Shown one piece after another: positions 1-32,645 of a stretch of DNA of 32,645 bases. The stretch spans positions 1 through 32,645 of the forward strand of contig JACRBX010000309.1 in assembly GCA_016219225.1 (NCBI GenBank). Reading direction: 5' to 3'. This DNA is from Deltaproteobacteria bacterium (lineage in GTDB: Bacteria > Desulfobacterota > RBG-13-43-22). Below the pieces are notes generated by a model that worked only from the letters and a program-made list of their open reading frames with translations, was not told where the DNA came from and ran no database searches. How positions within the stretch are numbered: the first letter of the stretch is position 1; the number at the start of each line of letters is the position of its first letter. Both the position numbers and the translations under genes were made by a program.

Positions 1-1
1 G

Positions 2-295
2 CGGGGGATTAAAAACGGGGAAAGGGTTATGGTCTCAAGTCCTCGAGGCCAACTGGAGGCCGTGGCGATTGTTACTTCTCGTTTTAAACCCTTTCAGGTG
101 GCCGGGCAGACCATTCATCAGATCGGGCTCCCCTGGCATTTTGGATGGCTTCATCCCCGGGATGGCGGGGACAGCGCCAACCTGTTGACCCCAACGGTTG
201 GAGACCCCAACACCATGATCCCGGAAACCAAGGCCTTTATGGCCAATGTGAGCAAATTGACTAAACCACCGGCCAAAAAGGCCAGGAAAGCATAA
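2..295 (+). CDS. fdhA: Formate dehydrogenase catalytic (alpha) subunit, C-terminal end only
   Basis: This is the last part of the large molybdenum- or tungsten-bis-pterin subunit that oxidises formate to CO2. The frame is open from the window edge, so the gene begins outside. The visible residues form the molybdopterin-dinucleotide-binding C-terminal domain. They include GIKNGERV followed by VSSPRGQ, then a TSRFKP strand, an IGLPWHFGW segment and NLLTPTVGDPNT, which is the order seen at the end of FdnG/FdoG-type subunits. The protein ends with a lysine-rich tail. Its stop lies 16 bases before the start of the iron-sulfur subunit, which has its own ribosome binding site, so the two are co-transcribed. 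The active-site Cys/Sec and the N-terminal cluster are not in the window, so metal and selenium use cannot be judged. The family call is secure; the exact subtype is not. Confidence 0.88.
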   Translation, partial: RGIKNGERVMVSSPRGQLEAVAIVTSRFKPFQVAGQTIHQIGLPWHFGWLHPRDGGDSANLLTPTVGDPNTMIPETKAFMANVSKLTKPPAKKARKA

Positions 296-311
296 GGGGA
301 GGTGAGCCTTC

Positions 312-1049
312 ATGGCAGATAAATCTTTTTTTATAGATACTTCCAGGTGCACGGCCTGCCGCGGTTGTCAAATGGCCTGCAAGCAGTGGAATAAGCTTTC
401 TACCGAAAAGACGATTAACCGGGGGAACCACCAAAACCCCCCCGAGCTTTCTCCAACCACCTTTAAACTGGTTCGCTTCAGTGAAGAGGAGGTGGGAGGA
501 AAGCCGGTCTGGTATTTTTTTGCCGAACAGTGCCGCCATTGCCTGGAACCGCCCTGCAAAGAAACGGCTGACACCATGGTCAAAGGGGCCATCATTAAAG
601 ACGCGGCCACCGGGGCGGTCCTTTTTACCGACCTTACCCAGAAGCTCAAGGGCCAGGAGGTTATTACCGCCTGTCCCTACAATATTCCCAGGATGGACAA
701 GAAGACCAAACGGCTGGCCAAATGCACCATGTGTATCGATCGGGTCCGAAACGGTCTTCTTCCGGCCTGTGTCAAAACCTGCCCTACCGGGACCATGAAC
801 TTCGGGGACCGGGAGGAAATTTTGGCCAAGGCCCGGAAGCGATTGGATGAGGTCAAGGCCAAGTTTCCCAAGGCCAGCCTGCTCGATATGGATGATATCC
901 GGGTGGTCTACCTGGTGCTGGATGACCGGCAGAAGTATTACAAGTTTGCTTCGGCCCAAGGGAGAGGGATTTCCCGCCAGACCGCCTTGCGAAAACTTTT
1001 TAAACCTCTGACCCAAGTGGCTGCGGCTACGTCGGTTTTGAAGGGATGA
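312..1049 (+). CDS. fdhB: Formate dehydrogenase iron-sulfur (beta) subunit
   Basis: This 245-residue electron-transfer subunit carries electrons from the catalytic subunit toward a cytochrome or other acceptor. Twelve cysteines fit three [4Fe-4S] clusters. C13, C16, C19 and C23 form a ferredoxin motif. C74, C77, C82 and C121 form an atypical second set in which the fourth ligand is displaced to the ACPYNIPR segment. C138, C141, C153 and C157 form the third. This pattern and length resemble the small subunits of soluble periplasmic formate dehydrogenases of sulfate reducers. The C-terminal membrane helix of FdnH-type subunits is absent, so the enzyme is probably a soluble dimer. The ATG is preceded by AGGGGAGGTGAG at good spacing. 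A hairpin terminator follows 60 bases after the stop, so the operon appears to end here with no cytochrome gene. Confidence 0.9.
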   Translation: MADKSFFIDTSRCTACRGCQMACKQWNKLSTEKTINRGNHQNPPELSPTTFKLVRFSEEEVGGKPVWYFFAEQCRHCLEPPCKETADTMVKGAIIKDAATGAVLFTDLTQKLKGQEVITACPYNIPRMDKKTKRLAKCTMCIDRVRNGLLPACVKTCPTGTMNFGDREEILAKARKRLDEVKAKFPKASLLDMDDIRVVYLVLDDRQKYYKFASAQGRGISRQTALRKLFKPLTQVAAATSVLKG

Positions 1050-1111
1050 CCGGGGAATCGGATAACAACTATTAACTTTGGATCAACAGCCTATTAAATG
1101 AACACACTCAC

Positions 1112-1146
1112 AAGGGCCGGCTCGTTAACCGAGTCGGCCTTTTCTT
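1112..1146 (+). terminator. Rho-independent terminator after the formate dehydrogenase genes
   Basis: A 10-base-pair GC-rich stem (1115-1124 with 1130-1139, one G-U pair) encloses a TTAAC loop. It extends through flanking A/T pairs into a T-rich tract, TTTTCTTTTT. It sits about 60 bases after the fdhB stop in the right orientation. Confidence 0.85.
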
Positions 1147-1185
1147 TTTAAGCCGGACTTCCTTCGAATTTGTTTAAAATTCAAC

Positions 1186-1214
1186 TTGAGATTTTAATCA
1201 CCCTATATTATTAT
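1186..1214 (+). promoter_or_regulatory. Possible sigma70-type promoter
   Basis: TTGAGA (1186-1191) and TATTAT (1209-1214) are separated by 17 bases. The next + strand gene, the histidine kinase, starts more than 400 bases downstream, beyond a repeat element. The match is therefore suggestive only, because AT-rich sequence yields such hits by chance. Confidence 0.25.
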
Positions 1215-1235
1215 ATTTTTAGTTCGAAAATAGGA

Positions 1236-1264
1236 TTTCAGTTGCAAGATGCAAGTTTCAAGCA
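1236..1264 (+). repeat. Copy 1 of a short dispersed repeat
   Basis: The sequence TTTCAG-TTGCAAGATGCAAG-TTTCAAG closely matches the reverse complement of 19719-19746, differing mainly by one inserted G and two substitutions. The two copies lie in unrelated intergenic regions in opposite orientation, so this is a genome-dispersed intergenic motif rather than a local regulatory site. Confidence 0.5.
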
Positions 1265-1409
1265 TGAAAAACCTTGAACCTATTTTCATCCTTTGCGGCA
1301 CCCCAAAGGGCTTGAGGGCTTAATAGTAACTTAGGAATAAATTTCAACGCAAAATGGATAGAATTTTTGTATCAGTTTAGCTTTTTGAAAAAACGTCGAC
1401 AACCTCTCC

Positions 1410-1510
1410 GTCATTCCGATGAAAACCGGAATCCAGGTTCTTTTCGTCGCAGTATAACACCTGGATTCCGGTGCCTGCCCCGGACCTGATCCGGGGTTCA
1501 CCGGAATGAC
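1410..1510. repeat. Palindromic REP/MITE-like element of about 100 bp
   Basis: The element begins GTCATTCC and ends GGAATGAC, a perfect 8-base terminal inverted repeat. Inside, ACCGGAATCCAGG (1425-1437) pairs with CCTGGATTCCGGT (1460-1472). A third hairpin, CCCCGGA...TCCGGGG, lies near the right end. Nested GGAATCC/GGATTCC palindromes of this style are common as many-copy intergenic elements in deltaproteobacterial genomes. It contains no gene. Confidence 0.75.
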
Positions 1511-1629
1511 GTGTGCGAAAGTCGGGATTTTCAAACAAAAGTTTCAAGTTTTTCAAAGGGCTAAATTGTTACGAATTTTTTGGTTCCGGCTTGTCCGGGT
1601 TAGGTACCATTAAAAAGTTTAAGGACCGA

Positions 1630-3933
1630 ATGAAAATGACCGACCCAGGAGATCGATGTGAAGCGGCCCTGAGCCAAAAGGAAAAAGAGCTTACTCAGAT
1701 CATTCAAGGCCTTTCCATAGCCGCCTTTGTTTTCGATTCCCGGCATGTGATTACCCATTGTAACCGGGCCTTTGAAAAAATGACCGGCCTTTCGGCCCAG
1801 GAGCTTATTGGAACCCAAGATCATTGGAAGGCCTTTTATCCGACCCAAAGACCCATCCTGGCCGATTATATCGTCAATAACGCTTCCGAAGAGGAAATCG
1901 CCCAGAGATACCCTGGAAAGGTTAATAAATCCGCTCTTATCGAAGGGGCTTACGAGGTGGAGGATTATTTCCCCAACCTGGCCGGAGGGGGCAAATGGCT
2001 TTTTTTTACCGCGGCCCCCATTTTGGATGAGGAAGGGAAAATAATCGGGGCCATCGAAACCCTGCAGGATATCACCGACCGAAAAAAGGCGGAAGAAGCC
2101 CTAAAAAGAACGGAAAGGCGGATGAATGCCCTCCTGGATTTTGAACCCTACCCGGTAGTGGTCTTCACCCTGGATGGGCGGGTAAATTACCTGAATCCAG
2201 CCTTTACGGAGATATTCGGCTGGACCCTGGAAGAGCTGGAAGGGAAGCGCATCCCCTATGTCCCCCCCGGTTTGGAACAAGCCACCCAGGAGGGTATAAA
2301 AAGACTCTTGAAAGAAAGGATTATCCTTCGCTCCGAAACCCAGAGGTTGACCAAGGACGGCCGGGTCCTGGATGTGGTCATCCGGGCAGCGGTTTTTTCG
2401 GTTTCCACGGAAGAACCAGCCGGACAAATCGTTATTATCCGGGATATTACCCGGGAAAAGCAGATTGCCCGGAACAATGAAGCCATGATCAAGATCAGTA
2501 TGGCCCTTCCGGAATATCCGGACCTGGAAGATCTGCTTTATTATATTAATAGCGAAGTAAAAGGCCTGTTGAATACCGAAGGGGCTATTGTCATCCTGCA
2601 TGATGAATTGAAAGGAGATCTTTTCATCCTCGGCGCCGCTTATGATGATATGTCTATGGAAAAAAAGGCCGGAGAAGTCCGGTTCTCGATAGATGAATTG
2701 ATAGCCGGGCGGGTTATCCAGTCCGGAGAGCCTTTGATACTGAACGATTTTTCCAAAGACCGGGAAATCCATCAGGAGCGGGATAGAAGGCTGGGTTATA
2801 AAACCCAAAATTTGGTCCTGGTTCCTCTGAAAAGCGTTGACCGCATCATCGGGACCTTATGTGCCATCAATAAAAAAACCGGGACGTTTGACCAATCGGA
2901 TATTGAACTATTGAATATGATCGCCGGTACGGTAGTCCTTTCCATTGAAAATGCCCGGGTCACCGAAGAACTTAAAAAAGCTTATCGTGAGGTAACCAGT
3001 CTCAACCGGGCCAAGGATAAGGCGATCAATCATTTGTCCCACGAACTGAAGACGCCTTTAGCCATCCTTTCAGGGTCTTTTAATGCGCTCATCAGGAAAT
3101 TGGGCGCCCTTTCCGAAGAAACCTGGAAACCGGCCGTTGAGAGAATCAAACGGAATCTGGATCGTATTTTAGAGATCCAATATGAGGTGGACGACATCAT
3201 CGCCGATAAAGAACAGAAAAGCTATGGTCTTCTTTCCATCCTGTTAGACGAATGCGCCGACGAACTTTCCACCCTGGTGGCACTGGAGACCGGCCAGGAA
3301 CCCTTGGCCGAAAGGATCAGACAAAAAATTGAGTTCCTCTTCGGGCCCAAAGAGGCGACGGCCCAGGAGATCCATCTGGAGCAATGGGTCGGCCAAAGGC
3401 TGGAGACTTTAAGGCCCCGCTTTTCTCATCGGCAAATTGAGATCGTCAGCAACCTTTCTCCAGCTCCACCTATTCTGTTATCACCGGAAGTGCTCGGGAA
3501 GGTAATAGACGGCCTGATCCGGAATGCCGTAGAGAACACCCCGGATGAGGGCAAGATCGAAATAGCCGTTCAAAAGAAAGGGAAAGGGGCTTTATTTACC
3601 ATCCACGATTATGGGGTAGGTATTACCGAAGAGGACCAGAGAAGGATCTTCGAAGGATTTTTTCCGGCCCGGGCGACCATGAGTTATTCTACCAAACGGC
3701 CTTACGATTTTAATGCCGGTGGCAAAGGTGCCGACCTGTTGCGGATGAAGATCCTGTCCGAGCGGTTTGGGTTTCAGATCACCATGACTTCCACTCGCTG
3801 CGGTTTCATACCCAAAGAAGAAGACCCCTGCCCCGGCCGAATCGGTTCCTGCCCTCAAAAAGAAGAATGCCTCCACTCCGGGGGAACGACCTTTTCCGTT
3901 TTTTTCCCGCCGGCCGCAGAGATCCAGTCGTAG
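1630..3933 (+). CDS. Sensor histidine kinase, PAS-PAS-GAF-HisKA-HATPase, with four-cysteine insertion
   Basis: This is a soluble sensor kinase of 767 residues if started at the ATG at 1630. AAGGA lies 4 bases upstream of that ATG and 10 bases upstream of a second in-frame ATG at 1636. An open frame back to 1513 is less likely to be used because it reads out of the repeat element. Visible parts are PAS at about 20-150, PAS at about 160-285, GAF at about 295-445, and a HisKA helix with H471 in NHLSHELKTP. A long helical linker follows, then an ATPase domain with RNAVENTP (N box) and DYGVGI (G1). No membrane segment is seen, so it senses cytoplasmic signals. Close to the end, C724, C734, C741 and C747 form C-x9-C-x6-C-x5-C just before the final GGTTFSV strand, a candidate metal, Fe-S or redox site. 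There is no adjacent response regulator, so it is an orphan kinase. Confidence 0.88.
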   Translation: MKMTDPGDRCEAALSQKEKELTQIIQGLSIAAFVFDSRHVITHCNRAFEKMTGLSAQELIGTQDHWKAFYPTQRPILADYIVNNASEEEIAQRYPGKVNKSALIEGAYEVEDYFPNLAGGGKWLFFTAAPILDEEGKIIGAIETLQDITDRKKAEEALKRTERRMNALLDFEPYPVVVFTLDGRVNYLNPAFTEIFGWTLEELEGKRIPYVPPGLEQATQEGIKRLLKERIILRSETQRLTKDGRVLDVVIRAAVFSVSTEEPAGQIVIIRDITREKQIARNNEAMIKISMALPEYPDLEDLLYYINSEVKGLLNTEGAIVILHDELKGDLFILGAAYDDMSMEKKAGEVRFSIDELIAGRVIQSGEPLILNDFSKDREIHQERDRRLGYKTQNLVLVPLKSVDRIIGTLCAINKKTGTFDQSDIELLNMIAGTVVLSIENARVTEELKKAYREVTSLNRAKDKAINHLSHELKTPLAILSGSFNALIRKLGALSEETWKPAVERIKRNLDRILEIQYEVDDIIADKEQKSYGLLSILLDECADELSTLVALETGQEPLAERIRQKIEFLFGPKEATAQEIHLEQWVGQRLETLRPRFSHRQIEIVSNLSPAPPILLSPEVLGKVIDGLIRNAVENTPDEGKIEIAVQKKGKGALFTIHDYGVGITEEDQRRIFEGFFPARATMSYSTKRPYDFNAGGKGADLLRMKILSERFGFQITMTSTRCGFIPKEEDPCPGRIGSCPQKEECLHSGGTTFSVFFPPAAEIQS

Positions 3934-4008
3934 CCCTTACTCGTTTCTTCTTCGCCTCGGCAGATGAGGCGACAGGCTTTTCATAATACCCTGCATCATG
4001 AAACAATC

Positions 4009-4030
4009 AGAGGGGAAGGCTTGCCCCTCT
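4009..4030. terminator. Hairpin between convergent genes, possible bidirectional terminator
   Basis: A perfect 7-base-pair stem (AGAGGGG 4009-4015, CCCCTCT 4024-4030) lies between the kinase stop and the convergent MFS gene stop. There is no clean T tract on either side, so terminator function is only plausible. Confidence 0.35.
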
Positions 4031-4109
4031 CGACCCTAACTTTTGCCGAAGTTATAAAAAGTGAAGAGGGGCCTTGATTTCGGGTTCCGGAGCCGCTAAG
4101 GGTTGAAGG

Positions 4110-5282
4110 TTAAAATCCCGCCTTCCTGACGGGAATCAGAAAAATCATTCCGCCGGCCGCCAGGGCCAGACCGGCGCAAAAAAGATAAAGGATATCATAA
4201 CCTCCCCGGTGCAGCACCAGAGCCCCTGCCAGGGGTCCGATGAAAAATCCCCCCTGAAACATCTGCAGGCCCAGGTTGGTGTTGAAGGCCCGCAGCTTCG
4301 GCCGGGAGCGGTCAAACAACAGGGCATTTAAAACCGGCATTACAACGCCCCAACCCAGGCCCAACACCCCCCCCAGGGTAAAAAACCAGAAGGCCTCTTT
4401 CACCCGGGCCAGGAACAGGTAGCCGGCAGACAAAAAAAGAAGCGTCAGGCCGGCGGCCACCGTCTTATTCACCCGGTCAAAAAGCCGGGCCGCGATCAGC
4501 CGGATCCCGATTTCCCCAACGGTGGACAGGGTAAAAAACAGGCCGGGATTGGCTACCCCTAACTTCCGGGCATAACCGGCCAGGAAGAAAAAGACCAGGG
4601 CGTATCCGCTGTAAAACAACAACATGGCCGCAAGAATCAACAGAATTTGCCTTTCCCTGAGATTCCGGTAGATCTCCGTCCGGGACAACCTTCCGACCTG
4701 TTCCCCGGCACCAGGTCCTTTCGCCGCTCCCTTCATAAAAATCAGTGGAAAGATCAGGATCATGGTCAAGGCAAAAAAAGTCAGGACCTGGGGATACCCG
4801 CCCAGCCGGTCCATCAGGATTTTCAGAACCGGCGGGATGACGGCATAGGGCAGCAGGGTGATAATGGAAAGAAGGCCGAAGGCCTGGCCGCTGCGCCCTG
4901 GCGGAATGCGTTGAACGATCACCGTCATCAGGGCCGTGGCCAGGACCACATGGGCTGCCCCGTGAAACAGTCGAAGCAGCATCATCGACCGGAGGGTGTC
5001 AGCCCAGCCATAGGCGGCCAAGGCGGCCATAACCCCCAGGGTCCCCCAGGAGATCCAGCCGCGGGCATTGCCGGGATGGGAAAAAGGGCTGATGAAGGGG
5101 CGGAGGACCAGGGCTACGGCTGAGAAGAGTCCGATGATCAGCCCCAACCACTTTCCGTTGATGGGCAGGGTCCGAAGGTATTCCTCAAAGGAAAAAAAGA
5201 CGGCGATGTTGATGAAGGCCAGGAAGACCGCGATATTAAAAAAGATAAATTCCCGGGTCCAGAGTGGTGGTTCGGTTGTCAT
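4110..5282 (-). CDS. MFS transporter
   Basis: This membrane transporter of the major facilitator superfamily has about 390 residues and roughly 12 hydrophobic helices. A charged loop (about residues 185-210) separates two halves, as usual for the family. The ATG at 5282 is preferred because it lies 10 bases after the stop of the FAD-subunit gene. A longer TTG-initiated frame from 5324 would run back into that gene and add an unlikely Arg-rich stretch. It is the last gene of the aminotransferase/molybdenum hydroxylase operon, so it probably imports the substrate or exports the product of that enzyme. The substrate cannot be read from the sequence. Family assignment is firm; direction and substrate are inference. 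Confidence 0.82.
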   Translation of the reverse strand: MTTEPPLWTREFIFFNIAVFLAFINIAVFFSFEEYLRTLPINGKWLGLIIGLFSAVALVLRPFISPFSHPGNARGWISWGTLGVMAALAAYGWADTLRSMMLLRLFHGAAHVVLATALMTVIVQRIPPGRSGQAFGLLSIITLLPYAVIPPVLKILMDRLGGYPQVLTFFALTMILIFPLIFMKGAAKGPGAGEQVGRLSRTEIYRNLRERQILLILAAMLLFYSGYALVFFFLAGYARKLGVANPGLFFTLSTVGEIGIRLIAARLFDRVNKTVAAGLTLLFLSAGYLFLARVKEAFWFFTLGGVLGLGWGVVMPVLNALLFDRSRPKLRAFNTNLGLQMFQGGFFIGPLAGALVLHRGGYDILYLFCAGLALAAGGMIFLIPVRKAGF

Positions 5283-5292
5283 ATCGCGACGA

Positions 5293-6156
5293 TTACCTGG
5301 GCAGGATCTCCGGGGAAGTTTCAACCCGGAGGCTTAAACGATAGAGCAGATTACCGGCCACTTCTCTTCGGTAATCGGCAGTGGCCCGGATATCATCGAT
5401 GGGGGACACTGCCCGGCGGGTTGCTTCCGCGGCTTCTTTCAAGACCTCAAGCCTTAAAGGCCGGCCCCGTAAAACCGCCTCCACCTCTGGTGCGGTCACC
5501 ACTGTGGGCCCCACACTTCCCCAAGCCAGCCGGATATCTTCTATCATCCCGGCCGGAGTGAGCTCGATCAGGGCGGCCAGGCTGACAATCGAAATGGCCA
5601 GGGCCTTCCGCTGTCCGACTTTTTCATAGTGCTGTCGATTAAATTCAGGGTTTTTCGGTATCCAGATCCCGGTCAATATCTCGTCGGGCCTAATGGCCGT
5701 TTGGCCGGGCCCTTTGATAAAATCCCCTATGGGCAGCCGTCGATCGGCGGTCCGGCTGCGCAACGCCACTTCGGCCTGAAGCACGTAGAGGGGCGGCAGG
5801 GTATCCCCGGCCGGTGAGGCGGAGCAGATGTTGCCGCCAATAGTCCCCATATTCCGGATGGGGGGGGACCCCAGACTTTTCACGGCCCGGGCCAGCACCG
5901 GGAGTCGGGTCTGGATAATCGGGTCGTCTAAGATTCGGGCATGGGAGGTTCCGGCCTTGATCAATACCCGGTCCCCATGGTCCTCGATCCCCTGCAATTC
6001 GCGGAGACGTTCCAGGCAGATCAACTGCTGCGGTTGTCCGGAACCGGATCGGAGTCTCACCAAAACATCCGTTCCGCCGGCATAGACCATGGTATCCGGT
6101 TCCTCCAGGGCGGGCCATAACGCTTCCAGGGATTCGGGCATCAGCCAACGGGGCAC
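5293..6156 (-). CDS. Molybdenum hydroxylase FAD-binding (medium) subunit
   Basis: This 287-residue subunit of the CoxM/XdhB family carries FAD and passes electrons from the iron-sulfur subunit to the external acceptor. FAD-binding signatures are visible: AGGTDVL at 26-32 and TIGGN followed by CSASPAGDTLP at about 105-121. The remainder matches the C-terminal CO-dehydrogenase flavoprotein fold. No extra 4Fe-4S insertion, as found in the 4-hydroxybenzoyl-CoA reductase beta subunit, is visible, so this is not obviously a benzoyl-CoA-type dehydroxylase. The start is GTG at 6156, overlapping the 2Fe-2S gene by 16 bases, which implies translational coupling. An in-frame ATG six codons in is an alternative. 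Substrate of the complex is unknown. Confidence 0.88.
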   Translation of the reverse strand: MPRWLMPESLEALWPALEEPDTMVYAGGTDVLVRLRSGSGQPQQLICLERLRELQGIEDHGDRVLIKAGTSHARILDDPIIQTRLPVLARAVKSLGSPPIRNMGTIGGNICSASPAGDTLPPLYVLQAEVALRSRTADRRLPIGDFIKGPGQTAIRPDEILTGIWIPKNPEFNRQHYEKVGQRKALAISIVSLAALIELTPAGMIEDIRLAWGSVGPTVVTAPEVEAVLRGRPLRLEVLKEAAEATRRAVSPIDDIRATADYRREVAGNLLYRLSLRVETSPEILPR

Positions 6157-6635
6157 GGATCACTCCCTTCTGCCGGGGAAGACACGACCTTTTCCACGGC
6201 ATCCACAATCTTCTGAAAACCGGTACAGCGGCACAGGTTTCCAGACAGACCCTCCCGAATCTCCTCCCGGTCAGGCCGGGGATTACGCCGAAGCAGATCG
6301 ATCGTTCCCAGGATCAGGCCGGGAGTGCAGAAACCGCATTGAACGGCGCCGGCCTCTACAAAAGCCTGCTGAACCGGATGCAGGTGTTTACCGTCCGACA
6401 GGCCTTCGATGGTCAAAACGCTTCGTCCCTCAAGCTGACCAACCCGCATCAGGCAGGCCAGACGGCTCTCTCCCTCCACCAGGATGGTGCAGGCCCCGCA
6501 TTCCCCGGACCCGCAGGCCTCCTTGGTCCCGGTAAACCCAAAATCTTCGCGCAGCAGATCCACCACCCGCCGCTCGGCATCCGTTTCTAATTCAATGGGG
6601 TTGCCGTTCAACCTGAATGAAAGCCTGATTTTCAT
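6141..6635 (-). CDS. Molybdenum hydroxylase [2Fe-2S] (small) subunit
   Basis: This 164-residue CoxS/XdhC-family subunit relays electrons from the molybdenum centre to FAD. C41, C46, C49 and C61 form the plant-type ferredoxin cluster (motif CGSGECGAC). C100, C103, C135 and C137 form the second cluster in the four-helix domain (motifs CGFC and CRC). All eight ligands are present. The gene starts with an ATG that overlaps the stop of the large subunit by four bases (ATGA type) and itself overlaps the FAD subunit gene. The three subunits should therefore be made together and assemble in the cytoplasm. Confidence 0.93.
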
Positions 6636-8929
6636 ACGCCTTGTTCCCGCAAAGCCCTCAATACCCTTTCCGGAGTAAAGGGGTTTTGCGACAGCCTGAT
6701 CCCGCAGGCCTCAGCCAGGGCATTGGCCACGGCCGGCAACGGTCCATCCACAGCGATTTCCCCTCCTCCCTTTAAGCCCAGGGGGCCGCTGGGTTCGAAG
6801 GAGGCCACCGGCACCGATTCCATATCCGGCAGATCGAGCGCGGTCGGAAGGATATAGGCCGCCAGGTCCCGGGTAAGGACTTTCTCCTGTTCCACCCGGA
6901 ATTCCTCGGTCAAGGCATACCCCAGTCCCTGAGCGATTCCACCCTGGATCTGTTGTTCAAAGATCCGGGGGTTGATAATGCGGCCGCAGTCGCTCACAGC
7001 CAGATACTTTTTCACTTCAACCAGCCCGGTCAGTTCGTCCACTTCGACGGCCGCCAGATGGACCCCGTAGGAAAAAATCAGGTGGGGCAGGCCGTGCAAC
7101 TGCAGGGCAGGATCCGGGGAGGGCCGATCCAGGGCAATCGGGGCCTGGAAGGAATGAATTGCCAGGCAGTCCTCCGGTGCCAGTTCCCCGGCGATCCGGG
7201 ACAAGGGTATCTTCCATCCGGTCGGGACATGACTGACGACAGACGGCATCAGGATGACTTCTTCCAGGTCCCAGGCACCAAAAAGTTCGGCCCCTTTTTC
7301 CCGAATTTTTTGTTTCAGTTCTTGAGCGGCCTCGATCAAGGCCCGTCCGAAGGTGTAGGTCGTCCGGCTGGCCGAGGCGGAGCCGCCGGGCAGGGTTTCC
7401 CGGGTATCGGGCCGGACGATTTCCAGCCTCGACTGGGGCTGGTTTAAAATTTCGCCGGCTATTTGAAGATAGGTGTGGCTGTTCCCCTGCCCCATATCCA
7501 CCACCCCGCTGTAGATGCGGAAGCATCCCGGGCCGGTAAGTTCAATTTTGGCCGTAGCGACATCGGGCACGACCGGCCCGTATCCCTGGCCGTGCATAAC
7601 GCAGGCCAGGCCCACCCCCCGACGCTTGAAAGGGCCGGCCGAAGCCTTCCAGGCCTCCTTTCCGGTCCAAAGGGGATGGGTCTCCAGGACAGCCAAACAT
7701 TCCTGAAGATGGGTCGAGGCGGTTAAATGGACTCCGATGGCATTTTGATCTCCGGCAACGACGGCATTTCTTTTCCTGATCTCGAGTGGAGAAAGGTTCA
7801 GCTTTCGGGCCAGGAGATCGATCGTCTGTTCCAGGGCGGCATTGACCTGAGGGACCCCGAAACCTCGGAATGGTCCGCTAAGGGGGTTGTTGGTGTAAAC
7901 CGCCCAGGCCTTAAGATCAATATTCGGCAGGCGGTAAGGCCCGCCGGCATGTTCCAGCCCCAGGGTCATGACCGCGCCGCCCAGGTGGTCGTAAGGCCCG
8001 GTATCGTAATGCAGTCGGGCTTCCAGGGCCTGGAAACGGCCCTCCGAATCGGCCCCCAGACGGTAATAAAGCCGGGCGGGGTGGCGCTTGCAACTGACTG
8101 TAAAGCTTTCCTCCCGGTCCCACCACATCTTCACCGGCCGGCCGGGGCAGTAGAGGGCTGCCAGGGCCAAGAGGCTCTGGACCGTAATACCGTCCTTGCC
8201 GCCGAAGGCCCCTCCGCAGGCCGGCACTTTCAGCCGGATGGTCTCCCGGTCCAGCCCCAGGGCCTCGGCAACTTCAAAACAATCCCGGAAAGGGGTCTGG
8301 GTGGAGGCCACCAGGGTCAGAGAGCCGTCCGGCTCCATTCGCGCCCAGCCGGCCTCTGTTTCCAGATAGGCGTGTTCCTGATAGGGGGTTTGAAAGACAA
8401 ACTCCACCAGCACCGCGCAGTGTTGAAAAGCCTCCCGCACCTCCCCGCGCAGCAGGTGCCCTTTTAAGAGCACATTTCCCTCGGGATGGTGTTCATGGAT
8501 CAGAGGGGCGTCTTCGGCCAGAGCAGCTTCCAGATCGAAGACCCCGGGGAGCGGCTCCAGGTGGACCCGGATTAATCCCAGGGCCCGGCCCAGGGCCTCC
8601 CGGTTTTCAGCCAAAACCAGGGCAATGGCATCCCCGGGGTAGCGGACCTTGTCGTCCACCAGGACCGGCTGGTCTCTCCGGATAATGCCCTGCCGGTTGG
8701 TGCCCCGGATGTCCTTATGGCTCAGAATCCCCAATATTCCTGGTAGTTTTTCCGCTTCCCGGCAGTCGATTCCCTTCAGGCGGGCATGGGCCGCCCCGGC
8801 CCGTTTGACCCCGGCCCAGACCAGATCCGGTCCATAATAATCGGCCGCATATTTTTCGGCCCCGGTTACCTTTCCCGGGGCATCAAAACGAACCGAAAAA
8901 TTTGCCAAATCCGGGCTAAAGGTCGTCAT
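6632..8929 (-). CDS. Molybdenum hydroxylase molybdopterin-binding (large) subunit
   Basis: This 765-residue catalytic subunit belongs to the xanthine oxidase/CO dehydrogenase large-subunit family. It holds a molybdopterin-cytosine dinucleotide cofactor and typically hydroxylates an aromatic or N-heterocyclic carbon, or oxidises an aldehyde. Visible signatures include the N-terminal a/b hammerhead domain (about 15-125), EHAYLETE near 185, GGAFGGKDG at 239-247 and FRGFGVPQ near 355. GGGE at 721-724 supplies the expected catalytic base E724. The CO-dehydrogenase active-site loop with its copper-binding cysteine is not evident, so CO oxidation is unlikely. The gene starts 14 bases inside the end of the upstream aminotransferase gene. 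Physiological substrate is not determined; a nitrogen-containing ring compound or an amino-acid-derived aldehyde would fit the neighbour. Confidence 0.9.
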   Translation of the reverse strand: MTTFSPDLANFSVRFDAPGKVTGAEKYAADYYGPDLVWAGVKRAGAAHARLKGIDCREAEKLPGILGILSHKDIRGTNRQGIIRRDQPVLVDDKVRYPGDAIALVLAENREALGRALGLIRVHLEPLPGVFDLEAALAEDAPLIHEHHPEGNVLLKGHLLRGEVREAFQHCAVLVEFVFQTPYQEHAYLETEAGWARMEPDGSLTLVASTQTPFRDCFEVAEALGLDRETIRLKVPACGGAFGGKDGITVQSLLALAALYCPGRPVKMWWDREESFTVSCKRHPARLYYRLGADSEGRFQALEARLHYDTGPYDHLGGAVMTLGLEHAGGPYRLPNIDLKAWAVYTNNPLSGPFRGFGVPQVNAALEQTIDLLARKLNLSPLEIRKRNAVVAGDQNAIGVHLTASTHLQECLAVLETHPLWTGKEAWKASAGPFKRRGVGLACVMHGQGYGPVVPDVATAKIELTGPGCFRIYSGVVDMGQGNSHTYLQIAGEILNQPQSRLEIVRPDTRETLPGGSASASRTTYTFGRALIEAAQELKQKIREKGAELFGAWDLEEVILMPSVVSHVPTGWKIPLSRIAGELAPEDCLAIHSFQAPIALDRPSPDPALQLHGLPHLIFSYGVHLAAVEVDELTGLVEVKKYLAVSDCGRIINPRIFEQQIQGGIAQGLGYALTEEFRVEQEKVLTRDLAAYILPTALDLPDMESVPVASFEPSGPLGLKGGGEIAVDGPLPAVANALAEACGIRLSQNPFTPERVLRALREQGV

Positions 8930-10037
8930 GGTCCTTTAAGATATCCCCCAGGGCTTCGACCAGGGCTTCCAGGGCCTCCTGAGGGGAAATTGAGATTCGA
9001 ATATAGTTTGGGAAACGAAAGCTGGTCATGGTCCGAACCATCACCCCCCGGGCCATGAGTTTCCGGTAGGCCAAAGTGTCGCTGATGGGCAATCGGATCA
9101 TGACAAAATTGCCTTCGCCGCTGATATAGGGCAGCCCCATCCGGTCGAGTTCCCTGGACAAAAAAACCTTACCGGACTTGACCAGCTCCCGCGTCCGTTG
9201 GATATGTTCGGTATCCGACAGGGCGGCCAGGGCCGCTTCCTGGGCCAGGCCGTTGACCGAATAGACCACGCAGGTACGGCGGATCATATCCACCACTGGC
9301 AGGTCCCCCACCAGGTAGCCGATACGCAAACCGGCCAGGGCATACATCTTGGAAAAGGTCCGGAAGACCACCAGGTTGGGATAGTCCCGGATCAAGGCGA
9401 TGCCGTCCGGATAATTGTCATGTTCCACGAATTCGGCATAGGCCTCATCGACGACCACGATCTGGCGGCCGTTGATGCGGTCGAGAAATCGGGTCAATCG
9501 ATCCTTATCCCAGTAAGTGCCCGTAGGGTTGTTGGGGTTACAGACGAAAAGGATCTTGGTCCGGTCATCGATCCTGTCTAACATCCCCTCGTCATCAAAA
9601 CCAAAACCTTTAAGAGGCACCAGCCGGGCCTCGTAGCCAGAGAACTCGGCCACCCACTCATAGACGGCAAAGGTTTTATCCGCCGTGATGATATTGTCCC
9701 CTTCCTGGCAGAAGGCCTTGATGACAAAGCTGATCACTTCATTGGCCCCGTTGCCCACCAGGAATTGATCGATATGAAGGCCGGAGGTATCGGCCAGCCT
9801 TTCCCGAAGGTGATAGGCGTCCCCGCTGGGATAGATGGAGGCCCGGGGAGGCGGAAAGCGGCGGATGATCTCCTGTGCCCTGGGCGGCGGGCCCAGGGGG
9901 TTTTCATTATTGTTCAGCCGAAACAGGCGGGAACACCCGTAAAGCCTCTGGAGCACATCATCGGGCTTGCTGGGGATGTAGGCCTCAAACCGTTTGATAT
10001 AGTCTGGGACGAGTCTTTCTAAGGAAGGGGCGTTCAT
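8916..10037 (-). CDS. PLP-dependent aminotransferase, HisC-like (fold type I)
   Basis: This 373-residue class I/II aminotransferase has the layout of histidinol-phosphate aminotransferases. Visible signatures are LNNNENPLGPP near 41-51, NPNNPTGT at 167-174, VDEAYAEF at about 196-203, and the PLP Schiff-base lysine K230 in RTFSKMYALAGLRIGY. It is full length. It is the first gene of an operon with the three molybdenum hydroxylase subunits and an MFS transporter and overlaps the large subunit gene by 14 bases. No other histidine biosynthesis gene is nearby. A role in transamination of the hydroxylase substrate or product is therefore more likely than histidine synthesis, though a housekeeping HisC cannot be excluded. 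No good ribosome binding site precedes the ATG. Confidence 0.85.
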   Translation of the reverse strand: MNAPSLERLVPDYIKRFEAYIPSKPDDVLQRLYGCSRLFRLNNNENPLGPPPRAQEIIRRFPPPRASIYPSGDAYHLRERLADTSGLHIDQFLVGNGANEVISFVIKAFCQEGDNIITADKTFAVYEWVAEFSGYEARLVPLKGFGFDDEGMLDRIDDRTKILFVCNPNNPTGTYWDKDRLTRFLDRINGRQIVVVDEAYAEFVEHDNYPDGIALIRDYPNLVVFRTFSKMYALAGLRIGYLVGDLPVVDMIRRTCVVYSVNGLAQEAALAALSDTEHIQRTRELVKSGKVFLSRELDRMGLPYISGEGNFVMIRLPISDTLAYRKLMARGVMVRTMTSFRFPNYIRISISPQEALEALVEALGDILKDHDDL

Positions 10038-10083
10038 GATAGGCGGTTCAGTTCAGTTCCCACTTCAGATAACACGAAAAAGA

Positions 10084-10217
10084 GAATATCGAATTTCGAA
10101 CACCGAATTTCGAATTCTGAAGTAAAAAAGATTCCTGCTTTCGGGTCATGCTTCTGCGTTGAACGCTGCAATTTTCTTTTCCTTCGATATTCGTTATTCG
10201 ATATTCAATATTCGATG
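10084..10217. repeat. Inverted pair of CGAAT-rich intergenic repeats
   Basis: The left arm (about 10084-10120) contains two direct copies of CGAATTTCGAA. The right arm (about 10181-10217) reads TTCGATATTCG-TTATTCGATATTC-AATATTCGATG. Its reverse complement resembles the left arm, giving an imperfect inverted repeat of 35-40 bases around a unique core. Such AT-rich degenerate repeats recur between genes in this type of genome. No gene or clear promoter is visible in this 205-base gap. Confidence 0.55.
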
Positions 10218-10242
10218 TTTTCATTGATTCGCGGCCTCCTTA

Positions 10243-11556
10243 TCAGGCAGAAGCCTGAAAAATGACCAGGTCCCCTTCTCCGGCATAAGGTAAAAGGAGA
10301 CAAGGACGTAAATTATTTTTAAACAGGGCCGGGGCAAATTCCACCTGCCAGGATTTGGCCAGATCCATTTCGAAAAAGATGTTGCGCCAGCCTTCTTTCC
10401 GCAGAAGCTTAAGATGGCGGCCGACATTTTCTTCTTCATCCCTACCCGGACGGATGGGCTGCAAAGTCACCAGGCTTCGCCCGCGATCAAAGTTGGGAGA
10501 AAGGACCGAAAAGGGGTTTCTGGCCTCACCATCATCGATGACCGGCCGCATCTCTCTGGGCAGGGTCCTTCTCTGAAATTCCTGCTTAAGAAAAGGGGCG
10601 AGTTCAGGATGAGCCCAGACCAGGCTTCCGGTGTCCTCCTGCAATTGTCGAAAATAGGCCGTAATGGTTACCGGCGGCCCCTGGGGAGGGAAAAAGGAAA
10701 AAGAGCCCAAAGACTCAAAATAGCTTGATGGCAGTTCAGGGGTCGGGTAACGGCTGAGTAATCCCACGGCCTTAGTCCGGGCGATATCCGCCAGTACCGC
10801 TTCAAGCAAAGCCTCAGCCATCGGAGATTCCTTGGGCTGATCGAAAAGATAAGGGCCGGAACACCCGACGATCTTAGGTCCCCGCCAGTACCATAAAATC
10901 CCACCGCCCAGGTGACCCTGGGGATCGCAAGCGACCAGGACCTTAAATTCCCCCTCGGCGGCCATGTCCGCCACCTTGCCCGGAAAAGGGAAAAACACCG
11001 GCAGGACCTGGGGGGGATAATAAAACAGGGCCATGCGGGCCAAGGTTTTTACTTCCTCCCGGTCGGGTGTTTTTAAGGAATATTCTAATAGGGGGCGGGC
11101 AGAAGGGGGGACCTCGGGCTGGACAGCAGGATAGGCCCTTTCCTTAATCAAGTTTACGTGCATTCCCCGGCCCTTCTCCTCCCAAATCTGAAACCGGTCC
11201 ACTGAGCGGGAAGCCAAAACCAGTCCCAAATCATCCAGGGAGGTTTCTTCTTCCGGTGTGATCTTGGTAGTCAGGTTAAAGGCCCTCAGGCTAAGATTTT
11301 CCGCCAGGATAATGAACTCGGCCTGCACATAATAACCGCCGCCGGAGCACTGGATTTCCAGCGCCTGGTCGGAAGCCGTTTGACAGAGGTAAAGAAACAG
11401 TTCTTCCGTTGCCAGGGTCAATAAAAGGGTCTCACGCTCTTCCAATCCCAGGGCCAGGGCTGACTTTTCTATGAAGGCCGTAGCCACGGGCAAAAAGGAC
11501 GGCTGGGCGGGGATGTTCAGTCTTACTCCTCTTCGGCTATTCGGCTTCAAAACCAA
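10243..11556 (-). CDS. RsbW-like ATPase domain (degenerate) fused to acetyltransferase-like region
   Basis: This 437-residue protein has two parts. Residues 1 to about 140 look like the GHKL/HATPase domain of RsbW-type anti-sigma kinases, with a helix containing LATEELFLYL and a late DLGLVLASRSVDRFQIW segment. The Mg-binding Asn of the N box is replaced (the equivalent position is near Y56) and the glycine-rich G2 box is weak, so ATP binding is doubtful. Residues from about 150 to the end resemble one or two GNAT acetyltransferase folds, judged by alternating strand/helix pattern and a LVACDPQGHLGGGILWYW strand pair. It starts at TTG 11556 (or TTG 11550), behind GGAAGAAAGGAT. It is divergent from the partner-switching operon and shares its intergenic region. 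Function is inferred as a modified anti-sigma or effector protein; I am sure of the frame, less of the domains. Confidence 0.7.
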   Translation of the reverse strand: MVLKPNSRRGVRLNIPAQPSFLPVATAFIEKSALALGLEERETLLLTLATEELFLYLCQTASDQALEIQCSGGGYYVQAEFIILAENLSLRAFNLTTKITPEEETSLDDLGLVLASRSVDRFQIWEEKGRGMHVNLIKERAYPAVQPEVPPSARPLLEYSLKTPDREEVKTLARMALFYYPPQVLPVFFPFPGKVADMAAEGEFKVLVACDPQGHLGGGILWYWRGPKIVGCSGPYLFDQPKESPMAEALLEAVLADIARTKAVGLLSRYPTPELPSSYFESLGSFSFFPPQGPPVTITAYFRQLQEDTGSLVWAHPELAPFLKQEFQRRTLPREMRPVIDDGEARNPFSVLSPNFDRGRSLVTLQPIRPGRDEEENVGRHLKLLRKEGWRNIFFEMDLAKSWQVEFAPALFKNNLRPCLLLPYAGEGDLVIFQASA

Positions 11557-11594
11557 ATCCTTTCTTCCAATAATATGAAAATTGACTCTAAACT

Positions 11595-11629
11595 GCCCGC
11601 AGCCTCTGTTGGGTCTTGGTAGAGGCGGG
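11595..11629 (-). promoter_or_regulatory. Hairpin at the predicted 5' end of the ATPase-acetyltransferase mRNA
   Basis: CCTCT (11603-11607) pairs with AGAGG (11621-11625), and CCCG (11596-11599) pairs with CGGG (11626-11629), with a three-base bulge. The predicted transcription start near 11627 puts this stem at the very 5' end of the leader, where it could stabilise the mRNA. It could also act as a weak terminator in the opposite direction. Confidence 0.35.
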
Positions 11630-11633
11630 TTTA

Positions 11634-11662
11634 ACTATAGTATAAAGAAATGGAGGGGTCAA
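11634..11662 (-). promoter_or_regulatory. Sigma70-type promoter for the ATPase-acetyltransferase gene
   Basis: Read on the - strand, TTGACC (11662-11657) and TATAGT (11639-11634) are separated by exactly 17 bases. They lie about 80 bases upstream of the TTG start at 11556. The predicted start of transcription is near 11627. Confidence 0.6.
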
Positions 11663-11815
11663 CAAAACTATGGGAATAGGACGGCCTTCTTTTCAGGACT
11701 GTCTTTTATTGAAAATCATTTGTCACTTGAAGCGGTAGATCAAAAGGTCGTTGCTTTTTTGGGTCCTTTGGTTTAATCAAGAAAAGAAAAACTTTTTTCA
11801 AAAAGAAGGATCGCT

Positions 11816-12148
11816 ATGGAGATTGAAAAGAAAAAAGAAAAAAATCTTCTGGTGGTTTCGGTCCAGGGGCGGGTGGACGCCCTGACCGCACCGGCGCTGG
11901 AAAAAGACCTGTTGGAAACCGTCTCCGGGGGAGAAAAGCGGCTTCTCCTGGACTTGTCCGGACTCCAATATATCAGCAGCGCCGGCTTAAGAACCCTGCT
12001 GATCATTGCCAAGAAATTGAAGGCCGGGCAAGGGGAGATCCTTTTTGCTGGTCTTAAAGGCCCGGTGGAAGAGGTCTTCAAGATCTCCGGTTTTTATTCC
12101 ATCTTCAAAATATTCGATTCCCCGGAAACGGCCCTGTCCCGGATTTAA
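11816..12148 (+). CDS. STAS-domain anti-sigma factor antagonist (RsbV/SpoIIAA-like)
   Basis: This 110-residue single-domain cytoplasmic protein is the switch component of a partner-switching system. When unphosphorylated it binds the RsbW-type kinase and frees that kinase's other partner. The STAS core is complete: VQGRVDALTAPALE, LLLDLSGLQYISSAGLRTLL, then FAGLKGPVEEVF. By alignment with the D-S-S/T-G motif of SpoIIAA/RsbV, S55 in YISSAGL is the expected phosphorylation site. AAGGA lies 6 bases before the ATG. It is followed after 6 bases by the kinase gene and heads the four-gene signalling unit whose last member is the matching phosphatase. No sigma factor gene is present in the window. 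Confidence 0.92.
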   Translation: MEIEKKKEKNLLVVSVQGRVDALTAPALEKDLLETVSGGEKRLLLDLSGLQYISSAGLRTLLIIAKKLKAGQGEILFAGLKGPVEEVFKISGFYSIFKIFDSPETALSRI

Positions 12149-12154
12149 CCGAAG

Positions 12155-12571
12155 ATGCCGATCCTATCCCAGATCGCCCTGCCGGCCAGGCTGGAACGTC
12201 TTCAGGCCTTCCTGCACCTGGCTACTCAATGTGCCCGGCAACAGGGCCTTTCCGATAAAAAAATCCATGAGATTGAATTGGTCCTTGAAGAGGCCCTGGT
12301 CAATGTGTTTCATTATGCCTATCCCGGAAAGGATGGGGAGGTAGAGGTGATTTGCCGGACCGATCCAGGAGGACGTCTGATCATTGAAACCATCGATACA
12401 GGACTTCCCTTTGATCCCCTTTCTCTGGAGGATCCGGACCTGACCCTGGATGTGGCTGAAAGGAAGGTCGGCGGGCTTGGGGTCTACCTGATGAAAATCC
12501 TGATGGATGAGGTGCACTACCGGCGGGAAGGAAACAAAAATATTCTGACCTTTGTGGTCTATCCAAAATGA
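12155..12571 (+). CDS. RsbW/SpoIIAB-type serine kinase (anti-sigma-like)
   Basis: This 138-residue GHKL-fold protein kinase phosphorylates the STAS antagonist and sequesters a target when the antagonist is phosphorylated. The N box EEALVNVFHYAY contains E46 and N50. The G1 box DTGLPFDP starts at D81, and the G2 box GGLGVYLMK covers 106-114. All ATP-binding features are intact, unlike in the divergent fusion protein. It lies 6 bases after the STAS gene, and its stop overlaps the next start by four bases (ATGA at 12568-12571). The sequestered target may be a sigma factor elsewhere, the acetyltransferase fusion protein, or a non-sigma partner such as a diguanylate cyclase or chemotaxis component. 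Confidence 0.9.
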   Translation: MPILSQIALPARLERLQAFLHLATQCARQQGLSDKKIHEIELVLEEALVNVFHYAYPGKDGEVEVICRTDPGGRLIIETIDTGLPFDPLSLEDPDLTLDVAERKVGGLGVYLMKILMDEVHYRREGNKNILTFVVYPK

Positions 12572-13557
12572 AAGAAAAAGTTTTTTCTATCTTCCTTTTC
12601 CTGCTTTTATTTGCCCCCTCGGCTTTAGCCGCCGATAGGCCTTATCTAAAAAAAACGGCCTTTATTCCCCATTGGTCTCCCCAGGCCCAATTTGCCGGAT
12701 ATTACCTGGCTTACGAAAAAGAGTTTTATAAAAAACACGGCCTCGACCTGACCATTATTCCCGGCGGCCCTCACCGCTCACCCCTTGACCATCTCCGCCA
12801 AAAGAAGGCCGACTTCGGGAGCCTCTGGCTGTGCTCGGCCATCGAAAAACGGGGTCACGGCCTTAACCTGATCAATATTGCCCAGATCATGCAGAAATCG
12901 GCCCTGATGCTGGTGGCCAAAAAAGGGAGCGGCATCAGGACCCCCCAGGACATGAACGGAAAAAAAGTCGGCCTCTGGCGCAATGAATTTCAAATCCAGC
13001 CCCGGGCCCTTTTTAAGAAATATAATCTTAAAGTCAGAATCATCCCCCAATCCTTTTCCGTCAATCTGTTCCTGCAAGGCGGCGTGGATGTGGCCTCGGC
13101 CATGTGGTACAATGAATTTCATACCCTCCTCAATTCCGGTTTGAACCCCGAAGAATTGAGCACTTTTTTCTTTTTCGATTACGGACTGAATTTTCCGGAA
13201 GACGGTCTCTATTGCCTCGAGGAGACCCTCAAGAAAGATCCGGAATTGATCAGGACCTTTGTCCGGGCCAGCCTGGAAGGCTGGCTCTACGCCTTTGACC
13301 ATCCCGAAGAGGCCCTGGATATCATCTTGAAGCACATGCGCCTGGCCGGAATACCGGCCAACAGGGTCCACCAGCGATGGATGCTGGCCAGAATGAAGGA
13401 TTTGATCGTCATCCCGGAAGGCCAGGAATCCCTGGGAAGGCTCAAAGAAGGCGATTTTCAGCGGGTCGCCGGGGAGCTCAAAAAAATCGGTTTGATTAAA
13501 GAGGTCCCTTCCTTTACATCCTTTTACCACGACCAGATCGATCATGTTCAAAAATAG
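12568..13557 (+). CDS. NMT1/THI5-like periplasmic solute-binding protein
   Basis: This 329-residue exported binding protein of the NMT1/THI5/SsuA type begins with a signal peptide (Lys-containing N-terminus, Leu/Phe core, cleavage near ALA-AD at residue 21). The lobe-1 hallmark FIPHWSPQAQFAGYYLAYEK is typical of the pyrimidine/ThiY branch of the superfamily, as are GLDLTIIPGGP and the later MNGKKVGLW. No ABC permease or ATPase gene is adjacent. Instead it sits between an RsbW-type kinase and a Cache-domain phosphatase, overlapping both. This argues that it presents a ligand to the sensor rather than to a transporter. The ligand could be an aminopyrimidine, a sulfonate or another small organic molecule; the sequence does not decide. 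Confidence 0.85.
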   Translation: MKEKVFSIFLFLLLFAPSALAADRPYLKKTAFIPHWSPQAQFAGYYLAYEKEFYKKHGLDLTIIPGGPHRSPLDHLRQKKADFGSLWLCSAIEKRGHGLNLINIAQIMQKSALMLVAKKGSGIRTPQDMNGKKVGLWRNEFQIQPRALFKKYNLKVRIIPQSFSVNLFLQGGVDVASAMWYNEFHTLLNSGLNPEELSTFFFFDYGLNFPEDGLYCLEETLKKDPELIRTFVRASLEGWLYAFDHPEEALDIILKHMRLAGIPANRVHQRWMLARMKDLIVIPEGQESLGRLKEGDFQRVAGELKKIGLIKEVPSFTSFYHDQIDHVQK

Positions 13558-15508
13558 AAGTCTCGCCTTTAAGCTGACTCTTTTCTTTTTAGCCATCAGC
13601 CTCCTGATTTTCTCAACCCTCCTGGCTTACACCTATCGCTATTCCCGGGAGATCATCCAGGTCAATCAGGAGAAAGATGCCCGTAATCTGGTCATAACGA
13701 ATGCCATACGCATAGAATCGGTGCTCACCGCCGTCCAGAAAGTCACCCAGGGTCTGGCCGATCGCCTGGAACTTTCCCCTTGTTCCAAAGAGGAAATTTT
13801 GACCATGATCAGGACCGCCCTGGAACATAATCCGGAAATCTACGGTTCTGCCGTGGCCTTTGAACCTTACGGCTTTGATAAAAAAACGCCCACTCTGGCC
13901 CCTTATTTCCATCGCCAGGGAAAGGAAATCGAATTTGCCGACCTGGCTAAGGAATCCTACTCCTACCTTCAATGGGACTGGTATCAAATCCCCAAAGAAC
14001 TCTCGGTCCCCCAGTGGAGTGAGCCTTATTTTGACGAAGGGGGCGGTAATATTGTCATGGCCACCTATTCCATGCCTTTCTACGGTAAGATCGGGGGGAA
14101 AAGACGTTTACGGGGTATCGTGGCCGCTGATGTCTCCCTGGAAGGCCTTCAGAAAATCGTTTCGTCCATCAAAATCCTTAAGACCGGCTATGGATTTCTG
14201 ATCTCCAAAAACGGCACCCTGGTCACCCATCCCTCCAAAGAGTTGATCATGAACGAGACCCTTTTCGGGGTGGCCGAAGCCCGGGGTGATGCCCGGCTGC
14301 GGGAAATCGCCCGAAAAATGATTAGAGGGGAATCCGGTTCCCTTCCCTTCCGGGATCTCGTTTCCCCCCAAAAATGCTGGATGACCTACGTCCCCATCCC
14401 TTCCAGCGGCTGGTCCCTGGCGGTCCTCTTCCCCATAGACGAACTGACGGCCGATATCAACCGTCTGTACCGGATTATGATCGTCCTGTCCGTCACCGGA
14501 TTGGCCCTTCTTTCCTTGGCCGTGATCTTTATCTCCCGGACTATTACCCGTCCACTGAGGGCCATGGCCAAAGCCACCGAAGACATTGCCAGGGGGAACC
14601 TGGACAATCCCCTTCCCTTGGTGACCTCCGGCGATGAGGTGGGGCGAATGACCGAGGGCTTCATGGCCATGCAGAAATCCCTGAAAGAATACATCCGGAG
14701 GCTCACCGAGACCACAGCGGCCAAGGAAAGGATGGAGAGCGAACTCAATATCGCCCATCAGATCCAGATGAGCATTCTCCCCAAGATCTTTCCCCCCTTT
14801 CCCGACCGTCCGGAGTTCGATCTGTTCGCCATCATCGAGCCGGCCCGGGAGGTAGGCGGCGACTTTTATGATTTCTTTCAGATCGACCCCACCCATCTCT
14901 GCTTTGTCATCGCCGACGTTTCCGGCAAAGGGGTCCCGGCTTCTCTGTTTATGGCCGTCACCAAGACCCTGATCAAGGCCACGGCCAAGGTCGGGATTTC
15001 CCCGGCGGAAATCCTGACCCGGGTAAATAATGAATTGGCCTCGGGCAATGAAGCCGTCATGTTCGTCACTGTTTTTTGCGGCATCCTGGATACCGAGACC
15101 GGAGAGATCCTTTACGCCAACGCCGGACATAACCCGCCGCTGCTGATCCATAAGGGGGGTCAGGTATCCTATTTGCAGAAATCAGGCGGATTGGTCCTGG
15201 GCGTTATGGAGGATATGTCCTATCGGGTGGAGAGTCTTCGTCTGGAAGCCGGGGAATGTCTGTTTATGTACACCGACGGGGTAACTGAGGCTATGAATAC
15301 CAGGGAAGAATTGTTTTCCGAAGAGCGGTTGCACCAGGAGCTGTCCCGATCGGTCCAAAAACCCATCCAGGAAATGGTCTCGACGCTGATGCAAGAGGTC
15401 AAGGTTTTTTCCGGAGAAGCCCTCCAGTCCGATGACATCACCTTGATGGTCCTGCATTATAAAGGGAAAAATCCTTTTCCAGACTTACCTTACAAGACGC
15501 CCTTCTGA
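13544..15508 (+). CDS. Membrane-bound Cache-HAMP-SpoIIE serine phosphatase (RsbU-like)
   Basis: This 654-residue inner-membrane sensor phosphatase should dephosphorylate the STAS protein of this operon. TM1 lies at about 9-31. A periplasmic double-Cache sensor follows at about 32-305, with WSEPYFDEGGGN, ATYSMPFY, GIVAADVSLEGL and GYGFLISKNGTLVTHP. TM2 is at about 309-331 and HAMP at about 332-385 (TITRPLRAMAKATEDIARGNLD). A short coiled coil precedes the PP2C/SpoIIE domain, about 400-645. Metal-binding aspartates are D440 in GGDFYDF and D458 in IADVSGKG. It begins 14 bases inside the binding-protein gene, so translation is coupled. Its last 19 bases overlap the 3' end of the convergent chemoreceptor gene. 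Confidence 0.92.
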   Translation: MFKNRSLAFKLTLFFLAISLLIFSTLLAYTYRYSREIIQVNQEKDARNLVITNAIRIESVLTAVQKVTQGLADRLELSPCSKEEILTMIRTALEHNPEIYGSAVAFEPYGFDKKTPTLAPYFHRQGKEIEFADLAKESYSYLQWDWYQIPKELSVPQWSEPYFDEGGGNIVMATYSMPFYGKIGGKRRLRGIVAADVSLEGLQKIVSSIKILKTGYGFLISKNGTLVTHPSKELIMNETLFGVAEARGDARLREIARKMIRGESGSLPFRDLVSPQKCWMTYVPIPSSGWSLAVLFPIDELTADINRLYRIMIVLSVTGLALLSLAVIFISRTITRPLRAMAKATEDIARGNLDNPLPLVTSGDEVGRMTEGFMAMQKSLKEYIRRLTETTAAKERMESELNIAHQIQMSILPKIFPPFPDRPEFDLFAIIEPAREVGGDFYDFFQIDPTHLCFVIADVSGKGVPASLFMAVTKTLIKATAKVGISPAEILTRVNNELASGNEAVMFVTVFCGILDTETGEILYANAGHNPPLLIHKGGQVSYLQKSGGLVLGVMEDMSYRVESLRLEAGECLFMYTDGVTEAMNTREELFSEERLHQELSRSVQKPIQEMVSTLMQEVKVFSGEALQSDDITLMVLHYKGKNPFPDLPYKTPF

Positions 15509-17097
15509 TTATTAAATTCACCTTCTTCCATAGACATCAACTGGTCCGGCCCAATTTCTCTAAAAGAAATGCTCTCCGGTTTTTTATCATTGCCCATGAG
15601 ATTCGTTTTGGCAAAGGGCTTTCCCGGATTCGATGACACGGGTTGCTTAACGGCCACCCACTCTTTTCTATTTCCATTGTGGTTCCTTCCGATGGCCCTG
15701 ACCAGGTCCTCGACAAATTCTTTCATCTGTTCGGCCTGGGTATTCAATTGCTCGGAAGCGGAAGCCGATTCTTCGGCACTCGAAGCATTCATCTGAACCA
15801 CCCGGTCCATTTCGGAGACGGCTTTGGTGATCTGCTCGATTCCCTGGGCCTGTTCTTTGGAAGCAGCGGAAATCTCATCCACCAACTTAGCGACTTTCCT
15901 GGACCGGGCGGATACCATCTCAAAAGCCTGATTTGTTTTGATCAAGGTATCCGAACCGCCTTTTACTTTTTTGAGCGTTTCTTCGATTATAGCGGCCGTA
16001 TTTTTGGCCGCTTCCGCAGCCCGCATGGCCAGGTTTCTTACTTCATCAGCCACCACGGCAAAACCGGCCCCGGCATCCCCGGCCCGGGCCGCTTCAACCG
16101 CGGCATTCAAGGCCAGCAGGTTGGTTTGAAAGGCGATTTGATCGATGGTCTTGATGATCTTGCCGGTTTCCTCACTGGTCACGGCTATCTCTTTCATGGA
16201 ATCGGTCAATTCCCTCATGGCTTTGTTGGCTTCATCCACCACCTGACCGGTATCCATCATCAATTTATCGGCCTGATCGGCATTTTCGGCATTCTGTCTG
16301 GTCATGGAGGCCATCTCTTCCATGGAGGAAGAGATCTGCTCCAGACCGGCGGCTTGTTCGGAGGCCCCTTCAGCCAAAGACTGGCTGGCGGAGGAAACCT
16401 GGGCTGAAGCGGAAGCGGTTTGATCAGAGGCATCGGTCAGGCCGAACATGATTTTCTTCAACATCAAGATAATATTGCGGCCCAGGAAAAAGGCAACGGC
16501 GATCAGGGCCAGAGAAAATATCAGACCCAGGGAACCGACTATTTTTTGGTTGGAATGGGTGATATCGACTAATACCTGGTCGCTTATGACATTCTTTTTG
16601 ACTTCCGCCCGCATGGTATCGAAGGTTTCAATTAACTGGCGAATAATCGGCCGGGTAGTTTGAAGGTAGACCTTCTTGGCCCCCTCCCGGTCTCCTTTAA
16701 TCAAAAACGCATTTATCTGTTCTGCCGATTGATGCAAAAGGGCGTGGGGTTCCTCCATAGCGGCCAGAAACTTACTGATATAGGGACCGATGCGTTCCGC
16801 CTCCTTGCGTCCTTCCCCGTAAAACCATTTCCCAAAGGCGCATTGATGGGGGTCAAACTGGACCGCAAGGGGTTTGAAGTCCGTGTCCAGTAAGGCGTTG
16901 GCGACCTTCCGGCCCCAAATAAGATGATCCAGTTCCGACTGGGTCAATATCCGTTCGATTTCCTTACTTTTCATGACCCCTTTGGCGTTATTCAGAATCC
17001 TCCCTGCTCCTGAATAAGCCAAAAAACTGATTAAAATAAGGGCTGAAATTCCCAATCCAAAGCCAATGGCGATTTTTTTCCCAAGCGTGAGTTTCAT
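15490..17097 (-). CDS. Methyl-accepting chemotaxis protein with periplasmic CZB-like zinc-binding domain
   Basis: This 535-residue chemoreceptor has TM1 at about 9-29 and TM2 at about 186-208. Between them is a helical sensor carrying H58 (HLIW), C86 (CAFGKW), H118 and H122 (HALLH), which together match the CZB zinc-binding pattern. CZB domains are mostly described as cytoplasmic; here the site falls outside the membrane. The cytoplasmic part has no clear HAMP domain but a full signalling hairpin, including IDQIAFQTNLLALNAAVEAARAG and FAVVADEVRNLA. Methylation helices flank it. No C-terminal CheR/CheB pentapeptide is obvious. AAAAGGAAGG precedes the ATG. It is convergent with the phosphatase gene. 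Confidence 0.9.
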   Translation of the reverse strand: MKLTLGKKIAIGFGLGISALILISFLAYSGAGRILNNAKGVMKSKEIERILTQSELDHLIWGRKVANALLDTDFKPLAVQFDPHQCAFGKWFYGEGRKEAERIGPYISKFLAAMEEPHALLHQSAEQINAFLIKGDREGAKKVYLQTTRPIIRQLIETFDTMRAEVKKNVISDQVLVDITHSNQKIVGSLGLIFSLALIAVAFFLGRNIILMLKKIMFGLTDASDQTASASAQVSSASQSLAEGASEQAAGLEQISSSMEEMASMTRQNAENADQADKLMMDTGQVVDEANKAMRELTDSMKEIAVTSEETGKIIKTIDQIAFQTNLLALNAAVEAARAGDAGAGFAVVADEVRNLAMRAAEAAKNTAAIIEETLKKVKGGSDTLIKTNQAFEMVSARSRKVAKLVDEISAASKEQAQGIEQITKAVSEMDRVVQMNASSAEESASASEQLNTQAEQMKEFVEDLVRAIGRNHNGNRKEWVAVKQPVSSNPGKPFAKTNLMGNDKKPESISFREIGPDQLMSMEEGEFNNQKGVL

Positions 17098-17130
17098 TTT
17101 TTCCTTCCTTTTCCCTGAGTATAAGCCAAA

Positions 17131-17144
17131 TTCGAGCGCTCGAA
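17131..17144. promoter_or_regulatory. Perfect 14-base palindrome upstream of the chemoreceptor gene
   Basis: TTCGAGCGCTCGAA lies 34 bases upstream of the chemoreceptor ATG, just before TTATACT (reverse strand), a possible -10 element. Position and symmetry suggest a repressor or activator site, but no regulator gene in the window can be linked to it. Confidence 0.4.
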
Positions 17145-17568
17145 ACGGTCCCTGCCCTGGTAACCCTTAGATTCCGGAGAAGGCTCTGGTTAAAAACAGG
17201 TTTAGGTTGCCCGGGCCTTACAGACAATACTTTTCATTAAGTCCTGTCAGCCTTGAAAGCAAAACCCATACCACAAAGATCGATTGGATTATTGTTAATT
17301 ATTTAAAATAGTTACAACTTAGAGGCTGTCGGGCAGGATAAAAGTTTGCACAAAAAGATGTTCATTTGCACAATTACTTGTGGCAGACTTTCGGAAAGAT
17401 TTCTCTAATAATAAAGCCTATTGGTCCCAAAGCGGATCAAGGGTATCCTTCGGCTTTGCATAGGGTGCGGTAAGGGCGGTCAGATTCCCCAGGCATCGTA
17501 AGCCAAAGCGACTGAGGCCTTGCCCCGGTAAACGGGTCCTGCGTCGAGGACTCTTGGCATCGGCTTAA
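17145..17568. other. Intergenic region without a recognisable gene
   Basis: These 424 bases separate the 5' side of the chemoreceptor gene from the 3' end of the flavoenzyme gene. I see a direct repeat TTTGCACAA (17345-17353 and 17365-17373, spaced 20 bases, two helical turns). The part near 17430-17560 is GC-richer, with small hairpins but no T tract. No protein of recognisable family and no tRNA is visible. Confidence 0.45.
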
Positions 17569-19563
17569 TCAAATGTTCCGCGCCACTTCAAAGGCATCCC
17601 AGATAGCGTACATGATATTCGAGACGCGGCGCGCATCGCCCAGGATATATAGCTCGGAGATGGTGTGCCGGAGTTCGCCATAAAGGCGGCGATCCGAATC
17701 GTAGCCTATGGCCATAACCACCGAGTCGGCAGAAAATTCTTCTTCCCGGCCGCTCACGGTAATGACCAGACCTTTCTCGGTAACCTCCACCGCTTTGGCC
17801 TTGGTGCGCACATCCACGCCATGGAAACGAAGGAGATCCTTTAACATGTCCCGATTGGCGGGACACAGAGGGCCGCCCACGCTTAAAATATCGTCCATAA
17901 CTTCCACGACCGTTACCTTTTTCCCCTGTTTGGCGAGCATCAGGGCCAGTTCACAGCCGACCAGGCCGCCGCCGACAATGACGGCGGAATTCCCTGAATC
18001 GGCCTCTCCCGTGAGCACATCGGCCGCGGTATGAATCTTCTTTTGACGGCCGAGGGAAATGCTTTTCGGCGTTGATCCCGTTGCGATAAGGACGGCATCG
18101 GCCTGGTCGGCCCGCACGATCTCGGCTGTAACAGAAACATGATAGTGGATCGGGACGCCAAGGGCCGAAAGTTCCTGTTTGTACCAGGCGACCAAGGCCC
18201 GGTCGTCTTCCTTAAAATCGGGGGCGCCGCCGGGAATGAGATGGCCGCCCAGTTGGCCGGTCTTTTCATATAACACCACTTCATGCCCCCGTTCGGCGAG
18301 GACACGCGCCGCTTCGCAACCGGCTACACCACCGCCCACAACGACCACTTTCTTCTTCCTTGTGGCGGGAACAAGGGCATACTCTCTTTCCCGGCCAGTG
18401 GCCGGATTAACGGCGCAGGAGATGGTGAGAAAAGCCTTTAACCGGCCCAGGCAACCTTCCTGGCAGGACAGACAGGGACGGATTTTTTCCGTCTTTCCAA
18501 GACGGATCTTGTCTATGAGGTATGGATCCGCCAGCAGGGGCCGGCCCAGACCGATCATGTCCGTCTGTTTCCCGGCAACCGCCCCGCTGGCCAGGTCTGG
18601 ATTGTCCATCCTTCCGGCCGTAATGACCGGAATGTTGACCACTTTCTTGAGCGCTTCATTAAATGGCAGGGAGACGCCCTTTTCCTGATACATGGGAGGA
18701 TGGCTCCAGTACCAGGAGTCATAACTGCCGACATCGGCGTCGAGGGCGTCATAGCCGGCTTCCTCCAGCATCCTGGCAACTTCCAGTCCTTCCGGCAGAT
18801 CGCGCCCCAGCTCGACAAAGGCCTCGCCGGGAACAACGCCCTGTTTCAGTTCCTTGATGAAGCTCTTGGCGCTGTACCTCATGGATACTGGGAAATCGGA
18901 CCCGCAGGCCTGCTTGATGCCCTGAAGGATCTCTACGGCAAAACGGATCCGGTTCGGGAGCGATCCGCCGTACTCGTCCGTCCGGCGGTTAAAGAGCGCC
19001 ATGGCGAATTGGTCGAGGAGATACCCCTCGTGCAGGGCGTGAATCTCGATGCCGTCAAAACCGGCCTTCTGGGCGATCATGGCCGATTCAACGGTTTTTC
19101 GGATAATGGTTTTGATTTCATCAACCGTCAGTTCCCGGCACATCAACCCGCCAATCCAGCGATGGGGAATGGCGGACGGACCCACGGGCTTTTCGCAGGG
19201 ATTGACCCGAGTGGACACCCGGCCAAACCCGGCCGACAACTGGAGGAAGATTCTGGCGTCATAGGCATGGACCCGTTCGGTCAACGTGCGGGCCATCCGG
19301 ATGAAAAGCATGGGGTTCGCCGTCGGACAGGCCATGGCGCCCCTGGTATGCTTTTCGATTTCATTCTCCACGAAACTCATACCGGTAATAATCAACCCGA
19401 CGCCACCTTTGGCGCGTTCGACATAGTAGTTGATGCCACGCTCGGTGAAAGCGCCGTCGCTGTCGCACAACCCGGCCGGACCCATCGGCGCCATGGCAAA
19501 ACGGTTCTTGATCACGCATTTGCCGATGGCGATTGGCTCAAATAAATTCGGATAGCGGTTCAT
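17569..19563 (-). CDS. BaiCD/enoate-reductase-like NADH:flavin oxidoreductase
   Basis: This 664-residue flavo-iron-sulfur enzyme belongs to the old-yellow-enzyme/2,4-dienoyl-CoA reductase family. Residues 1 to about 360 form the FMN barrel, with AMAPMGPAG near 24 and the active-site segment EIHALHEGYLLDQF at 173-186. This HALHEGY form is characteristic of the BaiCD/enoate reductase branch rather than FadH. C364, C367, C371 and C383 bind a [4Fe-4S] cluster. An FAD/NAD domain follows, with VVVVGGGVAGCEAARV near 406 and a second dinucleotide fold, AVIVGGGLVGCELAL, near 528. It reduces activated C=C bonds using NAD(P)H in the cytoplasm. It lies downstream of the aldehyde dehydrogenase after a 209-base gap, so it may belong to the IclR operon or have its own promoter. 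Confidence 0.88.
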   Translation of the reverse strand: MNRYPNLFEPIAIGKCVIKNRFAMAPMGPAGLCDSDGAFTERGINYYVERAKGGVGLIITGMSFVENEIEKHTRGAMACPTANPMLFIRMARTLTERVHAYDARIFLQLSAGFGRVSTRVNPCEKPVGPSAIPHRWIGGLMCRELTVDEIKTIIRKTVESAMIAQKAGFDGIEIHALHEGYLLDQFAMALFNRRTDEYGGSLPNRIRFAVEILQGIKQACGSDFPVSMRYSAKSFIKELKQGVVPGEAFVELGRDLPEGLEVARMLEEAGYDALDADVGSYDSWYWSHPPMYQEKGVSLPFNEALKKVVNIPVITAGRMDNPDLASGAVAGKQTDMIGLGRPLLADPYLIDKIRLGKTEKIRPCLSCQEGCLGRLKAFLTISCAVNPATGREREYALVPATRKKKVVVVGGGVAGCEAARVLAERGHEVVLYEKTGQLGGHLIPGGAPDFKEDDRALVAWYKQELSALGVPIHYHVSVTAEIVRADQADAVLIATGSTPKSISLGRQKKIHTAADVLTGEADSGNSAVIVGGGLVGCELALMLAKQGKKVTVVEVMDDILSVGGPLCPANRDMLKDLLRFHGVDVRTKAKAVEVTEKGLVITVSGREEEFSADSVVMAIGYDSDRRLYGELRHTISELYILGDARRVSNIMYAIWDAFEVARNI

Positions 19564-19718
19564 TGTGTCAACAGCCTCTTACTAAGGGTCGCAGAATTAA
19601 TTGACAATCCCGTTAAATGCGAGCTCCTTGTTTTCTTTTCAATTCACATGCCCTTTGGGTCGCCACGAAGCATGAAAATGTCTTTTGCTGACCCCCGACC
19701 CCTGAATCGTTTGCCTCA

Positions 19719-19746
19719 CTTGAATCTTGCATCCTGCAACCTGAAA
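19719..19746 (-). repeat. Copy 2 of the short dispersed repeat
   Basis: The reverse complement reads TTTCAGGTTGCAGGATGCAAG-ATTCAAG and matches 1236-1264. It lies in the 209-base gap between the flavoenzyme and aldehyde dehydrogenase genes. A neighbouring pyrimidine-rich GACCCCCGACCCCTGA stretch is also typical low-complexity intergenic sequence. Confidence 0.5.
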
Positions 19747-19772
19747 CTTTATCTTCCAACTGACCCTTTGCA

Positions 19773-21257
19773 TTACACCCAGCGGGCGGTAACCGTCTTT
19801 TCGTCCAGGAACAGACGCATGGAGGCCATGCGTGATTTGGCCGCGCCCAGGAACGACTTGCGCTTCGATCCCAGCGGAAAGAACGCGTAAGGCTGGGGAA
19901 CGGCGACGTTGACACCGACATTGCCCACGTTCACCTCCCGGGTGAATTTACGGGCCGCGGCGCCGCTGGCGGTCATGATGCAGGCGCTGTGCCCCAGGTC
20001 GGTCTTGGTGTTAATCCACTCGATCACCTGATCCAGGTTCTCGGCCCGGCTCAGGGCGGCTACCGCGCCGAAGGCTTCGACTCGGCAAATCTCCATATCC
20101 ATGTGGGTATCCTCGAGAATCGTCGGCCCCAGGAAGGTGCCACCGGGGTATTGGGGAGGAAGCATGCTGCGCCCGTCAAGCACCATCTTCGCCCCCTCCG
20201 CCAAACCCTTCTCGATCCAGGCGGCCACTTTGTCCCGTCCCTCGCGGGTCGTATAGGGCCCCATGGTCACCGTTTCATCCAGGCCATAGCCCAGCTTCAT
20301 CGCCTTGGCATTGGCCACGAAGGCCTCCTTGAATTCATCATACCGATTGCCGATGATCACCACGTTGTCCGAACCGAGGCAACGCTGCCCGGTCATGCCA
20401 AAACATCCCTGACGCAAATAGGTGGGGAAGGTTGCCAGATCAGCATCGGGCATGATTACCACCGTGTTCTTGCCATTCCCGTTCAGGGAACTCGTCTTCC
20501 CCAGTTTGCCGCACAGCTCGAAGAGTTCGAGGCCTGCGGATGTGGAACCGATGAACCCGATCCCCTGCACTTCCGGCTGTTCGAGAATATAGGTGTTGAT
20601 TTCCCGGCCGCCGTGAATCACGTTGATCGCCCCGGGTGGGAAGCCGGCCTCCAAAGCCACCCGGCTGATGGTCTCGGCGGCCACCGGGTCCTGGCGGCTG
20701 GGACTGACGACCACCGTGCAGCCCGCTGCCAGGGCGTAAGGAACGAAGGAACTCCAGGCATGCATGGGGATGTTCCCCGGCGTGACAATAAGAAACACAC
20801 CCAGGGGCTCCCAGGTCAGCCACATATCGATGCCCGTCGCCAGGTTGTCGATATGCTCGTTGCGCGCCGCCAGGCCGTAAGCGGCCGAGCAGGCCGATTC
20901 GATATTCTCGATGCAGCGGCGCACCGAGCCCTGAGACTCCTTGATGGTGCGACCGTGGTCTTGGGTCAGGACCCGGCACAGTTCGTCGACATGCTCCTCA
21001 AAGCGCTGGCGCATGTCAAAGAGCTTCCGGGCGCGCTCGCGCAAGGCAATCTTCCCCATAGCCTTGTACGCCCGCTGGGCCGCTTCCACTGCGGCGCGGG
21101 CTTCGGCCCGAGTGGCCGTAGGAAAGGTGGCGATCTCCTCTCCGGTCGCCGGGTTGGTAACCTGATCGATCTTGTTGGATTTGGATTCCACCCAGTGGCC
21201 GTCGATGAGCAGTTTCAAATGTCCATAGTGTTTCTTGACTTCTGGTAATAGTGCCAT
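19773..21257 (-). CDS. CoA-acylating aldehyde dehydrogenase, MmsA-like
   Basis: This aldehyde dehydrogenase has 494 residues from the ATG at 21257, which follows the upstream stop by 10 bases and has AGGA nearby; a longer frame from 21290 would overlap that gene. NAD-binding segments TPGNIPMHAW and IGFIGSTSAG are present. The catalytic cysteine is C293 in GMTGQRCLGSD. The usual general-base glutamate of hydrolytic enzymes (motif ELGGK) is replaced, with N259 at that place. The C-terminal part, GNVGVNVAVPQPYAFFPLGSKRKSFLG, follows methylmalonate-semialdehyde dehydrogenase. The lack of the base and the MmsA likeness point to an acyl-CoA product rather than a free acid. It probably oxidises the semialdehyde released by the neighbouring DapA-like lyase. 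Confidence 0.87.
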   Translation of the reverse strand: MALLPEVKKHYGHLKLLIDGHWVESKSNKIDQVTNPATGEEIATFPTATRAEARAAVEAAQRAYKAMGKIALRERARKLFDMRQRFEEHVDELCRVLTQDHGRTIKESQGSVRRCIENIESACSAAYGLAARNEHIDNLATGIDMWLTWEPLGVFLIVTPGNIPMHAWSSFVPYALAAGCTVVVSPSRQDPVAAETISRVALEAGFPPGAINVIHGGREINTYILEQPEVQGIGFIGSTSAGLELFELCGKLGKTSSLNGNGKNTVVIMPDADLATFPTYLRQGCFGMTGQRCLGSDNVVIIGNRYDEFKEAFVANAKAMKLGYGLDETVTMGPYTTREGRDKVAAWIEKGLAEGAKMVLDGRSMLPPQYPGGTFLGPTILEDTHMDMEICRVEAFGAVAALSRAENLDQVIEWINTKTDLGHSACIMTASGAAARKFTREVNVGNVGVNVAVPQPYAFFPLGSKRKSFLGAAKSRMASMRLFLDEKTVTARWV

Positions 21258-21267
21258 ACCTTTATTC

Positions 21268-22176
21268 CTATTTAGAAGACACCATGGCATCGGTCAGGCG
21301 ATCGAAATTGGCCTGAAGGATCGCCATCTCTTCTTTCCCTGGCGCCAGGTACGGCGGCCGGGGCGGTCCGAAATCCAGGCCGCTCGTCAGCGAGCAGGCC
21401 GTCTTGATGCGGCCCAGTACGCCCGCTCCTTCCGTGGACCCTTTGAAGAGCTCGTTGAGGGCCTGTTGTATTTTCATGGCCTTGGCCAGCTCTCCCTGCT
21501 CGAAGAGTTCCGTGATACGCACACAGGCGGGAAGGGCGAAACAGGTAATGGAGCCGCCGGCCGCACCCATTAGGAGTGCCTGAAGGTAAACCCGGAAGGT
21601 CTGCATAAGGCTCAGTTTCGTGGAAAGGGCGCCGTAGAGCGACATAAGGAAGGCCATGTCGTGCTTCATCTCCTTCATGCCGACGATCTCCGGTATCTCC
21701 GCCAGTCTTCGGGCAAATTTAACGGAGATGTCGAACTTGGAGGTAACGGCGTTGTGATAGACGATGATGGGAATCTTTACGGCCTCGGAGATCATCCGAA
21801 AATGCCGCCAGACCTCTTCCTCGCCCACCCTCCAGTAGAAAGGGGGGACGATCAGGACGTAATCATAGCCAAGCTCCTTGGCATATTTCGTGTAATAGAT
21901 CGTTTCCAGAGTTCCGGCGGCCGCGGTCATGGCAATGGCGTCCACACCGGCGTGCTGGCGAATCCGGGCCAGGCTGACTTCCATGACCCGTAGTCTTTCT
22001 TCCCGGTCCAGGTGAGAAAACTCACCCACGGAGCCGGTGGCGACAATCCCCCTGGCTCCTGCTCCCACGGCCCAATCGATCGCTTCGAGCAGGACGTCTT
22101 CCTTGATCTCAAAGTTCTCGGTGAAGGGCAGCGGTAAAATGGTGTACATTCCTTTGGGTTTTCTATAGTCCGACAT
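21268..22176 (-). CDS. DapA-superfamily (N-acetylneuraminate lyase/dihydrodipicolinate synthase-like) aldolase or dehydratase
   Basis: This 302-residue class I aldolase-fold enzyme keeps the Schiff-base lysine K168 (IVGMKEMKHD) and the catalytic tyrosine Y140 (IIVYHNAV). The GTTGE loop of true dihydrodipicolinate synthases is changed to GSVGE (48-52), so lysine biosynthesis is unlikely and a catabolic 2-oxo-acid lyase or dehydratase is preferred. The start follows AAGGAGG at good spacing. It is flanked by the amidohydrolase gene upstream and the aldehyde dehydrogenase gene 10 bases downstream. Cleavage to pyruvate (or another keto acid) plus an aldehyde for that dehydrogenase is the natural reading. 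The substrate is not known. Confidence 0.87.
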   Translation of the reverse strand: MSDYRKPKGMYTILPLPFTENFEIKEDVLLEAIDWAVGAGARGIVATGSVGEFSHLDREERLRVMEVSLARIRQHAGVDAIAMTAAAGTLETIYYTKYAKELGYDYVLIVPPFYWRVGEEEVWRHFRMISEAVKIPIIVYHNAVTSKFDISVKFARRLAEIPEIVGMKEMKHDMAFLMSLYGALSTKLSLMQTFRVYLQALLMGAAGGSITCFALPACVRITELFEQGELAKAMKIQQALNELFKGSTEGAGVLGRIKTACSLTSGLDFGPPRPPYLAPGKEEMAILQANFDRLTDAMVSSK

Positions 22177-22198
22177 CTTGTATTCCTCCTTACATGGA

Positions 22199-22218
22199 AA
22201 CAGCCGAGGGCGGCTGTT
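22199..22218 (-). promoter_or_regulatory. Stem-loop in the leader of the DapA-like gene
   Basis: AACAGCC (22199-22205) pairs perfectly with GGCTGTT (22212-22218), leaving a six-base loop. It lies just upstream of the AAGGAGG ribosome binding site within the operon, without a T tract. An mRNA processing or stability element is more likely than a terminator. A short tandem CGAACGA repeat lies next to it at about 22258-22277. Confidence 0.4.
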
Positions 22219-22289
22219 CTACAATAAATAAATTCTATTTTCGTACTAATTTTTTCGCCGAACGACGAACGACGAACGTTATTTTCGTA

Positions 22290-23444
22290 TTATACATCCA
22301 GCTTCTGGGTCAACATGATTTTTCCATCCCGAACGGCGACTTTTCCACGTACGATGACCAGTTCGATCTCCAGCGTCTCGGGATCCATGAGGACGAGGTC
22401 GGCGTCGGCCCCTTCGGCCACTACGCCCTTGCGTCCCAACCTCATCATGCGGGCTACGTTGGTGCTGGTGACCTTCAGGGCATCGGTCACTGCCAGACCT
22501 TCGACCTGGACCAGCTCCTTGAATTCCTTGTAAAGCAGATTAAGGGGAAAACGTTCCACCTTGTCGAACCCGTGAATCGTGGATACGCCGCCGCCGTCCG
22601 TGCTGACCGTAATCTGGTCGATGGAGACCCCCTGGGCCAGGAATTTTTTCAGCGCCTTGGTCGAAAAAGTCCCTCGCTTGAAATTGGGGGGAGCGATGGA
22701 GGGCGTCAGGTCAACCGTCCCGCCCATCCTGGTCCAATCGAGGGCCTGTTCCATCAGGAGCTCGTTGCGGTTGAAGTGGGTCGGCCAGACATGTTTGATG
22801 GGAACCCCCGTCTCCTTGACCGCTCTAATCAGCGGCGTGATCCCGCTTTCCAGATCACCCACGTGGACCTGAAGCACCCCCGCCTTTCCGGACAGGAGGC
22901 TCCCGTGCATCGTATCGGCCACTAATCGGTTCAGTTCGTCCTGTGTCGGGTGAAAGGACCGGCGGTCGGAAACGGCCACTTTGGCCCCGATCACATTGTC
23001 GATGGCAAACATATCCTTGATGATGTTGTCGGTAAGGGTGATCCGCCAATCGAAGCCGCCGGTCAGCATCTTGGCCGTCATTCCCCTAAATTCCAGGCTC
23101 TTGGTTTTGGCCAGCAGGGTCCACAGGTCCCGGCCCACCTGGTCCGCGCCGACACAGCCCAGCACCGTCGTGGTTCCAGCCAGCACGGCCTCGCTGAAGG
23201 TCATCTCCGGACCGCGGCTGCCGAAGCCGGCGGCGCCGCCCCCGCCCAGGATATGGACATGGGCGTCGACGAATCCGGGGAGGAGATAATGCCCATTTCC
23301 TTCTATAATCCGGGTCCCCTCAATGTCCGCCCATTGCGTCAGATCCTCGCCGATGGCGACGATCTGTTCTCCCAGGATAACGACATCCCGGGCACCGAGA
23401 TCTTCCGGAGCAAAAATGTGGGTTTGTTTGATCAGTGTTACCAT
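22290..23444 (-). CDS. iadA: Isoaspartyl dipeptidase-like amidohydrolase (IadA family)
   Basis: This 384-residue binuclear metal amidohydrolase matches beta-aspartyl dipeptidase along its length. Metal ligands are H62 and H64 (FVDAHVH), carbamylated lysine K155 (GAKVAVSDRRS), H194 (QVHVGD), H223 (PTHFNRNE) and D283 (STDGGG). The substrate-binding RNE segment is kept. In E. coli IadA a glutamate following the GGGG loop binds the substrate amino group; here the loop is GGGGAAG, with Ala at that place. The substrate may therefore lack a free alpha-amino group, for example a lactam, an N-acyl compound or another beta-linked amide. AAAGGAG precedes the ATG. It sits between the transporter and the lyase genes and probably performs the first hydrolytic step. 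Confidence 0.82.
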   Translation of the reverse strand: MVTLIKQTHIFAPEDLGARDVVILGEQIVAIGEDLTQWADIEGTRIIEGNGHYLLPGFVDAHVHILGGGGAAGFGSRGPEMTFSEAVLAGTTTVLGCVGADQVGRDLWTLLAKTKSLEFRGMTAKMLTGGFDWRITLTDNIIKDMFAIDNVIGAKVAVSDRRSFHPTQDELNRLVADTMHGSLLSGKAGVLQVHVGDLESGITPLIRAVKETGVPIKHVWPTHFNRNELLMEQALDWTRMGGTVDLTPSIAPPNFKRGTFSTKALKKFLAQGVSIDQITVSTDGGGVSTIHGFDKVERFPLNLLYKEFKELVQVEGLAVTDALKVTSTNVARMMRLGRKGVVAEGADADLVLMDPETLEIELVIVRGKVAVRDGKIMLTQKLDV

Positions 23445-23466
23445 GAATTCTCCTTTGCATTTGTTT

Positions 23467-24975
23467 TTAATCCGTTACGTTTTCTTTTATGACTTCTATA
23501 TTCCGTTTGAACAGGGGAACGCAATAACTGGCCAGGACGGCGATGGCGATAAACATGAGCACACCGGACAGCGGCCGCGTAAAAAAAATCAGGAAGCTTC
23601 CTTCGGAAAGGACGAGACTCTGGCGAAAGGAATCTTCCACGATCGGCGAGAGGACGAGTCCCATTACGAACGGCGCCGGTTCATAACCGTAATGGTTCAT
23701 CAGGTAGCCGATCAGACCGAAGAGGGCCATGATCCAGATCTCGACCACGTTGCCGTTGATGCTGTATACGCCGATGAGACAGAACAAGAGGATCAAAGGC
23801 ATGAGCAGCCGGTAGGGGATTCTCAGAATCTGCACCCAGAGGCCGATCAGAGGCATGTTTAGGATGACGAGCATTACGTTTCCCAGATACATGCTGGTGA
23901 TGACGCCCCAGAACATATCGGGACGGTTGGCCACGAGCAGCGGACCCGGTTCGACTCCGTAAATCATCAGCGCCCCCAACAGGACGGCGGTCACCACGTT
24001 GGAAGGAATACCCAAGGACAGAAGCGGAATGAACGAGGCCTGAGACGAGGCGTTGTTGGCCGTCTCCGGACCGGCCACCCCTTCAATGATCCCTGTACCG
24101 AATTTTTCGGGATGCTTGGAGATTTTTTTCTCCACCGCATAAGAGACGAAGGGAGAAATGATCGCCCCGCTTCCCGGGATAAGACCCAGGATAAACCCGA
24201 TCACGGTCCCCCGCAGGATCGCCCAGCGGCTGTCGATCCAATCTTTGACCGTCGGCCAGATTTTTCCGATTTTGGTGTCCCCGACGTTCAAGTTGATGAG
24301 TTTCTCCACGTTGAGCAGGATCTCACCTATCCCGAAAAGGCCCATGATCACCGGGATCAGGCCGACACCGTCGGCGAGCGTCTGAATGCCGAAGGTAAAT
24401 CTCGGCAGCCCGGTCCCCAGATCCATGCCCACCGTGCCCACCAGCATGCCGAGCATGGCCGTGACGAAACCTTTTAGCGTCGACTTCGCCGCCAGTGAGG
24501 TCACGACCGTCAGGGCCAGAAAACACAAGGCGAAGTATTCCGGGGGGCCGAATTTCAAGGCAAAGGAAGCGATCGGCGCCGCCAGAAGCATGACCCCGAT
24601 CAGACTGAGTGTGCCACCGATGAAGGAGCCGATGGCAGAGATGCCGAGGGCGGGACCGGCCCGCCCCTTCTGCGCCATCTTGTACCCGTCGAGGCAGGTA
24701 ACAACGGTGGTCGCCTCACCGGGGACATTGACGAGGATGGACGTGATGGAGCCGCCGTACTGCGCGCCGTAATAAATCCCGGCGAGCATGATGACGGCCG
24801 TCACGGGGGACATTTTCAGCGTGATGGGCAGGAGCATGGACATGGTGGCCACCGGTCCCAGTCCCGGCAGGACGCCGACGAGGGTTCCCATGACGGCGCC
24901 GGCAAAGCAGGCCAGGACATTGACCGGAATCAGGGCAACCTGGAACCCGTAGAGAATATGAGAGAAAATATCCAT
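23467..24975 (-). CDS. tctA: Tripartite tricarboxylate transporter large membrane subunit TctA
   Basis: This 502-residue integral membrane protein is the channel-forming subunit of a TctABC carboxylate importer. Family hallmarks are [19 protein letters not shown] near 34-52, [22 protein letters not shown] near 66-87, and a second conserved repeat with [20 protein letters not shown] near 263. About 11-12 hydrophobic helices are visible. TAAGGAGG precedes the ATG. TctB lies just upstream (9 bases) and the amidohydrolase just downstream, so it is central in the IclR operon. The substrate is probably a carboxylate but is not shown by sequence. Confidence 0.95.
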
Positions 24976-24984
24976 ACCGCCTCC

Positions 24985-25440
24985 TTAGATCCCGAGGGGG
25001 GTTTTCGGTAGTTGAACGCCCAAAAGCCAGGAAAAGAGGATGTAGCTGACCACCGCCACGACAAAGGCCCTTACCAACGAAATGCCATTTTTGGAACCAG
25101 CCACCTTAAAAAGAAAGGTGAAGACGATGAGGCTGGTAAAAATATAACCGATTTTTTCCAGCAGGAACCCGTAGGCTACCAGGGCCGCGAGGATACAGAC
25201 AACTTTAATCGCCCCACCCGTAGTCCCCGGCTCTGCGTCGACGCCCTTTGTTCTTTTCCAAAGCTGTCCGGCCAGGATGATGAGCGAAAAGACCCCGGTG
25301 GTCGCTCCGAGGACCAAGGGGAAGAAGCCGGGTCCGGGGCTTCCGATCTGACCGGGCCCCAGCTTCCAGGCGCCGACGCAGGCCAGGAAGGAAATCAGCG
25401 CAATAACGAGAGCGCTGAGGTATTCCGCTTTCATGTCCAT
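24985..25440 (-). CDS. tctB: Tripartite tricarboxylate transporter small membrane subunit TctB
   Basis: This 151-residue protein has four predicted membrane helices (about 8-26, 41-60, 80-98, 119-145) and the PGPGFFPLVLG motif between helices 1 and 2 that is typical of TctB. It partners TctA in the sodium- or proton-driven uptake complex. Two in-frame ATGs exist. The second, at 25434, has AAAGGGAC at better spacing and may be the true start, giving 149 residues. It follows tctC by 13 bases. Confidence 0.92.
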   Translation of the reverse strand: MDMKAEYLSALVIALISFLACVGAWKLGPGQIGSPGPGFFPLVLGATTGVFSLIILAGQLWKRTKGVDAEPGTTGGAIKVVCILAALVAYGFLLEKIGYIFTSLIVFTFLFKVAGSKNGISLVRAFVVAVVSYILFSWLLGVQLPKTPLGI

Positions 25441-25453
25441 GTCCCTTTAATTT

Positions 25454-26431
25454 TTACCGTTTCAGGTTGAGTTCGCGTACCAGCTTACCGAGTTTCTCAG
25501 TGGCGGACACCAGGTCCCGCTCCAGTTGTTCCGGCTCGACAATCTCCACGTTCATATTCATCTGTGACAGGGCGCGGGCACAGCTTTCGCTTTTGGCGGA
25601 CTTCCTGAAGGCTTCGGTCAACTGGGCCCGGATGGATGCGGGTATCCCCTTGGGACCGAAAATGCCAATGGGAAGATTGAAGACTTCGATAGGCGCTTTG
25701 GGGAATCGCTCCTTGAACCGGGTCACGGTTTGCGGATTCGCATCCTTGGGCTCTCCCGAAACCTGCAGAAGGGTCCGGAGCTTCCCGGCCTTGACCTGGG
25801 CGCAGTGCGTTCCTGCGGCAACGTACATCTGGATGTGGCCGCCCAGAATAGCGGCCATTCCCGGGGCGTCACCCTTGAAATGAACGGGAATGAGCTTGAG
25901 ATCCAATTCCTTGGAGAGCCATTCCATGAGTACATGCATGGTGCTCAAGGGGCCATAGGTTCCGTACTTGAATCCGGGGTGGGCCTTGACATACTTGACC
26001 CAGTCATCGAAAGTTTTCCAGGGGGCGTCGGTGGGGACAACCAGGGCATAGTTGAACGCCGTGTAACCCAGAATGACGGTAAAATCTTTCGGCCCCCATT
26101 TCAGACCTTCCGTGAACATGGAGTAGGCGAGAGTGGAGGTTCCGGCATTAATGAGGGTATAGCCGTCCGGTTCGGAATGGACCACGAAATCGGCGGCTAC
26201 GGTTCCGCCCGCTCCCGGCTTGTACTGGACGACGACGGGCTGTTTCAAAGAGGTTTGGGCGCCTGGCGCCACTGCGTTGGCCGTATTGCCGGCAACGCCC
26301 CCGGGCGGGAATCCGACATAGAGGTTGATGGGCTTGCTGGGGTAGTCCTGAGCGGCAAAGAGGGGGACACCCACAGCCAAGACTACAGTAAAAAGAACGA
26401 CACGGACCGCGACCTTCCATTTTCTTTCCAT
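25454..26431 (-). CDS. tctC: Tripartite tricarboxylate transporter periplasmic binding protein TctC (Bug family)
   Basis: This exported solute-binding protein has about 325 residues from the ATG at 26431, which is preceded by AAGGAGGT; an upstream extension to 26479 lacks such support. The signal peptide has a basic start (MERKWKVAVR), a hydrophobic core and cleavage near LFAAQD. The mature part begins with YPSKPINLYVGFPPGG, the Bug-family opening, and has YKPGAGGTVAADFV and the later QMYVAAGTHCAQVKAGKLR segment. It delivers an organic acid to TctAB. It is the first structural gene after iclR. Confidence 0.94.
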   Translation of the reverse strand: MERKWKVAVRVVLFTVVLAVGVPLFAAQDYPSKPINLYVGFPPGGVAGNTANAVAPGAQTSLKQPVVVQYKPGAGGTVAADFVVHSEPDGYTLINAGTSTLAYSMFTEGLKWGPKDFTVILGYTAFNYALVVPTDAPWKTFDDWVKYVKAHPGFKYGTYGPLSTMHVLMEWLSKELDLKLIPVHFKGDAPGMAAILGGHIQMYVAAGTHCAQVKAGKLRTLLQVSGEPKDANPQTVTRFKERFPKAPIEVFNLPIGIFGPKGIPASIRAQLTEAFRKSAKSESCARALSQMNMNVEIVEPEQLERDLVSATEKLGKLVRELNLKR

Positions 26432-26500
26432 TGTTACCTCCTTCTGTTTTTGCGGGCAACCCACCCCGGTCCTCCGCAACGGTTTTTTCTTAAAAGCGTT

Positions 26501-27280
26501 TCAGGGGGTCGAAGCCAAAGAGGCCTTCTTCGAAATATCCTTGAGAACTTCCACCAGATTCTGCTCAAAGCCTGCTTCTTTTTCCTTCTGGAACGGAAAA
26601 GAAAATCCGATGGCGCCTTCGACCGCACCATTGCGGAAGACAGGCGCCGCCACCGCATTTCTCCCCAAAAACAATTCCTGCCGGTTGATGGCAAAGCCTT
26701 GCTTCCTGATCACCTCCAGGGATGCGGTCAGTCTGGCTGGATTGGTTTCGGTGTAGGGCGTGTGGGCGACCAAATCGCTGTCCCGGATGATTCTTTCCGC
26801 CTCAACGGAATCCATGAAAGCGAGGATAACCTTTCCCAAAGCGGTGCAACAGGCCGGCAGGCGGGAACCTACGGGAATATCCAGGTCGACGATGACATTG
26901 ATCTGAATCCGTTCCACATAGACAATTTCCGTTCCATCCAGAATCGCGCATTGGGCCCCGACGTTCAGCCGCCGGGACGCCTCCAGCAGGTGCGAAGAGA
27001 CCCGGGCTCTCAAATCCATATCACGCAGGAGGGAAAACCCCAGGGAGAGCACTTTGGGCGCGATCCGGAATTGCCTGGTGACCGGATCCCTGATGACATA
27101 TCCCAGGGATACGAGCGTCATCGCGTAGCGCGTTGCCGTCGCCGGCGAAATTCCGGTCAGCGAGGCCAATTCGACCAGGCCGAGCGGTCCCTTGTTTTTG
27201 GCGAGGGCCTCGAGAACCATGATGCCCCTCTCCAGGGAAGCAATAAAATAAGAATCTTCTTTTGGAGTGTTATCTTTCAT
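26501..27280 (-). CDS. IclR-family transcriptional regulator
   Basis: This 259-residue regulator has an N-terminal winged helix at about 12-75 (SLERGIMVLEALAK, LVELASLTGISPATATRYAMTL). A C-terminal IclR effector domain of GAF-like fold follows, with GTEIVYVER, PACCTALGKVILAF and the FLGRNAVAAPVF strand. It is the first gene of the catabolic operon and is followed by tctC. Two palindromic sites and a strong promoter lie directly upstream, so it very likely controls its own transcription and that of the whole gene set. The predicted promoter and site arrangement favour repression relieved by a ligand. No good ribosome binding site is visible; operator sequence occupies that place. Confidence 0.92.
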   Translation of the reverse strand: MKDNTPKEDSYFIASLERGIMVLEALAKNKGPLGLVELASLTGISPATATRYAMTLVSLGYVIRDPVTRQFRIAPKVLSLGFSLLRDMDLRARVSSHLLEASRRLNVGAQCAILDGTEIVYVERIQINVIVDLDIPVGSRLPACCTALGKVILAFMDSVEAERIIRDSDLVAHTPYTETNPARLTASLEVIRKQGFAINRQELFLGRNAVAAPVFRNGAVEGAIGFSFPFQKEKEAGFEQNLVEVLKDISKKASLASTP

Positions 27281-27283
27281 TCT

Positions 27284-27302
27284 ATTTTCACCAAGTGAAA
27301 AT
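27284..27302. promoter_or_regulatory. Operator 1 for the IclR regulator (predicted)
   Basis: ATTTTCAC-CAA-GTGAAAAT is a perfect 8+3+8 palindrome that ends four bases upstream of the iclR start codon. It lies downstream of the predicted transcription start, over the place where a ribosome binding site would be. Confidence 0.7.
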
Positions 27303-27303
27303 T

Positions 27304-27322
27304 ATTTTCACTATGCAAAAAT
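27304..27322. promoter_or_regulatory. Operator 2 for the IclR regulator (predicted)
   Basis: ATTTTCAC-TAT-GCAAAAAT repeats operator 1 with two mismatches in the right arm. It is centred exactly 20 bases away, i.e. on the same DNA face, and touches the predicted -10 element. Tandem sites suit tetrameric IclR proteins. Confidence 0.6.
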
Positions 27323-27347
27323 TATATCAAAAAAAAATGATTGTCAA
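27321..27347 (-). promoter_or_regulatory. Sigma70-type promoter of the iclR-tct catabolic operon
   Basis: On the - strand, consensus TTGACA (27347-27342) and consensus TATAAT (27326-27321) are both perfect, with a short 15-base spacer rich in T. The -10 abuts operator 2 and the start would lie near 27314, inside it. A perfect hexamer pair with a short spacer may need activation or may be tolerated because of the A/T tract. Confidence 0.7.
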
Positions 27348-27485
27348 GAAATTTTTTTGCGTATAGCCAAAAATATTTGAAATTTGGAACCTCCTGTAAA
27401 CCATTTTCATGATTCGTGGTACTCTACGGGGACATGGGGGTTGATAAGTTCTCCTTCCTCCCTTTCAGTGGGGAGTTCATTTTCA

Positions 27486-27511
27486 CACTATAGTCTGTAG
27501 ACTTATGGTCT
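27486..27511 (+). promoter_or_regulatory. C-box, operator for the restriction-modification controller protein
   Basis: The sequence cACTATAGTC-TGTA-GACTTATGGTC has two GACT...AGTC-like half operators around a TGTA centre, the known layout of C-protein binding sites in type II systems. It lies 22 bases upstream of the controller start codon and contains the predicted -35 element. Confidence 0.75.
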
Positions 27512-27526
27512 TCAATTTCTGATAAT
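27498..27526 (+). promoter_or_regulatory. Promoter of the controller/endonuclease genes, probably giving a leaderless mRNA
   Basis: TAGACT (27498-27503) inside the C-box and GATAAT (27521-27526, within TGATAAT) are 17 bases apart. The start of transcription would fall at or next to the A of the ATG at 27533. No ribosome binding site is present, which agrees with leaderless translation, known for several C-protein genes. Confidence 0.6.
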
Positions 27527-27532
27527 CCCGAA

Positions 27533-27832
27533 ATGGAAAAAAATCTATCTAAAACTTTTAATCATGGTTCCATTGAAGAATTGTTCGGTAACATATTAAA
27601 ACAACTAAGAAATGATAAAAATTTATCACAAGAGTCGCTTGGGTTTGAGAGCGGCTACCACCGAACTTATATAAGCTTGCTTGAGCGCGGCAAGAAGAGC
27701 CCTTCATTAAAAACCATTTTTCAATTAGCAAAAGCTCTGGGCATAAAACCATCAGAAATCATGGACCGGCTCCAGGCGTTGTATCCTGATTATTCCAAGA
27801 AGAAGCATCCCAGGGGTAGGGTGAAAAAATGA
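27533..27832 (+). CDS. Controller (C) protein of the restriction-modification system, XRE-type HTH
   Basis: This small DNA-binding regulator has 99 residues, with one helix-turn-helix at about 18-75. The fold segments are LKQLRNDKNLSQESLGFES, then YHRTYISLLERGKKSPSLKTIFQLAKALGI, close to known C proteins (HRTYIS.LERG..SPSL). It has a basic C-terminal tail. A C-box and overlapping promoter lie directly upstream. The last four bases overlap the start of the endonuclease gene (ATGA), so both are made from one message. It should activate its own promoter at low level and repress at high level, delaying endonuclease expression until DNA is methylated. Base composition here is AT-richer than in the neighbouring operon. 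Confidence 0.88.
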   Translation: MEKNLSKTFNHGSIEELFGNILKQLRNDKNLSQESLGFESGYHRTYISLLERGKKSPSLKTIFQLAKALGIKPSEIMDRLQALYPDYSKKKHPRGRVKK

Positions 27833-28440
27833 AAATTGTTGAGACTCACGATATTTTTTCCGTGGGTCTATTCTCAAAATCAGAGGCATGGGATATCGCG
27901 TGTAAGCAGGTAAAAGATGCGATCCACGCCACTGATTGGCCACATGGATCGGGAAAGTTCACAATTTATCCTCAGAGTGGGAAAAAACGAGGAGAGGGGA
28001 ATGGCGTCGTTCCTATTAAAAAACCTTGTATCGAAAATCTCAAAAAATCAGGATGGCTAACGGAAAAGCTACCTCCCCTTGATAAGGGTGTTATTCACCC
28101 CGGTGATTTGGATGCACTTTTCATGTGTGACGCTGGATACATAGGATTTGAATGGGAAACAGGGAATATTTCTTCCAGTCATCGGGCGATCAATAAATTA
28201 CTTCTTACTATGCAGGTAGGAGGTCTTGTAGGCGGATTTCTCATTGTTCCCGGCAATAATCTGAAAACCTTTTTGACTGATCGCATAGGGAATATTGGAG
28301 AACTGAGGCCATACCTGCCCCTCTGGAGTTCAATCCCCATCAGAGAGGGTGTTTTGCGTATTGAGGTGGTAGAGTTTGACGCGGTAAGTTTGGATGTGCC
28401 CAAGATCCCGAAAGGCACGGACGGGAGAGCCCTGCAATAA
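27829..28440 (+). CDS. Type II restriction endonuclease, BamHI-like
   Basis: This 203-residue protein resembles the BamHI family of homodimeric type II endonucleases. The active-site region reads GDLDALF followed by GFEWETGN. D95 (or D93) and E108-x-E110 give a D...ExE arrangement, as in BamHI (D94, E111, E113), rather than the usual ExK. E69 in CIENLKKSGW could match the fourth acidic residue of BamHI. Other family-like segments are ATDWPHGSGKFTI, a NISSSHRAINKLLL helix, LTDRIGNIGELRPYLPLW, and a C-terminal DVPKIPKGTDGRA. Its product and specificity (GGATCC or a relative) are inferred, not shown. It is co-translated with the controller protein and ends 3 bases from the convergent methyltransferase stop. 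Confidence 0.82.
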   Translation: MKIVETHDIFSVGLFSKSEAWDIACKQVKDAIHATDWPHGSGKFTIYPQSGKKRGEGNGVVPIKKPCIENLKKSGWLTEKLPPLDKGVIHPGDLDALFMCDAGYIGFEWETGNISSSHRAINKLLLTMQVGGLVGGFLIVPGNNLKTFLTDRIGNIGELRPYLPLWSSIPIREGVLRIEVVEFDAVSLDVPKIPKGTDGRALQ

Positions 28441-28443
28441 TAG

Positions 28444-29811
28444 TTAACTCTTTTGAAGTATAATAATATTCTCTTTTCGCATAGTGTTTGAGATTCCCAT
28501 GATGGAGCGGCTCATCATTTTTATGAGGACAAAATTTAACTTTGAGCCCATTTCGATGAGGATCTCATGAAGCCCCGGCACTTCTTCTGGTGGCATTTTT
28601 AATGCCTTACTAAGCTGATTATCATTTGTCCCAATAATAATTGTACAAAACTTTCCGGAACGCAAAATACGTGAGCATTCCGAGAGTACCTTCTCCATGT
28701 CCTTTTTATAGAGCTCGAATTTCTCGGATAAATTTCTACCCCGGAGTCCTATCATTTTATCTCGAAGACTTTCGATTTCCACACCTAAAAAATTCAAATG
28801 AATGGCATCATTGTCGATGTAGTCAATGGCAAAGCTATAAGGCGGTGAAAAAATAATGCCATCAATGGATGAATCCTCAATGGGAATATCCCTTGCATCA
28901 GCTTCGATCACTCTGGAGGGGGCGAGATCTGCTTCAGTACCTGCCAAGACATTTTGGATTTTATTCGCAACGAAGATATATCTCTCGAGAATTGCCTTGA
29001 ACTGTTCGAGAGGATTCTTTCTTTGGCTTCTTTCTGAGTATCCGGCACTGTCTAAAAACGCTAAAAGAAGAAAATTATAAGTATCGGAGGTTTCTTTTTG
29101 TTGTTTCGTTAGTCCACTCCGGTTTTGGTTTGCAAGGTATTCCGCCGCCTGATCCATAACAGATACTGTATCACCGGATATTTTGTTATTGGGAGTTTTT
29201 GTCCCAATGTTTGGTTTCCCAATTTTATTCTTAAAATACTCAAAGACTTCCCGGTAATTATTTAAAGCCTTGTGTGCCCGGGTTAAGGACATGGTGATGG
29301 TGTCAATTTTTATCTGAGTCATTAATCTGCAAAAAGGGCTCGCGTCAATACCTATTGAATGTATCCCCATCAATGACGCTTCAACCAGCACAGTTCCAGA
29401 GCCCATCATAGGATCAAATACTGTATGGCCAGGTTTGATACCCATTATGTTAATAAGCCCCTTTACCATCTGAGGGTGAAATTTTCCTCGATAGGGGAAA
29501 AGGCCATGGGTTGCATAGCCCGTTCTGAAAATATTTTTTTCAAAGAAAGACTTTAGTCTGGAAGAGGAATGAGAAGGCAATCTTAAGGACTCACCAGTAC
29601 ACATCCTGAAATGTCTGGTATATGTATCACTTATACGAGCAAAATAGGCCCCGTTCTTGAGCAACTCCTCGACGGATAAAATCTGTTTTTCATAAAAGGC
29701 AAGTTCCAATTCATATAATTCATTAAGGTTCGGGACTAATTGATATTCAGGCGGGAAGAGGTTTTCGTTTAGGCTCCGGGAGAGAATATCAGCGATGTTT
29801 TGGTGTTTCAC
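28444..29811 (-). CDS. DNA methyltransferase with SPPY motif (N4-cytosine or N6-adenine type)
   Basis: This 455-residue amino-methyltransferase has an N-terminal extension of about 100 residues. YRGKFHPQ follows near 107-114, then the AdoMet-binding motif VFDPMMGSGT (131-140) with GIDAS after it. The catalytic motif FSPPYSF has SPPY at 322-325. Motif I precedes motif IV. SPPY is most often, though not only, seen in N4-cytosine enzymes, which would suit a BamHI-like partner. It is downstream of a second methyltransferase (14-base gap) and convergent with the endonuclease. It should protect host DNA from that endonuclease. Which of the two enzymes does so cannot be decided from sequence. Confidence 0.88.
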   Translation of the reverse strand: MKHQNIADILSRSLNENLFPPEYQLVPNLNELYELELAFYEKQILSVEELLKNGAYFARISDTYTRHFRMCTGESLRLPSHSSSRLKSFFEKNIFRTGYATHGLFPYRGKFHPQMVKGLINIMGIKPGHTVFDPMMGSGTVLVEASLMGIHSIGIDASPFCRLMTQIKIDTITMSLTRAHKALNNYREVFEYFKNKIGKPNIGTKTPNNKISGDTVSVMDQAAEYLANQNRSGLTKQQKETSDTYNFLLLAFLDSAGYSERSQRKNPLEQFKAILERYIFVANKIQNVLAGTEADLAPSRVIEADARDIPIEDSSIDGIIFSPPYSFAIDYIDNDAIHLNFLGVEIESLRDKMIGLRGRNLSEKFELYKKDMEKVLSECSRILRSGKFCTIIIGTNDNQLSKALKMPPEEVPGLHEILIEMGSKLNFVLIKMMSRSIMGISNTMRKENIIILQKS

Positions 29812-29825
29812 GTTCTGACCTCGGT

Positions 29826-30698
29826 TTATCTTTCTATATAATCCTCGGATTTGTGAGGGCTCAGGTCCTCTGTCTGCAGTCTCTCAATAATGACGTCACA
29901 GTTCTCAATCTCCATCCCAATCCAATGACGCTCCAGCCTTTCACACACATCATAGGTAGTACCGCTCCCACCAAAAGGGTCCAATACAATATCGCATACA
30001 TTCGTAGAAATTTGAACGACACGTTCAAGAAGTTTCGTGGATAATTGATTGGCTGATCTCTTGCGGCTTTTAAATTTCCAATGTCTAACCGGCGTGATGT
30101 CGTTCCAAACATCCGTTAGATTTACTCCTTTAGGATTCATCGCTCCCCTATGTCCGCCATAATCCTTAAGTTCTTTGCCACAATGCCTGCAGATTTCTAT
30201 TGGTGTTCGAATTTTTCTGAAAGTCTTTGGATTGCCTTTAGTGAAATAAAGCAGGCTATAATGAGAAGGGTAAAGCCTGCCCGGGATCGGCAATGTAAGT
30301 TTTATATTTACGGCAATCCAATGCCTAAACATCATTCCAATTTCGATCAGGTAATTACCCAAAATAATATTCCACCTCGGGAGGTTATAAACAAAAATCG
30401 CACCCCCGGGTCTAATAACGCGGAAACATTCATCCAACCAATTTTTGCACCAGCAAATATATTCATCGTCAGAACGATTATCGTTTACTTTGGCCCCATA
30501 TACTTTTGAAAGGTTAAAAGGGGGATCAGCAAATACAGTATCAATGGATTCACTTCGGATAAATGGGAGAAGTTTTTGGATATCTCCCCTATAAAGCACA
30601 CCCATTGTTGTTAAATATGCAATTTTATCCTCGATTCCTGGTTCAATTGCATTTCCCGGTATCCGGATTTTTTTATCGATTAAAGCTTGTTGAGTCAT
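29826..30698 (-). CDS. Beta-class DNA methyltransferase with DPPF motif
   Basis: This 290-residue methyltransferase has motif IV first (VFADPPFN, DPPF at 58-61) and the AdoMet motif last (VLDPFGGSGTT, about 238-248), the beta-class order. DPPF points to N6-adenine methylation, though N4-cytosine cannot be excluded. A small C-x2-C element (C170, C173 in ICRHCGKE) with nearby His may bind zinc in the target-recognition part. It starts the two-gene methyltransferase unit, with no clear ribosome binding site before the ATG, so a leaderless message is possible. Its presence next to a second methyltransferase suggests that two bases, or both strands of an asymmetric site, are protected. Confidence 0.88.
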   Translation of the reverse strand: MTQQALIDKKIRIPGNAIEPGIEDKIAYLTTMGVLYRGDIQKLLPFIRSESIDTVFADPPFNLSKVYGAKVNDNRSDDEYICWCKNWLDECFRVIRPGGAIFVYNLPRWNIILGNYLIEIGMMFRHWIAVNIKLTLPIPGRLYPSHYSLLYFTKGNPKTFRKIRTPIEICRHCGKELKDYGGHRGAMNPKGVNLTDVWNDITPVRHWKFKSRKRSANQLSTKLLERVVQISTNVCDIVLDPFGGSGTTYDVCERLERHWIGMEIENCDVIIERLQTEDLSPHKSEDYIER

Positions 30699-30802
30699 AT
30701 TAGGTTAAGATGTTGATAACATATGAGATAAATTGATTAATTTTTAATTACAATGGAGGGAATATAAGATAGACATCTTTGTGTGTCAATAACATATGTT
30801 GA

Positions 30803-30985
30803 GCAAATCAGGAAAGGTTCAAGTCGTCCGGACCTATCTTCTGGCTGAAACAGATGGATTATGCTGTAGTATTGGAGCGGCAGGGAAAGTCTCGGAGAGC
30901 AATATTCCTGCTCATTCCAGCCTTTCCTGTTGATATCCCTTCAAAACGGATTAATCTTGAGATTCGTTATAATTTGAAAAAATGA
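30803..30985 (+). pseudogene. Probable TonB C-terminal-like gene remnant
   Basis: An open stretch, preceded by an in-frame stop and without a good start (first ATG at 30854), encodes FKSSG...FLLIPAFPVDIPSKRINLEIRYNLKK. The order SSG, then a Pro-Phe-Pro segment, then a final INLEIRYNL strand is like the end of TonB-type energy transducers. The middle does not fit well. I read it as a decayed fragment; an unrelated small protein is possible. A hairpin follows directly after the stop. Confidence 0.3.
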
Positions 30986-31007
30986 GGCTCCCGCCGTAGC
31001 GGAGGCC
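30986..31007. terminator. Hairpin next to the TonB-like remnant
   Basis: GGCTCCCGC (30986-30994) pairs with GCGGAGGCC (30999-31007), with one mismatch and one G-U pair, around a CGTA loop. Reading leftwards it is followed by TCATTTTTTC, a terminator-like T run. Reading rightwards only a weak CTCCTTTTA follows. Confidence 0.4.
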
Positions 31008-31065
31008 CAACTCCTTTTACACGTGGTGAATGAGCTGTTAATAGTAGAACAAAGTATAATTGATT

Positions 31066-31188
31066 ATGCAAGAAAAAAAGCTTCCTGCCAGAAAAAATGG
31101 GTGGTATTGGCTGGTCAAGTTTGCCACTTTCCGAACATCATGGGCTGAAATCGTCCATGAGGGTACTTTCACCCTTCGTGGATCTTAA
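31066..31188 (+). pseudogene. EVE-domain protein, N-terminal fragment
   Basis: A 40-codon reading frame encodes NGWYWLVKFATFRTSWAEIV followed by a FTLRG segment and a stop. The WLVK..PF..SW..I pattern and the following TLRG are the opening of EVE (PUA-like) domains, which normally continue with VRS.QARNNL and about 100 more residues. The domain is cut off here. EVE proteins read modified bases and are often found near restriction systems, as here. A short independent gene cannot be fully excluded, but truncation is the simpler reading. Confidence 0.55.
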
Positions 31189-31278
31189 ATAATGACAATT
31201 AGTTGTTTTTATTATTAAGATTGCTTATAATCCTTAATACATAACTTCGGATACCATGCCCACTTATTAACAAAAAGA

Positions 31279-31992
31279 GGGAATGGCTATTTTGATTCCG
31301 CCCAAGCCTATGCCGGGAGCGAAACCTATTACGGTCTGGTTTGGCCTCGACGTTCCACTGACCGGACCAGGATCTTTCAGACCAGCAAATCGGCCAGGAG
31401 GACCAAAAAAGAGGCCCTTCTGAAATTAGACCATACCCTCCTCAACATGGGGATAGATTACCTCGACCTTTGGCAGATCCATGATGTAAGGACCGAAGAA
31501 GATCTTCAGACTATTGCCGGGCCAGGTGGGGCCTTAGAAGCGTTTGTTGAAGCCAAAGTTAAAGAAAAATCCCGTTTTATCGGTCTGACTGGTCATCATG
31601 ACCCGGAAATTTTAACCAGGGGCGTAAAAACCTGGCCGATAGATTCAGTTCTGATCCCGGTTAATCCTGTTGAAGGAATCCTGGGTGGGTTTCTGACCGC
31701 CACCCTGCCTGCGGCCCATGAAAAAGGGGCGGCGGTTATCGGGATGAAAGTCTTGGGGGCCGCTCATTATTTAATCCCATAGTCCGGCATAACCCCCGAG
31801 TTGCTCATTCGATTTGCCCTTTCCCAGCCCATCACCTCAGCCATTTTGGGGTGCTCCACTCCCGAAGAGGTAAAAACCCTGGCCCGGACCGGCCGAAATT
31901 TCAAACCCCTATCTCCTGAAGAACAACAACAGATCCTCCATCTTTTTTCGCCTTATGCCGGGCGGCTGGCCTTTTATCAAGGCGTGATCTGA
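31279..31992 (+). pseudogene. Aldo/keto reductase pseudogene with in-frame TAG and lost N-terminus
   Basis: One continuous frame reads through aldo/keto reductase sequence: FDSAQAYAGSE (catalytic Asp and Tyr), then TSKSARRTKKEAL (Lys), MGIDYLDLWQIHDV (His), and a barrel continuing to LGAAHYLIP. A single TAG at 31780-31782 interrupts it. The same frame then resumes with GITPELLIRFALSQPITSAILGCSTPEEVKTLAR and ends at 31992. The first barrel strand and glycine-rich start (about 40 residues) are missing and no start codon fits. A nonsense mutation (probably GAG to TAG) in an already truncated gene is the best explanation. Confidence 0.8.
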
Positions 31993-32241
31993 AGCCGGCA
32001 CCTTGGACATTTGATTGGAGTCGGGCCGGGAGTTGTCTTTGTTCGCTTTTGAAGATCGGCTTACACCCGATATAAGATGAAGATCCCGTTCCTGTATTCC
32101 CAGTAACCGAGGCTGCCGTGAACTGCGTGGCTTGAAAATTCAGGCCGATCCCGGCATCGGAGTATTTCAGCGTGCCGGTGACAATGGCCACCCCGGCAAA
32201 TGCCTTTCCCGGATGAGTTCATTAACTTTCCGGGGATCAAT
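31993..32241. other. Region without an assignable gene
   Basis: On the - strand a frame without clear start reads FAGVAIVTGTLKYSDAG and onward (about 32206-32000) and then runs into the aldo/keto reductase remnant. I do not recognise it. It may be decayed sequence downstream of the repeat protein. No terminator is evident. Confidence 0.35.
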
Positions 32242-32645
32242 CTAATGGAGGTGGTTTACTGTGCCAGAGGCTATTGTAGCCGCCCCCTCCGGGGACCCAT
32301 CATTAAAACGAAATGTATAAGTTGCCGGCAAAAGTTCCATATCCTGGGAAAATACCCGCCAACCACCAGCATAGTAATGTGTGCAGCTACCGCTATCGGA
32401 ATGGACTTGACCGGTATTGAACACAACAATAGGATCACTGGTTATGTTCTGAGATTTTTCCTTTCGGGCAAAGGCGTAATTCATGCTGAAGGTATAAGAG
32501 CCAGGCATCAACTCTTTGCCAATCTCTCCCCCAGAGGTGTCGCCGATGTTCTGCCAGCCACCGGCGTAATACTGGGCCTTGCCGGTATCCAGGAAAGCGC
32601 CTGCACTATCCTTTAGCTGCGCCGAAACTCGCTTCGTCTGAAAAA
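32242..32645 (-). CDS. Secreted-type repeat protein, C-terminal end only
   Basis: The frame is open to the window edge and ends at 32242; about 134 residues are visible. It contains two copies of a roughly 60-70 residue beta-rich repeat. Each has a YYAGGW core, a later LMPGSYTF or LLPATYTF strand, and (in the first) EKSQNIT followed by DPIVVFNT. The final copy ends in FRFNDGSP and SGTVNHLH. Repeats of this style occur in large extracellular or surface proteins with many tandem beta-sandwich modules; no binding function can be assigned. The real start and signal peptide lie outside the window. Opposite-strand frames in the same place show no such repeat pattern. Confidence 0.6.
   Translation of the reverse strand, partial: FQTKRVSAQLKDSAGAFLDTGKAQYYAGGWQNIGDTSGGEIGKELMPGSYTFSMNYAFARKEKSQNITSDPIVVFNTGQVHSDSGSCTHYYAGGWRVFSQDMELLPATYTFRFNDGSPEGAATIASGTVNHLH

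Follow-up and report, generated by a model that had tools for sequence, protein, structure and literature searches.

The window, by which we mean the whole 32,645-nucleotide stretch of DNA that was analyzed, encodes on its plus strand (1630 to 3933) a histidine kinase whose Pfam and NCBIfam matches give the domain order PAS-PAS-GAF-HisKA-HATPase_c. The frame is open from a GTG at 1513, which would give an 806-amino-acid (aa) product, and we infer that translation starts at the ATG at 1630, for a protein of 767 aa. The two PAS domains (1705 to 2472; residues about 65 to 195 and 199 to 320 of the 806-aa frame) are found with both Pfam and NCBIfam, and the GAF domain (2521 to 2946; residues 337 to 478) is found with Pfam PF01590/PF13185. 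The HisKA phospho-acceptor helix (3013 to 3177; PF00512, 39.5 bits against a cutoff of 26.9) contains the sequence SHELKTP, with the histidine codon at 3040 to 3042. The HATPase_c (CA) domain (3493 to 3912; residues 661 to 800 of the 806-aa frame), which is supported by PF02518 (49.3 bits against a cutoff of 26.4) and by structure models, carries what we take to be the N box, the G1 box (DYGVGI), and the G2 box (GGKG, 3718 to 3729), together with an ATP lid conserved in its family. The last strand of the domain, GGTTFSVFFP (3880 to 3909), was located by sequence, is a strand in both AlphaFold2 models, and is presumably the G3 or GT motif.

With its phospho-acceptor histidine, its N, G1, F, and G2 boxes, and its fold, the protein is a HisKA/HATPase_c kinase. 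In alignment A2, which has 80 rows (the window kinase and 79 other sequences, with L037 present twice and with L063, which a pattern missed, and a minus-strand copy in L043 left out), HisKA residues S25-H26-E27 and T30-P31 and residues N187, D215, G217, G219, F229, G252, G253, and G255 are invariant in 80 of 80. Autophosphorylation and phosphotransfer by standard histidine chemistry are predicted. No membrane segment is detected in the window kinase by the rule used (highest 19-residue mean, 1.59; limit, 1.8). A 4Fe-4S dicluster protein gene (312 to 1049) lies upstream and an MFS transporter gene lies downstream on the opposite strand, and no regulator gene adjoins the kinase gene.

Elsewhere in the window, adjoining plus-strand genes for a HATPase_c_2 (anti-sigma-like) kinase, an NMT1/THI5-like binding protein, and a Cache-HAMP-SpoIIE phosphatase (12155 to 15508) look like a partner-switch operon. 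A minus-strand gene (15490 to 17097) encodes a chemoreceptor (MCPsignal) whose N-terminal side carries a CZB zinc-binding domain, at residues 58 to 128. A BamHI-type restriction endonuclease gene (PF02923, E = 2e-42) is followed by two N6/N4 DNA methylase-like genes on the other strand (27829 to 30698).

Conservation and spacing of the cysteines

The window kinase has 8 cysteines in 767 residues, and 4 of them fall within 24 residues (3799 to 3870, plus strand; codons 3799 to 3801, 3829 to 3831, 3850 to 3852, and 3868 to 3870). Counted from the ATG at 1630, these are residues 724, 734, 741, and 747, and they lie in the sequence TSTRCGFIPKEEDPCPGRIGSCPQKEECLHS, inside the Pfam HATPase_c match, after GGKG and before the GGTTFSVFFP strand that begins at 3880. 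The initial annotation had placed four cysteines at these residues between the G2 region and the last strand, and the translation, the codon positions, and the HATPase_c match all agree with this. It had also described the insertion as C-x9-C-x6-C-x5-C, which is correct for the window protein but is not the usual form of the family, whose canonical motif has five cysteines, C1-x9-C2-x6-C3-x2-C4-x5-C5. The window form is three residues shorter, with the CxxC reduced to a single C (the fourth cysteine in order is missing), so that the single Cys 741 meets x6 behind it and x5 ahead of it.

A first search of 59 genomes gave 12 matches in 8 genomes, with the window's own genome among them, and the loop is readable in 12 of 12, although in one of these (L030) it breaks off after the third cysteine. 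Among 19 other kinase frames of the window's genome (loci L003 to L020), the G2 pattern was recognized in 16, and all 16 have an ordinary short turn at this position.

In order to avoid selecting for cysteines, we built a cysteine-blind profile (A3) that ends before the first cysteine. Searched against 395 genomes of one phylum (Desulfobacterota, judging from the names of relatives), it identifies 105 family members, distributed over 53 genomes. The highest E value among them is 2.3e-33, and the next matches are four generic kinases in four more genomes (E = 2e-19 to 9e-19); matches below 100 bits, of which the next score 67 and below, were left out of the counts. When the loop is made part of the profile, the family is picked up in 54 of the 395 genomes and in 40 of 246 genera. 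One of these genomes, G159, is included by virtue of a fragment, and this fragment and a second one in G292, both found with the cysteine-containing profile and both with four cysteines in the loop, stand outside the sets of 105 and 175 members. The larger set of 175 distinct members combines the 105 with the window kinase and with relatives from 84,980 species genomes (79 loci kept from the best 80 of 423), so that these relatives lean toward close relatives of the window kinase, while the 105-member set does not. Among the named loci, which are mostly metagenome-assembled genomes, 78 of 79 are titled Deltaproteobacteria, Desulfobacter-type, or Thermodesulfobacteriota, and one is titled Pseudomonadota bacterium; the kinases thus come from bacteria related to sulfate reducers. 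Four plasmid records and six phage records contain kinase-like matches, none of which extends beyond query residue 136, close to where the insert begins, and none covers 80% of the query. In viral contigs there are three distant relatives, whose matches reach residue 281 of 322 at most.

At least four cysteines are present in 104 of the 105 members found irrespective of cysteines, and in 174 of all 175. This excludes the poor conservation in homologues that the initial annotation had given as the outcome that would refute its proposal. In the 105-member set, C1 is kept in 105, C2 in 101, C3 in 105, and C5 in 104 (one of these shifted); 67 members have all five cysteines, 32 lack C4, and 4 lack C2, and the remaining two are L201 and L030. 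The alignment of all 175 members gives similar values (C1, 175; C2, 171; C3, 174; C5, 173), and the two C5 exceptions are L201, in which the cysteine is merely shifted, and L030, in which the last strand is missing. The L030 gene (454 to 1977, minus strand) ends after the third cysteine, without C5 or the last strand, and is possibly decaying.

The spacing is rigid among the 175 members, with x9 in 174, x6 in 175, and x8 from C3 to C5 in 171. The cysteine columns rank beside the Asn, Asp, and Gly of the ATP site, while the other insert positions are variable (mean majority, 0.50). Since few columns of the domain are as well conserved as these cysteines, we consider the knuckle to be more than a product of chance. 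Four conserved cysteines at fixed spacing are what is expected of a (Cys)4 knuckle, and this is what the family has.

The fifth cysteine behaves differently. C4 is absent from 36 of 175 members, and it changes state at least 10 times, compared with two changes for C2, on a rapidly computed tree from which the insert columns were excluded (a weakly supported tree, with 46 of 172 inner branches well supported, on which the changes carry no direction of gain or loss). With C4 variable, four cysteines seem to be constrained. C4 is present wherever C2 (4 sequences) or C3 (1 sequence) is absent; the sequence without C3 is the minus-strand copy in L043. The retention of C4 where C3 is missing, together with the single cysteine at this position in the window kinase, suggests that one cysteine of the CxxC pair is enough and that the site has four ligands. 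Apart from C4, the cysteines are lost too rarely for a shuffle test of the four-cysteine minimum to reach significance, and the case for this minimum is therefore the pattern itself.

Structure models and comparison with known systems

For the HisKA-CA region of the window kinase, the AlphaFold2 model averages a pLDDT of 72.8, and the 10-residue blocks containing the insert score 76 to 88. For the CA domain of a five-cysteine relative (L035), the values are 87.9 overall and 90 to 95 in the insert blocks, while the ATP lid is at 47 to 73. Apart from one short helix, the L035 insert is modeled with hardly any regular structure, and a fold of this type predicted with confidence is the usual outcome for metal knuckles. 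The model places the insert between the last two CA strands, beside the GT motif, which lines the adenine pocket in GHKL ATPases. The conservation of the cysteines and these models give good support to a putative metal site within the ATP-binding domain, as proposed in the initial annotation; it would hold Zn or Fe-S.

All of the fold-search matches listed, at most 50 per search, are to ordinary kinases or to CA domains of such kinases, the CA fold matches including ZraS (9jfj_A; VIA-align Z of 18.7, root mean square deviation [rmsd] of 1.8, 150 residues) and YycG (4zki_B; Z of 18.0, rmsd of 1.9, 144 residues). ZraS, YycG/WalK, and HK853 share the common CA fold, and their H, N, G1, and F motifs are also found in the window kinase. 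In contrast, where ordinary HisKA/HATPase_c kinases have a turn before the last strand, the family has the knuckle, and its lid and G2 stretch, KRPYDFNAGGKGxDLLR, is conserved within the family and specific to it. The best-matching stretches of the 21 PDB sequences found by the profile all end by profile position 242, before G2, and the C-terminal insert region of one member has no PDB sequence match. The C-terminal 56 to 74 aa of three members have no Pfam match at E values up to 10 with HMMER filters on, and in these stretches Pfam identifies no known zinc-finger or ferredoxin-type domain.

Several described systems resemble this arrangement in part. SrrB of Staphylococcus aureus has redox-reactive cysteines in its CA domain, but these form an intramolecular disulfide and are not conserved in all staphylococci, and the excerpts consulted mention no metal site (PMC8774646, PMC12189002), whereas a metal knuckle is predicted for our family. 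The sensor kinases NreB and AirS carry an Fe-S cluster, which in excerpted accounts is at the N terminus or in an N-terminal sensor domain rather than in the catalytic domain. FixT of Caulobacter, as excerpted, likewise has a four-cysteine motif added to a two-component domain, but it is a kinase-inhibiting receiver with a [4Fe-4S] cluster and a closer spacing, C-x2-C-x2-C-x4-C. The titles and abstract beginnings of the open-access papers that literature searches listed gave no description of the motif or of the kinase family, which does not prove its absence from print. The excerpted passages of the Desulfobacterium autotrophicum genome paper count kinases without mention of the motif (PMC2702500).

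Input domains, a co-occurring regulator, and the probable role of the knuckle

We compared the genes around 135 kinase loci, looking for a consistent context. In the 132 kinases with a recognized HisKA box (the box is unrecognized in 3), no membrane segment is predicted for 127. The stretch before this box ranges from about 50 to more than 700 residues, with some records cut by contig ends. Ten members, picked for variety rather than at random, have GAF alone, a membrane segment with GAF, PAS alone, PAS-PAS-GAF-GAF, three or four PAS domains, two GAF domains, or no recognized sensor. Since it is kept across such widely differing N-terminal parts, the knuckle belongs to the catalytic engine and not to one sensor. 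The largest cluster of neighbors consists of 15 genes located divergently upstream (15 of 122 upstream neighbors) and is identified as Rex-like from one scanned representative (PF06971 and PF02629). A Rex-like redox repressor gene is accordingly placed divergently upstream of the kinase at L166 (5138 to 5776) and at 14 clustered loci; a Rex-type gene is also present in the window's genome, on another contig (C1).

A receiver-profile match (the profile having been seeded with the regulator described here) lies directly beside only 10 of the 135 kinases, and six of these ten belong to one regulator family. In the window's own genome, a second copy of the kinase (L002) is followed by two receiver proteins, and the C-terminal tail of one of them has no Pfam domain. 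The tail consensus, from 37 sequences, is approximately gWkrlfekL..fF..rfG.dW....fW. At an E value of up to 1e-18, the regulator family is present in 58 of the 395 genomes: 53 of 54 kinase genomes compared with 5 of 341 others (Fisher p of about 1e-58, a value that overstates the association because common ancestry is ignored). G200 is the only kinase genome that lacks it, and a 56-residue piece with 52% identity is present there. Four of the regulator-only genomes (G004, G015, G265, and G368) yield generic kinases only when searched for the kinase family at a loose threshold (best E = 7e-15), and the fifth, G001, has a borderline regulator match (E = 7e-19). There are up to five kinases per genome, and some genomes have at least eight regulators, with no more than eight candidates per genome scored in either search. 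The co-occurrence partly reflects common ancestry, but based on 53 of 54 compared with 5 of 341, this regulator family is probably the partner of the kinase family. Tandem receivers with a C-terminal tail that has no Pfam match are found at L002 (2469 to 3134) and on contigs C250 and C64 of the window's genome, and L179 (2499 to 3767) encodes a fusion in which a tailed receiver follows a second HATPase_c domain.

We consider it probable that a metal-folded (Cys)4 knuckle is an obligatory part of the CA domain and that the kinase phosphorylates the co-occurring regulators. The four cysteines would bind one metal center (Zn2+ or an Fe-S cluster), which would fold the 24- to 27-residue knuckle found just before the GT motif, where other CA domains have a turn joining their last two strands. 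Such a knuckle would be obligatory in the catalytic domain of the mostly soluble, mostly orphan kinases of one phylum. It would most likely hold the last hairpin and the conserved ATP lid in working shape or form a docking face, and the kinase would pass phosphate, often in trans, to a member of the regulator family. A constitutive structural or docking role is our first choice and the most likely one, since no intact member among the 175 has fewer than four cysteines.

The initial annotation had suggested that the knuckle couples redox state to kinase activity, and this is possible. A redox- or O2-labile Fe-S cluster, probably [4Fe-4S], that gates the kinase as a family-wide second redox input is a reading that we hold to be rather unlikely on balance, yet it is a serious rival because of the lineage of 78 of the 79 named loci and the precedents for redox control. 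Most cultured representatives of these groups are anaerobes, and the precedents in the excerpted literature are NreB, AirS, the SrrB disulfide, and the [4Fe-4S] receiver FixT. Four near-invariant cysteines with one extra variable cysteine would also suit a cluster, as would the Rex-like genes divergently upstream. Against it, the knuckle is kept with different N-terminal parts, and its loss from no intact member is unusual for a facultative sensor; retention in 174 of 175 members with differing N-terminal parts is explained no less well by an obligatory structural site than by a sensor.

A metal-free thiol-disulfide switch, of the kind known from the SrrB CA domain, where in the excerpted reports a disulfide tunes kinase activity (PMC8774646, PMC12189002), appears very improbable, since a switch needs two cysteines and the four found here, spaced and jointly conserved with CPG and CxxC, resemble a metal knuckle. 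The variability of the other loop positions is what would be expected if the loop were specific to the lineage and its cysteines functionless, but the near-complete retention of four cysteines in the set assembled without regard to them makes this scarcely credible.

The catalytic domains of histidine kinases are commonly seen as interchangeable engines under outside control. A near-invariant metal site in the ATP-binding domain would be a direct point of control or of stability within that engine, and the co-occurring regulator family outlines a signaling network. If the site instead holds an Fe-S cluster, any kinase of the family, irrespective of its N-terminal sensor, could respond to O2, NO, or redox state within a private network of several orphan kinases and several regulators that carry the family-specific tail, which we regard as unlikely; redox gating would then be a property of the catalytic engine and not of a sensor domain.

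Follow-up and report, generated by a model that had tools for sequence, protein, structure and literature searches.

A predicted PvuII-type C/R promoter-operator in a BamHI/OkrAI-family restriction-modification cassette of a deltaproteobacterium

Controller (C) proteins were first found in two systems, of which BamHI is one (PMC4824078). In the PvuII system, the proximal operator O_R overlaps the -35 element (PMC3695507) and transcription that depends on C yields a leaderless mRNA (PMC2997769); leaderless transcripts have been described as common in both the PvuII and EcoRV families of C proteins (PMC4824078). Here we describe an element in a 32,645-nt stretch of DNA from a Deltaproteobacteria bacterium (contig JACRBX010000309.1; the whole stretch is referred to below as the window) that very probably acts, in the manner of its PvuII and Esp1396I counterparts, as the C/R promoter-operator of a type II restriction-modification (RM) cassette; this cassette belongs to the BamHI/OkrAI family and was probably gained by horizontal transfer.

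A C.PvuII-type controller is a small Cro/C1-type helix-turn-helix protein related to known C proteins, and the C gene of the window (27533–27832, + strand) encodes one: a 99-aa protein (Pfam HTH_3, E = 3e-16) whose closest PDB matches are C.AhdI (E = 2e-11), C.BclI (E = 2e-10) and C.Esp1396I (E = 8e-6). In an alignment with C.Esp1396I, recognition helix residues R35, T36 and Y37 are kept as R44, T45 and Y46, and R46 and S52 are replaced by K55 and T61. Among the C.Esp1396I residues tested, T36 and R46 are those whose loss hurt binding most, with T36A abolishing binding and R46A weakening it ~30-fold (PMC4041747). The SQE patch that was tested in C.Csp231I (PMC4824078) is present at S32–E34.

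The 24-base box upstream of C (27487–27510, + strand) consists of ACTATAGTC (27487–27495) and GACTTATGGTC (27500–27510) on either side of a TGTA spacer (27496–27499); C.PvuII-type boxes are characterized in the literature by a GT at their center (PMC4824078). A sequence-only reading had described the two flanking elements as half-sites that match known C-boxes. The sequence match stands, but the term half-site does not, as each element is better read as an operator in its own right, accommodating one C dimer: (i) a distal operator, O_L, which contains the 8-bp perfect palindrome ACTATAGT and is the predicted activating site and (ii) a proximal operator, O_R, which overlaps the -35 element and is the predicted repressing site. 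O_R has one mismatch to GACTNNNAGTC. Checked against the definition of the C.PvuII-type C-box, O_L is a shorter form (CACTATAGTC, 10 bases).

For comparison, nine loci with a BamHI-family endonuclease (R) gene and a C gene were gathered from genomes and plasmids; besides the window, they include loci from a Syntrophaceae bacterium (L001), Candidatus Aminicenantes (L002), Planctomycetota (L003), a Desulfocapsa plasmid (L011) and a Geobacillus plasmid (L012). A C-box recognizable by eye lies upstream of C in all nine, and also in one unrelated C-containing locus. O_L is nearly invariant across the nine loci (ACYATAGTC or ACTTATAGTC) and O_R is looser, reading GACTTATAGTG in L001 and GATTTATAGTC in L009. 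Between the window and L001, 22 of the 24 box positions and 19 of the 22 positions from box to ATG are identical (41/46 from the box up to the ATG). The five bases to the left of the box are also identical, and the next 95 leftward match at 25 positions (26%). The conservation is a footprint that extends from the box into the coding sequence, and the box-to-ATG distance is exactly 22 nt in the window, L001 and L009.

The putative C promoter combines TAGACT (27498–27503, + strand, 4/6 consensus matches) as the likely -35 element with GATAAT (27521–27526, + strand, 5/6 matches) as the -10 element, separated by a 17-nt spacer. Six bases (CCCGAA) lie between the -10 and the ATG at 27533–27535, which is the first possible start codon of the C frame and coincides with the predicted +1. 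The sequence-only reading had placed the -35 inside the box, the -10 17 bases later and the predicted start on this ATG, and the positions agree on all three points; the overlap of TAGACT with O_R is that of a C.PvuII-type C-box. The hexamers alone (9/12) occur at chance level, with 13 sites found versus 9.5 ± 2.9 expected, and this counts against our best explanation. A comparable promoter placed with its start on an ATG is rarer than the hexamers alone, being found at 3 of the 1008 ATGs in the window; such a placement is seen in ~0.8% of random sequences of local base composition. The -10 is GATAAT in L001 and CATAAT in L009, with its distance from the ATG unchanged.

No anti-Shine-Dalgarno pairing was found before C in the window, L001, L009, L002 or L003 (five of the nine loci), and pairing before R is strong. 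With a predicted +1 at 27533, no Shine-Dalgarno and a box-to-ATG spacing that is kept in L001 and L009, the layout predicts a leaderless C mRNA, as in PvuII, where the layout is the same. The best surviving alternative accepts the box as a genuine C operator and has the working transcript, with a short leader, begin upstream, for example from the promoter-like match TTCACA-16-TATGGT (27482–27509, 9/12). PvuII has an extra weak promoter that does not depend on C and gives a 26-nt leader (PMC2997769), and relatives L005 and L011 have leaders. However, the window has no Shine-Dalgarno before C to serve a leader, and the placement of the -10 six bases before the ATG is kept in L001 and L009. We therefore consider an upstream working start rather unlikely, although it may coexist with the predicted start as a weak starter promoter.

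The least ordinary point is that the box is retained among relatives whose C mRNAs would not all be leaderless. Two of the nine loci (L005 and L011) combine the same box with a Shine-Dalgarno and a longer leader before C, and a leaderless start is therefore not obligatory for the family; this typing leaves out L007 and L012. It is possible, and we suggest it only tentatively, that the start of C has switched type within one RM family, being leaderless in the window, L001, L009 and, probably, L002 and L003 but led by a Shine-Dalgarno in L005 and L011, with no accompanying change in the C-box. In that case, leaderless translation would be a layer of the timing circuit that can be separated from the rest and tuned.

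Two DNA methyltransferase genes are convergent with C-R. M2 (28444–29811, - strand) encodes a PF01555 protein with an SPPY motif and is conserved in L001, L029, L030, L031, L032 and L033; M1 (29826–30698, - strand) encodes an MboIIA-like protein with a DPPF motif (PF01555, E = 1e-40; M.MboIIA 1g60, E = 3e-23). Within the fetched stretches, BamHI-family endonucleases are accompanied by both M1 and M2 in the window, L001, L029 and L033, by M1 only in L002, L011 and L012 and by M2 only in L030, L031 and L032. In two loci without a recognizable C gene, M2 is immediately preceded by a gene of the MerR/HTH_17 type (L030:3185–3382, + strand; L032:4474–4776, - strand), perhaps a replacement regulator. 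A predicted M1–M2 promoter (30761–30789, - strand) reads TTGACA-17-TATATT, with 11/12 matches, and is without a C operator. The M promoter of L001 has the same hexamer layout and the same 62-nt leader, its length counted by hand. A repeat, TGTYRATAACATATG, is present just before the M1 start (30711–30725) and over the M1 -35 (30784–30798), and is not apparent in L001.

Could C also directly repress the methyltransferase genes, as at O_M of Esp1396I? The convergent gene order is the same as in Esp1396I (PMC4041747), and L002 has a single C-operator-like GACTATAGTA (L002:7606–7615) ~92 nt upstream of its M start, which resembles O_M. Esp1396I-type control of M would call for a C operator at the M promoter. 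In the window, however, no site within two mismatches of GACTATAGTC is found near the M1 promoter (30698–30800); the only other GACTATAGTC-like site in the cassette is inside M2. Direct repression of the methyltransferases by C is accordingly improbable here.

C proteins can act differently from the scheme that we favor, as C.Csp231I and C.Kpn2I do, and we count this against our best explanation. In the arrangement of Csp231I, C would be mainly a repressor or limiter and R would be driven from a separate promoter, in keeping with the C-independent R expression seen in that system (PMC4824078). The R gene of the window (27829–28440, + strand) encodes a BamHI/OkrAI-family endonuclease (PF02923, E = 2e-42) with OkrAI as its closest PDB match (3odh, E = 1e-43) and homology to BamHI (1bam, E = 4e-22). 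It follows C directly, its start at 27829 overlapping the C stop (27830–27832) by 4 nt (ATGA). This overlap leaves no intergenic space for a separate promoter, no internal + strand promoter stands out within C and the box is of the PvuII type rather than the CTAAG-n5-CTTAG type, so that a limiter role with independently driven R appears very unlikely. From its homology to BamHI, R is predicted to cut GGATCC, which occurs seven times in the window and not at all in the cassette.

The full box, ACTATAGTC-TGTA-GACTTATGGTC, has a single match in the window at up to three mismatches, and none in 100 dinucleotide shuffles. A scan of 395 genomes from the same phylum, allowing up to two mismatches, gave three matches to the C-box pattern, all of them in front of a C-type gene (the window, L009 in genome G384 and L028 in genome G071), and a reversed control pattern has no match in the same genomes. 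The letters of the box, used as a literature query, returned unrelated papers only. A chance palindrome, rejected on the shuffles and the control pattern, or an operator of another regulator such as the IclR-family gene that is the left neighbor, has a negligible likelihood, as the box accompanies C genes across many neighborhoods and the sequence to its left is not conserved. A separate palindrome, TTTTCACcaaGTGAAAA (27290–27320), lies just upstream of that divergent IclR-family gene (26501–27280, - strand) and is likely to be the operator of its product.

The GC content of the cassette (40%, versus 55% in the left flank) suggests acquisition by transfer, and the cassette has probably been acquired horizontally. 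No relatives were found on viral or phage contigs, and a search for an empty insertion site found no close relative of the neighboring IclR gene in 20 related genomes. To the right of the cassette, positions 31260–32000 resemble, by eye, a broken aldo/keto-reductase-like gene; positions 31447–31779 have no Pfam match.

Under the C/R promoter-operator model, synthesis of the methyltransferases would begin immediately, driven by a strong promoter of their own, while the C-R promoter, with its poor -35, would have low activity at first. Once enough C protein has built up, a dimer bound at O_L would recruit RNA polymerase, and positive feedback would raise C and R together. As the C concentration increases further, a second dimer would fill O_R, cover the -35 and repress. 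The activated transcript would start at ATG 27533 or within a base or two of it, and the C mRNA would therefore be leaderless; translation of R would rely on a Shine-Dalgarno within the last part of C. The most likely purpose is that the cell's own DNA is protected before the cutter is made. The sequence-only reading had proposed an autoregulated timing switch, and the protein family, the gene order, the box, the overlap of O_R with the -35, the lack of a Shine-Dalgarno and the conservation from box to ATG are all consistent with such a layout.

This BamHI-family cassette, probably a horizontal acquisition, thus appears to carry an intact PvuII-type controller circuit, and no new principle is required to explain it. 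The nine loci vary naturally in whether C is leaderless or led, in the orientation of the methyltransferase (divergent or convergent) and in the presence of a site at M, and they could be used to test the share of each layer in the delay. Like BamHI/OkrAI systems, the window has a BamHI-family endonuclease, but it differs from them in its two convergent M genes; in the Geobacillus and Desulfocapsa plasmid relatives, unlike the window, M is divergent from C-R. The window shares with Esp1396I a C-R operon convergent with M, the O_L and O_R pair and conserved DNA-contact residues (PMC4041747), and differs in having two methyltransferases and no O_M found at the M promoter. It differs from PvuII in its endonuclease family, in the orientation of M (divergent in PvuII, convergent here) and in the weak upstream start, for which there is only a candidate here. 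Like PvuII, however, it has two operators with O_R over the -35, a C-dependent transcript that is leaderless (predicted here) and a C gene upstream of and overlapping R (PMC2997769, PMC3695507). The mechanism is already known from other bacteria, and the window is a well-formed new example.
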